60,060 bases of DNA from Cyanobacteriota bacterium (lineage in GTDB: Bacteria; Cyanobacteriota; Cyanobacteriia; Cyanobacteriales; Microcoleaceae). The notes below the pieces were generated by a model, which was not told the DNA's origin, did not search any database, and worked only from the letters and a program-made list of their open reading frames with translations. How positions within the stretch are numbered: the first letter of the stretch is position 1; every line of letters begins with the position of its first letter. This document shows positions 1 through 60,060 of this stretch, piece by piece. The translations under genes and the position numbers were made by a program. The stretch is from positions 1 through 60,060 of the forward strand of contig JANYGO010000356.1 in NCBI GenBank assembly GCA_025362325.1. Direction: 5' to 3'.

Positions 1-70
1 TTTTAATGAAAGAGTCTAAACAATCTATTTCTTTTTCCCTATCTTTTTGTGGCAGTTGTAAATTATTCAT
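1..70 (-). CDS. 5' end of a gene running off the left edge (unrecognised)
   Basis: An ATG on the minus strand at position 70 opens a frame of 23 codons that reaches the window edge without a stop (begins MNNLQLPQKD, rich in charged residues). There is no clear Shine-Dalgarno sequence in front of it and too little protein to name a family. The call rests only on the open frame next to a plausible promoter-sized gap before the next divergent gene; it could be chance. Confidence 0.3.
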   Translation of the reverse strand, partial: MNNLQLPQKDREKEIDCLDSFIK

Positions 71-120
71 GTTTTTGTTGTGACAATCAAGTATTGCATA
101 TAATTGTATCATAGTCTTGA

Positions 121-141
121 TAATGATTTAGGATTGCTATA
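121..141. repeat. Solo end of a MITE-like element
   Basis: The segment ATTTAGGATTGCTATA here is the same as the right terminal inverted repeat of the small element at 46152-46284. No matching left end is seen within the window upstream, so this is either a solo end or the right end of a copy whose other end lies in unrelated-looking sequence. Confidence 0.5.
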
Positions 142-210
142 AGAGATTGAGAGTAGAAATATTCAAATTGTTGAAGAGGATGAGTGGTAACGATCAAGAT
201 TTTTATGTCG

Positions 211-235
211 TATAATAGAGACAAAAATTAGGAGA
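211..235 (+). promoter_or_regulatory. Probable -10 box and ribosome binding site of the antitoxin-like gene
   Basis: A perfect TATAAT lies at 211-216, 25 bases before the ATG at 241, and AGGAG at 230-234 sits 6 bases before that ATG. No convincing -35 box is seen at the matching distance, so promoter activity is inferred from the -10 alone. Confidence 0.4.
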
Positions 236-240
236 TTAGT

Positions 241-531
241 ATGCAAGTATACAAACTTAAAGGTAAAATCGATGCAACTGGCAATTTGGTAGCTTTGGAA
301 CCCGTGGATATGCCGCCCCGAGATGTGGAAATCATCATTTTGCCGGTAGCTGATGCGGTTGTCAGTTCCCCACAGCTAGTAATCCAGTCAGAAGAAGCTA
401 ACCCTAAAAGAAAAGTGACAACTAAAATCAAGGCTTTGCAAGCCTGGTTTGAGAATACTCAGCCTGTCACGCCTGACTTCGATGCAGAGGAAGCTAGATG
501 GGAAGCTTTGAAGGAGAAACACAACTTGTGA
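241..531 (+). CDS. Antitoxin-like hypothetical protein
   Basis: 96 aa protein of a type common in cyanobacteria: an N-terminal beta-rich stretch (QVYKLKGKIDATGNLVALEP) followed by a charged linker and a helical C-terminus with a conserved-looking FDAEEARWEALKEKHNL tail. Proteins of this shape are commonly found immediately in front of PIN-domain toxins in cyanobacteria. The stop codon TGA overlaps a GTG that opens a 17-codon frame resembling a PIN start (see next entry), which supports the antitoxin reading. It has a clear AGGAG 6 bases before ATG and a TATAAT box. If it is an antitoxin, its toxin is gone here, making it an orphan. Function is inferred from length, shape and context; there is no hallmark catalytic motif. 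Confidence 0.6.
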   Translation: MQVYKLKGKIDATGNLVALEPVDMPPRDVEIIILPVADAVVSSPQLVIQSEEANPKRKVTTKIKALQAWFENTQPVTPDFDAEEARWEALKEKHNL

Positions 532-581
532 AAGTCCTCATGGACAGCAAGGATTCAAGACTTAACAAATTCTCCCTCTAG
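528..581 (+). pseudogene. 5' remnant of a PIN-domain toxin gene
   Basis: GTG at 528 overlaps the antitoxin-like stop (GTGA), a layout usual for toxin-antitoxin pairs. The frame reads VKVLMDSKDSRLNKFSL and then stops at 579-581. PIN toxins start with hydrophobic-hydrophobic-hydrophobic-Asp, as in KVLxDT/S, so the first seven residues fit and everything after does not. The rest of the roughly 130-codon domain is missing before the next gene at 638. I read this as a deleted toxin; a chance resemblance over seven residues cannot be excluded. Confidence 0.45.
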
Positions 582-637
582 CAGTTTTTAATTCTATGAA
601 ATACAGGACACAGCAGTGCAGTTTCCCACCCAAATCC

Positions 638-1708
638 CTAAACCTCCGACTCCAATTCTGTAGCCCGTAATTTCACGGGAAATTCAACTTTCTTCAACTC
701 AGACGACTCTAATAACTGCACTTTCTCCTCAGAATTAGCTTCACCATTCCGCCCTTTTCCCAACTTCTCGGCCAAAGTATCCCGCTGGTTTATCAGATAA
801 ATACTTACCAACGTCAGCCCTACTCCCATCGATTGCAGCGGATTCAACACTTCACCCAAGAACAAATTGCCGAACAGCAAAGCAAAAACAGGGGTAAGAA
901 ACGTCAGAGAACTTAAACTTGTCAGACTGCCGCTAGAAGCAAAATAAAAGAATAAACCGTAGGCGATCGCACTTCCGAACACTGTAGAATAAGCTAAAGC
1001 CATCCAACCCGAAAAATCGATATTCACAAACTGCTCGGACTCAGTAGCTGCCGAAAGTGCTAACAGCGGCAAACCGCCTAAAATCATGTGCCAGCCCGTC
1101 GCCACAATCGGGTCAACATAGCGACAAACCCAGCGCACCAAAACCGTACCCACAGCCATCGACAAAGCCGCCAACAGCATCAACCATTCCCCACCCTCAA
1201 ACACACTTTCGATACCCGCAGAAACCGGCGCGCTTTCAGGATGAAACAGCCCCAAAATCCAGCCATCAGGCAAACCAATTAAACTAATCCCAACTACGCC
1301 GATAGCTAATCCCAACCAGCCCCAAAAACCAATTTTTTCTTGAAACAGCCACAAACACAAAATCGCCACTGCTAGCGGTTGAGAATCAATCATCACCGAG
1401 CCCAAACCCGCACCTGTTCTCGCCAAACCTTCGGCTAAAAAGCCTTGAAACAAAGTAGCGTCAACTAAAGCAAACAGCGAAATCCACAGCCAAGCTTTCC
1501 AACCCTGCGGCTGCTGTTTTCCCATCAGTGCCGCCGCCAGCAACACCAACACGCCCGCAGGTACTAAACGCACAAATGCCACAAACAGCGGTGTCGTGTG
1601 TGGCATCACCCCCTTCATCGCTACCATCGCGGTTCCCCACAGGAAAAACGGCGCAATTAGCAACAGCGGGGCAAAGGGCAGTTTAGAATCGGTAAGTTTT
1701 AGCTGCAT
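638..1708 (-). CDS. EamA/DMT-superfamily permease (RhaT-like)
   Basis: 356 aa inner-membrane protein with about ten hydrophobic segments in two homologous halves, the layout of EamA (DUF6) drug/metabolite transporters. The first repeat begins PLLLIAPFFLWGTAMVAMKG, where the WGT after the first helix is typical; the second starts near LAALSMAVGTVLVRW. The last 50 residues are a hydrophilic cytoplasmic tail (LAEKLGKGRNGEANSEEK) that is longer than in most family members. The substrate cannot be told from sequence; relatives export amino acids or metabolites. It is monocistronic, convergent with the toxin remnant and divergent from sppA. Start is the ATG at 1708. Confidence 0.85.
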   Translation of the reverse strand: MQLKLTDSKLPFAPLLLIAPFFLWGTAMVAMKGVMPHTTPLFVAFVRLVPAGVLVLLAAALMGKQQPQGWKAWLWISLFALVDATLFQGFLAEGLARTGAGLGSVMIDSQPLAVAILCLWLFQEKIGFWGWLGLAIGVVGISLIGLPDGWILGLFHPESAPVSAGIESVFEGGEWLMLLAALSMAVGTVLVRWVCRYVDPIVATGWHMILGGLPLLALSAATESEQFVNIDFSGWMALAYSTVFGSAIAYGLFFYFASSGSLTSLSSLTFLTPVFALLFGNLFLGEVLNPLQSMGVGLTLVSIYLINQRDTLAEKLGKGRNGEANSEEKVQLLESSELKKVEFPVKLRATELESEV

Positions 1709-1961
1709 GGCGTAGGCTCCAAATAATTGATGAGAGTGGCTCTCACGGGAATGATGTAGATTTGTTAAGCAATTTTTACAATTATATATCGAAGGTGGGT
1801 TAAGTGCGATCGCACTTGCATGGGCGGTGCCAAGAGTGTCCGTCCTCTTCCTGACATCCGTTACATCCGTTACACAATCCGTTGCCGAACCTCTTCCTTC
1901 AAGAGATGAGTCACACTATAAGTTAGCTACAAAAAATCGTAACATTGCCTGTAAACTGCCC

Positions 1962-2780
1962 ATGATTTGGCCATTCAAACCCCGCTACCGCAAACAAATC
2001 GCCCGCATCGAAGTCACCGGAGCCATCGCCGGAGAAACCCGCAAACGAGTGCTAGAAGCGCTCAAAACCGTTGAAGAACGCAAATTTCCCGCCTTGCTGC
2101 TGCGGATAGACAGCCCCGGCGGCACAGTCGGCGATTCCCAAGAAATTTACAGCGCCCTCAAGCGTTTGGGCGAAAAAATCAAAATAGTCGCCAGTTTCGG
2201 CAATATTTCAGCTTCTGGCGGAGTTTACATCGGCATGGGATCCCAACATATTGTTGCCAATCCCGGTACGATTACTGGCAGCATTGGCGTGATTATCCGG
2301 GGTAATAATCTAGAAGGGCTGCTAGAAAAAGTTGGCGTTTCTTTTCAGGTGATTAAATCGGGGCCGTATAAAGATATCTTGGCATTCGATCGACAATTGA
2401 CCGAGCCCGAACAGCAAATTCTGCAAGACTTAATCGACAGCAGCTACCAGCAATTCGTCGAAACCGTTGCTGAATCGCGGAAACTGGCAGTTGAAAACGT
2501 CAAAACTTTTGCCGACGGTCGCGTTTTTACCGGCCAGCAAGCCTTAGAATTGGGTTTGGTCGATCGACTCGGAACAGAAGAGGACGCCCGCCGCTGGACA
2601 GCCGAACTCGCAGGCCTCGACCCGGAAAAAACCGAGTCTTGCACGCTAGAAAAACAAAAACCTTTCCTAAATCGCGTCTTGGGGAGTAGTCTGGATATAT
2701 CCGGGCTTAGGGCTTACAATAATTTGCTGGAATTCGAGCTTTCTACTAGCGGTTTGCCGCTGTGGATGTATCGCCCGTGA
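1962..2780 (+). CDS. sppA: Signal peptide peptidase SppA, short (36K-type) form
   Basis: 272 aa from the ATG at 1962 (starts MIWPFKPRYRK). The frame is open for 45 codons further upstream, but that stretch is atypical and is likely 5' leader. Peptidase family S49 serine-lysine protease that degrades cleaved signal peptides at the membrane. Seen: oxyanion/active-site region IDSPGGTVGDS (49-59), nucleophile Ser85 in GNISASGG, and the lysine-bearing SGPYKDI segment (133-139). Length and order match the bacterial short SppA, with one catalytic domain that assembles as an oligomer. No strong N-terminal anchor is visible, unlike Bacillus SppA. A second, long SppA lies at 29327-31147. Confidence 0.9.
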   Translation: MIWPFKPRYRKQIARIEVTGAIAGETRKRVLEALKTVEERKFPALLLRIDSPGGTVGDSQEIYSALKRLGEKIKIVASFGNISASGGVYIGMGSQHIVANPGTITGSIGVIIRGNNLEGLLEKVGVSFQVIKSGPYKDILAFDRQLTEPEQQILQDLIDSSYQQFVETVAESRKLAVENVKTFADGRVFTGQQALELGLVDRLGTEEDARRWTAELAGLDPEKTESCTLEKQKPFLNRVLGSSLDISGLRAYNNLLEFELSTSGLPLWMYRP

Positions 2781-2788
2781 TTAAATAG

Positions 2789-2909
2789 TCAGTTGGCAGT
2801 TGGCAGTAGTCAGTGGGCAGTGGTAATTGGTAATTAGTAATTGGTAATTGCAACTAGCAACTGACAACTAACAACTAACAACTGACAACTGACAACTGAA
2901 CAACTGACT
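2789..2909. repeat. Short tandem heptameric repeats (AACTGAC / AACTAAC units)
   Basis: The spacer between sppA and aroH is made of degenerate 7-bp units: first TTGGCAG/TTGGTAA variants, then AACTGAC and AACTAAC units up to just before the aroH ribosome binding site. These are cyanobacterial STRR-type repeats. Similar stretches occur at 13011-13056, 29071-29322 and 58292-58322. Confidence 0.8.
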
Positions 2910-2927
2910 AATATGGAGGAAATTTGC

Positions 2928-3320
2928 GTGGAATGGCAAGTGCGGGCGATTCGTGGGGCTACTACTGCTAGCGAGAATTCGGTGGCAGCAATTCGAGAAG
3001 CGGTGAGAGAATTATTAGATGAATTAGAAGGGAAAAATGATATAAATCCAGATTTAATTATTAGTGCTACGTTTTCTGCTACTCGCGATTTAGATGCTGT
3101 GTTTCCGGCGGCGATCGCCCGCGAACGTCCTCACTGGTGCAATGTTCCTTTGTTGGATGTACAGCAAATGCACGTTGAGGGTTCTTTGCAACGCTGCATC
3201 CGGTTTTTAATTCACGTTAATTGGCCGGCCCATACTGAAATTTATCATCCTTATTTGCGGGGAGCCCAAAATTTGCGACCGGATTGGAATTTAGCGGTGG
3301 CGGTGGCTGGGGAAAAATAA
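2928..3320 (+). CDS. aroH: Chorismate mutase, AroH class
   Basis: 130 aa. Converts chorismate to prephenate, the first step from chorismate toward Phe and Tyr. It belongs to the trimeric AroH fold of Bacillus type, not the helical AroQ type. Seen: RAIRGATT near the start (active-site Arg), the ENSVAAIREAVRELL helix, the QQMHVEGSLQRCIR segment carrying the catalytic Glu and Arg, and the IYHPYLRGAQNLRPDW end with the active-site Tyr. The start is set by GGAGGA at 2915-2920, which lies 7 bases before the GTG at 2928; an ATG at 2913 would sit inside that ribosome binding site. It is followed by a strong terminator. Confidence 0.95.
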   Translation: MEWQVRAIRGATTASENSVAAIREAVRELLDELEGKNDINPDLIISATFSATRDLDAVFPAAIARERPHWCNVPLLDVQQMHVEGSLQRCIRFLIHVNWPAHTEIYHPYLRGAQNLRPDWNLAVAVAGEK

Positions 3321-3349
3321 GAAAATCACTTTTTGATTGATTCAAGAGT

Positions 3350-3380
3350 AAACCCACCATTGCTGGTGGGTTTATTTTTA
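3350..3380 (+). terminator. Rho-independent terminator of aroH
   Basis: Perfect 10-bp stem (AAACCCACCA / TGGTGGGTTT, 3350-3359 and 3364-3373) with a TTGC loop, followed by a T-rich run (ATTTTTAA). It ends the sppA-aroH direction 30 bases after the aroH stop. Confidence 0.85.
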
Positions 3381-3457
3381 ACTTAGGAATGAAGATTGGT
3401 AGATAAAAATTGACATTCCTGGACGCACTAGATAAAATAAAAACAAAAAAATCAAGC

Positions 3458-4243
3458 ATGAGCATTAAGAGAATAGTCGATCGCAATCTACGGATTTTGG
3501 GAGCGGCGGTTCCTGGTTACTACAAAATATTTGTTTGTATCAGCTTGTTATTGCTTGTCTCAAACTTATTATTTGGTGAACTAGCCTTTTCTTCACCAAA
3601 AGTACAGCCCAGCGCGCCCCAGGATTTTTTTAGTTGGTGTATAGGAACAATTTCCGGGACAAATCCTCCAATCAAAGGAGTAATAATTGATCAAATTTGG
3701 CTGGATATGAGGCCAAATGAACTTAGCGAGATTAATAGTGAAACCTGTAAGAGTATCCAAGAAGCACTGCTAAGAGGGACAAAATTAGACCTGCGTCCAA
3801 CTACGTTTATGGGCAATGCTTTTAATGACTTGCCTCCCGAAAAACGTTTGATAGTCGATTTGCAGCCAATAGCTTCCCTTACCCATCTTGAGGAACTAAA
3901 TTTAGCAGGTAATTTTTTAATTTACGACCTCAAACCATTGGCATCTTTGACTAAATTGCAAGTCCTCGGTCTGGGTGATAATAAAATTACTGACATTACA
4001 CCCCTGAGTAAACTTAAAAAACTCCGCAAACTAGATTTATACAACAACGAAATCACCGATATTACACCCCTGACTAAACTCAAAGAACTCCGCAAAGTAG
4101 ATTTACGCCAAAACAAAATCACCGATATATTCCCACTTCATGAATTACCTAATCTCCAGGAAGTTCTACTATCTGGTAATGATTTATTGAGTCTTGATTG
4201 TCCTTTAAAAATTCAGTCTAGCTGCCAATTTGTGGATAAGTAG
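3458..4243 (+). CDS. Exported leucine-rich-repeat protein (internalin-type LRR)
   Basis: 261 aa from the ATG at 3458 (MSIKRIVDRNLR); a TTG 48 bases upstream is a weaker alternative. A strong hydrophobic segment (YKIFVCISLLLLVSNLLFG) near residue 28 works as signal or anchor and is followed by a cysteine-containing stretch. The C-terminal half holds about five 22-residue LRR units of the type L..L..L.L..N.I.DI.PL (for example LRKLDLYNNEITDITPL). These internalin-like units bind proteins or glycans outside the cytoplasm. The two central repeats are nearly identical in DNA, suggesting recent duplication. No partner gene is evident; the following gene is convergent. Confidence 0.8.
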   Translation: MSIKRIVDRNLRILGAAVPGYYKIFVCISLLLLVSNLLFGELAFSSPKVQPSAPQDFFSWCIGTISGTNPPIKGVIIDQIWLDMRPNELSEINSETCKSIQEALLRGTKLDLRPTTFMGNAFNDLPPEKRLIVDLQPIASLTHLEELNLAGNFLIYDLKPLASLTKLQVLGLGDNKITDITPLSKLKKLRKLDLYNNEITDITPLTKLKELRKVDLRQNKITDIFPLHELPNLQEVLLSGNDLLSLDCPLKIQSSCQFVDK

Positions 4244-4301
4244 GTGGATAGATTAATTTGAGCTTACCTTTTCCGGTTGGGATTTCCCGCTCAAAACAAC
4301 A

Positions 4302-4338
4302 TAAAAAAAACCGGCTTCTTTGAGAAACCGGGTTTTTG
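4302..4338. terminator. Bidirectional terminator-like hairpin (AACCCGG repeat family)
   Basis: ACCGGCTTCTTTGAGAAACC forms the core of an imperfect hairpin with A-rich left and T-rich right flanks, between the convergent LRR and crtR genes. The same CCCGGTTTCTT..AAGAAACCGGG hairpin recurs at 31231-31262 and 53857-53893, each time just downstream of genes, so it is a dispersed repeat serving as a terminator. Confidence 0.65.
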
Positions 4339-5229
4339 TTAATCAGACGCTTTTTTGTGATGCAACCTAATCCCTAAAAAGATGTCATATATAAAACTCC
4401 AAAAGTCCTTTTTTCCTTCCAATATTCCCAAACTTTGAGGAGAACCTTTTTCATCTAACAGTGGCTTGACAGCTTCGTAGGCTGGCTTGTAATTGTACCA
4501 AGGAATTGAAGGCCACAGGTGATGAATCAGGTGATAATTCTGCCCCAAAATTAAGATATTTAGAATTGGACTAGGATATACTCTGGCATTTTTCCAGCGA
4601 TCGCGCTCGTGAAACGGACGGTGTGGCAAATAATCAAAAAATAACCCCAACGCCAACCCCACCACTAAAGCAGGAGAAAACCAAAAATTCAGCACATAAC
4701 CTAAATGGTCGTATTGAATGGAGATATACACCACTCCGATCACAAACAAACGACTGAAAAACCATTCCCAAAGTTCGTTTTTTCGCCACAGTTTGCGCTT
4801 AAAAAAGAAAATCTCGTGGTAAAAAAACCTCGCAGCAATCAACCACAGAGGCCCACCTGTAGAAACATAATGGTCTGGATCGTTTTCTGGGTCATTAACG
4901 TGAGCGTGATGCTGCATATGTACCCGCGTAAACACGGGGTAAGCAAAGCCCAACATCAGCGCGCTACCGTGTCCCAAAATAGCATTGATTGTGCGATCGC
5001 GATGAGCTGCATTGTGAGACGCATCGTGAATCACTGTTCCAGCCATGTGCAAAGCCAACACGTTCAGTGAAAAACAGCACCATTGGGGCCAGTCTCCGTA
5101 CCAGAAACCCACAAAGGAAATCGCGATAATCGCTAATGAACTCAAAAACAACAGCAGCGTCGGATTCAAGTCACCGGGAGGACTCAGAAACTCTTTCGGC
5201 ACTGTCAGCGGCCGTCCTGCCTCCGACAT
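4339..5229 (-). CDS. crtR: Beta-carotene hydroxylase, CrtR type (membrane di-iron hydroxylase)
   Basis: 296 aa integral membrane enzyme of the fatty-acid desaturase/hydroxylase superfamily. Histidine clusters that bind the di-iron centre are seen: HDASHNAAH (about residue 68), HMQHHAH (about 105) and HLIHHLWP (about 235), plus PHRPFHERD. N-terminal LTVPKEFLSPPGDLNPTLL is characteristic of cyanobacterial CrtR, which hydroxylates beta-rings to give zeaxanthin and myxoxanthophyll precursors. The alternative is a CrtW-type ketolase, a close relative; CrtR is favoured by the N-terminus and length. AGGAG lies 11 bases before the ATG at 5229; a GTG 12 bases upstream overlaps that site and is less likely. 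Confidence 0.8.
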   Translation of the reverse strand: MSEAGRPLTVPKEFLSPPGDLNPTLLLFLSSLAIIAISFVGFWYGDWPQWCCFSLNVLALHMAGTVIHDASHNAAHRDRTINAILGHGSALMLGFAYPVFTRVHMQHHAHVNDPENDPDHYVSTGGPLWLIAARFFYHEIFFFKRKLWRKNELWEWFFSRLFVIGVVYISIQYDHLGYVLNFWFSPALVVGLALGLFFDYLPHRPFHERDRWKNARVYPSPILNILILGQNYHLIHHLWPSIPWYNYKPAYEAVKPLLDEKGSPQSLGILEGKKDFWSFIYDIFLGIRLHHKKASD

Positions 5230-5658
5230 CTTTGTTAACACTCCTTAATATTTCACACTTGCGTAGTATAAGATACAACCCTCCCCATAGTAAAGTTTCG
5301 TGAAAAAACTGAGTTGGCTCAGAAGACACTAGCGCCTGCACCACAAGCAAAGTATTGCTGCTCGGAAACCATACCACTGCTAGATTAGTCAAAGGGCAGA
5401 GCAGCCCAACTCAAATAAATGGGTATATCTGTATTTATGTCAAGCCTGGGAGCGGAAATATTTTCAAAAAAGGGCGATCGTCAAGAAAAGATTACCGATC
5501 GGTAAAAAGTCAGATATTGTATATATTGGTCAATGCTTGCTGTTTTGACGACTATCAAAATTTTTAAAACTTGAGACTAGCGTCATTTGCTTGTAGTGAA
5601 AGATGAAACGTTAGCCGAAATTTAAACAAGAAATCCTCCAGCCACCCCATCTCAATTC
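5230..5658. other. Intergenic region between divergent crtR and pyk
   Basis: About 430 bases with no credible gene. It must hold the divergent promoters of crtR and pyk. A palindrome ACCGATCGGT lies near 5493-5502, and an AGGAG precedes crtR. No riboswitch-like structure was recognised. Confidence 0.6.
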
Positions 5659-7446
5659 ATGCAACCGCCAAAAGCCCTACGCCGAACTAAAATTGTCGCC
5701 ACCATTGGCCCTGCCACATCCGACCCACAAGTGCTGCGCAACCTCATAGAAGCTGGTGCCACAACTTTGCGACTCAACTTTTCCCACGGAACGGAAGATG
5801 ACCACCTACGCAGCATTCGTTTGATCCGGCAAACCTCCTTTGAACTCAACCAGCCCGTTGCCATCCTCCAAGACCTCCAGGGCCCAAAAATTCGTTTAGG
5901 GCGCTTTGAAACAGGCTCTATAGTTGTCAAAAACGGCGATCCTTTCATTTTGACCAGCCGCCCGGTTGTCGGCACAGAGCTCATTTCCTCCGTCACCTAC
6001 GAAACCCTAGCTGCGGAAGTCCCAGAGGGAGCCACGATTCTGCTCGACGACGGGAAAGTGGAAATGCGCGTCGAAAAAGTAGACCGCGGCGCGGGAGAAC
6101 TGTACTGCCGCGTTGTCGTGGGCGGGCCGCTTTCCAACAACAAAGGCGTGAATTTTCCGGGAGTATACCTGTCAATTAAGGCACTCACAGATAAAGACCG
6201 CAAAGATTTAATGTTCGGCCTCGACCAAGGTGTCGATTGGGTAGCCCTGAGCTTCGTGCGCAATCCCCAGGATATGCTGGAAATTAAAGAATTGATTGCC
6301 AGTGCGGGCAAGCAAGTACCGGTGATTGCTAAGATCGAAAAGCACGAGGCGATCGAACAAATGGAAGAAATTCTCGCCCTTTGCAACGGCGTGATGGTCG
6401 CCCGCGGCGATTTGGGAGTGGAACTCCCCGCCGAAGACGTGCCGATTTTGCAAAAGCGGCTGATTGCGACTTCCAACCGCATGGGGATTCCGGTGATTAC
6501 CGCTACCCAGATGCTCGACAGCATGGTCAACAATCCCCGTCCCACCCGCGCCGAGATTTCCGACGTGGCCAACGCGATTCTCGACGGAACTGATGCGGTG
6601 ATGCTTTCCAATGAAACCGCTGTCGGCAATTTCCCTGTCGAAGCGGTGGCGACGATGGCGAGAATTGCGGTGCGGATGGAGAGGGAAGGGATTAAGCGCA
6701 ATATTAGAAATGTAGAAGATGTCGGTCGATCGATCACCAACGGCATCAGCCAAGCAGTCAGCCAAATCGCCGAACAGTTAAACGCAGCGGCGATTATGAC
6801 GCTGACCAAAACCGGCTCTACAGCCCGCAATGTCTCGAAATTCCGACCAAAAACTCCAATTTTGGCAATTACTCCCCACGTAGACGTAGCCCGACAACTG
6901 CAATTAGTCTGGGGAGTCAAACCCTTGCTGGTGCTGGATTTGCCCTCCACAGGTCAGACATTTCAATCTGCGATGAATGTCGCCCAGGAAAAAGAGTTAC
7001 TATCCGACGGAGATTTAGTGGTGATGACCGCCGGTACTCTGCAAGGGGTTGCTGGATCAACGGATTTGATCAAAGTTGAGGTAGTCACAGCCGTTTTAGG
7101 CAAAGGCACCGGTGTCGGTTTGGGTTCGGTGAGTGGCATGGCCAGGGTTGCTCGCACTTCTGCGGATGTAGCGAATTTCCACGCTGGAGACATTTTGGTA
7201 GTAGAGCGCACCAGCGCCGATTTTGTGGAGATGATTCGCAAAGCAGCCGGTGTGGTGACGGAGGACGAAAGTTTGACTTCTCACGCCGCAATTATCGGTT
7301 TGCGCTTGGGCGTGCCGGTGATGGTGGGCGTGGAGAATGCGACGCGGGTAATTCGAGACGGAACTATGCTGACGTTGGATATGCAGCGGGGTTTGGTTTA
7401 TTCCGGGGCCAGAGCCGGCTCAAACGAGGGGGAACTGGTCGTTTAA
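5659..7446 (+). CDS. pyk: Pyruvate kinase with C-terminal PEP-utiliser domain
   Basis: 595 aa. Last step of glycolysis: PEP + ADP to pyruvate + ATP. Seen: N-terminal RRTKIVATIGPATSD, LRLNFSHG, the active-site stretch VPVIAKIEKHEAIEQMEEI and MVARGDLGVELP, the ITATQMLDSM loop, then the alpha/beta C domain. Beyond the usual 470 or so residues there is about 110 aa ending in a swivelling PEP-utilisers mobile domain (AGVVTEDESLTSHAAIIGLRLGVPVMVG), as in Bacillus and many cyanobacterial Pyk. Its catalytic-type His is present (TSHAA), although Ser replaces the Cys seen in PTS enzyme I. The gene is monocistronic with its own terminator. Confidence 0.97.
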   Translation: MQPPKALRRTKIVATIGPATSDPQVLRNLIEAGATTLRLNFSHGTEDDHLRSIRLIRQTSFELNQPVAILQDLQGPKIRLGRFETGSIVVKNGDPFILTSRPVVGTELISSVTYETLAAEVPEGATILLDDGKVEMRVEKVDRGAGELYCRVVVGGPLSNNKGVNFPGVYLSIKALTDKDRKDLMFGLDQGVDWVALSFVRNPQDMLEIKELIASAGKQVPVIAKIEKHEAIEQMEEILALCNGVMVARGDLGVELPAEDVPILQKRLIATSNRMGIPVITATQMLDSMVNNPRPTRAEISDVANAILDGTDAVMLSNETAVGNFPVEAVATMARIAVRMEREGIKRNIRNVEDVGRSITNGISQAVSQIAEQLNAAAIMTLTKTGSTARNVSKFRPKTPILAITPHVDVARQLQLVWGVKPLLVLDLPSTGQTFQSAMNVAQEKELLSDGDLVVMTAGTLQGVAGSTDLIKVEVVTAVLGKGTGVGLGSVSGMARVARTSADVANFHAGDILVVERTSADFVEMIRKAAGVVTEDESLTSHAAIIGLRLGVPVMVGVENATRVIRDGTMLTLDMQRGLVYSGARAGSNEGELVV

Positions 7447-7454
7447 GAAGTTCT

Positions 7455-7499
7455 GAGTTGTGGAGTTTTGAATTAAATTCTACAACTCATTGCTTTTTT
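7455..7499 (+). terminator. Terminator of pyk
   Basis: GAGTTGT (7455-7461) pairs with ACAACTC (7482-7488), extended by GGA/TTC inside, followed by GCTTTTTTG. It lies between the pyk stop and the tRNA promoter. Confidence 0.75.
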
Positions 7500-7525
7500 G
7501 TTGGATTTGTGCTACCATTCATAAT
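7498..7525 (+). promoter_or_regulatory. Probable sigma-70 promoter of tRNA-Thr
   Basis: TTGTTG (7498-7503) and CATAAT (7520-7525) are spaced by 16 bases and place the transcription start at about the first base of the tRNA at 7532. Confidence 0.5.
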
Positions 7526-7531
7526 CGTCTT

Positions 7532-7603
7532 GCCGATGTAGCTCAGTGGTAGAGTAACCGATTCGTAATCGGTCGGTCGCGGGTTCAAATCCCGCCATTG
7601 GCT
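7532..7603 (+). tRNA. tRNA-Thr (anticodon CGU)
   Basis: 72-nt cloverleaf. The acceptor GCCGATG pairs with CATTGGC, the D arm contains GCTC..GAGT, the anticodon stem ACCGA/TCGGT encloses the loop TTCGTAA with anticodon CGT at 7564-7566, and the T arm is GCGGGTTCAAATCCCGC. CCA is not encoded, as usual in cyanobacteria. It decodes ACG. Confidence 0.97.
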
Positions 7604-7656
7604 TTGAGTTTCAGGATTTTTGCGAAAACGAAGCCATTAAATTTAACGGTTAATTA

Positions 7657-7769
7657 GGTTTGTAGTGAGGACTTTAGTCCTGATTGATTAATTAACGAAG
7701 AGAGAAGAAAGGACTTGGATTCCGAACGATGGAACGGTTAATTAGGTTTGTAGTGAGGACTTTAGTCCT
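7657..7769 (+). repeat. Two copies of the GAGGACTTTAGTCCT dispersed repeat
   Basis: GTTTGTAGTGAGGACTTTAG + TCCTGATT occurs at 7657-7681 and again at 7745-7769, each preceded by the same TTAATTAGG context, so about 40 bp is directly repeated. It belongs to the palindromic repeat family found at ten or more places in this window. It lies between tRNA-Thr and the 3' end of the potassium channel gene. Confidence 0.85.
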
Positions 7770-7781
7770 GATTAATTGATT

Positions 7782-8840
7782 TTACTTCGGAGGGCGAGGG
7801 ACGCGAGAACTCAGCGGGCTGAGGATTTGATTCAGGGCGCGCAATTGTTCGGCAGTACCCAAACAAATCAGCATATCTCCTCCTTCGATCGCAGTTTCTC
7901 CAGTTGGCCCCACAATCAAAGTCCCGCCAGCCCGCCGCACCGCTAAAACTAAGGCCCCGGATTGCGATCGCAACTTGGCATTTCTCAAAGTTTCTCCGAC
8001 GTAAACACAACTATTCGGATCTACCAGAAATTCTTCCATGTAAAAAGAACTATCGGTTCCCGTCAGAACCCCATCTAAAAAATCCATCACTTGAGGGCGC
8101 AAAGCAGCCGCCGCCATCCGCTTGCCGCCGGTAATGTAGGGGGATACGACGGCATCGGCGCCGCCCCGCTGCAACTTCTTTACAGCTTCTTCTGTGGTGG
8201 CGCGGGCGATCGCCCGTACCTTCGGATTCAGAGTTTTCGCCGACAGCACAGTGTATAAATTCTCGGCATCCGACGGCAAAGCTGCTACGATACAAATTGC
8301 GCGATCGATCCCCACATTCAGCAAAATTTCGTCCAGAGTCGCGTCTCCCTGCACCGCCTTGTACCCCAGCGCCAAAGCAGCCTCTATCGACTGTATCGCC
8401 AAATCTACCACCACAAAAGGGATATTTTCTGCCTCAAATTCCAAGGCAATCTGCCGGCCCGTGCGCCCAAAACCGCAGAGAATATAATGTCCGCTCAAAG
8501 AATCTACCAAACGCCGCTGCTGCCTAATTCTTGCTCCTTCTTGAAAATAGCCTTGAATTAGCGCTTCTGTAAAGCGGTTAACGATGAAACCAATCACCAT
8601 CACACCCATCAAAATCAGGCACATGGTAAACATTCGCCCGCGGCTGCCGAGGGGGTGAATTTCGCCATAGCCGACAGTTGCTAAAGTAAATACAGTCATA
8701 TAAGCTGCATCCAGCAGTGACCATTTTTCCACTTGCCAATACCAGAGAGTACCCGTGCATAAAACGCCACCAAGGGCGATCGCGCCGCCCGTTAACTCTT
8801 TTTCCAGATGCTGATACTTTTGCTCTAGAGTTGAATACAC
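7782..8840 (-). CDS. Potassium channel with RCK (TrkA-N/TrkA-C) domains
   Basis: 352 aa. The order is: a first membrane helix (GGAIALGGVLCTGTLWYW), pore helix and selectivity filter TLATVGYGE (about 55-63), and a second helix (MFTMCLILMGVMVIGFIV). These are followed by a TrkA-N Rossmann domain with GHYILCGFGRTGRQIA (nucleotide loop) and a C-terminal TrkA-C domain ending near residue 340. It is a two-TM MthK-like K+ channel in the inner or thylakoid membrane, gated by nucleotide or cation binding to the RCK ring. SynK-type cyanobacterial channels differ by having six TM helices. Start is a GTG at 8840. It is followed in the same direction by repeats and then tRNA-Thr on the other strand. Confidence 0.9.
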   Translation of the reverse strand: MYSTLEQKYQHLEKELTGGAIALGGVLCTGTLWYWQVEKWSLLDAAYMTVFTLATVGYGEIHPLGSRGRMFTMCLILMGVMVIGFIVNRFTEALIQGYFQEGARIRQQRRLVDSLSGHYILCGFGRTGRQIALEFEAENIPFVVVDLAIQSIEAALALGYKAVQGDATLDEILLNVGIDRAICIVAALPSDAENLYTVLSAKTLNPKVRAIARATTEEAVKKLQRGGADAVVSPYITGGKRMAAAALRPQVMDFLDGVLTGTDSSFYMEEFLVDPNSCVYVGETLRNAKLRSQSGALVLAVRRAGGTLIVGPTGETAIEGGDMLICLGTAEQLRALNQILSPLSSRVPRPPK

Positions 8841-8933
8841 CTATCGCCCTGACCTATTACTTATTAGCTGCTACCAAATTTAAGCATATCAAGACTTACG
8901 CAAAAACCCGGTTCCTGGGAGTAAATCTAAAAT

Positions 8934-11759
8934 CTACAATCTTAAATCGCCTGATTGATTTTCAATCCCGTCGCAGAGGTGGCGGTTGCTGGAATTGGCG
9001 ATCGGATTTGTCTGAAAATAATTGCGGGCGACCTTGCAACCCTGCACCAACAAATCGTCAAGATTAAAATTCCACAGCATCACCGTACCGTCAGCACTAG
9101 CACTAGCGATCGCCTTACCGTCAGGACTAAAACTCGCACTCCAAACAGCATCCTTGTTACCTTTTAAAGTTCCGATCAATGTGCCATCAATTTTCCACAA
9201 CCTCACCATTTTGTCTGTGCTTGCAGATAGCAACATTTGACTGTCGGGACTAAAGCTAATATTTGTCAATCCACTTGTATGTTGCAAAATATTCAGCGGC
9301 GGGCCGTTTTTTTTCCAAAGTCTTGCAGTTCCCCCAACACTTGCAGCCGCTAGCATTTCACCATCGGGACTGAAACTTACACTCAGAATTTTATCACTTT
9401 CCATATGTAAAATTCTGAGCAATTTGATATCGCTACTAGCCTCAATAGACTGCTGTTTTTGCAATTTTTCCACAAGCTTTGTCAAACTCCAAAGTTTAAC
9501 AGTGCCATCAGTACCAGCCGCAGCAAGTATCTGACCGTCTGGGCTAAAACTAGCGCTGGTTATCCAACCTCGCTCCACTTTTAAAGTTAAAAATTCTGCA
9601 CCGTTTATTTGCCATAACTTAAGAGTTCCATCCGCACTTGCTGAAGCAATAATTTTACCATCGGGACTCAAACAGACGCTTGTTATTTTACCGTTATGTC
9701 CTTTTAAATCATGAATCAATTTCCCATTTTTTTGCCAAATTTTGATTGTTTGGTCGTCGCTGGCGGAGACAATTATCTGACCGCTCGGATTGAAAATTGC
9801 ACTTCTAATTTTATCAATATGCCCTGTCTGTGTTGCTTGCAAAGTTCCATTAGTTTGCCAAAGTTTGATAGTATTGTCATCGTTAGGTGTAGCCAGTATG
9901 TGACTGTCGGGGCTGAAACTCACGAAAGCAAGGGTACTGGTTTCACCCTGCAAGTGGCGGCGTTCCCGAAAGCTGTAAACTATTTGTTCTAGGGCGATCG
10001 CCACTCGTATCTGAATATCTGAACTCACTCCGAGCGATCCTTTCATTTCTGTAACTGCTCTGATGCTTTCTAGCAAAGCTTCTTCTTTTTTATCCGCAGC
10101 AAATAGCGTTTCTGAAAATAAACTGAGAGTCAGAATTTTGTTGTTTCTTTCCTCAATTGATGGTTTTATCCAAAAACCAAAAATTAATATTGAAATCAGT
10201 AATGCTGAACTTACCGTGAAAATTTGTACTTTCAGTCGTTCTTCGCGCCAGAGTTTAAGTTGAGTAGCTTTTCTAAGTTTTTGCTCTAGGGTTAGTTGTT
10301 CTAATAACTGGTTTTCGCGACGCAATAGTTCTATTTCTGCTTGAGTTTGCTGTTCGCGATCGCGCAATTTAGCAAATTCCGCTTCTTGACTAGCACCTAA
10401 AAACTGATAATCTGGGGTACACAAGCTTTTATTTGCCGCCCATTTTCTGGCATCTTCCAGTGCTTGACCGCGCAACAAGCGAGATTCGTCTTGACAATTT
10501 GTAGCTATCCATGCTGTTAGGGATTCCGCATAGGGGCGCAAGTCGCCGAGTGCTTTTTCTACCCAAGTTTGGTTGAATATAGCTGCGTAAATGCGGTTGG
10601 ATACGGTTAATTTTCCGGCTCGTTTTACTACTAATCCGCTCAGCCGCAATTCTGTTTGTTCGGGAGTATCATCGGCCCCGATCCCCCCTGCCCCCATTAG
10701 GTCAGGGGTTTCTGGCATTTTCTCCCCCCTTGTTAAGGAGGGTTGGGGAGGTTCGCAGGGTGGCAAGATTTTTTGATATAGTCCTAATAAGCTACTGGTG
10801 CGGTGCTGACTTCTGAAAAGGCGATCGCGAATTGTTTTGAGGTGTACAGGTTCATCGGATGATTCCCAATTATCAATAATATGAGATTGTACTATTTCAG
10901 CAATTAATAATTGGTTCGTAGTAAGGACTTCAGTCCTTCTTGCATCCGTTGAATCACATACAATAGAAGTATCTCCTAAGCATTTGACATTTTGCAAAAT
11001 TAGCTTGCAAAGCTTTTGAGTCAAAAATGGCTGCCCTCCCGTCCAGTCCAAAATCTCTTTTAAAACCTCTTGAGGATTGTCAACTTTTCCCTCTAACCCC
11101 TTGGCCAAAGGTAAAGCTTCCTGTAATTGAAAGCCGTACAATTCAATAGCTAAACCGATCTTAAACGGCGTGCGAGTTACATCGCAAATCAAATCCGATG
11201 GCGAAGCTACTCCCAGCAAAGCAAAAGTTAACCGCTGGTATTCAGACTTCTGAGCGCGTTTGTTGTAGCAAGCTCTAATTAGGGAAAAAAAATCATCTAG
11301 CGGTTCTTTGAAACTGATAATGCTATCAATTTCATCAATAAAAATGACGATAGGTTGAGCAATTTTGGCTAGCAGCAACTCTTCAATTAACTCTCCTAAA
11401 CGCTGCACAGGCGGCATCAACTCTCTCTCCCGCCACCAAGTCATAAACTCGACAGGGTTAAACAGGTTGAAATTGCACAAAAGCTTGTAAGCGACACCGC
11501 CGTACCACTTATCCAGAGAGACTTGCTGGTTGCCAATGTCCGAAAGGTCGATCGTAGCACAAGTAATGCCATCAGCCGAGAGCTTTTGTACCGTTTGAAC
11601 TAATAAGCTGGATTTGCCCATTTGTCGGGAATTGAGAACATAACAAAACTCTCCAGCTTTGAGAGCTTCATACAGTTCTAAATCAGCTTGTCGCACTACA
11701 TAAGTAGGTGCATCTTGCGGGAGACTGCCGCCGATTTGATAGTGGTAATCGACTGTCAT
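8934..11759 (-). CDS. STAND-type ATPase with C-terminal WD40 propeller
   Basis: 941 aa. The N-terminal AAA-like domain has a P-loop NSRQMGKSS (43-51), Walker B VIFIDEID (138-145) and a [12 protein letters not shown] sensor-type helix. A coiled region and one membrane helix ([19 protein letters not shown], about 515-533) follow. The last 350 residues hold about seven WD40 repeats (units ending in VKLWSL, ARLWKK, MLWNF with SFSPDG between blades). This is the common cyanobacterial AAA-like/WD40 signalling ATPase, probably sensing a ligand through the propeller at the membrane. Two dispersed DNA repeats interrupt the linker in frame (10665-10775 and 10913-10938). It starts 19 bases after the pilin-like gene and may be co-transcribed with it. 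Confidence 0.88.
10665..10775 (-). repeat. In-frame dispersed repeat inside the STAND-WD40 gene
   Basis: A CCCCTTGTTAAGGAGGGTTG-type sequence and flanks encode a low-complexity Pro/Gly stretch ([24 protein letters not shown]) unlike the rest of the protein. Such GGAGGGTTGGGGAGGT sequence is normally intergenic in filamentous cyanobacteria. It keeps the frame open and lies in the linker after the ATPase domain. Confidence 0.65.
10913..10938 (-). repeat. In-frame copy of the GTAGTAAGGACTTCAGTCCT repeat
   Basis: A copy of the palindromic family found at 7657, 12321, 24873 and elsewhere. Here it is translated as part of [13 protein letters not shown] in the STAND-WD40 protein without breaking the frame. 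Confidence 0.75.
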
Positions 11760-11778
11760 GATGTTGCCTAGAATTGGA

Positions 11779-12303
11779 TTATCTTGTCACTTTAGTTGTG
11801 CCTTTGCCAAAAGCAATTTTACCATTCTCATAGGTAGGTTCGGCTGGTTTAATTGTACCAGGAGAATCAGCGTCGCACAAGATTGATGCTGTTGTCATTT
11901 TATCTTTAATCGCCTTGGTATCGACTTCTTTAGCAGGAACTACAAAGACACCGCCGATAAAACTTTTCAGTTGGGGTTGCTTGGAAACTCCATAATTAAA
12001 TGCTGCTTGCTTGGTTGCACGACTTGAATATTGGTAGTTTTTTGTTTCACTTTTAAGCCCAAGCCCCAGTGCTTCAACTGAATTGGCAAAACTACCTTGT
12101 TCTGCAAAGTAGGCTTGCTGACCTTTGTTCATTGAGCTAACATATTGTTTTGATTCTGATAGCATTTGTCCTGATTGGCTCCGATTCCGGAATGATGGAA
12201 AAGCCACAGCAGTAATTATCCCAACGGATATCAAAAACACTAAATATCCACAACCCGTAGCAATAGGTGAATTACTACCTGACTTAGAATTTTGCTGACT
12301 CAT
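11779..12303 (-). CDS. Type IV pilin-like protein, divergent (pilin G/H-like)
   Basis: 174 aa. One N-terminal helix ([20 protein letters not shown]) is followed by FRNRSQSGQ and a soluble domain beginning [20 protein letters not shown], the pattern of cyanobacterial pilin-like G/H proteins. The prepilin cleavage site is degenerate: G-Cys-Gly before the helix and no Glu at mature position 5, so it may not be processed or assembled like a major pilin. Residues 80-170 contain SIEALGLGL-like and FVVPA strands consistent with the pilin globular fold. GAGG lies about 10 bases before the ATG at 12303. It sits between the SPFH gene and the STAND-WD40 gene on the same strand. Confidence 0.72.
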
Positions 12304-12320
12304 AGTATTCTATCCTCTTT

Positions 12321-12425
12321 GTTTGTAGTAAGGACTTTAGTCCTGAAAAGCTTAATTAAATTCGGCGAGGCAGAGCCTCTGAATCTGCATTCCCAGGCAG
12401 AGCCTGGGAACGAACAACGAACAAT
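12321..12425. repeat. Dispersed repeats between SPFH and pilin-like genes
   Basis: A single GTAGTAAGGACTTTAGTCCT copy at 12321-12344 is followed by a GGCAGAGCCT / AGGCAGAGCCTGGGAACGAA repeat at about 12365-12415. The latter is a widespread cyanobacterial intergenic repeat; a second copy of its core lies at 25882-25912. Confidence 0.75.
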
Positions 12426-12433
12426 ACTCATCT

Positions 12434-12994
12434 CTAAGCTCGCGCTTTTTGTACCTCTTTTCGCTCAAAGGATGTCGGCTGAATGAGTTTACTTCCGATC
12501 GCAAAATAGCGCAATTCCACCCTAGTAAACTTGACTCCCCAAGGATCTGTCGTTGTATCCAACTCTTCCACTAAAGCATTATTAATCTCATGGCGCGCCG
12601 TGTAAAGTTCCTCGACAGATAATTTAGCAATGTGAGTCCGAATGGAAAGAATCAGCATATTTAACATCGCTTCCTTGAGATTCTGCACCTTGTAGGAAGC
12701 TTTTTCTAAATCAATTATCCGCCAGTACACAATAAAATCAACAGTGATGGAAACCCGATCGCGCGTGGTGCATTCTTGGGGGGGCAGCCTTAAAATTTGC
12801 TCGCGCAGAGTTTGCTTATAGGCGACTTGCTCGACAAAGGGAATCAAAAATGTTATACCCGGTTCGAGTTTTTTGCGATCGTACTTTCCGAAAATTTCAA
12901 CTAATGCCTCATCTCCTTGACGCACAATTTTTACGCTACTCGCTAAGGATACTCCGGTGATGGCAAACAACATCATCAAAAAATACTGATACAT
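12434..12994 (-). CDS. Short SPFH/stomatin-like protein
   Basis: 186 aa. An N-terminal membrane helix precedes the SPFH (prohibitin homology) domain: KIVRQGDEALVEIFGKYDRK, LEPGITFLIPFVEQV, TRDRVSITVDFIVYWRI, VQNLKEAMLNM, ELYTARHEINNALVEELD. Bacterial stomatins scaffold membrane microdomains and pair with NfeD. The protein ends soon after the SPFH core (VKFTRVELRYFAIGSKLIQP), lacking the roughly 100-residue coiled coil of full-length slipins; the expected VELRDI/x-P segment is altered, suggesting C-terminal truncation or decay. TAGGAG lies 7 bases before the ATG. An NfeD gene is directly upstream. Confidence 0.82.
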   Translation of the reverse strand: MYQYFLMMLFAITGVSLASSVKIVRQGDEALVEIFGKYDRKKLEPGITFLIPFVEQVAYKQTLREQILRLPPQECTTRDRVSITVDFIVYWRIIDLEKASYKVQNLKEAMLNMLILSIRTHIAKLSVEELYTARHEINNALVEELDTTTDPWGVKFTRVELRYFAIGSKLIQPTSFERKEVQKARA

Positions 12995-13010
12995 TGTAAA
13001 TCTCCTAAAC

Positions 13011-13056
13011 AGTTAACAGTTGATAGTTGACAGTTGATAGTTGACAGTTGATAGCG
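13011..13056. repeat. Heptameric tandem repeat (GTTGACA / GTTGATA)
   Basis: About six 7-bp units AGTTGAC/AGTTGAT lie between the NfeD and SPFH genes, the same STRR class as at 2789-2909. Confidence 0.75.
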
Positions 13057-13216
13057 AAGTTAATTTCAACAGTTGAGAGATGAATTGAGGTAGCTGCAAA
13101 AGTCATCCCAAATTTTAGTTAAATACTCCCTTAATTTCTTAGTCCGCGAAGGCGGACTTTGTTTGTGTAGAAGCGATTTCAATCGCCGATTGATTGAGGA
13201 CTCAACAAACCCAGAT

Positions 13217-13762
13217 TTAGCTGTTGATGTGAATTAATCTGTCAGGTACAACAATCAGCGTGTTTCCTTCCCGGCGCAAAACGTAAACTTTTTGCCTGGG
13301 TGCGATCGCCCCTTGGGAGTCTTCGTTGCGAGCTTTCCAAGAAGCACCTTCATAAATCACCATTCCGGTTTCTCCAGGGAAAATTTCTGAGATAGTTGTC
13401 GCTTCGGTTGCTTCGGGAATCACAAATTTTTTACGCACAATTAAAATTGGTCGAATCCAGATGCTCAGCGCCAGGGCTATCCCCATCCAGTAGAATATCT
13501 GCCAGTCAAAATCTTCATACATTACCATTGTCCAATTAAACTGGAAGGCGATCGCTCCTCTCCACAAAATAAAGGATTCAATTAAAGCCGCTACTCCCAT
13601 CATCAGCACATAATATCTGTATTTTTGTGGCTGAGTTTTGATGATTAATAGCTCGATCGCACCGAGTACAACTCCGAGAATCAACCAAAATATCGGCGGT
13701 GTGATTGTGAAAGTTGGTTGATTAGTTACTGATGCCAGCGACCAAATTATGATAGAGTACAT
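13217..13762 (-). CDS. NfeD-family membrane protein
   Basis: 181 aa. Three to four N-terminal membrane helices (ITPPIFWLILGVVLGAIELL, YYVLMMGVAALIESFILW, IFYWMGIALALSIWI) are followed by a C-terminal OB-fold with FPGETGMVIYEGASWKARNE and VYVLRREGNTLIVVP, the NfeD signature. NfeD proteins act with SPFH/stomatin proteins in membrane-domain maintenance, and the SPFH gene follows. A strong GGAGGTG lies 7 bases before the ATG at 13762. The 220-base gap to SPFH contains only repeats, so co-transcription is likely though not compact. Confidence 0.85.
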   Translation of the reverse strand: MYSIIIWSLASVTNQPTFTITPPIFWLILGVVLGAIELLIIKTQPQKYRYYVLMMGVAALIESFILWRGAIAFQFNWTMVMYEDFDWQIFYWMGIALALSIWIRPILIVRKKFVIPEATEATTISEIFPGETGMVIYEGASWKARNEDSQGAIAPRQKVYVLRREGNTLIVVPDRLIHINS

Positions 13763-13925
13763 CAGAATTCACCTCCTTTTGACAGCGCTGAACCTTGTTA
13801 TTTCTAATCTAATCAGGTGGTTATTTGAGTTGGCGACTGAGTTATTTGAGAATTCATCGACTTTTCATCGACTTTAGGGACGGCTATCATTTATGATGGT
13901 TTCAGTGTTTTGATTGTGATAAGCA

Positions 13926-15707
13926 ATGCCACGATCGCTAAGGGTGCGCGAAGAGTGCATTCGTGCAGTTAAATCCTGTCTCCTGAGAAATGGCTTTCCC
14001 AGTCAGAAAATCCTGGCTGAGGATTTAGGGATGGCCCAATCTACTGTCAGCCATTTTTTGAATGGCAAACCTGTGGATTATGCCAATTTCATCGAAATTT
14101 GTCGCGGATTGGGGCAGGAATGGCGGGATTTAGCCGATTTTGAGGCGAATTCAGAGCCGGAGGAGGTACGGGTTGTGAGGGCAAAAGTGGCGATCCTCTT
14201 CGAGGACTTCGCTAACGCCCGATCGACCTCAAACAACACTCTTTCCCAGCAGTTACACGAAGCTTTGAGTGCCGCCAGCCACGAAGTTTTTTTTATTAAC
14301 AACAGCAGCGACTCATGCTCATATTTAAAGCATTGCGATTACTTCCTGCTGCTGATTTCCGAAGAATCTGGCGCTAGCGAAATGCTATTAGAACAAGTGC
14401 AGCTAGCCAAAAAATTGCACAATTTTATTGCTCAAAAACCAGCAATTTTACCCATTTTTATTGAATCAAATACACCGCTTTCTTTTGATTTACTGAGCTA
14501 TTTGGCAGGAATTCAGTCCTGGCTGTGGCGCGGTGCGGGCGACTCATTAAAGTTATTATCCGAAATTTTAACCATTATCAAAGAAGGTCGCACATCGTTA
14601 ACTGCTGACCATGAATTCGCTGTAAAATGGAACGCAATTACTAGCACAAAACAGTCAATAATTCAACCGTTGCCAGCAGCCGCGCCAGAATTGCCGGGAG
14701 GACAAGTAGAACTGGCTTCTCGGTTTTATGTCGATCGCCCTCCGATCGAATCGCGCTGTTACGAGGCGATCGCCCAACCGGGAGCCCTCATCCGCATCAA
14801 AGCACCCAGACAAATGGGCAAAACTTCCTTGATGGCGAGGATTTTGCATCACGCAGAAGTGCAAGGTTCTCGCACAGTAGCGCTGAGTTTTCAGCTAGCA
14901 AATAGGAGAATATTCGCTAATTCAGATACATTTTTGCAGTGGTTTTGTGCTAGCATCGGTCAAGAGTTAGGAATGCTGGAGCAGTTGCCGAAGTGTTGGG
15001 AATTAGCCGATTTGATTGGCAGCAATCAGTGCTGCAAGGCTTATTTTGAACAGTATTTGCTTTCAGAATCCTCAAAACCTCTGACGTTAGGTTTGGATGA
15101 GAGCGATCGCCTGTTTGAATCGCAGGAAATTGCCGATGATTTTTTTGGGTTATTGCGAGCTTTGCACGAAGAAGCAAAACGGCGAGATATTTGGAAAAAG
15201 TTTCGTTTGATTGTGGTGCATTCAACAGAAGTTTATATCCCGCTGGATGTAAATAAATCGCCGTTTAATGTGGGGTTGCCGATTGAATTGCCGGAGTTTG
15301 ATTCGCAGCAAGTGCAAGAGTTAGCAGCGCGACACAAACTGAATTGGAGTGCGACAGAAGTTGCAGAATTAATGGCGTTAGTAGGAGGACATCCCTATTT
15401 AGTGCGGCTGGCAATGTACCGGATTGCCCGTCAAGATGTGAGTTTAAATCAATTGCTGAAATCAACGACAACGGAGGCAGGAATTTACAGCGATCATTTG
15501 CGTCGGCATTTGTGGAATTTAGAAAAATATCCAGAATTAATGGAGGCGATGAGAGAAGTTGCGAGTGTGTCAAAGCCAGTCCGATTGAGGTTAGAATTAG
15601 GGTTTAAATTGAACAGTATGGGGTTGGTGAAACTGGATGGCAATTATTGCAGTGCGAGATGCAATTTGTATGAGGAGTATTTTCGCGATCGCCTAGAATG
15701 CAAATAA
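13926..15707 (+). CDS. HTH - TIR-like - STAND ATPase
   Basis: 593 aa multidomain protein. Residues 10-65 form a helix-turn-helix (EDLGMAQSTVSHFLNGKPV). Residues 85-215 resemble a TIR domain (LSQQLHEALSAASHEVFF, LKHCDYFLLLISEESGASEM, KPAILPIFIE), with Glu156 at the position of the TIR NADase glutamate. Residues 270-560 are an AAA-like STAND ATPase with P-loop APRQMGKTS (293-301) and Walker B LGLDESD (388-394). The ATPase is the same family as in the STAND-WD40 protein nearby. TIR-STAND proteins are known immune or stress sensors in bacteria; defence is inference here. The first TIR strand is disturbed by an in-frame dispersed repeat (14191-14219). Confidence 0.75.
   Translation: MPRSLRVREECIRAVKSCLLRNGFPSQKILAEDLGMAQSTVSHFLNGKPVDYANFIEICRGLGQEWRDLADFEANSEPEEVRVVRAKVAILFEDFANARSTSNNTLSQQLHEALSAASHEVFFINNSSDSCSYLKHCDYFLLLISEESGASEMLLEQVQLAKKLHNFIAQKPAILPIFIESNTPLSFDLLSYLAGIQSWLWRGAGDSLKLLSEILTIIKEGRTSLTADHEFAVKWNAITSTKQSIIQPLPAAAPELPGGQVELASRFYVDRPPIESRCYEAIAQPGALIRIKAPRQMGKTSLMARILHHAEVQGSRTVALSFQLANRRIFANSDTFLQWFCASIGQELGMLEQLPKCWELADLIGSNQCCKAYFEQYLLSESSKPLTLGLDESDRLFESQEIADDFFGLLRALHEEAKRRDIWKKFRLIVVHSTEVYIPLDVNKSPFNVGLPIELPEFDSQQVQELAARHKLNWSATEVAELMALVGGHPYLVRLAMYRIARQDVSLNQLLKSTTTEAGIYSDHLRRHLWNLEKYPELMEAMREVASVSKPVRLRLELGFKLNSMGLVKLDGNYCSARCNLYEEYFRDRLECK
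14191..14219 (+). repeat. In-frame copy of the CGATCCTCTTCGAGGxCTTCGCTAACG repeat
   Basis: CGATCCTCTTCGAGGACTTC followed by GCTAACGCC is a dispersed cyanobacterial repeat, also at 48570-48616 (with a longer middle), 48727-48753 and 57719-57747. Here it encodes ILFEDFANA at the start of the TIR-like domain. Confidence 0.75.
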
Positions 15708-15714
15708 TGCCTAT

Positions 15715-16275
15715 TTAGCCGATCGCCAAATCCACACTAACTTCAAATTCGGGAAATGCCAGCGGCGAAACTCGATCGCCCCGCCAAAACCTCAGCATTA
15801 AACTGTAACCGTTAACCGTTGGCTGGCGGTAAACCTCCAAGCAGTTTTCCGGTAAATTGACAATCCATACTTCCTGAATTTGCGATCGGGCATAAATAGG
15901 AAGTTTCACGTCTCTGTCATAGTCTATAGAAGTGTCAGCTACTTCTATTAACAGCAAAACTTCCGATGGTAGGGGATGGGCGGTTGAATAGTAATCGGCG
16001 CGAGGTTGCAGCAATACGAGATCGGGTTGCGGTTCAGTTCGCTGGCTGACTTGAATGGGGTTTTGTACAGTCACGATCGCCCTTTCTTCTGGAAGCCGGC
16101 AAAAGATTCGGGTAATGCGGTTCACACAACCTGCGTGACGAGTTCCAATAGCTGCCATTTGCACAAGTTCTCCTTCTATCAATTCTACGCGGTCGCCCTC
16201 TGAAAGAATCCCAGCTTTACCCATCAGATGGTATTCTTCTACTGTGAAAAGTCTTTTGAGCAACTGCACTGCCAT
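15715..16275 (-). CDS. Uma2-family (DUF820) putative nuclease
   Basis: 186 aa, the usual length for this family, which has the PD-(D/E)XK nuclease fold and is vastly expanded in cyanobacteria with unproved function. Seen: FTVEEYHLM start, GDRVELIEGELVQM, PQPDLVLL (Asp of the active site), LLLIEVADTSIDYDRDVKLPIYAR (the E-V and D..K residues) and QEVWIVNLPENCLEVYRQP. It is convergent with the HTH-TIR-STAND gene, with only 7 bases between stops. Two further Uma2 genes lie at 46365 and 56905. Confidence 0.9.
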   Translation of the reverse strand: MAVQLLKRLFTVEEYHLMGKAGILSEGDRVELIEGELVQMAAIGTRHAGCVNRITRIFCRLPEERAIVTVQNPIQVSQRTEPQPDLVLLQPRADYYSTAHPLPSEVLLLIEVADTSIDYDRDVKLPIYARSQIQEVWIVNLPENCLEVYRQPTVNGYSLMLRFWRGDRVSPLAFPEFEVSVDLAIG

Positions 16276-16575
16276 AATTTACCGTTCCTCTAACTATTCC
16301 TTCAATTATAGTGGATGGAAACACAGCTATATTAGTAGCGGTAATAAAAGATTACAACATTGCTGGGCATTTTTTTTAAACGAACCGCGAAGGCGCTAAG
16401 GACGCTAAGGAAGAGAAAAGAATAAGGCCAACTAAAAAATATCTATCAATAGAATGGTGTAGGCGGCTGACTGATTCGCTATCTTGAAATTAAGTAGCCA
16501 TAATCTTCAGCAATCTGCAACGGTTGGCTGTGGTGGCAGGCAGCACAATCATCTGAGTTAACATAACTTGATTCC
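16276..16575. other. Intergenic region with a GGCGCTAAGGACGCTAAGG repeat
   Basis: No gene seen. A copy of the CGCGAAGGCGCTAAGGACGC dispersed repeat lies at about 16382-16412. The remainder must contain the divergent promoters of Uma2 and the diiron protein gene. Confidence 0.6.
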
Positions 16576-17676
16576 ATGCAAAATACCGCAGACTTACTCC
16601 CAAAAATCGACTCGCCGAGTCTTCCTAAAAATCAACCCGCACTCCCTAATTACGAAGCAGCCGATCGCCAATTTGTCAATTTGCTAGAGGCTGATGATTT
16701 AGACAAGACGGTGGCGGCAAAACCTTTACTCGTCAGCGATTTTGAAAGCGCGATCGCGGAGGCCCTGCGATCGGCTTATCAAGAAGATTCCGACAACGAG
16801 GCCGCGCACCGCTTCTTGCAGCGCGTGCTGTACCGCATCAACCGCCTCAACTTTTTTTGGTACGACGATTTGCGCCGCTACAACAACGAGCGATCGCACT
16901 ATTTGCGTTCCGTGCGCGATCGCATCGAATCACCCTGGCAGCAGTGGGAAACCGCGCAAATCGACGTTGCAGCGCTGCAAAATATCGAGGATGTCAAACA
17001 AGCTCTGCGCGATCGCGCCACCGCCGATGTCGATCCAGAACTCACTGACATCGATCGCTACCTGCGAGAACAGATGACTGAAGGGGGATACAGACACCTG
17101 CTGGCGATCGCCTCCTTCGACGGTTTAGTGGAAGCCAGCCGCGTTTCTCGCATCATCGGCGGTGCCGGCAACGAAATTCAGTCAACGCTGACGCGGGTGC
17201 TGATCGAAGAATACGGCGGCGGTCGCTTAGCCCGCAAGCACTCGACTTATTTTGCCCAAATGCTGGCAGAATTCGGGATGAGTACGGAACCGGAAGCCTA
17301 CTTCGATTTAGTACCTTGGGAAGTGCTCGCCAGCATCAACCACAACTTCCTGCTTACCGAACGCAAGCGCCATTTTCTGCGCTACAACGGCGGACTCACG
17401 TATTTTGAGGTGGCCGGGCCCGTCGCTTACCGCAATTATCTAGCCGCGGCGCAGCGTCTGGGCCTCTCCCAGGCTGCGATGGGTTATTGGGAACTGCACA
17501 TCCGGGAAGATGAGCGTCACGGGCGCTGGATGCTTGATGAGGTGGCGATCCCGCTGGTTGACAGATACCCGCAGGAGGCGTGGGAATTGGTGTTGGGATA
17601 CGATCAGGAGAAGTCGATCGGCGATCGCGCTGGGTTGGCTGTAATGCGATCGATCCAAGCGGCAGAACACAATTAA
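16576..17676 (+). CDS. Iron-containing redox enzyme, haem-oxygenase-like fold (HDO)
   Basis: 366 aa helical protein matching the iron-containing redox enzyme family (Haem_oxygenas_2). Likely metal ligands are seen in LIEEYGGGRLARKHSTYF (Glu and His about residues 212-222), FFWYDDLRRYNNERSHY, and HIREDERHGRWMLDEVAIPL (Glu, His and Asp about 310-322). Members such as SznF, UndA and CADD use a di-iron centre for oxidations or decarboxylations; the substrate here is unknown. It has no secretion signal, so it is cytoplasmic. The ATG at 16576 follows TAACATAACTTGATTCC with no strong ribosome binding site. A hairpin repeat follows the gene. Confidence 0.8.
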   Translation: MQNTADLLPKIDSPSLPKNQPALPNYEAADRQFVNLLEADDLDKTVAAKPLLVSDFESAIAEALRSAYQEDSDNEAAHRFLQRVLYRINRLNFFWYDDLRRYNNERSHYLRSVRDRIESPWQQWETAQIDVAALQNIEDVKQALRDRATADVDPELTDIDRYLREQMTEGGYRHLLAIASFDGLVEASRVSRIIGGAGNEIQSTLTRVLIEEYGGGRLARKHSTYFAQMLAEFGMSTEPEAYFDLVPWEVLASINHNFLLTERKRHFLRYNGGLTYFEVAGPVAYRNYLAAAQRLGLSQAAMGYWELHIREDERHGRWMLDEVAIPLVDRYPQEAWELVLGYDQEKSIGDRAGLAVMRSIQAAEHN

Positions 17677-17687
17677 AGGGCGATCTC

Positions 17688-17749
17688 GTAGGGTGCGTCA
17701 GTCACAAGCTTTAACTCAGCTAAAACAGTGTGTTTCTGACGCACCCTAC
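17688..17749. repeat. GTAGGGTGCGTCAG inverted repeat
   Basis: Perfect 14-bp arms (17688-17701 and 17736-17749) around a 34-base loop, between two convergent genes. This GTAGGGTGCGTCA sequence is a common dispersed element in cyanobacteria and may help terminate transcription, though no T-run follows directly. Confidence 0.7.
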
Positions 17750-17761
17750 CGGGGCTTTATT

Positions 17762-18481
17762 TTACAAAGCAGTCAATAACTGAATTAGCTCGATCGACAA
17801 ATCTCTTTGCGACTTTTGCTGCTTTTTAAACAACACTCCCGCCAGGAGATAGATATTTTCCGAATAAAAAGCCATGCCCTGTTTTCTGAGATGGGCGATC
17901 GCGCTTTTCACCTTCTGCTCCGAACTGTAATACCCAAAAGTTAAAGGTGCAATCTCAAAATTCGCCACCGAGTAGCCTCGCTCCAAGGCATAATCAATCA
18001 AACCCACAGGATTAGAATAGCTAGAAACCATCAGCAAAACTTGGTCGCAGTCCAAAGACAAAAGTTTTTTAGCAATAGTAGAACCATCACTTCCCCCGTG
18101 CAGCAGCGGCTGGTAAATCTGAGCGTCCGCGGCCGGCAAGTAAGGCGGATTTGAGATTACACAATCCGCCGACTGGTATAAAGACGAATCAAAAAAAGAG
18201 CAATTGTGGACGGTGTATTGTTGGCTCAGTTCGTATTGCTTAATTTGAGATTCAGCAATTTTCCAAGCTACATTATTCAGCTCAAATCCCTGTATTTCTC
18301 CATCAAAATCGCTTCTCAGTAAAGACTTAATAACTGGACTTCCCTCACCAGAACCAAACTCTACTATAAATCGAGATTTGTCGGTGGCATTTAACACTAA
18401 ACTTTCCAAGCAGTGCGAGTAAAAATCAGATTCTTCCGGGCAGTGAAATACCTGTTTGAGAGGAGGGGATGAAGTGAGCAT
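17762..18481 (-). CDS. Class I SAM-dependent methyltransferase (HemK/small-MTase type)
   Basis: 239 aa from the ATG at 18481; a TTG 39 bases upstream is possible but weaker. Seen: SAM-binding FIVEFGSGEGSPVI (motif I), GFELNNVAWKIAE (acidic motif II), VISNPPYLP (motif IV, typical of methylases acting on a planar NH2 group such as HemK, RsmC or adenine-N6 enzymes). The C-terminal part FGYYSSEQKVKSAIAHLRKQG is unlike PrmC, and PrmC's N-terminal domain is absent. The target, whether rRNA, protein or small molecule, cannot be decided. Confidence 0.78.
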   Translation of the reverse strand: MLTSSPPLKQVFHCPEESDFYSHCLESLVLNATDKSRFIVEFGSGEGSPVIKSLLRSDFDGEIQGFELNNVAWKIAESQIKQYELSQQYTVHNCSFFDSSLYQSADCVISNPPYLPAADAQIYQPLLHGGSDGSTIAKKLLSLDCDQVLLMVSSYSNPVGLIDYALERGYSVANFEIAPLTFGYYSSEQKVKSAIAHLRKQGMAFYSENIYLLAGVLFKKQQKSQRDLSIELIQLLTAL

Positions 18482-18732
18482 AAATTCTGTAACAAAGTTT
18501 ACTTTTTTTAAAGTATCCAATAAACAAGAATGCAGCCATCTGTCGGAAGAGCTATTTTATAAGCTATTTAAATCTCTCTCTTCCTGTTTTACCAAGTGTC
18601 AGCGAATAACTGTTACTTGGGACATATCATAAAACTGACAAGATTAATCCGATTGACTGATTGCAATTATAGCGATTGCTGTTCATATAGGTACATAAGC
18701 AACTAATCGTAAATTTTAATTGTGTGAAAAAT
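18482..18732. other. Divergent intergenic region
   Basis: About 250 AT-rich bases between the methyltransferase and the membrane protein. No gene or clear structure was seen. Confidence 0.4.
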
Positions 18733-19473
18733 ATGACTTTTTTTAATTATTCAGTTCCCCCCCTGCGCCGCAAACAGCTTAACCTTGAAGTTCAGGATTT
18801 AGAAGGGCTTTGGCAGGTGAAATTCCCCCTAGGGAAAGAACGATCTTACTCAACATTTTATACTTGCCTCGATCGAGCTTGCCTGATGTGGAGCTTGCTG
18901 TTAATACCCATGTTTGGTACGGCACAATTTTTGCCTGTTAGTTGGATGTTGCAAGCAGGTTTGTGGTCGGCACTCAGCCTTGTAGGTACAGTGGCTATGG
19001 TAAGCTGGACGTACTGTTGGGTCAAAAAAGAACGCCTGACTTGGGTGCTTTACGGTTGGGTAATACTGATGTTATTAGGATTGCTGCTGACCGACTTGGG
19101 CATTTTATTGGGGTGGGCAAAACTGTTGGCAAATCTCTGTCCTCTGTGGTTGGGACTGAGCGGAATCGGGTATTGGGGGACGGGATTTGCAGTGCGATCG
19201 CGTGCGCTGTTATCTGCAAGTTTCTTTCACCTGTTGGGGATTTTAATTTGGCCTTATATCGGCGGTTGGTCTTTCCTGTTTACAGGAGCCGTAATGGTAT
19301 TTAGCTTGCTCGTTTTGGCTCAATTGCAATGGGATATGCAACACGCGGCTGCCGTGCGCGACATTAGCTGCTCAACAGGAGGATTTAGCTCGGGAACAGG
19401 GCCGCCTCCGACAGCTATCAACCTAAATCGTTACCCGTCATCCATACACTGCTTGGTTAGTAGTGAGGACTGA
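18733..19473 (+). CDS. Multi-pass membrane protein, unrecognised
   Basis: 246 aa from the ATG at 18733 (a GTG three codons earlier is also in frame). After a 50-residue hydrophilic start there are about six hydrophobic segments (LMWSLLLIPMFGTAQFLPV, AGLWSALSLVGTVAMVSW, YGWVILMLLGLLLTDLGILLGW, and others) and then a hydrophilic tail. The last residues (CLVSSED) are encoded by a copy of the GAGGACTGAAGTCCTC repeat, which supplies the stop codon, so the native C-terminus may have been altered. No family was recognised. Confidence 0.6.
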   Translation: MTFFNYSVPPLRRKQLNLEVQDLEGLWQVKFPLGKERSYSTFYTCLDRACLMWSLLLIPMFGTAQFLPVSWMLQAGLWSALSLVGTVAMVSWTYCWVKKERLTWVLYGWVILMLLGLLLTDLGILLGWAKLLANLCPLWLGLSGIGYWGTGFAVRSRALLSASFFHLLGILIWPYIGGWSFLFTGAVMVFSLLVLAQLQWDMQHAAAVRDISCSTGGFSSGTGPPPTAINLNRYPSSIHCLVSSED

Positions 19474-19596
19474 AGTCCTCTGAAAATGCGGACTGAAGTC
19501 CTCACTACTAACCTCAATCACATTGGTTTGTAGTGGGGAATTTATTCCTCATCAGACCCGAGAGGACTCAAGTCCCAACTATCAAACCCGATCGAG
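19455..19596. repeat. Palindromic repeat cluster after the membrane protein gene
   Basis: GGTTAGTAGTGAGGACTGAA + GTCCTC is mirrored by GAC TGAAGTCCTCACTACTAACC, forming a 59-bp perfect-armed palindrome at 19455-19513. It is followed by a degenerate second element (GGTTTGTAGTGGGGAATTTA.. AGAGGACTCAAGTCCCAACT) to about 19590. Confidence 0.9.
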
Positions 19597-19627
19597 GTTA
19601 TTTTAGCGGACACGATAGGACTAATGA

Positions 19628-19867
19628 CTAATTGCCACCAGACTGTACAGATTTGTGGGTTTGGTTGGTATCGTCACCTTTGTGATGCCACCCGCCGTCA
19701 CCTTGAACATACTCAGATTTTACGCTATTCCAAGCAACGCGAGTCGCCGCGTCTTGGCTCATTCCATCTTCGGTAGCGCTCGCCAAAGCAGCTTTAAAAA
19801 TATTCTGCGCTCCTTGGGGCAACTCTTGTGCTTCTGAAGGCAATGTGTCAAATGGTTGTTCTGGCAT
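19628..19867 (-). CDS. ChaB-domain protein
   Basis: 79 aa, close to the usual ChaB length. Seen: LPSEAQELPQGAQNIFKAAL and ATRVAWNSVKSEYVQ, the ChaB helix pattern with the AxAWxxVKxxY motif. E. coli ChaB was linked to the ChaA cation antiporter; the molecular role is not established. ATG at 19867 is preceded by an AGGAG-like AATAGGAGTC. Confidence 0.85.
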   Translation of the reverse strand: MPEQPFDTLPSEAQELPQGAQNIFKAALASATEDGMSQDAATRVAWNSVKSEYVQGDGGWHHKGDDTNQTHKSVQSGGN

Positions 19868-20064
19868 AGTTGACTCCTATTATTAAACATAAATCCAATC
19901 TTATATACGCTCGGCAACTACTTTCCTCTCTCTCAAAGCAAGTTTTAAACAGCATATTTATCAGTCCGAAGACAGATGTAATATTGAAGTTATTTATGAA
20001 TAAAAATCAATTAAATTGTCGTTGCTGGTGGCGCCGGGTTTGGGTAATTTCCGCGATCGCACAG

Positions 20065-20550
20065 CTATAAATCTGACTTCTGCTTTTTCACCTGCGAACT
20101 CAGAAAATACGTCTGTGCAGCGATTACTAAAGCGATACTCACTCCAAAGGGAAGGATGTTCGGATCGCCCTTCCACTTAACTGCCTCGCCGAGAAACAAT
20201 ACGCTCAATACGACAACTATCACGCTGGTGAGTTTGGTTTTGAGGTCGTCGATGGTATGAATTTCCAGCCAGTTGGGTACTTTAATCCGCTCGTCAATAA
20301 ACAGCTCATAAAGTCCAAGTGCCGTAATATAAAATACTGTGGCTAGCAGAAACAAATCTACAACTTCGATAAAGGACAAAATCAGTTGTTTCGAGTTTTC
20401 GCTGGAAATCGGCCCTGTAGTTATAATGTAGCCGATGGTAGCGATCGTTTCCAGGGCACCGTAGATCAACAGCGTTACAGAGGCTGTAAAAGAACCGAGT
20501 ACAGCGATTAACATGAGATAGCGACTTCTGGCCAGAATTCGATGCAGCAT
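20065..20550 (-). CDS. YqhA/UPF0114-family membrane protein
   Basis: 161 aa from the ATG at 20550 (MLHRILARSRYLM, the family-typical beginning); the frame remains open 12 codons further. Seen: SRYLMLIAVLGSFTASVTLLIYG first helix, VVDLFLLATVFYITALGLYELF second helix with FIDE, LKTKLTSVIVVVLSVLFLGEAV third helix, and a final hydrophobic segment. Role unknown. Membrane topology and the helix-2 LGLYELF motif fit UPF0114. Confidence 0.8.
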   Translation of the reverse strand: MLHRILARSRYLMLIAVLGSFTASVTLLIYGALETIATIGYIITTGPISSENSKQLILSFIEVVDLFLLATVFYITALGLYELFIDERIKVPNWLEIHTIDDLKTKLTSVIVVVLSVLFLGEAVKWKGDPNILPFGVSIALVIAAQTYFLSSQVKKQKSDL

Positions 20551-21301
20551 AGTTGATGTCAGCTTGGGAATTTTGTAAGAGAACAACCGCTCTCTGGCAT
20601 ACCTTTGAGTTTACTATATCAGGGTTTGGTCGATCGCACTCACAATCAATTCTGACGGGTGTGCGCCACTGGTTAATCGAATGTCGCGCACGGGAGCCGC
20701 TGTCATAGCCGCGCTCTCGCCTTCGGAGGAATGCAGCGCCAGTCAAAGCTGACTCAACAGCCTTGCCGTTGAAAGGTTGCTCGCGTTGCAGGCGACTCTG
20801 AGCGATTTTGAGATTGTGTAGTTTCCTGGAAAAGTTTGAGCGGTAGACTGCGAGGCTCAAAATTGCCAGCAGCAAGTTAAGGAAAAATAGCGCTCACAAA
20901 AATCTTAAACTAACTCATCTGGTGGAGCTAAGCGAGGGAAACGCTCAGCCCAAATTTTTCAGAAAAACCGGGTTTCTCTGCCCATCCCTAAGTTTTGATG
21001 TAGCTAATTAACTGCCAAATCAAATATCATCCACCATCTGAAATAAAACACCATTTTGCCAAATGTTCCTAAAGATGAATGGCGAACCTGCACTATAAGT
21101 AATACGTTATAAAATATTGACGTTGCGCTGTAACTTCCCCTGGGGAAAATCATTGAGGGTACGGAAAAAAAATGCCTCCCTTACCTTTACGATACGGCAG
21201 CGAATGTGAGAAAAGTTGCAGGTTACGCTGTCAATTTGACGCCGCGGTTTTGGCAATCAAAAGCGCTCGTAGGATTCTCCAAGGTAAAAGCAAGCATAAC
21301 C
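20551..21301. other. Long gap with a possible decayed coding stretch and a CCGGGTTTCT repeat
   Basis: On the minus strand about 20600-20875 an open frame encodes a hydrophobic N-terminus (LLAILSLAVYRSNF) and a helical charged stretch (KLHNLKIAQSRLQREQ), but it then runs out of phase into the YqhA gene. It may be a gene remnant. A copy of AAAACCGGGTTTCTCT lies at 20963-20979. The plus strand to 21301 is the leader of the Gly-Thr-Ser protein gene. Confidence 0.4.
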
Positions 21302-22102
21302 ATGAAATATTCTAAATTGTTGAAAGTTGTTTTAGCAGGCGCTTGTACTTTAGGTTTAGCAACGGTTTCCTTAGCAGTGCCTGTTTCTGCCCAGTCGGGT
21401 GGCGGTGCAGGTGGCGGTGCAGGTGGCGGTGCTAGCGGTACAAGTGGCACAAGCGGTACAAGTGGCACGGGCACAAGCGGTACAAGTGGCACAAGCGGTA
21501 CAACTGGCACGGGCACAAGCGGTACAACTGGCACAACTGGTACAGGCACAACTGGTACAGGCACAACGGGTACAAGTGGCACGGGCACAACTGGTACAGG
21601 CACAACGGGTACAAGTGGCACGGGCACAACTGGTACAGGCACAACGGGTACAAGTGGCACGGGCACAAGTGGCACGGGCACAACTGGTACAGGCACGGGC
21701 ACAACTGGTACAGGCACGGGCACAACTGGTACAGGCACAACGGGTACAAGTGGCACGGGCACAACTGGTACAGGCACAACCAGTACAGGCACGGGTACAA
21801 GCGGTACAAGCGGTACGACAGGCACGGGTACAAGCGGTACCACCAGTACGACAGGCACGGGTACAAGCGGTACCACCGGTACGACAGGCATCGGCACGGG
21901 TACAAGCGGTACAAGCGGTACGACAGGCACGGGTACAAGCGGTACCACCAGTACGACAGGCACGACTGAGACTAATTCTGGAGTTTTGAGTGAGCGGCGC
22001 GATCGCCCCAACAATTTGGGATGGTTGGGCGCCCTGGGCGCGTTAGGTTTGCTCAACTTGTTTCGCAAAAAAGGCACTACAGTATCCGATCATCGTCCAT
22101 AG
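21302..22102 (+). CDS. Secreted Gly-Thr-Ser repeat protein with WGxxG-like C-terminal anchor
   Basis: 266 aa from the ATG at 21302 ([18 protein letters not shown]), preceded by an in-frame upstream extension that lacks signal features. A signal peptide cleaves about VPVSAQ|SGG. Residues 37-222 are GTSG/GTTG/GTGTTG units. The C-terminus [21 protein letters not shown] is a hydrophobic segment plus basic tail, as in WGxxGxxG-type exported cyanobacterial proteins. Likely a cell-surface or sheath protein, with Thr/Ser-rich repeats that would be good O-glycosylation targets (inference). DNA repeats of 9 to 39 bp predict length variation among strains. The next gene encodes another secreted low-complexity protein. 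Confidence 0.75.
21427..21964 (+). repeat. Coding tandem repeats (GGTACAAGTGGCACGGGCACA units)
   Basis: Hierarchical repeats of 9, 12 and about 39 bp. GGTACAGGCACAACGGGTAC + AAGTGGCACGGGCACAACT recurs at least three times between 21575 and 21670, and a second type (ACGACAGGCACGGGTACAAG) recurs from 21820 to 21960. Confidence 0.9.
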
Positions 22103-22146
22103 TTGCGGGCGATCGTACTATTGAAAACTTAGAGGCTTAGAAATTC

Positions 22147-23061
22147 ATGACTTCACTCAATCGCAAAAATTTGTTCGTAAAATTGCTTACTGTTGCCGGA
22201 ATTGCCGGGGTTAGTTCCTTGCTCGCCGTGCCCGGATTCGCCGAATTGAACCGCCAGACTCACGGCTCCAACAATTCTAATTCTGCTAACTTGATTGCGA
22301 TCGATCCCAACAACAATACCAATCCCGGCGGGCGTCCTTCGGACTCTACTGGTATCGATGCAAACACCAATAGCAATCCCAGCAACAGTCCTTCGGACTC
22401 TATAAATAGCCCCAGCAACAATAATAATCCCACTTCCTCGGAAGCTCCTGTGAGCGATCCGAACAACAATACCAATCCCGGCGGCCGTCCTTTTGACTCA
22501 ACTGCCCCCACCAACAATAACGATCCCGGCAGCCCTAGCAACACTCCAAATAGCCCCAGCAACAATAACAATCCCGGCCGTTCTCCCAGCTCTTCAACAA
22601 ACAACAATTCTCCTAATTCTCTCAGCAGCAGAGACAGCAACTTTGTGATGCAAGCAGCTCAAGCCGGTATGCTGGAAGTGCAGCTCGGCCGGCTAGCGGT
22701 GCAGCGCGGCTCTAGTGCTGCTGTCAAACAATACGGGCAAAAAATGGTTGCGGAACACACGCAGGTAAATCAAGAACTGATGCGGTTAGCAATGCAAAAA
22801 GGCGTTGAAGTACCCAAGCAGATCAGCAGCCAGAACAAAGCTATGACCGATCGACTTTCGGGACTTTCCGGTGCAAATTTTGACGCAGCTTACAAGCAGG
22901 CGATGATCGACAGCCACAATCAGGCTATTGCTTTGTTTAAGGCTCAATCTCAACAAGGACAAGATCCCCAGTTGAAGGCTTGGGCTACCCAGAAATTGCC
23001 CAACCTTCAGGCGCACTTGCAAATGGTCAACCAAATGTTGGCAGATGTCAGCCAGCCTTAA
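22147..23061 (+). CDS. Secreted DUF4142 protein with Asn/Pro/Ser-rich N-terminal region
   Basis: 304 aa. Signal peptide (FVKLLTVAGIAGVSSLLAVPGFA). Residues 35-160 consist of NNNTNPGGRPSDS, SPSNNNNP and SPSNTPNSPS units, a disordered spacer. Residues 160-300 are a DUF4142 helical bundle: SNFVMQAAQAGMLEVQLGRLA, AVKQYGQKMVAEHTQVNQELM, FDAAYKQAMIDSHNQAIALF, LPNLQAHLQMVNQMLADV. DUF4142 proteins are periplasmic or outer-membrane associated, ferritin-like in fold, function unknown. It follows the Gly-Thr-Ser protein by 44 bases in the same direction and is probably in the same transcript. A strong terminator ends it. Confidence 0.88.
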   Translation: MTSLNRKNLFVKLLTVAGIAGVSSLLAVPGFAELNRQTHGSNNSNSANLIAIDPNNNTNPGGRPSDSTGIDANTNSNPSNSPSDSINSPSNNNNPTSSEAPVSDPNNNTNPGGRPFDSTAPTNNNDPGSPSNTPNSPSNNNNPGRSPSSSTNNNSPNSLSSRDSNFVMQAAQAGMLEVQLGRLAVQRGSSAAVKQYGQKMVAEHTQVNQELMRLAMQKGVEVPKQISSQNKAMTDRLSGLSGANFDAAYKQAMIDSHNQAIALFKAQSQQGQDPQLKAWATQKLPNLQAHLQMVNQMLADVSQP

Positions 23062-23068
23062 TATTAGC

Positions 23069-23110
23069 TAGAGTCCGATCGCGTGCAAATGCGATCGGAC
23101 TCTATTTTTA
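23069..23110 (+). terminator. Terminator of the DUF4142 gene
   Basis: Perfect 14-bp stem TAGAGTCCGATCGC / GCGATCGGACTCTA (23069-23082 and 23091-23104) with an 8-base loop, followed by TTTTTA. Part of the stem is a HIP1-like CGATCG. Confidence 0.92.
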
Positions 23111-23191
23111 CTGATCCGGAACTTAGCCTAAATTAATAATTTTCTCACGGGCGATCGCACTTCACCGCCGATTTATTCAAACAACCAAAAA

Positions 23192-23560
23192 TTAGTCCTC
23201 AGTGTCCACAAAAACAGTCACAGCCGCCACAGCAATCAGCATTTCATCATTTTTATCCTTCAGAGAGGCGATCGCCCTTCCAGGCACAATCATCCCCCCT
23301 TGCTCCACAATCAGAGTTTTGCTACCAAAAGGCAGCACCGCCAAAACCTCGTCGTGCCGCACTTGTTCCGGATAAGGAACAGCCACCTTTACCTCAACAA
23401 TCATCTGATTCGGGTCAGTCAAACCAGCCACTTCCCAGACGCCTAAGAGAGCATTATGGGCGATCGCATTTCGTACAGCCCTGGCCGCCGCTACAGTCGG
23501 TTCCTGCCCGTGCTGGTCTATACCCATCCCCATTTCAATGATGAAACATTTACGTGCCAT
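23192..23560 (-). CDS. Lin0512-family conserved hypothetical protein
   Basis: 122 aa, the family's usual length. Seen: MARKCFIIEMGMGIDQHGQ start, TVAAARAVRNAIAHNALLG and the GLTDPNQMIVEVKVAVPYPEQVRHDEVLAVLPFG core. The fold is a small alpha/beta barrel-like oligomer; no activity is established. The ATG at 23560 has little ribosome-binding signal. It stands alone between a terminator and the ilvE region. Confidence 0.85.
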   Translation of the reverse strand: MARKCFIIEMGMGIDQHGQEPTVAAARAVRNAIAHNALLGVWEVAGLTDPNQMIVEVKVAVPYPEQVRHDEVLAVLPFGSKTLIVEQGGMIVPGRAIASLKDKNDEMLIAVAAVTVFVDTED

Positions 23561-23969
23561 AGTTGCCCCTTAGTTAATTTTTATTTTTAGTCGTTAGCGA
23601 AGCTTCCAAAAAAGGAGCGCACTCTTTCTCCAAACAATTATTAACCAAATCGATCAATATTTACATTATTTTCTCAATCAATTCAAACTCTTAGATTTTT
23701 AAATTTATCCCTTTATAAACAATAAGATATTGTGGGGTGGGCCGGAGAGCCCGGCCCAAAAAAGATGAAATTCCCATCTGCAACAGGTTAACAACAAAAC
23801 ACTCATTGCAATTAAAAAAAATCCCCCAACCGACAATCTCACAAGCATAGTTCATCAGTCATTTTCAATCTAAAATCCAAAATCCTAAATTTAAAATCGT
23901 CTAACTTATGGTAATATAACCAAAATCACCATTCCTCGCGGACTGCCAAACTCATCGCCAGCTTGAATC
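23561..23969. other. Divergent intergenic region with a GGGCCGG hairpin repeat
   Basis: No gene. A dispersed TGTGGGGTGGGCCGGAGAGC + CCGGCCC hairpin lies at 23731-23757 (stem GGGCCGG/CCGGCCC), with a T-run on the minus strand. The rest is AT-rich and contains promoter space for the divergent Lin0512 and ilvE genes. Confidence 0.6.
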
Positions 23970-24881
23970 ATGGATAGTTTTCTCCCAATTGCCTACTTTC
24001 AAAACCAATTTCTCCCATTTGCCGACGCCAACATTTCCATAGCCACCCACGCCCTGCACTACGGAACCGGAGTTTTAGGCGGGTTGCGAGGAATTCCCGA
24101 CCCCCAAAATGCCGATCGCATCTTACTATTTAGATTAGACCACCACTGTCAAAGATTAAGTCAAAGTGCCAGCTTCCTCCACTGCGATTTGCCAGCCAGC
24201 AAAATCCAACAAATAATCACTGATTTTGTCCAGAAAAACCAGCCCACAAAATCATTTTACATCCGTCCTTTTGTCTACACATCCAGCTTAGGAATAGCCC
24301 CGCGACTGCACAACGTAGAAACAGACTTCTTTGTTTACGGATTAGAACTATCAGACTATTTACCCAAGGGCGGAGTCAACTGTAGAATTAGCTCTTGGTA
24401 CCGCCAAGAAGACCGCAGCTTACCCTTAAGAGGTAAAATTAGCGGCGCCTACATCACCTCAGCCTTAGCCAAAACAGAAGCAGTAGAATCCGGCTTCGAC
24501 GAAGCGATTATGATGAACACCCAGGGAAAAGTCAGCGAAGCTTCAGGAATGAACATATTTATCGCTAGAAACGGCAAATTAATTACTCCAGGTTTCGACC
24601 AAGATATACTCGAAGGAATCACCAGAGACAGCGTAATCACCATCGCCCGAGACTTAGGAATTGAAGTCACAGAAAGACCAGTTGACAAATCAGAACTGTT
24701 GATTGCTGACGAGATTTTCCTATGCGGAACAGCCGCCAAAATTACGCCAATTAACCGAATAGAAAATTATCAATTGCCCAAAAGCCGACCCATCACCGAA
24801 AAGATTTTGGACAAACTGACGGGAATTATCGAAAATCGCGACAGCAAGTACCAAGACTGGGTATTTCCCATTAGTTTGTAG
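23970..24881 (+). CDS. ilvE: Branched-chain amino acid aminotransferase (class IV)
   Basis: 303 aa PLP enzyme, transferring amino groups between Glu and Leu/Ile/Val keto-acids. Seen: THALHYGTGVLGGLRG (N-terminal domain motif), the lysine-bearing GKISGAYITSALAKTEA (Schiff-base Lys in the stretch beginning ISGAY..S.LAK by family), EASGMNIFIARNGKLITP, LEGITRDSVITIARDLG, ADEIFLCGTAAKITPI. These fit BCAT closely; D-amino acid aminotransferase and aminodeoxychorismate lyase are less fitting. The final codons and the TAG stop are supplied by a dispersed repeat (ATTAGTTTGTAG), so the natural C-terminus may be a few residues different. Confidence 0.92.
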   Translation: MDSFLPIAYFQNQFLPFADANISIATHALHYGTGVLGGLRGIPDPQNADRILLFRLDHHCQRLSQSASFLHCDLPASKIQQIITDFVQKNQPTKSFYIRPFVYTSSLGIAPRLHNVETDFFVYGLELSDYLPKGGVNCRISSWYRQEDRSLPLRGKISGAYITSALAKTEAVESGFDEAIMMNTQGKVSEASGMNIFIARNGKLITPGFDQDILEGITRDSVITIARDLGIEVTERPVDKSELLIADEIFLCGTAAKITPINRIENYQLPKSRPITEKILDKLTGIIENRDSKYQDWVFPISL

Positions 24882-24982
24882 TGAGGACTTCAGTCCTCTC
24901 AGGACTGAAGTCCTTACTACGAACCTTTAGGACTGAAGTCCTTACTACGAACCTTTAGGACTAAAGTCCTTACTACGAACCC
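24873..24982. repeat. Clustered GGACTGAAGTCC palindromes (four units)
   Basis: AGTTTGTAGTGAGGACTTCA + GTCCTC is followed by three minus-oriented units GGACTGAAGTCCTTACTACG + AACC (the last GGACTAAAGTCC), 28-29 bp each in tandem. They lie between the convergent ilvE and fghA genes. Confidence 0.9.
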
Positions 24983-24985
24983 GTT

Positions 24986-25837
24986 TTACTCACACAAAAC
25001 AGCCGCATGATGGCGAATGTGATCCTCCATAAAACTCGCCACAAAATAATAGCTGTGATCGTAACCTTCCTGCATCCTTAAAGTCAGCGGCTGTCCCGCT
25101 TTTGCACAAGCAGCCGCGAACATATCCGGCAACAATTGCTCGTCAGCAAGATAAGAATCAGCCGTGCCGCAGTCAATCAAAATCTGACGGTTGTCTTGCT
25201 TTTCCAGAACCAACTCGCTCGCATCCCAAGCCCTCCAACTCTCTTTGTCACCACCGAGGTAGTGTCCGAATATTTTTTTTCCCCAAGGGCTGCGCACGGG
25301 CGCGCAAATAGGCGCAAAAGCCGAAACAGAAAGATAGCGATCGCCATTTTTCAATGCGCAAATCAAAGCCCCGTGTCCGCCCATCGAATGACCAAAAATT
25401 CCCTGTTTTTCCGGTATCGCTGGAAAATTTTCTGCGATTAAATTCGGCAATTCATCAACCACATAACTGTACATTCGATAGTGAGAATTCCAAGGTGCAA
25501 CTGTCGCATCCACATAAAAACCCGCGCCACTTCCCAAATCCCAACTGTCATCTTCCCCAGGAATGCCAGTATCGCGCGGGCTAGTGTCTGGTGCAACTAA
25601 CATTAACCCGTATTTTGCCGCGAATTGCTGCGCCCCCGCTTTTGCCATAAAATTCTCTTCCGTGCAGGTTAAACCTGATAGAAAATACAGGACTGGTACG
25701 GGTTGAGTTTCGGCTTGGGGCGGATGATAAACAGTGAATTTCATTTCGCTGTTGCAGGCTGATGATTGATGGCTGTAAAATCCTAGTTTGCCGCCAAAAC
25801 TTTTATATTGTTTTTCCAGTTTAAGGAATTTAGACAT
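24986..25837 (-). CDS. fghA: S-formylglutathione hydrolase
   Basis: 283 aa from the ATG at 25837 (MSKFLKLEKQYKSFGG), the usual length of 278-285. Hydrolyses S-formylglutathione to formate and glutathione, the second step of formaldehyde detoxification. Esterase-D fold: catalytic Ser in IFGHSMGGHGAL, acid in IDCGTADSYL, and His in EGYDHSYYFV. It lies directly downstream of the formaldehyde dehydrogenase on the same strand (gap 102 bases, with a repeat). An in-frame extension to 25879 has no start support. Confidence 0.95.
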   Translation of the reverse strand: MSKFLKLEKQYKSFGGKLGFYSHQSSACNSEMKFTVYHPPQAETQPVPVLYFLSGLTCTEENFMAKAGAQQFAAKYGLMLVAPDTSPRDTGIPGEDDSWDLGSGAGFYVDATVAPWNSHYRMYSYVVDELPNLIAENFPAIPEKQGIFGHSMGGHGALICALKNGDRYLSVSAFAPICAPVRSPWGKKIFGHYLGGDKESWRAWDASELVLEKQDNRQILIDCGTADSYLADEQLLPDMFAAACAKAGQPLTLRMQEGYDHSYYFVASFMEDHIRHHAAVLCE

Positions 25838-25939
25838 GGTATTGGTAATTGATAATTGACTAATTAATCGCACTCGCACACTCGTTCCCAGGCAGAGCCA
25901 GGGAACCAGTTAATTGCTTATTCCTTCTTCCTTCTTCCT

Positions 25940-27811
<1,872 letters not shown>

Positions 27812-27846
27812 TAAATAAGTTGGTTACAAATAAAGATTAGATGGGG

Positions 27847-27915
27847 AGGGCGGGTTTTGCACTTTTCTACTGGCTTGTATCAGAGATTATTAGCTAAACC
27901 CGCCCCTACAATATA
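27847..27915. repeat. GGGCGGGTTT inverted repeat
   Basis: GGGCGGGTTT (about 27848) and AAACCCGCCCC (about 27896) are arms of a 60-bp stem-loop after the SDR gene; the sequence is followed by a T-run (GGTTTTTTTGCCC) and may act as terminator. Confidence 0.6.
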
Positions 27916-28003
27916 CTAGGTTTTTTTGCCCTTACTTACTTAAAATAGTAAAATAAGATTCCAGTCTGATCCAACGCCAGAACTCTTTCCCCAAATAGCC
28001 ACT

Positions 28004-29053
28004 GTGAACTTGCCGCTAACCTCGCCCTCGCAAACCGAAACCCGCAAAGCAGACCACCTCCGGATCTGCCTCGAAGAAGACGTACAATTTCGCGAAACTA
28101 CTAGCGGACTAGAAAACTACCGTTTTGCTCACTGCTGTTTGCCAGAACTCGATCGCACCCAAATCGATTTAACCTCCACATTCCTCGGCAAAAAACTAGC
28201 CGTACCCCTGCTCATATCGTCAATGACAGGCGGCACAGAACTCGCCCAGACAATCAACTATCGCCTCGCCGATGTCGCTCAAACATACAAACTGGCAATG
28301 GGAGTCGGTTCCCAGCGATGCGCTGTCGAAAACCCTCAACTAGCTCCTACATTTGCCGTGCGGCGCCGCGCTCCCGATATTCTGCTATTTGCTAATATCG
28401 GAGCGGTTCAATTAAACTATAATTACGGTTTGGAAGAATGCAAAAAAATCGTTGACATTCTCGAAGCAGATGCCCTTATTTTACACTTAAATCCGCTGCA
28501 AGAGTGCGTTCAAACTGAAGGTGATACTAACTTTAAAGGGCTGCTCGATAAAATTGCTAAATTGTGCGCTAAATTACCAGTACCGGTGATTGCCAAAGAA
28601 GTCGGCAACGGTATTTCTGGAAAAATGGCACAGAAATTGCTCGCGGCTGGGGTAAGCGCGATCGACATTGCCGGAGCCGGAGGCACTTCTTGGGCGAAAA
28701 TAGAAGGAGAGCGAGCCAAAGACGGCAAGCAGCGCCGCTTGGGCGCCACCTTTGCCGACTGGGGAATTCCGACAGCCGAGTGCGTTGTCAGCACCCGCGC
28801 CGCAGCACCGGATGTTCCCCTGATTGCCTCTGGAGGCTTGCAAAACGGCTTGGATGCAGCAAAAGCGATCGCCCTGGGCGCGGATGTGGCGGGACTGGCG
28901 CGGCCGTTTCTGCAAGCCGCAGCAGCATCGGAATCAGCCGCAGGCGTTCTAGCTGAGGTGTTAATTGCAGAGATTGCTACCGTGATGTTCTGTACGGGCT
29001 GCGCTAACTTGGATGAGTTGAAACATTCTGGGGTTTTGGAAAGGTTAAGATAG
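28004..29053 (+). CDS. fni: Isopentenyl-diphosphate delta-isomerase, type 2 (FMN-dependent)
   Basis: 349 aa. Interconverts IPP and DMAPP for carotenoid, chlorophyll and quinone synthesis; cyanobacteria use this FMN/NADPH enzyme. Seen: [16 protein letters not shown] start, [41 protein letters not shown] (catalytic Gln region), [27 protein letters not shown] and [19 protein letters not shown] (phosphate loop). Start is GTG at 28004. A long heptameric repeat tract follows. Confidence 0.95.
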
Positions 29054-29070
29054 AAAGATGTCAGTTTGCA

Positions 29071-29322
29071 GTAGTTAGTTGTTAGTTGTTGGTCGTTAGT
29101 TGTTAGTCGTTAGTCGTTAGTTGGTAGGGGCGGTGCCCCCGTGCCCGCCCTCTTAGTCGTTAGTCGTTAGTCGTTAGTTGTTAGTTAGTCGTTAGTTGTT
29201 AGTTGGCAGGAACTAACCAATAACCAATAACCAATAACCAATAACCAATAACCAATAACCAATAACTCATAACCAATAACCAATAACCAATAACTCATAA
29301 CCAATAACCAATAACCAATTAT
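29071..29322. repeat. Long heptameric tandem repeats: (TTAGTTG/TTAGTCG)n then (AACCAAT)n
   Basis: About 250 bp between fni and sppA. The first part is GTTAGTTGTTAGTCGTTAGT-type 7-bp units interrupted by a GGTAGGGGCGGTGCCCCCGT insertion at 29121-29150. From 29216 it switches to AATAACCAATAACCAATAAC units with occasional AACTCAT variants up to 10 bases before the sppA start. Confidence 0.93.
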
Positions 29323-29326
29323 CTAA

Positions 29327-31147
29327 ATGAAAGATTTCCTAAAATATACTTGTGCAAGTTTGCTGGGAACCTTCCTCGGACTGTTGCTGCTGGGCGGCAT
29401 CGGATTGGGGGGACTGGTACTGCTAATTGCTGTCGCGGCATCGTCGTCTAAAGATTCAGGCCCTCAAGTTAAAGATAAGTCTGTATTGGTATTAGACCTT
29501 TCTTTAAATATCACCGATAGCAAACCGAGCCGCAGCACCACCGCGGCGATTCAAGAAGCGCTTTCGGACGAGTCTGGCGATGCTGTGACGCTGCGGACTG
29601 TTTTAGATGCGATCGAATCTGCGAAAAAAGACCCGAAAATCGTGGGTATGTATCTCGAAGGCAGTTCGGACGCCAGCAGCAGCGGGTTTGCTAATCTCAA
29701 AGAAGTTCGATCGGCATTACAGCGTTTCCGAGATGCCAAAAAACCCATTTTTGCTTACGAAATGGACTGGAACGAGCGAGAATATTACCTCGGTTCAGTG
29801 GCCAACACAATTGCTATCAATCCTTACGGCTCTCTAGAACTCAACGGTTTTAGCAGTCAAGCCATGTTTTGGACTGGTGCTTTGGAAAAATACGGCGTAG
29901 GAGTGCAAGTCACTCGCGTTGGTAAATACAAGTCAGCCGTCGAACCGTTTTTGCTCAAAAAAATGAGTCCCGAAAATCGCCAGCAAACTCAAAAGTTGCT
30001 GGGAGATATTTGGGGCGAATACCTGAAAACTGTCGGGCCAAGCCGTAAATTGACCGTTCCCCAACTGCAAGCGGTGGCAGATCAGGGCGGAACTTTGATG
30101 GCTGACGAAGCGCTCAAAGGCAAGTTAGTTGATAAAGTTGTCTACTTTGACGAAATTGCAACCGAACTCAAAAAACTCACAGGAACCGATGGAGAAAACA
30201 AATCTTTCAAGCAAATTAGTTTGAAAAACTACGCGAGAATTGCTGAGGATAAAAACTCGACTCGCGCTAACAAGAAAAACCAGATTGCTGTACTTTACGC
30301 TGAGGGAGAGATTGTAGACGGGGAAGGCGGCCCGACTCAAGTAGGAGGCGATCGCATCGCTCAAGAAATGCGGAAAATCCGAGAAGATGACGACGTAAAA
30401 GCAGTAGTTTTGCGCGTTAACAGCCCCGGAGGCAGCGCGACAGCAGCCGAAGTCATCGGGCGCGAAGTCGCGCTGACGGGCAAAAAGAAGCCTGTTATCG
30501 TGTCGATGGGCAACTTAGCAGCTTCCGGCGGCTATTGGATTTCTATGGGTTCTAGCAAAATCTTTGCCGAAGCGAGTACGATTACCGGTTCCATCGGTGT
30601 TTTTGGAATGCTGTTCAATGCTGAAAAGTTGGCGGCTAACAACGGTATAACTTGGGACGTGGTGAAAACTGCCCGCTTTGCCGATACTAACACGATTTCC
30701 CGCCCGAAAAATCCTCAAGAATTGGCGAATATTCAGAGAGTAGTCGATCGCATTTACGATCGATTTATCACCAAAGTCGCCGACTCCCGCAAACTGCCGA
30801 AAAACAAGGTGCAAGAAATTGCTCAAGGCAGGGTTTGGTCTGGTACGGCTGCGAAACAGTTGGGTTTAGTCGATGAAATTGGCGGCCTAGAAGATGCTGT
30901 CAGAGAGGCGGCTAAGCAAGCTAAACTTGGCGACAATTGGCAGTTAGAAGAGTATCCAAAAAGTCGCAGTTTCGAGGAGAGAATTTTGGAAAGACTTTCA
31001 GGAGTTCGCGTTTTGCAACCAGTCACCAAACTCGACCCGCTGACGGCCGAAGTTAAGAAAATGCAGGATGAATTGGCTGTTATCAAGTCGATGAACGACC
31101 CGCAGGGAGTTTACGTTCGCTTACCTTTCGACTTGCGGATTAATTAA
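29327..31147 (+). CDS. sppA: Signal peptide peptidase SppA, long (67K-type) form
   Basis: 606 aa, tandem S49 domains as in E. coli SppA. N-terminal membrane anchor (LLGTFLGLLLLGGIGLGGLVLLIAVAA). The Lys of the dyad lies in TRVGKYKSAVEPFLLKKMSP (N-terminal domain) and the nucleophile Ser in SMGNLAASGGYWISMGS (C-terminal domain). In this form the active site is shared between the two halves. It digests signal peptides after secretion; cyanobacterial SppA1 is also implicated in phycobilisome turnover in Synechocystis. Two S49 proteins of different architecture therefore sit within 27 kb. The ATG at 29327 directly follows heptameric repeats. Confidence 0.95.
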   Translation: MKDFLKYTCASLLGTFLGLLLLGGIGLGGLVLLIAVAASSSKDSGPQVKDKSVLVLDLSLNITDSKPSRSTTAAIQEALSDESGDAVTLRTVLDAIESAKKDPKIVGMYLEGSSDASSSGFANLKEVRSALQRFRDAKKPIFAYEMDWNEREYYLGSVANTIAINPYGSLELNGFSSQAMFWTGALEKYGVGVQVTRVGKYKSAVEPFLLKKMSPENRQQTQKLLGDIWGEYLKTVGPSRKLTVPQLQAVADQGGTLMADEALKGKLVDKVVYFDEIATELKKLTGTDGENKSFKQISLKNYARIAEDKNSTRANKKNQIAVLYAEGEIVDGEGGPTQVGGDRIAQEMRKIREDDDVKAVVLRVNSPGGSATAAEVIGREVALTGKKKPVIVSMGNLAASGGYWISMGSSKIFAEASTITGSIGVFGMLFNAEKLAANNGITWDVVKTARFADTNTISRPKNPQELANIQRVVDRIYDRFITKVADSRKLPKNKVQEIAQGRVWSGTAAKQLGLVDEIGGLEDAVREAAKQAKLGDNWQLEEYPKSRSFEERILERLSGVRVLQPVTKLDPLTAEVKKMQDELAVIKSMNDPQGVYVRLPFDLRIN

Positions 31148-31230
31148 CTTTACTTTCAACCCGCTTGGAGTGGGTGAGTGTTTGTGTCGTAGCGGTTTCA
31201 ACCGCCTAGTTTCAACCGAGTCCGATATTG

Positions 31231-31264
31231 AAAAACCCGGTTTCTTCAAGAAACCGGGTTTATG
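31231..31264 (-). terminator. Hairpin terminator (AAACCCGGTTTCTT family)
   Basis: AAACCCGGTTTCTT (31232-31245) and AAGAAACCGGGTTT (about 31247-31261) form a near-perfect 14-bp stem. On the minus strand it is followed by TTTTTC, so it most likely terminates the glsB-like gene; it may also stop sppA readthrough. Confidence 0.75.
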
Positions 31265-31305
31265 AATACCCTAAAAGTCTACGGACTGGGAATTGGAAAT
31301 ATTTA

Positions 31306-31578
31306 TTATGCTGCACGCTGAGTCAACAATCCCCAGATGAAAAGTACCACGATCGCACCTACGACTGCAAAAGCTATGCTGGGTAGAGTTATTGCCCCGA
31401 AGGAAGCTCCCCCGCTCGTCCCCAGCAAGACTTGACCTAGATAACCTCCCACTAGGGCACCCACAATTCCTAAGCCTGTTGTTGCCAGAAAACCACCACC
31501 TTGAGTTCCCGGATAAATGGCTTTGGCGATCGCACCGGCAATCAGTCCTAAAACGATCCAAGCAATAATACCGCCCAT
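31306..31578 (-). CDS. GlsB/YeaQ/YmgE-family stress-response membrane protein
   Basis: 90 aa from the ATG at 31578, with GGAG 8 bases ahead; the frame upstream to 31638 is not expected to be translated. Three hydrophobic segments with glycine patterns: GGIIAWIVLGLIAGAIAKAIYPG, GGFLATTGLGIVGALVGGYLG, ITLPSIAFAVVGAIVVLFIWGLL. This family (transglycosylase-associated protein) consists of small inner-membrane proteins induced by stress; biochemical role unknown. Confidence 0.9.
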   Translation of the reverse strand: MGGIIAWIVLGLIAGAIAKAIYPGTQGGGFLATTGLGIVGALVGGYLGQVLLGTSGGASFGAITLPSIAFAVVGAIVVLFIWGLLTQRAA

Positions 31579-32036
31579 GTCTTTTTCTCCTGAGTGCTTA
31601 ACTTTGGTCTGCCTTGTCTTATGTTCTAAGAATAACAACTGATATCCCGCCCTTTCCTCTACCGTAGGGAGGAACCAAAAGTGGTAGAATTTCTGATCAA
31701 TCCTCGGAATCTGAGGCTTTTTAATCAGTCAAAAGAGTTATAGAAGAAGCCAGAAGCCAGAAGCCAGAAGCCAGAAGGAAGGCTTTAATTATCTAGGAGA
31801 AGGAGAGAAAGCTTTAGTTATTTAGCAGAGAAGCAATCGACCGATCATGTTTGTTTGTCCAATCCCAGAACGTCTTAAACGTCGCGCGCTGTTGGTAATA
31901 ACCCAATTTTTTTAACGAAAAAAGGTAATTATGTTCCAAGCCGAAGGTAAATAAAAGAATTTTTTCTGGGACTTTTTGTGTTTTACTGGTAAAAAAAATT
32001 ACAATAACTCTGTCAAATTAGGAAAGTTGGCCCCCG
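31579..32036. other. Intergenic region with GAAGCCA heptamer repeats
   Basis: About 460 bases without a gene. GAAGCCAGAAGCCAGAAGCC (7-bp units) at about 31745-31775, AT-rich sequence thereafter, and AGGAAAG at about 32020 serving the next gene. It holds the divergent promoters. Confidence 0.6.
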
Positions 32037-33224
32037 ATGAATCTGACACTGTGCACGATCGTGAAGAATGAAGAAGCAACACTGTCGCGGACTTTGGAGA
32101 GCGTTAAGGGTGTTGTTGACGAAATGGTTGTAGTAGATACCGGTTCGGGCGATCGCACCCGTGAAATTGCCCGAGAATCTGGGGCGAGGGTTTATGACTT
32201 TGAATGGTGCGACGACTTCGCAGCAGCGCGCAACGAGTCTCTGAAGCACGCCCAAGGCGACTGGATTTTGGTGTTGGATGCCGATGAAGTTTTGGTACCG
32301 GAGATTGTACCTCAAATTAAGCAGGCAATTACGAGCGATCGACTGCTGCTAATCAATCTCATCCGCCAAGAAATCGGTGCATCTCAATCTCCCTATTCCC
32401 TGGTGTCGCGCTTGTTTCGCAATCGCCCCAACCTCCGATTCTCTCGCCCATACCACGCTATGGTAGACGACAGCGTGGCTGAGATTTTGCAGCGGGAACC
32501 GCAGTGGAAAATAGCTTCTCTCCCCGATGTGGCGATTTTGCACTCTGGTTATCACAAAGATGCGATCGCCACCAAAGGTAAATTCCAAAAAGCTCAAGCA
32601 GCGATGGAACGCTATATAGCTTATTATCCAAACGATGCTTATGCTTGCAGCAAATTAGGCGCGCTGTACGTAGAAAGCGGGCAACTTCAGCGGGGAATTA
32701 ATTTATTAACTAGGGGCTTGACAGCTACCGCAATTGATGATTCTATTGTTTACGAACTCAACTATCATTTAGGCATTGCTTACCGCCAGCAGCAGCAATT
32801 CGTTAAAGCAAAAGAACACTATCAAGTCGCAATTAATACAGATGTCTTCCCGGCGATCAAGTTAGGTGCTTACAATAATTTGGGCAATTTGTTCAAAGAT
32901 GAAGGAGATTTGCCAGCAGCAGAAAAAGCTTACAAAGCAGCCTTGAAAATTGACCCCAATTTTGCCGCAGGTCACTACAATTTGGGACTGACACTAAAAG
33001 CGGCCGGAAATTTGGCAGATGCGATCGCCTATTATCGACAAGCAATTAAAATCGATCCTAAACACGCCGAAGCTCATCAAAATTTAGCAGTAGCGTTGCT
33101 AAAAATTGGTAAAATGCCTGAGAGTTTGGCGGAGTTTAAAAAGGCGATCGCGCTTCACGAACAGCGCCGTCCTTTTGAAGCAGAACGCCTGCGTCGGGGA
33201 CTACAAGAAATGGGGTTAATGTAA
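32037..33224 (+). CDS. Glycosyltransferase family 2 with C-terminal TPR repeats
   Basis: 395 aa. Residues 1-190 are a GT-A domain: LTLCTIVKNEEATLSRTLES, VVDTGSGDRTREIA, WILVLDADE with DxD for the metal-nucleotide sugar; then FRNRPNLRFSRPYHAMV. Residues 210-390 hold about four to five TPR units (AYNNLGNLFKDEGDLPAAEKAYKAALKIDPNF and similar). This SunS/TPR-GT type modifies proteins or assembles surface glycans; the TPR part would bind the acceptor. The substrate is unknown. It is cytoplasmic and monocistronic. Confidence 0.88.
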   Translation: MNLTLCTIVKNEEATLSRTLESVKGVVDEMVVVDTGSGDRTREIARESGARVYDFEWCDDFAAARNESLKHAQGDWILVLDADEVLVPEIVPQIKQAITSDRLLLINLIRQEIGASQSPYSLVSRLFRNRPNLRFSRPYHAMVDDSVAEILQREPQWKIASLPDVAILHSGYHKDAIATKGKFQKAQAAMERYIAYYPNDAYACSKLGALYVESGQLQRGINLLTRGLTATAIDDSIVYELNYHLGIAYRQQQQFVKAKEHYQVAINTDVFPAIKLGAYNNLGNLFKDEGDLPAAEKAYKAALKIDPNFAAGHYNLGLTLKAAGNLADAIAYYRQAIKIDPKHAEAHQNLAVALLKIGKMPESLAEFKKAIALHEQRRPFEAERLRRGLQEMGLM

Positions 33225-33313
33225 CTGAGTTGACATCCACCCCGACCTATTTGTGGAACAGACAAGATCCCTGTTCATGAAAATGGCAAAAATGTAAGAT
33301 GGCACCAATAAAA

Positions 33314-34030
33314 TCAAGCAATTATCTCTACTTTACCAGTATCCAAATCGTAGCGTCCTCCAACTACTTTAAGTTTACCTGCTTTAACTGCTTCAGCTAT
33401 AATCAGCGATGATTGTTTTAACTGATTTACGCTCATTTTCACATGAGCTCTGACAGCATTATCCCAGGCATCCCCCGGCTGACCTTTTGTGGCATCAACT
33501 GCTGGTTTAATCGCCGCGGCCAAACTGCCAATTTTACCAGGAAGTGGCTTGCCATCTAGAGCTGCTTTGACAGCACCGCAGCGTTCGTGACCCAGGATTA
33601 CTAGCAGCGGAACACCTAATTCTGCTGCGGCATATTCCATACTGCCGACAACAGCATCATCAAGGATATTTCCAGCTACTCGGATATCAAATAAATCCCC
33701 TAATCCTTGGTCAAAAAGAATTTCCGGGGCTACCCGCGAATCAGAACAGCCAAGGATAGTCGCAAACGGATGTTGACCCTGTGCTACTTCTAAAACTCGC
33801 GATCGGCTTTGGTCGGGAAATGTGCGTTTTTGGTCAATGTACCGCTGATTCCCGTCCATCAATTTCTGGAGTGCCGCGTCAGGAGTGATGTTTGAGGTTG
33901 TCTCTGTGTTTGCATTGGCAGCTTCAACTTTTAAGAGTGCTGGTGCAATGGTGGCCATCAGTGTCCCTGCACCAGCCATCAAGAGGGCACTCCGCCTGGA
34001 CATCCTGCCTGTTTTTTCTTGGTCAGTCAT
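33314..34030 (-). CDS. Beta-carbonic anhydrase with Tat signal peptide
   Basis: 238 aa. A twin-arginine leader MSRRSALLMAGAGTLMATIAP with an A-x-A-type cleavage region near VEAANA precedes a beta-CA domain. Zinc ligands in LGCSDSR (Cys and Asp-Arg dyad) and LGHERCGAV (His, Cys) are intact. It converts CO2 and bicarbonate; export by Tat places it in the periplasm or thylakoid lumen, unlike carboxysomal CcaA. It resembles the EcaB type reported in Synechocystis. A long hydrophilic insert (about residues 155-185) is usual for this subfamily. Confidence 0.92.
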   Translation of the reverse strand: MTDQEKTGRMSRRSALLMAGAGTLMATIAPALLKVEAANANTETTSNITPDAALQKLMDGNQRYIDQKRTFPDQSRSRVLEVAQGQHPFATILGCSDSRVAPEILFDQGLGDLFDIRVAGNILDDAVVGSMEYAAAELGVPLLVILGHERCGAVKAALDGKPLPGKIGSLAAAIKPAVDATKGQPGDAWDNAVRAHVKMSVNQLKQSSLIIAEAVKAGKLKVVGGRYDLDTGKVEIIA

Positions 34031-34232
34031 CGTTTATAACTCTGTTTAAGCGTTAAACATTCTTAGGATAACATATAGCATAAATTTTGACTGATTTTTT
34101 TATTTTTTCTTTAGAAGCAGTCTTTCTTCAATAAAAAATATTCATTCATTAATAATTATAAAATATTCCAACCTAAATATAAAATAAAAGCTATAATTGG
34201 AAATTAACAATAATTTTGCTCAACAAATCGAA

Positions 34233-35048
34233 ATGGCTTACGTTGCCAGTATTCATATCTATCCGATCAAAGCCCTTGACGGCATATCGGTCGGTCAAGC
34301 GACTATTCTTGCTAGTGGTGCTTTAAAGGGCGATCGCTCTTTGGCAATCTGCGATCGAAAAGGAGAATTTGTTAACACTAAGCGCAGCAGCGGAGTCCAT
34401 TTTCTCCGCTTATCCTTTGATATCAAACAAAGAATTGCCGGTCTGAAAATTCAAAACACCGAACAAGAAATCTTTTTTCATGTAGATAGAGAACGCCCTG
34501 AGATAGAATATTGGTTGAGCAACTACTTCGGGTTCCCCGTCACGTTAATTGAAAACTTGCTCACAGGCTTTCCAGACGATACCGCAGCACCGGGGCCAAG
34601 CATTATCAGTACCGCAACAATTGCCGAAGTTGCATCTTGGTTTCCGAGGGTTTGTGTTAACGAGATGCGCCATCGCTTGCGAGCTAATATTGAAATAGGA
34701 GATGTCCCGGCTTTCTGGGAAGACCAACTTTTCGGAGCAGCCGATGAAGTTGTCAGGTTTAAAATAGGCCCAGTAATATTTGAAGGTATTAATCCCGGTC
34801 AGCCCTGTATCCTATCTACACGAAATTCTGCGGCGAAAGAACTTTATCCTAATTTAAAAAATGTACGGACAGCCAAGCAGAATGAACTCATGCCTGAATG
34901 GGCAAAAAAAGGGCATTTAAATCACTTTAGTCGGCTGATAGTTAACACGCGAGTGCCACTTCAAGCAGCAGGAAAAATAGTACATCTAGGAGATGAAGTT
35001 CAAATCCTCAGCGTCAGCAAATCCCTATTTAATACCATTCCTGATTAG
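34233..35048 (+). CDS. MOSC-domain protein with N-terminal beta-barrel
   Basis: 271 aa from the ATG at 34233 (MAYVASIHIYPIKALDG, the family-typical start); a TTG 36 bases upstream is in frame but unlikely. N-terminal MOSC_N barrel (SIHIYPIKALDGISVGQA, GALKGDRSLAICDRKGEFV) followed by the MOSC domain (RLRANIEIGDVPAFWEDQLF, FEGINPGQPCILSTRN). The C-terminal Cys in GQPCILSTRN is at the position where MOSC enzymes carry or bind molybdenum cofactor. No iron-sulfur domain is fused. Role in N-hydroxylated substrate reduction is inference from mARC relatives. Confidence 0.85.
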   Translation: MAYVASIHIYPIKALDGISVGQATILASGALKGDRSLAICDRKGEFVNTKRSSGVHFLRLSFDIKQRIAGLKIQNTEQEIFFHVDRERPEIEYWLSNYFGFPVTLIENLLTGFPDDTAAPGPSIISTATIAEVASWFPRVCVNEMRHRLRANIEIGDVPAFWEDQLFGAADEVVRFKIGPVIFEGINPGQPCILSTRNSAAKELYPNLKNVRTAKQNELMPEWAKKGHLNHFSRLIVNTRVPLQAAGKIVHLGDEVQILSVSKSLFNTIPD

Positions 35049-35098
35049 TTTTATGAGGATTTGATTCCAAATTTAGTGGCATCGTCAGGTGACTGTTG

Positions 35099-35170
35099 AC
35101 TGTTGTTACCAATTCCCTGCGCAGGCCCATGCCCTGCGCAGGCCCATGCCCCATCCCTCCGCTTCGCTTC
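35099..35170. repeat. CCTGCGCAGGCCCATGCC direct repeat
   Basis: The 18-bp unit CCTGCGCAGGCCCATGCC occurs twice in tandem (about 35115-35150), containing the palindrome CCTGCGCAGG, between the convergent MOSC and cyclase genes. Confidence 0.75.
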
Positions 35171-35176
35171 GCCCAA

Positions 35177-36790
35177 TTACCTTTGATTTCTGTTGGTATG
35201 ATAAACTGCGATCGGTCTGTCAATTCCTTTAAAGCGGAAATCTCCCATCGGCTCAAAACTTTCGGGCGATCGCAGCAACTTGTAAGTAGCTTCGCTCACC
35301 ACGCATTCCCCCGGGAGACAAATTCCCTCCATCCGAGCAGCCAGATTAATTGTCGAACCCAACACAGTATAATCAACTCTTTTAGAACTGCCAACATCCC
35401 CAATAATCGCCTTACCGCTGTTAATAGAAATCCGCAATTGCAGCCGTTCCCCCAAACTATTATTTGCATTGAGTTCGTCAAGGCGGTTGAGCATTCCTAA
35501 AGCGGCCGCCACAGCGCGATCGGCATGATCCGGTTGAGGTTCCGGCGCGCCAAAAAATGCCATAATACAATCTCCAATAAACTTATCTAAGGTTCCTCCT
35601 TCCCCAAAAACTTCTTGCAGCATTTCCTCAAAAAAACTGTTGAGCAATCCCGCAATTTCAGGGGGACTCAACCGTTCCGACATCGCAGTAAAGCCAACAA
35701 TATCTGCAAACAAAATACTGATTTCGCGTTCCACAGGCGGCAGGCGGTGATTAATTAAAGTTCCCGTATTCATTAAATGCTGGACGACAGCCGGAGAGTG
35801 ATAGCGTTCCAATCTTTGCCGCATAGTTTCTTCGGTGCGGAGTTTCTGTGTCAGCAGCCACCGCTGCACGCTGGAAGCGACGATATTTCCTAAAGCTGAA
35901 AAAAAGCTCAAGTCTTCATCTCCGCCTAGATACCACTCTCTAGATGTCAATTGAGCGTCACCGTAAAGCACTCCAAAAACTGTATTTTCATCCCAGAGAG
36001 GAACAGCTATCGCCGTGCGAATTCCTTTATCGATCATGCTCAGATTGTCGTCAAACTGTTCGTCAAACTGAGCGTCGGCAGTTTTGAGAGCAACTTGTTC
36101 TTCCAATACTTTGCGGCAAATAGTGCGGCCGATCCAACTGCCGTCAGCGGGGATATATTTATTTTTAGCTGTGGTTCTGGCGGCAGTTTTAACTACTTCC
36201 AATTCGCCGTTGTTTTGGAAGTCTATCAATAACGCCAAACGTTCAATGTTTTTGATGTCGCCGAACACGATTTTCTGGACTCGATCGAAAATTGCTTCGA
36301 TGGATTCAGCGGTGTTCAAATACTTAGCGATATCGACCAAGTATTTTAAACGTGAGATAGCTTGTTCGTAGTTTTTTTCGATTTTTGTGTTTGGTTCTAT
36401 CCACTGCTTTTGCAGTTCTTTGGCTTTGCCGAGGATGGTCACTCCTTCGGGCATGGTGCCGATTTCGGGAAGTTGGGGGTCGGAGCGATCGGGTAAAACG
36501 ACAATCAAATTTATCCGGTGTCCCAAATAAATAACATCGCCCTGATTGACTAAGTGAGGTTGGTTGAGGGGACTGTTGTTCAGTAGCGTCCCGTTGGTAC
36601 TGCCCATATCCTCAACTAGCCAATTCCCTGAAGCTATTTTAAACAAGCGGGTGTGGTGCCTAGAAATGTCAGAAAAAGGCAGTTGCAAATCGCATTCGAG
36701 CAACCTACCGATAATAAATTCGTCACCCTCGACAGGCACGGTTTTTTCGACGATTCCATTAATTTGCAGTTCCAGATTCAGTTCATTCAT
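35177..36790 (-). CDS. Class III adenylate cyclase with FHA and GAF domains
   Basis: 537 aa from the ATG at 36790 (MNELNLELQ). FHA (residues about 20-90: GRLLECDLQLP, ISRHHTRLF, GSTNGTLLNN) binds phosphothreonine. GAF (about 140-310: KYLVDIAKYLN, IGRTICRKVLEEQ, AVPLWDENTVFGVLY) follows. The cyclase homology domain (350-530) has metal Asp in ILFADIVGFTAMSERL, Lys in LDKFIGDCIMAFFG, Asp in VDYTVLGSTINLAARM and transition-state Arg in that last segment. K and D at the purine-specifying positions indicate ATP, so cAMP is the product. FHA suggests control by a Ser/Thr kinase; one is encoded at 44082-45989 (link is inference). Confidence 0.92.
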   Translation of the reverse strand: MNELNLELQINGIVEKTVPVEGDEFIIGRLLECDLQLPFSDISRHHTRLFKIASGNWLVEDMGSTNGTLLNNSPLNQPHLVNQGDVIYLGHRINLIVVLPDRSDPQLPEIGTMPEGVTILGKAKELQKQWIEPNTKIEKNYEQAISRLKYLVDIAKYLNTAESIEAIFDRVQKIVFGDIKNIERLALLIDFQNNGELEVVKTAARTTAKNKYIPADGSWIGRTICRKVLEEQVALKTADAQFDEQFDDNLSMIDKGIRTAIAVPLWDENTVFGVLYGDAQLTSREWYLGGDEDLSFFSALGNIVASSVQRWLLTQKLRTEETMRQRLERYHSPAVVQHLMNTGTLINHRLPPVEREISILFADIVGFTAMSERLSPPEIAGLLNSFFEEMLQEVFGEGGTLDKFIGDCIMAFFGAPEPQPDHADRAVAAALGMLNRLDELNANNSLGERLQLRISINSGKAIIGDVGSSKRVDYTVLGSTINLAARMEGICLPGECVVSEATYKLLRSPESFEPMGDFRFKGIDRPIAVYHTNRNQR

Positions 36791-36866
36791 ACAAAGCACC
36801 GCTGTTGAATTTTCAAGGCTTTTACAAGACTTGAATTCATCCGTTGACACTCTCCCGCGAGTCTTA

Positions 36867-37721
36867 TCAAGCCGGCGGCAACTCTAAAGTAAGCTGACCC
36901 AACACACCTGTTCTAAAATCGTTTAACATCTGCCGCGCCGTTCGTTCGACATCTCCTTTATACCTGTCTTTTGCTACCTCATGCAAATAATCTTCACCAT
37001 TACTAGATGCTATATCTAATTTATACCTGGATTTAAAACCAGCTACTGACATCAAAGTTTCATCAGCAGCCTCAAGCTCTAGGAGCAAATCTACCATAGC
37101 CGCAGCTACTACCTGATTGTCGTAAGCTGCTTCGCCAATATCTTCGCAAATAGCTAATTTTATGGCATTTTCTTGATTGTTAATGCGGGTAGGGATGATT
37201 CCGGGGGCGTCTAATAACTCAATTTCGTCAGAGATGCGAATCCATCTGAGCGATTTAGTTATTCCTGCTCTGCGGGCACTGTCCACTACTCTCTGCCCTA
37301 ACAGCCGATTGATTAAAGCAGATTTTCCGACATTGGGAAAGCCCATTACTACGGCGCGGACTGGGCGGGGCAGCATACCTCGATCGAATCTACGTTTATT
37401 TAGCTGCACCCCAGCCTCCTGCACAGCATCGGAAACATCGTGTACTCCTTGGCCGTGTTCGGCATTGGTAAAATAGGCAGTTTCTCCCTGGGACTCAAAC
37501 CAGGTTTCCCACGCGTCGCGGGTTCGAGGCGTAATCATATCCATGCGGTTGATCACCAATACTCGCGCCTTGCCGCCCACCCAAGTCGGCATTTGCGGGT
37601 GGTAAGTCGCTAGTGGAATGCGGGCATCTCGGACTTCGAGCACCACATCTACGCGCTTTAGCTGTTCTTTTAATGCCCGTTCAGCTTTGGCAATGTGACC
37701 GGGATACCAGTGAATTTTCAT
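36867..37721 (-). CDS. ylqF: Ribosome biogenesis GTPase YlqF/RbgA
   Basis: 284 aa from the ATG at 37721 (MKIHWYPGHIAKAERAL). Circularly permuted GTPase required for late 50S assembly: G4 VINRMD (about 60), G1 GFPNVGKSALINRLLG (about 130), G2 Thr in AGITKS, G3 LDAPG (about 178). The C-terminal YlqF domain (SRYKLD...EVAKDRYKGDVERTARQMLNDFR) is complete. It lies 76 bases upstream of the cyclase start on the same strand, so the two could share a transcript. Confidence 0.94.
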   Translation of the reverse strand: MKIHWYPGHIAKAERALKEQLKRVDVVLEVRDARIPLATYHPQMPTWVGGKARVLVINRMDMITPRTRDAWETWFESQGETAYFTNAEHGQGVHDVSDAVQEAGVQLNKRRFDRGMLPRPVRAVVMGFPNVGKSALINRLLGQRVVDSARRAGITKSLRWIRISDEIELLDAPGIIPTRINNQENAIKLAICEDIGEAAYDNQVVAAAMVDLLLELEAADETLMSVAGFKSRYKLDIASSNGEDYLHEVAKDRYKGDVERTARQMLNDFRTGVLGQLTLELPPA

Positions 37722-37777
37722 AATACGAAGGAAGTTCGGCAACGAGCAATGTACGGGATGTAACGGATGGGCGAAAA

Positions 37778-37985
37778 AAGGAATCGAGAAGAAGGAAGAA
37801 AGAAAGAAAGAAAGAAGAAGAAGAAGAAGAAGAAGAAGAAGAAGAAAGAAGGAACTAACCGCAGAGAGCGCAGAGAGAAGAGGGAATAAATAAGGAAAAG
37901 GGATTAAGGAAAATGCAAGAAGCCATAAGAAATAGTTCTCTTTCTTTCTTCCTTCTTCCTTCTTCCTTCTTCCCTCTTCCTTCTG
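37778..37985. repeat. Poly-(GAAG/GAA) tract and complementary pyrimidine tract
   Basis: GAAGAAAGAAAGAAAGAAAG runs into (AAG)n at 37805-37853. The fragment CCGCAGAGAGCGCAGAGAGA lies at 37860-37880, and CTTCTTCCTTCTTCCTTCTT at 37941-37985 mirrors the first tract, so the region can fold on itself. It lies between uspA-like and ylqF genes. Confidence 0.85.
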
Positions 37986-38396
37986 TTAAGGCACAATCAA
38001 AACTGCACAAGGAGACAGATTGATCACCCGATTGGTAACGCTGTCAGACGCTCCATCATCGGTTAAACCCATCCCCCGACAGCCCATCACAACCAAATCG
38101 GCCCCAATTTCGTCAGCCACATCACAAATCGTGAAAGCCGGTTTGCCTTCTCGTTCTATGATTTCAGCTTCGATTCCCTGCTGGGAAAACATCGATTGGG
38201 CCTCCGACAGCAGTTTGGCGACTGCTTCGGGAGAACTCATCACCTCTCGCGGCGCCTCGCCCTCCTCGGCTGGGGGTTCGACTACCGACAGAATAACTAA
38301 ACGAGAGCCGTAGGTTTTCACAATATTGACAACCTTTTCCGCCGCTTCGCGGGCTTCTCGGCTTTGATCTACAGGAAATAAGACAGTCTTGAACAT
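37986..38396 (-). CDS. Universal stress protein (UspA family)
   Basis: 136 aa from the ATG at 38396 (MFKTVLFPVDQSREA); the longer frame to 38447 adds 17 atypical residues. Seen: PVDQS nucleotide-binding Asp, VVMGCRGMGLTDD with the G-2x-G-9x-G(S) ATP loop in altered form (GCRGMG ... SDSVTNRVI), and a typical SPCAVLIVP end. Stress-induced ATP-binding homodimer. Position 5' of pgk but divergent. Confidence 0.9.
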   Translation of the reverse strand: MFKTVLFPVDQSREAREAAEKVVNIVKTYGSRLVILSVVEPPAEEGEAPREVMSSPEAVAKLLSEAQSMFSQQGIEAEIIEREGKPAFTICDVADEIGADLVVMGCRGMGLTDDGASDSVTNRVINLSPCAVLIVP

Positions 38397-38580
38397 AGTT
38401 CGCATTTCCCGGACACGGACTCCGATAAAATATTTACGTTGAGCCAATCAGTGCCGTTTGTTTCATCTTCCGTTTTTTGTACGGGCGCGGTTGAATGCGT
38501 CCGAGGCCCCAAGTGCAAGTGACGAGTGCCGCCATTTCAACGGAATTAGACAAAAACACAAATATTAGGAGGTTAATCCT

Positions 38581-39780
38581 GTGACAAAAAAAACTGTAGC
38601 AAATTTATCGGCATCGGACTTATCGGGCAAACGGGTATTGGTGCGGGCAGACTTTAACGTGCCGCTCGACAACGGCAATATCACCGATGATACTCGCATC
38701 CGGGCTGCTCTGCCGACTATTCAGGATTTAGCGTCGAAGGGCGCTAAGGTCATTTTGTGCAGCCACTTCGGGCGTCCCAAGGGTGTGACGGAGAAGTTGC
38801 GCTTGACTCCGGTTGCTAAGCGGCTGTCGGAATTGTTGGGGAAGGAAGTCAAAAAGACTGACGACTGTATCGGCGATGAAGTGGCTGCTACAGTGGCGGC
38901 GATGCAAGATGGCGATGTAATTTTGCTGGAAAATGTCCGCTTCTACCCAGAAGAGGAGGCAAATGACCCGGAATTTGCCAAGAAGTTAGCTTCTGTTGCT
39001 GATTTGTATGTGAATGATGCTTTTGGTACGGCTCACCGGGCTCACGCTTCTACTGAGGGCGTTACTAAGTACCTGAGTCCTTCTGTGGCTGGGTTTTTGA
39101 TGGAGAAGGAATTGCAATATCTCGGTAGTGCGATCGACAATCCTCAGCGTCCTTTAGCTGCTATCATCGGTGGTTCTAAGGTTTCGAGCAAAATTGGAGT
39201 CATTGAAAAACTGCTCGAAAAGTGCGACAAATTGCTGCTGGGAGGCGGCATGGTGTTCACGTTCTACAAAGCTCGCGGTTTGAGCGTTGGCAAGTCTTTG
39301 GTGGAAGATGACAAGCTGGAACTGGCTAAGTCTTTGGAAGCTAAGGCCAAGGAACGGGGAGTTACTTTTCTGTTGCCTACTGATGTGGTAGTTGCTGACA
39401 AGTTTGCTGCTGATGCTAACACTAAAATTGTCCCCGTTGAGAACATTCCCGACGGTTGGATGGGTTTGGATATTGGCCCGGATTCTGTGAAAACTTTCCA
39501 AGATGCTTTGGCCGATTGCAAAACGGTAATCTGGAACGGGCCGATGGGCGTGTTTGAGATGGAGAAGTTTGCTGCGGGAACGGAAGGAATTGCCCATTCT
39601 TTGGCGGGGATTACTAAAACTGGTACTACCACAATTATCGGCGGCGGTGACTCGGTGGCGGCTGTGGAACAGTTGAATTTGGGCGAACAAATGAGCCACA
39701 TTTCTACTGGCGGCGGTGCTAGTTTGGAACTGCTCGAAGGTAAGGAATTGCCTGGTGTTGCGGCTTTAGATGAGGCTTAA
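38581..39780 (+). CDS. pgk: Phosphoglycerate kinase
   Basis: 399 aa. Calvin cycle and glycolysis: 3-phosphoglycerate + ATP to 1,3-bisphosphoglycerate. Seen: [76 protein letters not shown] and [12 protein letters not shown] with the C-terminal nucleotide-binding glycine loop. GTG start at 38581 is set by AGGAGG 7-12 bases ahead. Strong, codon-biased gene, monocistronic. Confidence 0.98.
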
Positions 39781-40093
39781 ATCTTCGGATAGCAGGTAGA
39801 AGATTGAAGGCAGAATTCAAGACAATTGTCAATTAAAAAAAACTTAATTTTTTAGTTTTCTATGCTATTGAAATTTCTGCCTTCTCCCGACTTATATTGT
39901 CTCCACTAGAACCAGCTTCATAAAATTGGTTTGTAGTGAGGACTTGAGTCCGCATTCAGAGGACTAAAGTCCTCACTACAAACCTTTTATATTGGGGTTA
40001 TTCAGGGACATAATATTACTTTTCCCAGCCGCAAGTCTAGCGATCGCAAATTTTGCGAGTATAATTGGTCTGAAGTGGCAGTGAGGTTTGTTT
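39781..40093. other. pgk 3' region with a palindromic repeat
   Basis: A T-rich run (AACTTAATTTTTTAGTTTTC) near 39838-39862 could terminate pgk. A 57-bp palindrome GGTTTGTAGTGAGGACTTGA..GGACTAAAGTCCTCACTACA + AACC lies at 39928-39984. There is no gene. Confidence 0.7.
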
Positions 40094-40813
40094 GTGAAAC
40101 TTAAAATCTTGGCAAGTGTAACGGCAACTGTAGCAGTTTTAGCTCCGTTTTTGCTGGCAGCTCCCGTCAAAGCTCAAAATCCAGATCATGTCCGGCAATT
40201 GCTGGAAACTAAAGAGTGCGAGGGCTGCGATTTGAGAAATGCTGATTTGTTTAAGGCGAGTTTGTACAGAGCTAATTTAAAAGGTGCTGATTTAAGCGGA
40301 GCAAATCTTTATGAAGCTAATTTGCTGGAAGCTGATTTGAGTGGTGCTAATTTGGCGAATGCTAATTTAGTTAATGCGGAGATGTATGGGGCTGACTTGG
40401 ACAGTGCTAATCTGCGAAATGCGGATTTGTCTAATGCTTTTTTGGGGCGAGCAAATCTGACGAGAGCTGATTTGCGCGGTGCTAAACTTTTTAATGCTAA
40501 CTTGGGCGAAGCTTATCTGCTGCAAGCTAATTTGTCGAATGCGGATTTGCGGCGTTCGCTGCTGTTTAGAGTTAATTTGAGTCGCGCGAATTTAAGCGGG
40601 GCGGATATGTCTTTTGCTGACGTGCGCGATACTAATTTGCAGAATGCTATTTTGTCAAATACTCGGCTTCCTAAGGCTCAATTGAGCGGCACAAATATCG
40701 ATGCTGCTAACAACCTGCGTCAGGCTGATTTGGAGCGTGCCAACTTGCGGGGTACGAATTTGGGGCCGGGGGTTTGTGTGATAACTACTTTTCCTGATTG
40801 TGTTTTGAATTAA
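40094..40813 (+). CDS. Secreted pentapeptide-repeat protein
   Basis: 239 aa from the GTG at 40094. Signal peptide (LASVTATVAVLAPFLLAAPVKA|QNP). Residues 35-230 are nearly continuous A(D/N)Lxx pentapeptides (LRNADLFKASLYRANLKGADLSGANL start), about 34 units, giving a right-handed quadrilateral beta-helix. The first unit is preceded by ECEGCDLRNA, a Cys pair that may cap the helix. Exported members occur in cyanobacterial lumen or periplasm; function unknown. Confidence 0.9.
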   Translation: MKLKILASVTATVAVLAPFLLAAPVKAQNPDHVRQLLETKECEGCDLRNADLFKASLYRANLKGADLSGANLYEANLLEADLSGANLANANLVNAEMYGADLDSANLRNADLSNAFLGRANLTRADLRGAKLFNANLGEAYLLQANLSNADLRRSLLFRVNLSRANLSGADMSFADVRDTNLQNAILSNTRLPKAQLSGTNIDAANNLRQADLERANLRGTNLGPGVCVITTFPDCVLN

Positions 40814-40857
40814 TGGGGAATAGTCTCGTCTCCCAAGAGAACTATCACAATCAGTAA

Positions 40858-40916
40858 GGTTTGTAGTGAGGACTTTAGTCCTCAGATTATGAGGACTAAA
40901 GTCCTCACTACAAACC
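40858..40916. repeat. 59-bp palindrome (GGTTTGTAGTGAGGACTTTA family)
   Basis: Perfect arms GGTTTGTAGTGAGGACTTTA + GTCCTC and its complement, separated by AGATTAT. It lies between the convergent pentapeptide gene and response regulator gene and could form a strong terminator-like hairpin for both. Confidence 0.93.
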
Positions 40917-40970
40917 ATTTTTATGAGGGGTAATTAAGGGCAGGCTTACCCTAGGTTGTTGAGATTTTAG

Positions 40971-41636
40971 CTAAGTTTGAGGTGGTTTGTATCCTCTTTC
41001 TAGGGCAAATTTCACAAGCTGGGCCCGATTTTCTAACTGTAGTTTGCTGAATATGCTGCCTAAATGAGCTTGTACAGTCCGGGGGCTAATAAATAGTCGA
41101 TCGCTAATTTGTTTGTTAGTATAACCCTGAATAACCTCCCAAAAAACTCTTTCCTCGGCTGGTGTTAGAGGCAAAGGTGCAGGGTTCGGCAATACTGCGA
41201 CAACTTTTGGCTCCGGCGCCCAGGCGGTAGAAGTTTGCAGCAGCCGAACAATCTCGGCGTGAATGCGGTGGGAGCGCTCTAACTGCGCTTTCACCTTCGC
41301 CAAGATTTCTTCAGACTGAAAAGGTTTTACCAGATAATCGTCAGCGCCGATCGCATGACCTTCCACTTTTGACTCAATCTCGCCTTGACCTGACAAAAAT
41401 ATAAACGGGACTAACTGTCCCAACCGGGTAGTACGCAGGCGGCGGCAAAACTCAAACCCGTCCATTTCCGGCATCATCACATCTGAAATGACCAAATCTG
41501 GGGGGGCCTTTTCAAAAATTGAGAGCGCTTCAACGCCAGAATTAGCGCATTCAACCCGGTATCCTTGGCTTTCCAGGTACATTGCTAAGACTGTTTGACA
41601 GTCTGCTTCGTCGTCAACCACTAATATTCTTTCCAT
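40971..41636 (-). CDS. LuxR/NarL-type response regulator
   Basis: 221 aa from the ATG at 41636 (MERILVVDDEADCQ). Receiver domain: DDE acidic pair, phospho-acceptor Asp in PDLVISDVMMPEMDG, FIFLSGQ switch Ser, DDYLVKPF Lys. A 40-residue linker precedes a LuxR HTH (LTPAEERVFWEVIQGYTNKQISDRLFISPRTVQAHLGSIFSKL). No histidine kinase gene is adjacent, so it is an orphan. The open frame upstream to 41771 lacks start signals. Confidence 0.93.
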   Translation of the reverse strand: MERILVVDDEADCQTVLAMYLESQGYRVECANSGVEALSIFEKAPPDLVISDVMMPEMDGFEFCRRLRTTRLGQLVPFIFLSGQGEIESKVEGHAIGADDYLVKPFQSEEILAKVKAQLERSHRIHAEIVRLLQTSTAWAPEPKVVAVLPNPAPLPLTPAEERVFWEVIQGYTNKQISDRLFISPRTVQAHLGSIFSKLQLENRAQLVKFALERGYKPPQT

Positions 41637-41948
41637 GAGGGCCTTGCACCAATTCACAGTTGACAGTTGTTGAAACTGCGGCTCCAAAAGTAGGAACTTA
41701 ATTGAGTTTAGCTGCTGCAACTTGATAAAGGTTTTCGCTTTCAAGACGCCACAATTCGTCAAATAGTCCAATTACGGCGCCGAGCCAATAAAATGGTAAG
41801 AATTTAGAGGGATGTTGCGGTAAAATCTCCTTCTTCTATTCGTCTCTCTAAAAAGCTACAACTTTTTACAAGAGAGAGTCAACTTTCCCTCAGAAAATAG
41901 CAGCTAAAAGAACGAATTTTATTCTATTATACAGAAATCCTGTGAGAC
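41637..41948. other. Spacer between two response-regulator genes
   Basis: No gene. An imperfect hairpin CTCTCTAAAAAG / CTTTTTACAAGAGAG lies at 41843-41877. The AACAGTTGACAGTTG heptamer appears near 41656. Confidence 0.5.
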
Positions 41949-43292
41949 TTACACTATTCCTAGACCCGACATGGAAAGGTTTTTAGATTTTTCGGGTTCG
42001 GACAGGGGTACAAAAGGGACAACGCGAGCAGGTGCTGCTAGGGGCGGCGCGAACAAACGCTGGTCGGCAACCAGCATACTTTCAATTATCGGTGCGGGTT
42101 GGGGGCGGCTGAACAGATACCCCTGCATGATATCGCAGTTGTGCTGTTTCAGAAAAGCTAGTTCTGCTTCTGTTTCTACTCCCTCAGCAATTACTGTCAT
42201 CTTCAAACTGTGACCCAGTAAAATTACTGCTGTGGTAATTGCAGCATTTTGAGCGTCTTCGTTGGCATTGCGGACGAAAATGCGATCGATCTTTAAACTG
42301 TCAAAAGCATATTGCTTGAGATATCCTAAAGTAGCATAACCGGTACCGAAGTCGTCAATGGCAATCCGAATTCCTAAAGCTTTAAGTTCGTTTAATGTAG
42401 CGCCTGCGACTGTGGCATTTTCCACCAGAGCGCTTTCGGTCATTTCTAATTCTAAATTAGCAGGCTCCAAGCCTGTAGTTTCTAATATTTGCACGATTCT
42501 GGCCTTGAGTTCCGGGTCGGACAACTGCCGGGCCGACAAATTTACTGATATTGTAAAAGGGGAGAACCCCGCCGCCAGCCAGCTAGCGGCTTGAGCGCAA
42601 GCTGAAAGCAGTACCCACTCGCCAATTTGAATGATTAAACCTGTTTCTTCGGCTAAAGGAATAAATTCGGCGGGAGAAATTATACCTCGATCAGGATTTT
42701 GCCACCGTACCAAAGCTTCGGCGCCGATAACTTGCCCGGTAGCAATATTCACCTGCGGCTGATAGTATACCTGAAACTCACCTTGTGCTAAAGCGCGGCG
42801 CAGCAGAGCTTCCAGAGCCAACTTTTCAGGAGAGAACGCACAAACGTTGGTCGATTCGTTAACTAAATCTTTGAGTCTGGCTTCTGCTTGGTGAAGCGCG
42901 ACTGTCAGCGGTTCAGTAATAGTTTGCCGTTTCGAGACGCGAGAAGCAATGGCCCCCAGCAATTCATCCTTAGTAAACGGCTTGGTCAGGTAATCGTCGG
43001 CCCCCAATTCCATCCCCCGACGAAAATCGGTTTTATCACTTTGAGCTGTGAGGAAAATAAATGGAATTGTTGCAGCTAGGGAGTTTTGCCGCAGCGTCCG
43101 CAACACGTCATAACCGTCGAGTTCCGGCATCTGCACGTCGCACAAAATTAAATCGGGTATCTCCGAAAGTGCCATCTGCACCCCAAATCGACCGTTTTCT
43201 GCCACTATGACCCGGTAACTGTGATATTCCAGGAGTTGCAGAAGAGTTTCCCGGATTAATTCGTCGTCTTCAATGACTAAAATTTTGAGCAT
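41949..43292 (-). CDS. Response regulator with EAL (c-di-GMP phosphodiesterase) domain
   Basis: 447 aa. Receiver (1-120): EDDELIRET, Asp in PDLILCDVQMPELDG, DDYLTKPF. EAL domain (175-415): GAEALVRWQ (metal Glu), ISVNLSARQL, LELEMTESAL, IDDFGTGYATLGYLKQY (loop 6 with DDFGTG), KIDRIFV and IAEGVETEAEL; the catalytic residues look intact, so it should hydrolyse c-di-GMP when phosphorylated. No GGDEF is present. C-terminal 30 residues are Pro-rich. Confidence 0.94.
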   Translation of the reverse strand: MLKILVIEDDELIRETLLQLLEYHSYRVIVAENGRFGVQMALSEIPDLILCDVQMPELDGYDVLRTLRQNSLAATIPFIFLTAQSDKTDFRRGMELGADDYLTKPFTKDELLGAIASRVSKRQTITEPLTVALHQAEARLKDLVNESTNVCAFSPEKLALEALLRRALAQGEFQVYYQPQVNIATGQVIGAEALVRWQNPDRGIISPAEFIPLAEETGLIIQIGEWVLLSACAQAASWLAAGFSPFTISVNLSARQLSDPELKARIVQILETTGLEPANLELEMTESALVENATVAGATLNELKALGIRIAIDDFGTGYATLGYLKQYAFDSLKIDRIFVRNANEDAQNAAITTAVILLGHSLKMTVIAEGVETEAELAFLKQHNCDIMQGYLFSRPQPAPIIESMLVADQRLFAPPLAAPARVVPFVPLSEPEKSKNLSMSGLGIV

Positions 43293-43731
43293 GATACTTA
43301 GGTAACAGATGGCACTATATATCAGAACCTGACTAACTCTAGCATACTCAAACTAGCGTAGCGAATTACTGATTAGGCCAATTAGCCAGTAAATCATTAG
43401 CCATTTGGCTGATGATTTTCCATTGGTTCTTAAGTCACAGTTAAAGAACTGGCAAAAATCGGAAAAGTTCGATCGCTTTCAATACCAGAAAACTGCTGCG
43501 CCCGACTATTTTGATAAATCTTTATTACAAAATATCGGTTATTTCTCATAAAAAATGCCGTCAACACTTTCGCGCGGATGGTGGCAAGCTTTATATAATG
43601 TCCGGTCAATTCGGCATAAAAAAAGTGTTCGTAGTGAGGACTTTAGTCCTCTGATTTTTATGAGGAATAAATTCCTCACTACAAACCTATTTTATTGTGT
43701 CGTTCGAGCGGACATCATGTTATGGACTGCC
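43293..43731. other. Intergenic region with one palindromic repeat
   Basis: About 440 bases, no gene seen. A GTGTTCGTAGTGAGGACTTT..AAATTCCTCACTACAAACC palindrome (one arm degenerate, GAGGAATAAATTCCTC) occupies 43627-43687. Confidence 0.7.
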
Positions 43732-44001
43732 TTAATTCACAGGCTTAGTGGACGTGGCGCAAAACTTGTCATCTACAATTGCAGAATTGATACTAACAGC
43801 CTGCATTGAGGATGAGGGAAGGATCTGGTCTTGCGGAACTACAATTGTCTTTTTACAAACAAGTTGGCTGCTGCCTACAGAGGCAAAGTTCCAAGCATAA
43901 AATTCGGGATTGCTGACTGTCGCAGTGGCGGGATATAAACCAAATGCGGTCACTAATACTAATCCCAAAGTTACTAAAGCTACGATCGCGAATCTCAGCA
44001 T
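43732..44001 (-). CDS. Small exported hypothetical protein
   Basis: 89 aa. N-terminal hydrophobic segment (AIVALVTLGLVLVTAFGLYPATA) with a likely signal peptidase site at ATA|TVS; the mature part has two Cys (LVCKKTIV and DKFCATS) that could pair. No family recognised. It is upstream of the Ser/Thr kinase's 3' end, same strand. Confidence 0.55.
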   Translation of the reverse strand: MLRFAIVALVTLGLVLVTAFGLYPATATVSNPEFYAWNFASVGSSQLVCKKTIVVPQDQILPSSSMQAVSINSAIVDDKFCATSTKPVN

Positions 44002-44081
44002 ATTCTTTTTGTAAACCGGAAAATTTACCCGCTCGGGATTACCTCATTATCGCCCGATCGCACTTCCTGCGTCAATAGCTG

Positions 44082-45989
44082 TTATTTCGTCTCCAGATTC
44101 AACTCGTAGGCGATCGGCTGCGATGACTGAGAAACCACCACGAATTCATAAAAACCAGCATCATCCAGCGTTCTCGACCAACTCAGCCCCTCTGCATCTT
44201 CCAGCAAAGCCTTGGCTTTGTTTGTGTTCCCAGGAGAATAAATTGACAGCAGAGTAGATTTGGGCGGAGCTTGCAAATTCACGCTCAAAATCTGATTTTG
44301 GGCGAACCTGGCAATGTAAGCTTTGCCTTCTCCGGGCTTGAGATTGCCCGTGAGGGTCTTGCTGGCAGCGCGGCGGTCAAATTCAACCCTTTCGACAGTT
44401 GCTCCTGCTTGTAAAGCTGTGAGGGCGTCGGCGGTAATTGCTTGCCAAATTTGTCCGATCGGCAAATCAAGGATATTGCGATCGCGCGGCTGTTGTGGAA
44501 ACCAATAAAAAAACTTGGCATCAGCCAAATCGTACAGAGCCCGACTGCTCAAATTTAGCTTGTTAACCTCTGTTTTCGTGCGATCGCGATCCGCGGTGCC
44601 GTAACTGCCCAAGCGCGCTCTAGCATCGCTGCTGAGGTTTTCCAGCTTGTCGAGCAACTCGTCGCCGATTTTCTGCCATTTTTCGCGCCATTGGCGATCC
44701 TCGTCACCTTCTTTTAACAGCCGCCCGCCCAATTCTGGGTATTTGGCATAGAAAGTCTCGTCTACAAGGTTGACGTAACCATTGTAGAATCGATCGTCAA
44801 TTTTGAGCTGGGAAAAACGATCGCGCAAAGCATCCTCTTGCTGCTGCTTCGGGCCTGGAGTCACGGGAATTTTCTGCACTTTTGATTGCAGATTTAACAC
44901 ATAATTGCCCGCAAACCAGCCAACTCCGCCCATACTTGAAAGCACCGCCACCACGAACAAAAACATTTGCCAAGCAGGCATCTTTTGCTGATTAGCAATC
45001 GCAGAACCTCGCACCGGAGTTCCCGGCAGTTTCGGGACAGGGGCGGGCACAGGTATGGGCGACAACTCCGGTGGCTGCTGTGTGGGCACAAAATACGCAG
45101 GTTGCGACGGTTGCGGCTGTAAAGGCGGATTGCCGGAGAGAGCGAGCAAAACCTCGCGAGCCGAGGAGTAACGCTGGTTCGGTTGGTGAGCGAGCATTTT
45201 ATCCAGCACCAGGGACATATTCGGAGATAGGGAACATTCTGCCCGCCAGTTCCAATTCAGCGTCTGGCTGTCGAGCAATTGATGCGGTTCCTTCCCCGTC
45301 AGCAACACCAAAACCGTAGCCGCGAGAGCGTACAAATCGCTGTGCGGATATACGATTCCCATCTGCATCTGTTCGATGGGAGCATAGCCGAGCTTGCCGA
45401 TGCGAGTCGCGGGGGCGGGAGTATTATTAGTTTCAGCAAATAGAGATTCTACGGTGGCGGCGACTTCTTTGACTCCGCCGAAGTCAATCAGCACGGGCAT
45501 CCCGTCAGACAGCCGCAAAATCAAGTTGTCGGGGGAAATGTCGCGGTGAATCACTCCCAAGGAGTGAATGTATTCGAGGACTGGTAAAATCTGAATCAGC
45601 AGTTGATTGATTTCTGCTTCTATGAACCGCAAACCCTGACGCTTGCGGGCATCCAGCAAAAAGCGGTAGGTTTGGCCTGGTACGTAGTCTTGGACGAGAA
45701 ATAGGTAGCCTCGATCGATAATACTGACGCGAAACATTTCGCGGAAGCGCGGGATTTGATTGTGTTGCAGCTTGTAGAGGACTCCTGCTTCGCGCTCGAA
45801 GAGTTCCTCGGATTTTTGTAGGGCGTAACTTCCTTGTACTTGGGGCGCAAATTCTTTTAAAACGCAGGGTTCGTTAAATCGGTGGGCATCTTCAGCGAGG
45901 TAGGTGCGCCCGAAGCCTCCGTGTCCCAATTCGCGGACGATGCGGTAGTGGTTGTGGAGAGTTATGCCGGGGTAGATGGGATTGTTCAT
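44082..45989 (-). CDS. Ser/Thr protein kinase with membrane helix and extracytoplasmic PPC-like domain
   Basis: 635 aa. Kinase domain 15-280: LGHGGFGRTYLAED (glycine loop), VLKEF (Lys), HRDISPDNLIL (catalytic Asp and Asn), IDFGGVKE (DFG). A Pro-rich linker precedes a TM helix (QMFLFVVAVLSSMGGVGWFAG, about 345). The external part has a helical region and a C-terminal pre-peptidase-like beta domain (LKPGEGKAYIARFAQNQILSVNL, DAGFYEFVVVSQSSQPIAYELNL). HRDIS instead of HRDLK is common in cyanobacterial Hanks kinases. The external domain probably senses or binds a ligand. Confidence 0.92.
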   Translation of the reverse strand: MNNPIYPGITLHNHYRIVRELGHGGFGRTYLAEDAHRFNEPCVLKEFAPQVQGSYALQKSEELFEREAGVLYKLQHNQIPRFREMFRVSIIDRGYLFLVQDYVPGQTYRFLLDARKRQGLRFIEAEINQLLIQILPVLEYIHSLGVIHRDISPDNLILRLSDGMPVLIDFGGVKEVAATVESLFAETNNTPAPATRIGKLGYAPIEQMQMGIVYPHSDLYALAATVLVLLTGKEPHQLLDSQTLNWNWRAECSLSPNMSLVLDKMLAHQPNQRYSSAREVLLALSGNPPLQPQPSQPAYFVPTQQPPELSPIPVPAPVPKLPGTPVRGSAIANQQKMPAWQMFLFVVAVLSSMGGVGWFAGNYVLNLQSKVQKIPVTPGPKQQQEDALRDRFSQLKIDDRFYNGYVNLVDETFYAKYPELGGRLLKEGDEDRQWREKWQKIGDELLDKLENLSSDARARLGSYGTADRDRTKTEVNKLNLSSRALYDLADAKFFYWFPQQPRDRNILDLPIGQIWQAITADALTALQAGATVERVEFDRRAASKTLTGNLKPGEGKAYIARFAQNQILSVNLQAPPKSTLLSIYSPGNTNKAKALLEDAEGLSWSRTLDDAGFYEFVVVSQSSQPIAYELNLETK

Positions 45990-46364
45990 TGAAACTTGCG
46001 TCGGATTTTTACGCTTGATTGAGGCTGGGAGTTTTGGGCGATCGCTGAATTAATCGTGAGATTAATCTTGACATAAGTTTGTCTGTGTTGATTAGTCGAT
46101 CGCCAGCTTGGTCATCTCCTGGGGTTATTGTCAAACAAGCGGTTTCCTGGTATATAGCAGTCCTAAATCAGTTGTGTAATTATTGTAGGGGCAACCCCCC
46201 GTGGTTGCCCTCTTTACGCTGCCACCGTAGGCCCGCACCATCCACTACCCCTACATACGTACAAATCATTTAGGATTGCTATATGAGTTTATGAATTGTG
46301 CTATTTGTGCGATCGCACTCGAATACACGCAGCAATCAACCGTGTTTTTGGGAGGATGGGGGCG
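45990..46364. other. Intergenic region upstream of the kinase gene
   Basis: 375 bases between the kinase (its start at 45989) and the 3' end of Uma2 in the same direction. Apart from the MITE-like element nothing gene-like is seen; the kinase promoter should be in 45990-46150. Confidence 0.5.
46152..46284. mobile_element. MITE-like element with 17-bp terminal inverted repeats
   Basis: ATATAGCAGTCCTAAAT at 46152-46168 is matched inversely by ATTTAGGATTGCTATAT at 46268-46284 with one mismatch. The 100-bp interior contains GTAGGGGCAACCCCCCGTGG. TA-rich ends fit IS630/Tc1-type TA targets. It has no coding capacity. One end-like copy lies at 121-141. Confidence 0.75.
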
Positions 46365-47111
46365 CTAGATTGTATCGGGATCTATATTTAATTCTCGCAG
46401 TTTCGCGGCCAGGCGATCGGCTCTTTGGGCCTCTTCGTCAGCTCGCCCTGTCTCCCTTTCTGCAACCTCTTCAGGAGTAGGAACCAGCTCTCCTGCTGCT
46501 GTAAAGAAACGCAATTTTCCCCCACAAATTCCCAAACTCAAATCGAGCTGTTGACTCCGCAGATATCCTGATTCATTCGGTGCAATTGGTTGATATTCCC
46601 CATCTACCAAATGAAACCCAGCTAATTCTAAAGTTTCGGGATCGAACCAAAAGTAATCCAGAGTGCGAAAAGTATCTTGATAGAGTTGTTTTTTAAAGTT
46701 TTTATCTATGTTCGCTGTTTTCGGCGACAGGATTTCCAGAATGATATTCGGGTACTTTCCGTCTTCATCCCAAACTACCCAGCTTTTCCTAGTTTTGCGT
46801 TCAGTTCCAAGTACCACAAAAAAGTCTGGGCCTCGAAAGTCTTTCGATTTAAGTTGCTTGGGGCTGTAGTAAATAGTGAGGTTGCCAGCAGCATAGAAGT
46901 CATTTCTATCTCGCCACAACCATTCTAGACATTTGAACAGCAGCATTATTTGTCGGAGATGCAGTTCTGTTTCCACTTGAGGTTCATCACTATATAAATC
47001 GACTGGAGGAACGATAACATTTTCTGGTAGCTCTTGTTCTGGTAGCTCTTGTTCTAGTAGCTCTTGTTCTGGTATTTCTTGGGGAATAGCTAATTCTGCG
47101 GTTGCGGACAT
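46365..47111 (-). CDS. Uma2-family (DUF820) protein with C-terminal coiled-coil tail
   Basis: 248 aa. Central Uma2 domain (GNLTIYYSPKQLKSKDFRGPDFFVV, SWVVWDEDGKYPNIILEILSP, KKQLYQDTFRTLDYFWFDPETLEL) in which the F-R-x-P-D and I-L-E-I-L-S segments carry the PD-(D/E)XK residues. N-terminal ELPEQELPEQELLEQ repeat and C-terminal EEVAERETGRADEEAQRADRL helix are typical of the longer Uma2 type. Function unproved. Confidence 0.88.
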   Translation of the reverse strand: MSATAELAIPQEIPEQELLEQELPEQELPENVIVPPVDLYSDEPQVETELHLRQIMLLFKCLEWLWRDRNDFYAAGNLTIYYSPKQLKSKDFRGPDFFVVLGTERKTRKSWVVWDEDGKYPNIILEILSPKTANIDKNFKKQLYQDTFRTLDYFWFDPETLELAGFHLVDGEYQPIAPNESGYLRSQQLDLSLGICGGKLRFFTAAGELVPTPEEVAERETGRADEEAQRADRLAAKLRELNIDPDTI

Positions 47112-47268
47112 GGCTGCTTGGGGAGGAGTAAGAGGTTGTGTGTCTATTTTAGCAACGTTTTCATCTGGATGCCCAGGAAAATTTATTCTGAAATGGCGAT
47201 CGCGCTTTTCGGCAAAAAGTGCGATCTAGCGCCAAACAATTAGTCTTTAAATATTACCAATTACCGAT

Positions 47269-48357
47269 TTATTTCCCATCAGCTTCCCTCAGAGCGGCCA
47301 GAATTTCCGGTCGTTTCATGCGCGCCCAGCCCCGTACTTTCCGCTCTTTGCCGATCGCCTTCAAACGCCTTAACGAAAGAATATCGTAGTTTTCCTCCTG
47401 GGGTGGAAACGGCAACTCCAACTGTAACTGCGGTAGCTGAGGCTTCTGATGAGGTTTCGACTGCTTCTTTGGCTGCGTTTTCGGCTGCGTTTTCGGCTGT
47501 ATTTCTGGCTGCATTTCTAAATTAGTCGCGGCGGCTCCCAGTTGGCGGCGGAGCGTTTCGATTTGATTTTTAAGGTCATTTTCTACGTCTTCGAGCGCCT
47601 CCGAAACAAATTGATTAATTGTTTCAACTGCGCGTTCTAATTTTCTGGAAATCAGTTTTTCTAGTTCATCCAACTGTTGAAATGCAGATTCAAGATTCAT
47701 CTCATAAATAACCCCAGATTTAGGAAGGCTATCGCTGCTAGGTTGTTCCATTTTTTTAGCCAATTTATCTACCTTTTTGTCAAATGTTTTTTCAACTTGT
47801 TCGAGCAGACGCTTAATCTGTTCTATTTGATCGCGATCAAAATTCTGCTCATTTAGAGCTTTTACTTGTTTTTTTAGCAGGTCTTCATTTCTTTTAACAG
47901 ATTGTTCTATTTGTTGTGTTAGACTCTCTACCTTTTTTTGAAAGGATAGCTCAAATTGTTGGAATAGAGTCTCAAATTGTGTAGTTTTTTGAGTCGGTTG
48001 GGGAGCTAAATTTGCCATTTCTGCTTGAGCAACAGTTACCTCCTCATCGGTCATTTCAAAAACCCACGCCCACATTTGTTCAATGCCGAGTTCTTTGGCA
48101 ACAATACACCAATCTGAGCCACAGACAACTTCATATTCTTCTTCGTTGCTGTAAGCTTCAGTGGGACGTACAATTAAAGCCATCAAGTTGCTGCCTTGCT
48201 CGATGAGACTTCTCCTGAGAGCTTCCCGGCGTTGGCGGGGAATTTCCCCCCGCTGATGCTCTGGTACGGCAATTTGGGAAGTATAAATTTGACTGTGACT
48301 AATTGGCTTAATCCGCAAATATTCAGCTATTCGGTTTTGATCTTGCGATCGCTCCAT
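47269..48357 (-). CDS. ParB-like protein with long coiled coil and Rho-N/SAP-like tail
   Basis: 362 aa. N-terminal ParB/Srx-like domain (IKPISHSQIYTSQIAVPEHQRGE, IVRPTEAYSNEEEYEVVCGSDWCIVAKELG) with the ParB-type Gly-Asp/Ser turn slightly altered (GSDW for GxRR). Residues 125-300 are coiled coil (FETLFQQFELSFQKKVESL and so on). A basic Pro/Gln linker with repeated QPKTQPK leads to a terminal DILSLRRLKAIGKERKVRGWARMKR domain of Rho-N/LEM-like type, which can bind nucleic acid. It resembles the ParB-like protein at 51324-52250 in plan. Likely the third gene of a partition-like set (inference). Confidence 0.7.
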   Translation of the reverse strand: MERSQDQNRIAEYLRIKPISHSQIYTSQIAVPEHQRGEIPRQRREALRRSLIEQGSNLMALIVRPTEAYSNEEEYEVVCGSDWCIVAKELGIEQMWAWVFEMTDEEVTVAQAEMANLAPQPTQKTTQFETLFQQFELSFQKKVESLTQQIEQSVKRNEDLLKKQVKALNEQNFDRDQIEQIKRLLEQVEKTFDKKVDKLAKKMEQPSSDSLPKSGVIYEMNLESAFQQLDELEKLISRKLERAVETINQFVSEALEDVENDLKNQIETLRRQLGAAATNLEMQPEIQPKTQPKTQPKKQSKPHQKPQLPQLQLELPFPPQEENYDILSLRRLKAIGKERKVRGWARMKRPEILAALREADGK

Positions 48358-48569
48358 CTTGTTACAAGTCCCCTTTTGTCATCAAAATTATGGTGTTTGG
48401 GTAATTATGTATATTTGCACTGTACAGCCTGCGTTTTGAGTGCTGCGAGACTAACCCAAGAACTCTAATTATAGGGTGCGAGACAAACACCTTACCCAGA
48501 CTGTGCGCTCAGGAGGACATATCGCCGCAGTGCTTTACTGTGCGGCTGGCTGTGCGGTGAGGGCCCGGG

Positions 48570-48757
48570 CGATCCTCTTCGTTGGCGCAGCCCCCGTAGG
48601 GGCGGGCTTCGCTAACGGCAAAACTGACTGCAATTCCTACAAAAAATCGACTGTGATGAGTTTAACTGGCTGGGGGACAAAAATTATACACCGCTTCACT
48701 CATCTTTACTTTTTTTGGTGATCGGGCGATCGTCTTTGAGGGCTTCGCTAACGGGCT
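48570..48757. repeat. Dispersed CGATCCTCTTCG...GCTTCGCTAACG repeats beside the direct repeat
   Basis: Two copies: 48570-48616 (CGATCCTCTTCGTTGGCGCA + GCCCCCGTAGGGGCGGGCTTCGCTAAC, containing a CCCCGTAGGGG-like fold) and 48727-48757 (CGATCGTCTTTGAGGGCTTC + GCTAACGGG). They flank the left 103-bp direct repeat copy. Confidence 0.75.
48616..48718 (-). repeat. Left copy of a 103-bp direct repeat bracketing the fluoride module
   Basis: Nearly identical to 51172-51274 (98 of 103 positions by eye), same orientation. Contains CCGCTTCACTCATCTTTACT and the minus-strand TATAAT-like GTGTATAATTTTTG. The sequence outside the repeat does not match between copies. Confidence 0.9.
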
Positions 48758-48838
48758 AGCGTGTTCAGGTGCGATCGCGATTCTGCAAAAAAATATCTTC
48801 TTGCGCTTTCTGTACAAAAGATGCTATAAGAATTTTAA

Positions 48839-48921
48839 TGGCGATGGAGCTCGCCAAAACCGCCTTAAGCGTCATTCTTTCCTTGCGTTAATTGAAAGAC
48901 TAAAAGGCTGATAGCTCCTAC
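48839..48921 (+). promoter_or_regulatory. Fluoride riboswitch (crcB motif)
   Basis: The sequence GGCGATGGAGCTCGCCAAAA + CCGCC ... AAGGCTGATAGCTCCTAC matches the fluoride-aptamer consensus. Helices check: TGGCGA/TCGCCA (48839-48844 with 48851-48856), GGAGC/GCTCC (48846-48850 with 48914-48918) and GCCTT/AAGGC (48862-48866 with 48904-48908). The last encloses an enlarged loop with its own TCTTTC/GAAAGA hairpin. Fluoride binding stabilises the pseudoknot and turns the downstream genes on. A possible expression platform is GGCTTGCT (48928) pairing with AGCAAGCC (48982), enclosing a GTGAAAACTTTTCAC hairpin. Confidence 0.9.
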
Positions 48922-49024
48922 TTTTCTGGCTTGCTGCCGGAGAGTAGGGCCGTGAAAACTTTTCACTAATCTCTCATACCTAGCAAGCCTTTGTCCATAC
49001 TCAGGATCTGGAGAAAGGAATCTC

Positions 49025-49507
49025 ATGTTAGCTAGTGTGCTGTGGATTTTATTGATGGGCTTTTTTTCGTGTCAAATTGCCCGTCGCTTAGGTGTTCCAC
49101 CTTTGATTGGGATGATTTTGGTGGGGATAGTTTTAGGGCCACAAGTTAGCGATGTCCTTAGTCCAGAAGTGCTGAAATCGGCGGATAATCTACCAATTGT
49201 GGCAGTGATGATTATCCTGATGAAAGCGGGATTAGGATTAGATCGAGAAAAGCTGACACAGCAGGGAACTGTGGTGCTGCGGTTAGGAGTTTTACCAGCG
49301 GCAATCGAGGCAATTGCGATCGCATTTGTTGCCATGCTAATTTTTAAATTCGACTTTCCCACAGGGTTACTTTTGGGTTGTGTAACTGGCGCAGAATCAC
49401 GCGCTGTAATTGTCCCTGGAATGCTACGACTAAAAAGTTTAGGCTGGGGTGTCACCAAAGGAATTCCCGATGCCATTCTTACGGGTAGTGCCTTATCTGA
49501 TGTTTGA
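49025..49507 (+). pseudogene. Truncated CPA2-family cation/proton antiporter
   Basis: 160 codons from the ATG at 49025 (GGAGAAAGGA 6-15 bases ahead). It starts like a complete CPA2/KefB-type antiporter: ILLMGFFSCQIARRLGVPPLIGMILVGIVLGP, VMIILMKAGLGLDREKL, GCVTGAESRAVIVPGML, DAILTGSALSDV. It then stops where the family would continue (normally about 400 residues). The sequence after the stop has no antiporter character, so about 240 codons are deleted. Antiporters of this family are known partners of fluoride riboswitches. Probably non-functional, although a short membrane protein could be made. Confidence 0.75.
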
Positions 49508-49576
49508 TTACTGTGTTAATCGGCCGGAAATTACAGAAATTGCACTTTAATCAAAGTAACAAAAGGAGTTTGTCTC

Positions 49577-50884
49577 ATGAAATGGTTTGAGAAATTTGAG
49601 CAATTCATTGCATTACCCCAACTCAGCAAGTGGTTCATCATTTCTTGCATAGTTGGCATTCTTTCCGGCTTAGGTTCCGCCGCTCTCCTAGCTTCTTTAG
49701 AATGGGCAACAAATTGGCGAGAGTCTCATCTGTGGATTATTGCATTATTGCCAATAGCTGGATTCTTAAGTGGTTGGATTTATCATCGATATGGAAAGAA
49801 GGTAGAAGCTGGAAATAATCTTTTACTAGAAGAGATTCATAACCCCAAAAATATTATTCCCTTGCGGATGGCTCCGATGGTGCTGCTAGGTACAGATATA
49901 ACTCATTTATTTGGAGGTTCCGCAGGTCGTGAAGGGACAGCACTGCAAATTGCTGCATCACTCGCAGACCAATTAACTAGAATATTCCGCTTTAAACACG
50001 CCGAACGCCGAATTTTATTAATGGCTGGGATTAGTGGTGGATTTGCTTCGGTTTTTGGAACTCCCTTGGCTGGAACTATCTTTGGTTTAGAGGTTTTAGC
50101 AATTGGAACTATTAACCATGATGCTCTTTTTCCCTGTTTAGTTGCAGCGGTTATAGGCGATCGCATTACCTTAGTTTTGGGTTTGCACCATACAGTATAT
50201 CGTCATGCTCCCCTTGTACCAACGGTAACTCCAATGGGATTAATTTCTGCAATTGTCGCTGGTGCAATCTTCGGAATTGTGGCGATGATTTTTGCTAAAT
50301 TAACTCACAAAATTAGCCACTTTTTTAAAGCAAAAATCTCCTATCCTCCTTTACGTCCTGCGCTCGGTGGTACGATTGTCGCATTGAGTGTCTGGGCGAT
50401 GGGATCGACTAAATATATTGGTTTGGGTATTCCTACCATTGTCGATGCGTTTTACTCTCAGTTACCACCTTGGGATTTTGCCGCAAAAATAGCTTTAACT
50501 GCGTTAACTTTAGGAGCAGGTTTTAAAGGCGGGGAAGTGACTCCTCTATTTTTTATTGGTGCAACATTAGGCAATGCTTTGTCATTAATCTTGGCATTAC
50601 CAGCACCTTTATTGGCAGGAATGGGATTTGTTGCTGTCTTTGGCGGTGCTGCGAATACACCGATCGCCTCAACTTTAATGGGAATTGAACTTTTTGGTCT
50701 AGAATCCGGGGTATTTATTGCGATCGCTTGTGTGATGAGCTATGTTTTTTCAGGTCATGCGGGCATTTATAGTTCACAGCGAATTGGTTCTAGAAAATAC
50801 CCTTTTATGTCAATGCAAGAAGAGTTAAAGTTGCCAAATCATGCAAATAATAATTCTTTTGATGCAGAAGAAACTATTAAGTAG
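49577..50884 (+). CDS. CLC-F-type fluoride/proton antiporter (ClC family)
   Basis: 435 aa, about ten membrane helices. The usual CLC anion filter GSGIP is replaced by GNNLLLEEIHNP (79-90), and the second filter is GGSAGREGTALQ (113-124) with gating Glu119 and Thr in place of Pro. These changes mark the fluoride-selective CLC-F clade, which exports F- in exchange for H+. GGEVTPLFFIGATLGNALS corresponds to the GxFxP filter. AGGAG lies 8 bases before the ATG; it is 69 bases after the antiporter remnant and under the same fluoride riboswitch. HIP1 sites inside (for example about 50157) indicate cyanobacterial origin. Confidence 0.88.
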   Translation: MKWFEKFEQFIALPQLSKWFIISCIVGILSGLGSAALLASLEWATNWRESHLWIIALLPIAGFLSGWIYHRYGKKVEAGNNLLLEEIHNPKNIIPLRMAPMVLLGTDITHLFGGSAGREGTALQIAASLADQLTRIFRFKHAERRILLMAGISGGFASVFGTPLAGTIFGLEVLAIGTINHDALFPCLVAAVIGDRITLVLGLHHTVYRHAPLVPTVTPMGLISAIVAGAIFGIVAMIFAKLTHKISHFFKAKISYPPLRPALGGTIVALSVWAMGSTKYIGLGIPTIVDAFYSQLPPWDFAAKIALTALTLGAGFKGGEVTPLFFIGATLGNALSLILALPAPLLAGMGFVAVFGGAANTPIASTLMGIELFGLESGVFIAIACVMSYVFSGHAGIYSSQRIGSRKYPFMSMQEELKLPNHANNNSFDAEETIK

Positions 50885-50927
50885 TCGCGGCCGCTAACTT
50901 TATTTGAGATGGTTCGGTTAATCGGAT

Positions 50928-51131
50928 ATGCTGATTACTGATCCTACGCTGTCAAATAAACCCGCGATCACGATGCTAGTCACTTTGGTATTAGTTATTT
51001 GGCTGGAAACCGCTAAACAGCAAATCAGTCGAGCAGCAGGTTGGTTTTTACTCGCGGCTTATCCAGTCTTGCTGATGGTCATGTTTTGCTGTAATTCCGA
51101 TCAACTCAAAAAGAATACTTATGAAAGGTGA
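50928..51131 (+). CDS. Small membrane protein, unrecognised
   Basis: 67 aa, ATG at 50928. Two hydrophobic stretches (ITMLVTLVLVIWLETA and AGWFLLAAYPVLLMVMFCC) flank a short polar loop; the C-terminus is hydrophilic. It may be the C-terminal leftover of a cation exchanger, which would fit the truncated antiporter upstream, or a chance frame. It ends 40 bases before the right direct repeat. Confidence 0.35.
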   Translation: MLITDPTLSNKPAITMLVTLVLVIWLETAKQQISRAAGWFLLAAYPVLLMVMFCCNSDQLKKNTYER

Positions 51132-51171
51132 TCTGTTACAAAACTCTGTTTGGTGGATTTGATGGCATGGG

Positions 51172-51274
51172 CGGCAAAACTGACTGCAATTGCTACACAA
51201 AATCGGCTGTGATGAGTTGAATTGGCTGGGGGACAAAAATTATACACCGCTTCACTCATCTTTACTTTTTTTGG
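51172..51274 (-). repeat. Right copy of the 103-bp direct repeat
   Basis: See the left copy at 48616-48718. This copy lies 50 bases downstream of the stop of the ParB/HhH gene. On the minus strand it encodes an open MSEAVYNFCPPAN start that the left copy breaks with a stop codon. Confidence 0.9.
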
Positions 51275-51323
51275 CGTAGAGACTCACTGAGTCAAAGTTG
51301 CCACTAGCGACAAGAATTGCGAG

Positions 51324-52250
51324 TTATGAATATTTGTGCCACTTATCAATTATTTTAATCATTGTTTTGTCGCCTAACCCATCAATACGTTTCACCGCAC
51401 TTGTAAATGACACAAACGGCTGCACCTTTCGTTCTTTGATTATGCTGTCGATCATGGGAGACTTCAAGCCAGCATCTTTAAAATTCGCCAACAATCCAGA
51501 TTTATCGAGAGTATTGAGTGCTTCCAACGCCGACATTGATTCGGAAGTTACGTTTGCAACTTGTGGTATCCTCTCTAGCACCACTTGTTTTTCGGGTGGC
51601 GACTCGGATTTCAACTCATTAATTCTGTTGGCTAACCCAGCTTCAACTAGAGATACTTGTTGTAAAATTCGGTTTTCAACTTCTTGTATACTCTGTGCTA
51701 ACACCTGTTTGTCACGGGCATACTCGGCTTTTAATTCATTAATTTGGTTTTCAAACTGAGCTTCAAGATTTGTTAGCCGCTGTTCTAAACTGGATGATGA
51801 TTGAGGAGTTTCATTTTCACAGGAATTAGGGACTTCGACCAAAGAAACCGGGTTTTTTATTGAATCTGCGGGCTGCGACGAAGTATTTTCGTCAAAAAAC
51901 TCGGTTTCTGGACTCTCAACTAAATTGTCAGTTTTGGCTGATTTCCTCAGCGCTTGAACTTGCTCTAAAAGCAGTCCTTCATTTTCTGGTTCAAGAATAA
52001 ATGCTCCGATTGTCTCGCCTTTCATAGGGTTGATTTCCCTGGCTTTCGCCGCAGCGTAGTATTCAAAGTCTCCGTCTACTATTTCGTAGGCATCCATACC
52101 GTTGCGGCGGAGAATTATGGGGTTGATCAATCCTCCTAATTCTAAAATTAGTCTGGCTAATTTCTCCAAATCCGGCTCGGAAAAATTGGAACGGGGCACT
52201 GTGCAAGTAATTCTTTTCACTGCAACCAGTGACGGAAATAATTTTTTCAT
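51324..52250 (-). CDS. ParB/Spo0J-like protein with coiled coil and C-terminal HhH
   Basis: 308 aa. N-terminal ParB-like domain ([47 protein letters not shown]) with G-D-F-E-Y in place of the usual GERR CTP-binding turn, a coiled-coil middle ([20 protein letters not shown] and two further copies), and a C-terminal helix-hairpin-helix ([21 protein letters not shown]). Its ATG overlaps the stop of the nuclease-ParA gene (ATGA, 52247-52250), so the two are translationally coupled. A DNA-binding centromere-type role is inferred. Confidence 0.82.
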
Positions 52251-53719
52251 AAGTTTTTACCTATTTTTTCCAAAACTTCCTCGGCTAACATTTCAAATTC
52301 TTGGGAGGCGATGGAATCTGGCTTAAAGTCGAGCACTGAAATCGGATCGGCGATTTCCATATCTCCCACCATTTGCATTTGTTCTGCACACTTTGCTAAA
52401 TCGTCTCTCTCGTAAATTACGCTGTCCATGATTTCCAGGCCGTAGCGTTTGGGAATTGCCTCCCTCCGCTTGGGCAAACTGTACTGTACAAATTTAGGAT
52501 TAGGTGAGATTTTGCAAGGGAGAACGCCTAAAATTGCGATCGGTTGTTTGCCGATTTGTTTTTTGAATCCATTGACTTTTTTAATAAAATCCTTGACATT
52601 AATCAGTCCTTGATTGGCAAAAGGTTTTAAGTCAGAAGGAATAATTAAATAATCTGCCGTAATCAGGGCAATTCTGGCGTAAAGATTCAAAGAGGGCGGC
52701 GTATCGATCAGTACAATATCATATTTATCCTGTACTTCTGCTAGTTTGTGAATTAAAATCAGTCGGCTGTAATCTAGGTTGTTGAATTCTGTTTCATATT
52801 GCATTAAATCAATATGGGAAGGAATCACATCAATTGCGGGATTGCAAAAATTCGATTTGCGAGCTACATCTGCGATCGAATAAAATTCTTCTGATTGCAA
52901 AACGTGAAGAATATTGCTATCTTTCAAATCGTCTTGTTCTTCATCCTGAAATTTTACCAAACCAGTCGCAAAGGTGGTATTTGCCTGACTGTCTAAGTCT
53001 ATGACTAGGACTCTTTTACCTTGCTTGCTCAGGGCTGCGGCTAAATTGACTACTGTTGTAGTTTTGCCAACGCCGCCTTTGTTGTGGTAAACTGCAATGA
53101 TTTTCATAGTGTTTTCTCTTGTTTGGGGAACGATTAAATCAGGTATTTGTTCCGGTTCTGAGATTTGACTTGGCTCAGGTTCTGCGGTGGCGGGATTGTT
53201 TTGTTGTACTGGTATTTCGCTAATTAACTCAGGAATAACTAAATTAAGTTTACTATCTTCCAGTTCCAGATTGTCTTGATCTTTTACAAGATTTAAACTA
53301 TCTCTGCCAATTAAAGCGATCATTTCATCAATTTTCGTTTCAATATCTTGTCCGGCGCACTGAAATAATAGCTTAATATCATCGGCGACTATAGCGTAGA
53401 TTCTAATTTCTTTACCGTTAGTTATGAGTCCGTAGCGGATGCTTAAACTTGTTAAGTAACGCTTTAGTTTCCGCAGATGGCGGTCTAATTTTTCTTTCGG
53501 ATGTTTTGCTTCCATGACTAAACTCATGGGCGAGTTTACATCGAGAACTATGGGGATAACTTGGGTAGCAAAGGAGAGGAAGTCTAGGCGAATATTTCCA
53601 AAGGCGATTTCTTGGTGCCAAGTGTCGGGGGTATAGCCCAGTTTTGGCAACAAATAACTGACAATGAGTTTGCTTTCTACTTCGCTTTCGTTGCGACAGT
53701 TATTGGGATTGAAAGCCAT
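52247..53719 (-). CDS. parA: HsdR-N (PD-(D/E)XK) nuclease domain fused to ParA ATPase
   Basis: 490 aa. Residues 10-120 match the type I restriction R-subunit N-terminal domain: [20 protein letters not shown], Asp46 in GNIRLDF, Glu70 and Lys72 in LVMEAKHP, and [15 protein letters not shown]. Residues 120-204 are an acidic Pro-rich linker. From 205 a ParA/MinD-like domain follows: deviant Walker [11 protein letters not shown] (213-222), [14 protein letters not shown], and [12 protein letters not shown]. An internal ATG at 53107 precedes the ParA part, so a stand-alone ParA could also be made. Such fusion is unusual: partition ATPases rarely carry nuclease domains. The downstream ParB-like gene overlaps its stop. 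Confidence 0.85.
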
Positions 53720-53914
53720 TCGATTTTAGATTTTAGATTTTAAATTTTACAGTAAAGCAGTGCGGTGTCTATCGCCCCACAAACTCAAGCGCACGCAGTA
53801 CACACCCCACAAAAGGGTAACATCTATCGCGTTACAAATGCTGCGGATTGTGATTGAGAAAACCCGGCTTGTTAAACAAAACCGGGTTTTTTGGGGATTT
53901 ATCGCGTTTCAAAC
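53720..53914. other. Gap between desA and the nuclease-ParA gene
   Basis: Apart from the hairpin listed separately, TTAGATTTTAGATTTTA-type 7-8 bp repeats lie at 53724-53745, directly upstream of the nuclease-ParA start. No gene is seen. Confidence 0.5.
53857..53893. terminator. Hairpin terminator downstream of desA (CCCGG family)
   Basis: AAAACCCGGCTTGTT / AACAAAACCGGGTTTT forms an imperfect stem with T-rich flanks on both strands (GGGTTTTTTGG on plus, GGGTTTTCTC on minus). It lies 22 bases after the desA stop. Confidence 0.7.
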
Positions 53915-54967
53915 TTACTTGGTTTGAGCGTGAAATTCCTCTAATGTCTGATAGCCGCCAGCCGGATTGTACAGGTGACAGTTGTCGGCAATCCGCTTCA
54001 TTAAAGCCCAAGAAAATTTGGTTTCATAGAGATGAGGTTGCCAGTTTTCTTTCAAGCTGCTGTGGGCTAGGCGCAAGTTGTACCAGGGTATAGCAGTTGA
54101 AAGGTGGTGAGGAACGTGCACATTAATGTCGTGGCACAGAAACTCTACCCAGCGGGGATAATCGCAGTGAACTGTTCCCGATAGTTGTGCTTGGGCTTCG
54201 TTCCATTCTTCGGGTGCTTTAAATGAAATGTCTGGTGCTGTGTGGTGAACAATGGTGAAAGTGCTCATCCAGAAATGGTAAACCATCCAGGGCAGCAACC
54301 AAAATTTGACAAATCCCCAAATGCCTGTTGTCGCAATTAAAAGCGGAAATCCGATCGCAGCACCGATTAAAACTACCAAAACCGAAAATCTGACTTGTTC
54401 GCGCTGTTGGCCTTCTTTGAAGCGCCACCACATAAAGTGTACTTTTGCCCAGTGGGCGATCGAGCCAATCCACCACATTGGGCCGAAGATTAAACTATAA
54501 GCTATTTGTAATGCTTTGGGCGCGGCAGCGTAATCGGCTGCTGTCATCGGTTGCCAAGCATTATCTTCACCAATTTTGTTGGTGTGCTTGTGGTGGTAAT
54601 TGTGTCCGTGACGCCATGCGTGAAACGGAAAAATCAAGGGCAGAAATGCGAGATGTCCGACTAAATCGTTTACCCAGCGGCGGTTAGCAAATGACCGGTG
54701 TCCGCAGTCGTGGCCGATCACAAAAAAACCGGTTAATCCGGTACCTGTAAAAATCCACATCAGCGGCAGTAAATACCAAGGCGATACTGCTAGGCCAAAA
54801 TAACCGACAGCAACTAGAAGAACGTTGACGATGACTTTTGTCCAAGCTTTGCGGGGGTTTTTGACAAACACTTCGCGCGGCAAGGTTTTGAGAATATCTT
54901 TCAGGCGCAGGTTGGAGGTGTCACTTGCGGATGTCAAATGTAGTGGTTTTTCGATCGATGCTGTCAT
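53915..54967 (-). CDS. desA: Delta12 acyl-lipid fatty acid desaturase
   Basis: 350 aa integral membrane di-iron enzyme, introducing the Delta12 double bond into glycerolipid acyl chains with ferredoxin as electron donor. Three His boxes are seen: HDCGH ([20 protein letters not shown]), HNYHH ([14 protein letters not shown]) and HVPHH ([19 protein letters not shown]). [13 protein letters not shown] and [20 protein letters not shown] are typical of DesA. Length fits DesA (about 350). Desaturase genes are cold-induced in cyanobacteria; the 240-base leader may matter, but no element is proved. Confidence 0.94.
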
Positions 54968-55210
54968 AAATTGATTTCGATTCTCCGTGTGCCACGTGGA
55001 TGGCTTAACAAAATTAACGCAGTAAAATATCAGCTCGCTACCGACAATTAGCAGATGAGTTGAGCAGTAGGCAAGCGCGTTTTAGCAAATGCTAGCGATC
55101 GCTAGCCGCGGATTAAATGGCTAGCGCTTTTGGTTTAAAAAAACACTGCGGTTAACAAAACTTTACTTTTTATACCACAGGGGCGGCACAATTAGCACGG
55201 GTTGTCACTG
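54968..55210. other. desA upstream region with a 16-bp palindrome
   Basis: Contains GCTAGCGATCGCTAGC at 55091-55106, a perfect 16-bp palindrome centred on HIP1, followed by a second CTAGC at 55130. Otherwise AT-rich; no gene. Confidence 0.6.
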
Positions 55211-55498
55211 CTAATTGCCGTTGCTGACAGCGGAATTTTGGCTGATCGCAACTTGAGATCCAGCAACGGAGCGTTGCTGTTTGAGGGTTTGGACTTGCAG
55301 CAGCAAGGAGTCGATTTCTGCTTGCAGGTGCAGGAACTTAACTTGCTGATCGGCTTGGTAGGGGCACTTCACCGAATCTACTTTGCGGGCAAAACTGGTC
55401 GATAGGGTAGCAGAACTAGCCATTTCGGGATTGCTAGCGGTGACTTGAGGCCGAGAAAGAGTGGATGAATTATTTGACATTAGTAATTGGGTAGACAT
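55211..55498 (-). CDS. Small hypothetical protein with coiled-coil C-terminal half
   Basis: 95 aa. Ser/Thr-rich N-terminus, a central KCPYQADQQVKFLHLQAEID stretch and a leucine heptad region (IDSLLLQVQTLKQQR) likely to form a short coiled coil. No signal peptide. The start could be the ATG at 55498 or at 55480; neither has a clear ribosome binding site. I do not recognise the family, though the KCPYQAD core looks conserved enough to be a real gene. Confidence 0.55.
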   Translation of the reverse strand: MSTQLLMSNNSSTLSRPQVTASNPEMASSATLSTSFARKVDSVKCPYQADQQVKFLHLQAEIDSLLLQVQTLKQQRSVAGSQVAISQNSAVSNGN

Positions 55499-55618
55499 AT
55501 CTACACATTCACACCATTAAGTTACTTTAACCTGAACGGATCGTATCAAACATTAAATTAACCGATCGAGCTAAAATTAGTGTAAATTCCTTGGCAAAGC
55601 CTAGAAACCATTGACATC

Positions 55619-56743
55619 GTGACCCTGATTCTACCTGCGACTGACTCTGCTGCTAACTCCGCTGCCCGCGCTGCCTCGCCGAAACACTACGGCTGGCCGG
55701 GCTTGATCGAAGCTTATCGCCCCTACCTGCCGGTGACAGAAACCACGCCGGTAGTGACACTCCAAGAAGGTAATACTCCCCTGATTCCAGCACCGGCGAT
55801 CGCATCTCTCATTGGTCGAGACGTGCGCGTGCTGGTGAAATACGACGGCCTCAACCCCACTGGTAGTTTCAAAGACCGGGGGATGACCATGGCGATTTCC
55901 AAGGCAAAGGAAGCCGGCGCCGAAGCTGTAATTTGCGCCAGTACCGGCAATACTTCGGCGGCGGCGGCAGCCTACGCCAGACGCGGCGGAATGCGGGCTT
56001 TCGTGTTGATTCCCGAAGGTTACGTGGCTTTGGGCAAGCTGGCGCAAGCCTTGCTTTACGGCGCCCAAGTGATTTCAATTCAAGGAAATTTCGATCGCGC
56101 CTTAGAAATTGTCCGCGAAATGGCTGTCAATTATCCCGTGACGTTAGTCAACTCCGTCAACCCTTACCGCTTGGAAGGTCAAAAAACCGGTGCTTTTGAA
56201 GTAGTGGACGCCTTGGGCGACGCCCCCGACTGGCTCTGCATTCCCGTGGGAAATGCGGGAAATATCACAGCATACTGGATGGGTTTTTGTCAATACCACC
56301 AAGCGAAAAAATGTTCGCGCCTGCCGCGGATGATGGGATTTCAAGCAGCCGGAGCCGCACCTTTGGTAACGGGCCTACCGGTGGCGCACCCAGAAACCTT
56401 GGCGACAGCAATTCGGATTGGGAACCCGGCTAGCTGGAAACAGGCGATCTCCGCCTCGGAAGCCAGCCGCGGCAGTTTTTCTGCTGTCACCGACGAAGAA
56501 ATTCTCGACGCTTACCGCTTGTTAGCATCCGAAGAAGGGATTTTCTGCGAACCAGCCAGCGCTGCTTCTGTGGCCGGCTTGCTGAAGGTAAAAGACCAAG
56601 TTCCGACAGGAGCAACAGTGGTTTGCGTGCTCACCGGTAACGGTTTAAAAGACCCGGATACGGCAATTAATCACAGCAAGAACAACTTTAAACAAGGAAT
56701 TGCTCCGAATTTGGATGCAGTAGCTGGCGCGATGGGATTTTAG
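55619..56743 (+). CDS. thrC: Threonine synthase
   Basis: 374 aa PLP enzyme converting O-phosphohomoserine to threonine. Seen: [31 protein letters not shown] (Schiff-base Lys), [18 protein letters not shown] (phosphate-binding loop), [26 protein letters not shown] and [12 protein letters not shown]. Length of about 360 fits the bacterial/cyanobacterial short class without the plant SAM-regulatory extension. The start is GTG at 55619. Confidence 0.95.
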
Positions 56744-56904
56744 AAGAAGGAAGAGGGAACAGGGAAGAAGAAAGAAGGAAGAAGGAAGAAATTTTCTTGT
56801 ATAACTGAAAAGTCTTTGTGATCTTCTCTCTCTTCTCTTCCTCTGCGTCCTCTGCGCCCTCTGCGGTTCAGAAAAATCTTATTGAGGATTTAGGAACAAA
56901 GATC
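56744..56904. repeat. GAAGGAAGAAGGAAG tract and TCTGCGNCCTCTGCG repeat
   Basis: Polypurine GAAGGAAGAAGGAAGAAA at 56770-56789, then CTCTGCGTCCTCTGCGCCCT + CTGCGGTTCAG at 56840-56872, a common dispersed intergenic sequence in filamentous cyanobacteria (a reverse relative at 37860-37880). Confidence 0.75.
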
Positions 56905-57531
56905 ATGGTTCAATCACCTCCAAAACTTCTAACTATTGATGAATTTATTGCTAACTACGGCGACAGCGAGCGTTACGAACTAATCGATGGTGAATTAACG
57001 GAAATGGAACCAACAGGGCCACACGAACAAGTATCCGCCTTTCTCGGACGCAAACTGAATGTAGAAATTGACCGTCTGGATTTACCATATTTTATTCCCC
57101 CTCGCTGTCTCATCAAACTATTAGGAACAACAACAGCCTTTCGCCCGGATGTGCTGGTATTAGATCAAACTCGACTGATTAATGAGCCATTGTGGCAACA
57201 AGAACCTGTAATTACATCGGGAAACTCGATTAAACTAATCGCTGAAGTCGTGAGTACCAATTGGTCGAACGACTATGCCCGCAAAGTTGAAGATTACGCC
57301 TTGCTAGGAATTCCTGAGTATTGGATTGTTGATTATTTGGGGATTGGCGGCAGAGAATATATTGGCAAACCGAAACAGCCCACAATTACAGTTTGTACGC
57401 TGCAAGAAGATGAGTATCAAAGACAGTTGTTTCAAAAGGGCGATCGACTAATTTCGTCAATTTTCCCAGATTTACAGCTAACCGCCCAACAAATCTTTGC
57501 AGCCAGTGGGATTTTTAATATAACGGTTTGA
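56905..57531 (+). CDS. Uma2-family (DUF820) putative nuclease
   Basis: 208 aa from the ATG at 56905 (MVQSPPKLLTIDEFI); upstream codons derive from a dispersed repeat and are not part of the gene. Seen: YELIDGELTEMEPTGPHEQV, RPDVLVLD, LIAEVVSTNWSNDYARKVEDYALLGIPEYWIVD and YQRQLFQKGDRLIS, with the E..V and D..K residues of the PD-(D/E)XK fold. The stop codon lies within a palindromic repeat that forms a terminator. Confidence 0.92.
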   Translation: MVQSPPKLLTIDEFIANYGDSERYELIDGELTEMEPTGPHEQVSAFLGRKLNVEIDRLDLPYFIPPRCLIKLLGTTTAFRPDVLVLDQTRLINEPLWQQEPVITSGNSIKLIAEVVSTNWSNDYARKVEDYALLGIPEYWIVDYLGIGGREYIGKPKQPTITVCTLQEDEYQRQLFQKGDRLISSIFPDLQLTAQQIFAASGIFNITV

Positions 57532-57596
57532 TCGTTCGGACTTCAGTCCTACTCATGGATGCAGACTGAAGTCCGAACGATCAAACCAATTTTTTT
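57525..57596 (+). terminator. 24-bp palindrome with T-run (GGACTTCAGTC family) ending the Uma2 gene
   Basis: GGTTTGATCGTTCGGACTTC + AGTC (57525-57548) is the exact complement of 57564-57587, loop 15 bases, then AATTTTTTT. The repeat overlaps the Uma2 stop codon at 57529-57531. Confidence 0.9.
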
Positions 57597-57624
57597 GTCA
57601 AGATATTCAAACATGATACAAGTC

Positions 57625-58287
57625 CTAATTCCCAAACGGCGGTAGATCGAGTAACTGATTTTTAGAAGGTGGAAGCTGGGCGGGATTTCGGCCATTTTGG
57701 GCGGGAGTTTGGCGGATTTCGATCCTCTTCGAGGGCTTCGCTAACGCAGTTTCGCCCGGATTTGCGGTGCGGGTAGGCACTATCTCCAGAGAATATGCTG
57801 GTGCTGGTTCCATCTTTGTAGTAGGAACAGTTTGTGCTTTGGTGAGCAAGTCAACGGCGTCTCCGAGGGCGGTGGTTAAATTTATGCTAGTCTCGGCGTG
57901 ACGGGCTTCTTCTTGTTTGAGGGCTTGAGTGAGTTGTTTGATTTGTTCGATCGCCCGATCGCGCTCTTCGAGAACTTCTGCTAACTTAGCTTTAAGCTCG
58001 CCAACTGTATGCAGTTGTGCGACTTCCTGCTGGCGAGCAACTCCAGCACCGTCACCTTCGGGCGCAATCGGGGAGAAATTTTGTAACTCTTCTATTTGTG
58101 CTGACAAAGCCTCGATGCTTTGCTGAGTTAACTTAGCATCATTCCGGCGCTGCTCGGCTTCGGTATTGTAGAGTTGGCGCCACTGAGCGGCACTTTCACC
58201 GGCCTCATCGCGATCGCGCGAAACCTCTGTTAACTGCTGTTGCAGCCGCTTAATTTCATCTAACCACTGTCTGACATCCTGAGCCAT
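57625..58287 (-). CDS. Coiled-coil hypothetical protein
   Basis: 220 aa. Residues 1-150 are almost entirely heptad-patterned (DEIKRLQQQLTEVSRDRDEA, AEQRRNDAKLTQQSIEAL, VGELKAKLAEVLEERDRAIEQIKQL). The C-terminal 70 are Pro-rich. Residues 180-189 (ALAKPSKRIE) come from an in-frame dispersed repeat (57719-57747). No known family is recognised. Confidence 0.65.
   Translation of the reverse strand: MAQDVRQWLDEIKRLQQQLTEVSRDRDEAGESAAQWRQLYNTEAEQRRNDAKLTQQSIEALSAQIEELQNFSPIAPEGDGAGVARQQEVAQLHTVGELKAKLAEVLEERDRAIEQIKQLTQALKQEEARHAETSINLTTALGDAVDLLTKAQTVPTTKMEPAPAYSLEIVPTRTANPGETALAKPSKRIEIRQTPAQNGRNPAQLPPSKNQLLDLPPFGN
57719..57747 (-). repeat. In-frame copy of the CGATCCTCTTCGAGGGCTTC repeat
   Basis: CGATCCTCTTCGAGGGCTTC + GCTAACGC, the same element as at 14191-14219, in the opposite coding sense. 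Here it encodes ALAKPSKRI of the coiled-coil protein without breaking its frame. Confidence 0.75.
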
Positions 58288-58291
58288 ATTG

Positions 58292-58322
58292 TTGATTTTA
58301 GATTAAAGATTAAAGATTAAAG
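58292..58322. repeat. Heptameric repeat (AGATTAA)n
   Basis: TTAGATTAAAGATTAAAGAT shows three to four 7-bp units directly upstream of the coiled-coil gene. Confidence 0.75.
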
Positions 58323-58440
58323 AATTGAAGAATCGGTAATTGCCAATGGTAATGGCTTAATTAATTAACGCTCGTGATTTCCAATTGTCGATCGCCCTGT
58401 ATTCATTTTGCATTTTCCAGTTCCCCATTTCCTGTGCGCT

Positions 58441-59466
58441 ATGAACATTTTTTATTGGTTGCGCTACCTGATTTTAGCCTTGTTGAAGGCACTTTTGAGG
58501 CGACTGAGAGCCATCAAACGAAAATTTGGTGATTTTTTGCTGTTCTGTCGGTGTTTAACTTGGAGCACGCTCAAGCAAGTCGCAGTGAAAGCGGGAGAGC
58601 AGCGGTTGCCGGGGCTGTCTGCCGAAATGGCCTACAATTCTATGTTGGCGCTGTTTCCGGGGCTGTTGGCTGTCTTGTCGGCGATCGCCCTGTTTGAACC
58701 TTTGCAGTCAACACTGTATCAAATCGCCGCTCTGTTGGGGGAGGTGATACCCGATGAGGTTCGGGATTTGATTCGCGGCTCAATCAAAGAAATTCTGTTA
58801 ACTCACTCTAAAGGGCTGTTTTCCGCGAGCTTTTTTGCATCGCTGTGGGCATTTTCTGGGGTAATGAGCGCGGCGATGGCTGCGCTCGATCGCATCAATG
58901 AAATCCAGGGCGATCGAACTCGCTCTTTTGTGAAAGCAAAACTTATTTCGTTGGGGCTGAGTATCGGTACAATTGTGCTGTTAATTCTAGCATTAGGAGC
59001 TGTATTTGTCAGCGACTTAATTGTACAAGCTATTGCCCGCCAGAGTTGCCTGTTGGAGTCAGTCGCTACTTGCAATTTAAAAGATGTCCCAAATTGCTTG
59101 CTACCGGCCGGAAATTGCCCTTTAGAATCGGAACTGTTAGCTGTTTGGCGGCTGTGGCGGTGGCCGAGTTCTTTAGGAATTGTATCAGTTGCCTTTGCCT
59201 TTGTTTACCGCTATGGGCCGAGCCGCCACCAAGCCGATATGCCGATTTTTTCGGGAGCTGTTTTTGCTGCTATTTTGTGGGCGCTGCTTTCGGCTTTTTT
59301 TCGGTTTTATGTTTTGCATTTAAGCAATTTTAGTTGGACTTACGGGACTATCGGCACTTTTATTGTCTTGCTGCTGTGGCTTTATCTTTCTTGTTTGGCG
59401 ATGCTGATCGGAGCGCAGTTAAACGTCACGGTGGGAAAGGCAATTAAACAATCGAGAAAATGGTAA
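58441..59466 (+). CDS. YihY/BrkB-family inner-membrane protein
   Basis: 341 aa from the ATG at 58441 (MNIFYWLRYLILALL). Six hydrophobic segments in the BrkB pattern: LSAEMAYNSMLALFPGLLAVLSAIALF with the family hallmark AYxxxLALFP, FSASFFASLWAFSGVMSAAMAALD, LISLGLSIGTIVLLILALGAVF, RHQADMPIFSGAVFAAILWALLSAFFRFYV, YGTIGTFIVLLLWLYLSCLAMLIGAQLN. Annotated RNase BN in the past but no nuclease activity; role unknown. Between helices 4 and 5 lies a Cys-rich loop (SCLLESVATCNLKDVPNCLLPAGNC) that is unusual for the family. Confidence 0.9.
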   Translation: MNIFYWLRYLILALLKALLRRLRAIKRKFGDFLLFCRCLTWSTLKQVAVKAGEQRLPGLSAEMAYNSMLALFPGLLAVLSAIALFEPLQSTLYQIAALLGEVIPDEVRDLIRGSIKEILLTHSKGLFSASFFASLWAFSGVMSAAMAALDRINEIQGDRTRSFVKAKLISLGLSIGTIVLLILALGAVFVSDLIVQAIARQSCLLESVATCNLKDVPNCLLPAGNCPLESELLAVWRLWRWPSSLGIVSVAFAFVYRYGPSRHQADMPIFSGAVFAAILWALLSAFFRFYVLHLSNFSWTYGTIGTFIVLLLWLYLSCLAMLIGAQLNVTVGKAIKQSRKW

Positions 59467-59693
59467 TTGCTCAAGAAGGAAGAAGGAAAAAGGAAGAAGG
59501 AAGAAGGGAAACACAGAGAGAGTATTGTGTTGTTCGGCGCACTTTACCCTAAATAAACTCGGGTACGCAGTGTGAAGCTAACCCCTGACAGTAGGTGCTT
59601 ATGGGCGCACCTTGCACCTGCGATATTATGTTTTTTTATTGATCTACTTACAGTGCTTGAAAATTTGTTAACTATTAATTACCGGAGATCCGA
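59467..59693. other. 3' region of the BrkB gene
   Basis: Polypurine GAAGGAAGAAGGAAAAAGGA at 59475-59510. No gene or clear terminator seen; convergent with the next small gene. Confidence 0.5.
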
Positions 59694-59882
59694 TTACCGG
59701 CGCAGTAAAGTGCTGAGTATACCCGCAATAAAAGACATAAAAATTAGTACCCAAATGACACCACCGGGAATGAATGTTAAGAGGCCAACGCCTCTGAGAA
59801 TCCAAACTAATAAAGTTATGCCCAAGACAGTCCAGAAGATGCGGGTCGATAGTCGAAGTTGAAATCTCGGAGAATTAGTCAT
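59694..59882 (-). CDS. Small membrane protein, unrecognised
   Basis: 62 aa from the ATG at 59882 (MTNSPRFQLRLSTR). Two hydrophobic segments: IFWTVLGITLLVWILRGVG and GGVIWVLIFMSFIAGILSTLL. The frame continues upstream to 60014 but with a divergent exported gene on the plus strand over the same bases. Possibly a conserved cyanobacterial small membrane protein; no function. Confidence 0.55.
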   Translation of the reverse strand: MTNSPRFQLRLSTRIFWTVLGITLLVWILRGVGLLTFIPGGVIWVLIFMSFIAGILSTLLRR

Positions 59883-60060
59883 GTTGAATGTAAAAATTTT
59901 ATCTGGATTCATGATAGCTGCTTTGCTGGCGATCGGCAGCCACCTCACCTTAATTTCGACTCCCGGCGCTGCTGTGGCGCCCGTGGGTGCAAATACGCTG
60001 GGGGAAATAGCCAATGCTGCTCCAAAACCTTCCTCTGTAAGTGTAGCAATTGGCGATCGC
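59881..60060 (+). CDS. Exported protein, 5' part only (runs off right edge)
   Basis: ATG at 59881 with GGAG 8 bases upstream opens a 60-codon frame to the window edge. It has a signal peptide (ILSGFMIAALLAIGSHLTLISTPGAAVA, likely cut after AVA) and then LGEIANAAPKPSSV. Its start overlaps the ATG of the minus-strand gene at 59882 (shared CATG), so one of the two starts may be wrong. The family cannot be told. Confidence 0.6.
   Translation, partial: MLNVKILSGFMIAALLAIGSHLTLISTPGAAVAPVGANTLGEIANAAPKPSSVSVAIGDR

Follow-up and report, generated by a model that had tools for sequence, protein, structure and literature searches.

ParA proteins are known as movers of DNA and organelles. What is one to make, then, of a ParA ATPase that carries a restriction-type nuclease domain at its N-terminus? 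The question is raised by a reading frame in a 60,060-nucleotide stretch of cyanobacterial DNA (the window), where a first-pass annotation had joined an HsdR-type PD-(D/E)XK domain to a complete ParA and had proposed a second, shorter product from an internal start. Here, we relate this frame and the gene downstream of it to their relatives in cyanobacteria and weigh what the pair may do.

Architecture and conservation of the fusion

The central claim, a nuclease-type domain and a ParA in one frame, was borne out, and the frame is open throughout. Its features are:

52247-53719, minus strand: nuclease-ParA fusion gene of group A (HsdR-type PD-(D/E)XK domain, linker and ParA ATPase), 490 aa, start ATG
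53294-53719, minus strand: N-terminal PD-(D/E)XK domain, residues 1-142 (Pfam, model, Foldseek, conservation, dN/dS)
53582-53584, 53510-53512 and 53504-53506, minus strand: putative catalytic residues D46, E70 and K72
53108-53293, minus strand: variable linker, residues 143-204 (linker lengths, dN/dS)
53105-53107, minus strand: internal ATG at residue 205, from which ParA alone could start (five ParA-only orthologues start there)
52250-53107, minus strand: ParA ATPase domain, residues 205-490 (Pfam, alignment)
53057-53080, minus strand: deviant Walker A KGGVGKTT of the ParA domain

The motifs RLDF, EAK and [11 protein letters not shown] lie where they had been placed. Pfam finds HSDR_N_2 at residues 17-113 (E 1.9e-5; 25.1 bits for a cut-off of 25), and an HSDR_N match (E 2.6e-4) falls below that family's cut-off. 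The ParA part is complete, as had been claimed, with AAA_31 at residues 205-384 (E 2e-57); KGGVGKTT in the K214-T221 region is invariant in 55/55 group A proteins, as are D241, D243 and D339, and the deviant Walker A with its signature lysine and Walker B are both present. The linker ranges from about 21 to 141 aa in the same 55 proteins.

Could the join at about residue 200 be an assembly artefact? This was ruled out, as the fused frame runs uninterrupted in 27 of 29 genomes of the window's genus (24 with a single match, 3 with two matches in one open frame). In the other two, G019 (an 86% complete genome) has a partial copy and G015 (74% complete) has none. Fused copies sit within single or very large contigs in several cases (G013, G037, G038, G044, G045), and frameshifted or partial copies occur in a few genomes. 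Within the genus the group A fusion is near-universal and syntenic, with shared neighbours. Both the architecture and its conservation are firm.

The nuclease-type domain

An AlphaFold2 model built from 32 aligned N-domains (pLDDT 87.4) runs through a helix, three strands, a helix and then further strands, the order of a PD-(D/E)XK core of the HsdR_N type. Of the putative catalytic residues, D46 falls on the second strand; the third strand carries E70 close to its end, and K72 follows directly after it. The top PDB fold match by Foldseek is the HsdR fragment 3h1t (probability 1.00, E 5e-3, TM 0.50 by query), followed by EcoR124I HsdR chains. All PDB fold matches fell short of E 0.001, and the fold is therefore called on the model, the Pfam match and the motif jointly; together, AlphaFold2 and Foldseek, used here in place of HHpred, uphold the fold that had been proposed. 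The single PDB sequence-profile match, 7ue2, going by its name a designed repeat protein, was judged spurious.

The proposed D...ExK site is likewise confirmed. An alignment of 55 group A proteins, with that of the window among them, shows E70 in all 55 and D46 and K72 in 54 each. The lone exception, L073, has no homologous N-domain; all 54 proteins with the domain retain the three residues. Their equivalents are all kept in 5/5 group B proteins checked, whose N-domains are 26-29% identical. In 45 pairs from 10 sequences of the Microcoleus clade, median dN/dS (NG86) is 0.128 for the N-domain, 0.116 for ParA and 0.498 for the linker. Selection on the nuclease domain is thus about as strong as on ParA. 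Taken together, the fold and the retained residues suggest a domain that would cut DNA. A relic, or a pure DNA-binding fold that does not cut, would be in keeping with the lack of the domain in ParA-only relatives and with the frameshifted or partial copies; set against the near-invariance of D, E and K and a dN/dS of 0.128, we hold that reading to be very improbable.

A possible internal start

The in-frame ATG at 53107, proposed as a start for ParA alone, is indeed present as residue 205, and a start codon is kept there in all 55 group A proteins (ATG in 53, GTG in 2). Group B has an ATG one codon later in 5/5, and group D has a Met at the position in 0/11. As to a ribosome site, anti-Shine-Dalgarno pairing in the 28 non-Microcoleus sequences is -3.63 vs -1.82 kcal/mol, with none of 300 synonymous shuffles as strong, and no such signal is present in the 27 Microcoleus-clade sequences, the window's among them (75/300 shuffles as strong), a split chosen after an earlier test with in-gene windows over all group A had given no signal, and made on related sequences that are not independent. 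For the five group B sequences, too, 0/300 synonymous shuffles match the upstream ribosome-site signal. The proposal is therefore supported by the conserved codon and by the signal outside Microcoleus, and by no such signal in the window's own clade. On this pattern the gene may give two protein forms, a long fusion and a short ParA.

Distribution and fusion groups

In a phylum sample of 386 genomes, the group A protein finds a match in 68 at E 1e-25 and group D in 43 at E 1e-30, with 26 in both lists and 85 in either one, counts that take in ParA-only and broken copies. The cyanobacterial fusions form groups A, B and D, and perhaps a fourth type (L149), whose N-domain looks PD...ExK-like by eye only and in which Pfam finds no domain. 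On the tree, two further fusions, L153 and L154, cluster with group B. A tree test does not reject a common clade for A, B, C and D (p-AU 0.24), nor is such a clade demonstrated.

Group D consists of ParAs of about 455 aa with a different N-domain. Their identity as ordinary N-extended ParAs was considered and rejected, as they proved to be another nuclease-ParA group. D56, E80, K82 and Q101 are invariant in 13/13, and profile comparison with the group A N-domain (probability 97.6, E 3.5e-12) sets D, E and K in register; judged by these profiles, group D is a homologous nuclease-ParA fusion. Pfam is weak on single group D proteins (HSDR_N_2 at E 0.016 in L002, none in L139). Unlike group A, group D is patchy, occurring in 29/61 family genomes and in 10/29 genomes of the window's genus. 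The window's own genome holds one such second fusion, at L002:1138-2517 (contig C174), with its own ParB-like partner.

Five ParA-only orthologues have the internal start codon of the fusion as their first codon and sit inside group A at three places on the tree, from which the nuclease would have been lost about three times within the group. The starred branches force three losses on the first tree, which left out seven plain ParAs, and only two on the later tree that included them; another analysis also gives three. Two other arrangements were seen. At L109:6274-7845, a group A-like ParA is fused to an apparent SF1 helicase end (by eye), without an HsdR-type domain, and a nuclease-like gene lies upstream of the frame. 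In several relatives (L047, L092, L095, L096, L097, L100, L101, L103), a divergent plain ParA of 209-313 aa as called stands just upstream of the fusion or ParA-only gene.

The ParB-like partner

ParB-like proteins had been placed downstream of the fusion by the first-pass annotation, and the adjacent gene agrees with this:

51324-52250, minus strand: ParB-like partner, type 1, 308 aa, its start overlapping the fusion stop (ATGA)
51924-52250, minus strand: ParB/Srx-fold domain, residues 1-109 (ParB_N E 2.9e-7; Noc/ParB fold matches)
51606-51797, minus strand: long helix, residues 152-215, probable coiled coil (model)
51330-51530, minus strand: C-terminal five-helix HhH-like module, residues 241-307 (model, sequence pattern)

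Residues 1-109 fold like ParB/Noc (Foldseek: 7nfu at E 3.8e-5, 6sdk, 7bnk). Beyond them, the model passes through disorder and one long helix to a helical C-terminal module; a central HTH is found neither in the model nor among Pfam families. The HhH reading of the C-terminus comes from sequence pattern, the Pfam match to DUF655 (E 0.0057) being below cut-off.

Of the 70 loci that bear an A, B or ParA-only form, 68 have a ParB-like gene downstream (L044 and L091 appear to be one contig). The two genes overlap in 37 loci, are 0-20 nt apart in 28 and farther apart in 3; the loci without a partner call are L101, where the next gene was not clustered, and L130, at a contig end. Because the nuclease-free relatives retain this adaptor, the nuclease is not always needed. 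Group D fusions have a ParB-like gene downstream in 11/11, and a similar gene follows in 13 of 14 loci examined (the 11 of group D, L149, L153 and L154); at L153, a group B-like fusion, no adaptor is adjacent within the stretch seen. The N-halves of type 1, type 2 and group D partners align mutually by profile (probabilities 91.5 to 94.7, E 9e-7 to 6e-8), type 2 at 91.5 and group D at 93.9 against the window partner, and Pfam ParB_N in these two is below cut-off or absent. The C-termini vary, with Rho_N/SAP in some and an HhH-like look in others, in a regular-expression classing that leaves 28/68 partners in no class. These C-terminal modules are candidates for DNA binding.

GERR is the CTP motif of ParB. 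By regular expression, a GERR-like motif and LG[RK]GL are both absent from 68/68 A/B/C partners; LG-R/K-GL is given as the ParA-binding motif of ParB in the accessible part of a survey of the ParB-CTPase fold (PMC12704722).

An intact ParA with a ParB-fold partner would fit partition or positioning of the chromosome or another cargo, with the PD-(D/E)XK domain serving for DNA binding or rare processing, such as resolving linked copies in polyploid cells, and not for cutting foreign DNA. Cyanobacteria are often polyploid. The 27/29 intact copies with shared neighbours and the persistence of ParA-only orthologues together with their partner speak for such a role. So does the scarcity of another ParB: TIGR00180 finds nothing in the window's genome and passes its cut-off in only 2 of 12 genus genomes, although matches at E 0.001, several being orphan type-2 genes, occur in 10/12. 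Partition is, however, less in keeping with the retention of D, E and K across groups A, B and D, with the lack of an HTH in the window partner's model and of the CTP motif in 68/68 A/B/C partners, or with the patchiness of group D and the exchange of cassettes described below. Further, the module is an extra on plasmids. Two Nostoc plasmids with the group D pair also bear ParM/StbA, and one has two ParA-ParB pairs besides (portions of 30.6 of 35.7 kb and 50.0 of 55.1 kb examined). These partition genes share the plasmid with the group D pair and are not adjacent to it, and because they are there the pair is taken as an addition. All in all, we regard partition as a possible but doubtful explanation.

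Matched types and cassette exchange

Fusion and adaptor types agree in all 57 pairs of groups A and B: the 46 fusions of group A go with type 1 and the 11 of group B with type 2, the adaptor types being defined by sequence patterns drawn up after the sequences were read. All 11 partnered loci whose frame has no N-domain match (ParA-only, broken, or L109) also have a type 1 partner. Within one genus, L084 (group A) and L077 (group B) are 92.8% identical until 33 nt before the L084 fusion, and identity returns at 84.9%, 339 nt past the fusion stop, in the partner gene beyond its ParB-fold half. Consistent with this, the C-termini of the two partners are 76% identical and their N-halves have no match. 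As read from this alignment, the fusion and the ParB-fold half of its partner are replaced as one between near-identical flanks. In two other lineages, represented by the pairs L083/L076 (flanks 96% and 94%) and L116/L122 (flanks 93% and 85%), the whole operon and some flanking sequence are replaced. These comparisons indicate that the module can be swapped as a unit between genomes.

Around the L084 operon lie 52-nt inverted repeats (96%; 5233-5315 and 7555-7610), built of short GAGTCCT..AGGACTC palindromes, and similar repeats flank the L077 operon; around the window's operon none were found. The L084 repeats may help cassette exchange. About 3 kb downstream of the window's group A operon stands one more feature:

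47269-48357, minus strand: orphan type-2 ParB-like gene, 362 aa, of the kind that partners group B fusions, with a weak Rho_N match at its end

This orphan partner points to a group B cassette having formerly occupied the site. Elsewhere near the operon, two genes of the Uma2 family (putative restriction endonucleases) lie at 46365-47111 and 56818-57531 (Pfam), and a 160-aa frame at 49025-49507, which covers just the beginning of a Na/H exchanger domain, is probably a truncated gene.

Exchange of this kind would also fit defence, in which plasmid or phage DNA entering the cell would be recognised by the pair and cut by the fused nuclease, with diversity maintained through allele exchange as in hsd loci. 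The HsdR type of the nuclease, the substitution of A and B cassettes for each other between similar flanks, and the patchy occurrence of group D, also on mobilizable plasmids, all favour it, as do the group D loci L138, L143 and L144, which lie beside toxin-antitoxin-, DNA methylase- or transposon-like genes (by eye). Yet the pair has no methylase or helicase (Pfam), and SF2 helicase, HsdM and HsdS were found in none of fusion, partner and six other scanned window proteins. No PADLOC model covers both domains of the fusion; there are only partial matches, the best being PDC-M28B at residues 200-243, with mad2 at 41-107 (E 0.0054). Near-universality in the window's genus, and about three losses of the nuclease with the rest retained, weigh against defence as well. 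We therefore consider plain defence improbable.

Two other identities were tried and rejected. As a plasmid partition gene, the fusion found no counterpart covering 80% of its length among the best 5000 plasmid records; as to phage origin, a scan of 50,697 phage records with the N-domain turned up 2 matches, both weak and partial. On plasmids, the N-domain of group A finds 3 partial matches, in Thermus and Halobaculum, and that of group D matches two plasmids of Nostoc UHCC 0870. In viral contigs, a search for close relatives with one group A and one group D query found none.

Relation to known systems

With ParABS (ParA/Soj; ParB/Spo0J/Noc), the module shares the ParA Walker motifs and a coupled downstream gene with a ParB/Noc-fold N-terminal domain. 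It differs in the nuclease domain borne by its ParA, in a partner whose model in the window lacks the central HTH, in the missing GERR-like and LG[RK]GL motifs noted above, and in partner C-termini that are HhH-like, SAP/Rho_N-like or other. With the N-terminal nuclease domain of type I restriction HsdR, it shares the fold and the D...ExK residues, 3h1t being the best PDB match, whereas ParA takes the place of the helicase motor and the operon has no HsdM or HsdS. The ParATS system of SCP2, a CTP-independent ParABS-like system in the accessible text of its report, is similar in pairing a ParA-type protein with a CTP-independent ParB-like partner, and different in that the same text names no nuclease, a comparison made by description only (PMC12260392).

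The ParB-CTPase fold survey, in its accessible part, describes ParB-fold proteins fused to other domains, HNH included, of which only ParB-DUF3850 is consistently coencoded with parA, and that part does not mention a ParA-nuclease fusion (PMC12704722). MinD/ParA-like domains, predicted to be inactive, have been reported as effectors in conflict systems, according to the accessible portion of another paper (PMC7159879). The literature searched, which took in few subscription papers, contained no recognisable description of a nuclease-ParA fusion, an absence that is not thereby proven. The fusion with its partner looks like an undescribed kind of DNA-handling system.

A proposed mechanism

Our preferred reading, put forward tentatively and as somewhat short of probable, is a two-gene module of an ATP-switched, ParA-positioned nuclease, made in a long and a short form, and a ParB-fold adaptor, which together would survey or maintain DNA. 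We rank it first, partition second and plain defence third. The ParA sandwich dimer is an already known ParA state. We infer that, on ATP binding, the ParA halves would form such a dimer on DNA, upon which two PD-(D/E)XK domains would meet and cutting would be armed. The ParB-fold half of the adaptor would engage the fusion and set ATP turnover, and its exchangeable C-terminal module, whether HhH-like, SAP/Rho_N-like or another, would tie it to DNA. A short, nuclease-free ParA from the internal start could enter mixed dimers or take a sole positioning role, and cutting would thereby be limited; in about three lineages such a ParA would be the only form left. Rather than ordinary partition, the likely use would be to survey DNA or keep it up, whether by acting on foreign or damaged DNA or by maintaining copies of the chromosome.

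Counted for the ATP-switched nuclease are the catalytic residues kept on an HsdR fold, purifying selection, the pairing with an adaptor of matching type, the cassette swap, the homologous fusion of group D, the conserved internal start codon with its ribosome-site signal outside Microcoleus and in group B, the ParA-only forms within group A, and the status of the group D pair as an extra on plasmids. Against it we count L153 without an adaptor, the weak Foldseek E of the N-domain (5e-3), the lack of a close phage or viral match and of a PADLOC model, the missing ribosome-site signal in Microcoleus, the adaptor kept by nuclease-free relatives, and the near-universal, syntenic occurrence of group A in its genus, which suits housekeeping better than defence. 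The hsd specificity loci are exchanged as alleles. A broader claim, that the ParA cycle is both switch and locator of an HsdR-type nuclease with armed (long) and unarmed (short) forms from one gene, and that matched fusion and adaptor cassettes are likewise exchanged as alleles in a fixed chromosomal slot, making this an undescribed class found across the cyanobacteria in three groups or more, with a fourth in doubt, is in our view conceivable and on balance unlikely.

In conclusion, a ParA that bears a conserved nuclease-type domain and is matched to a ParB-fold protein without the CTP motif would connect the positioning of DNA with its cutting. As 10 of 12 sampled genus genomes have no ParB over the TIGR00180 cut-off, this bears on the upkeep of chromosome copies and the exclusion of foreign DNA in these cyanobacteria, and the parts of the module lend themselves to direct testing, given the cassette swaps that occur in nature and the relatives without the nuclease.
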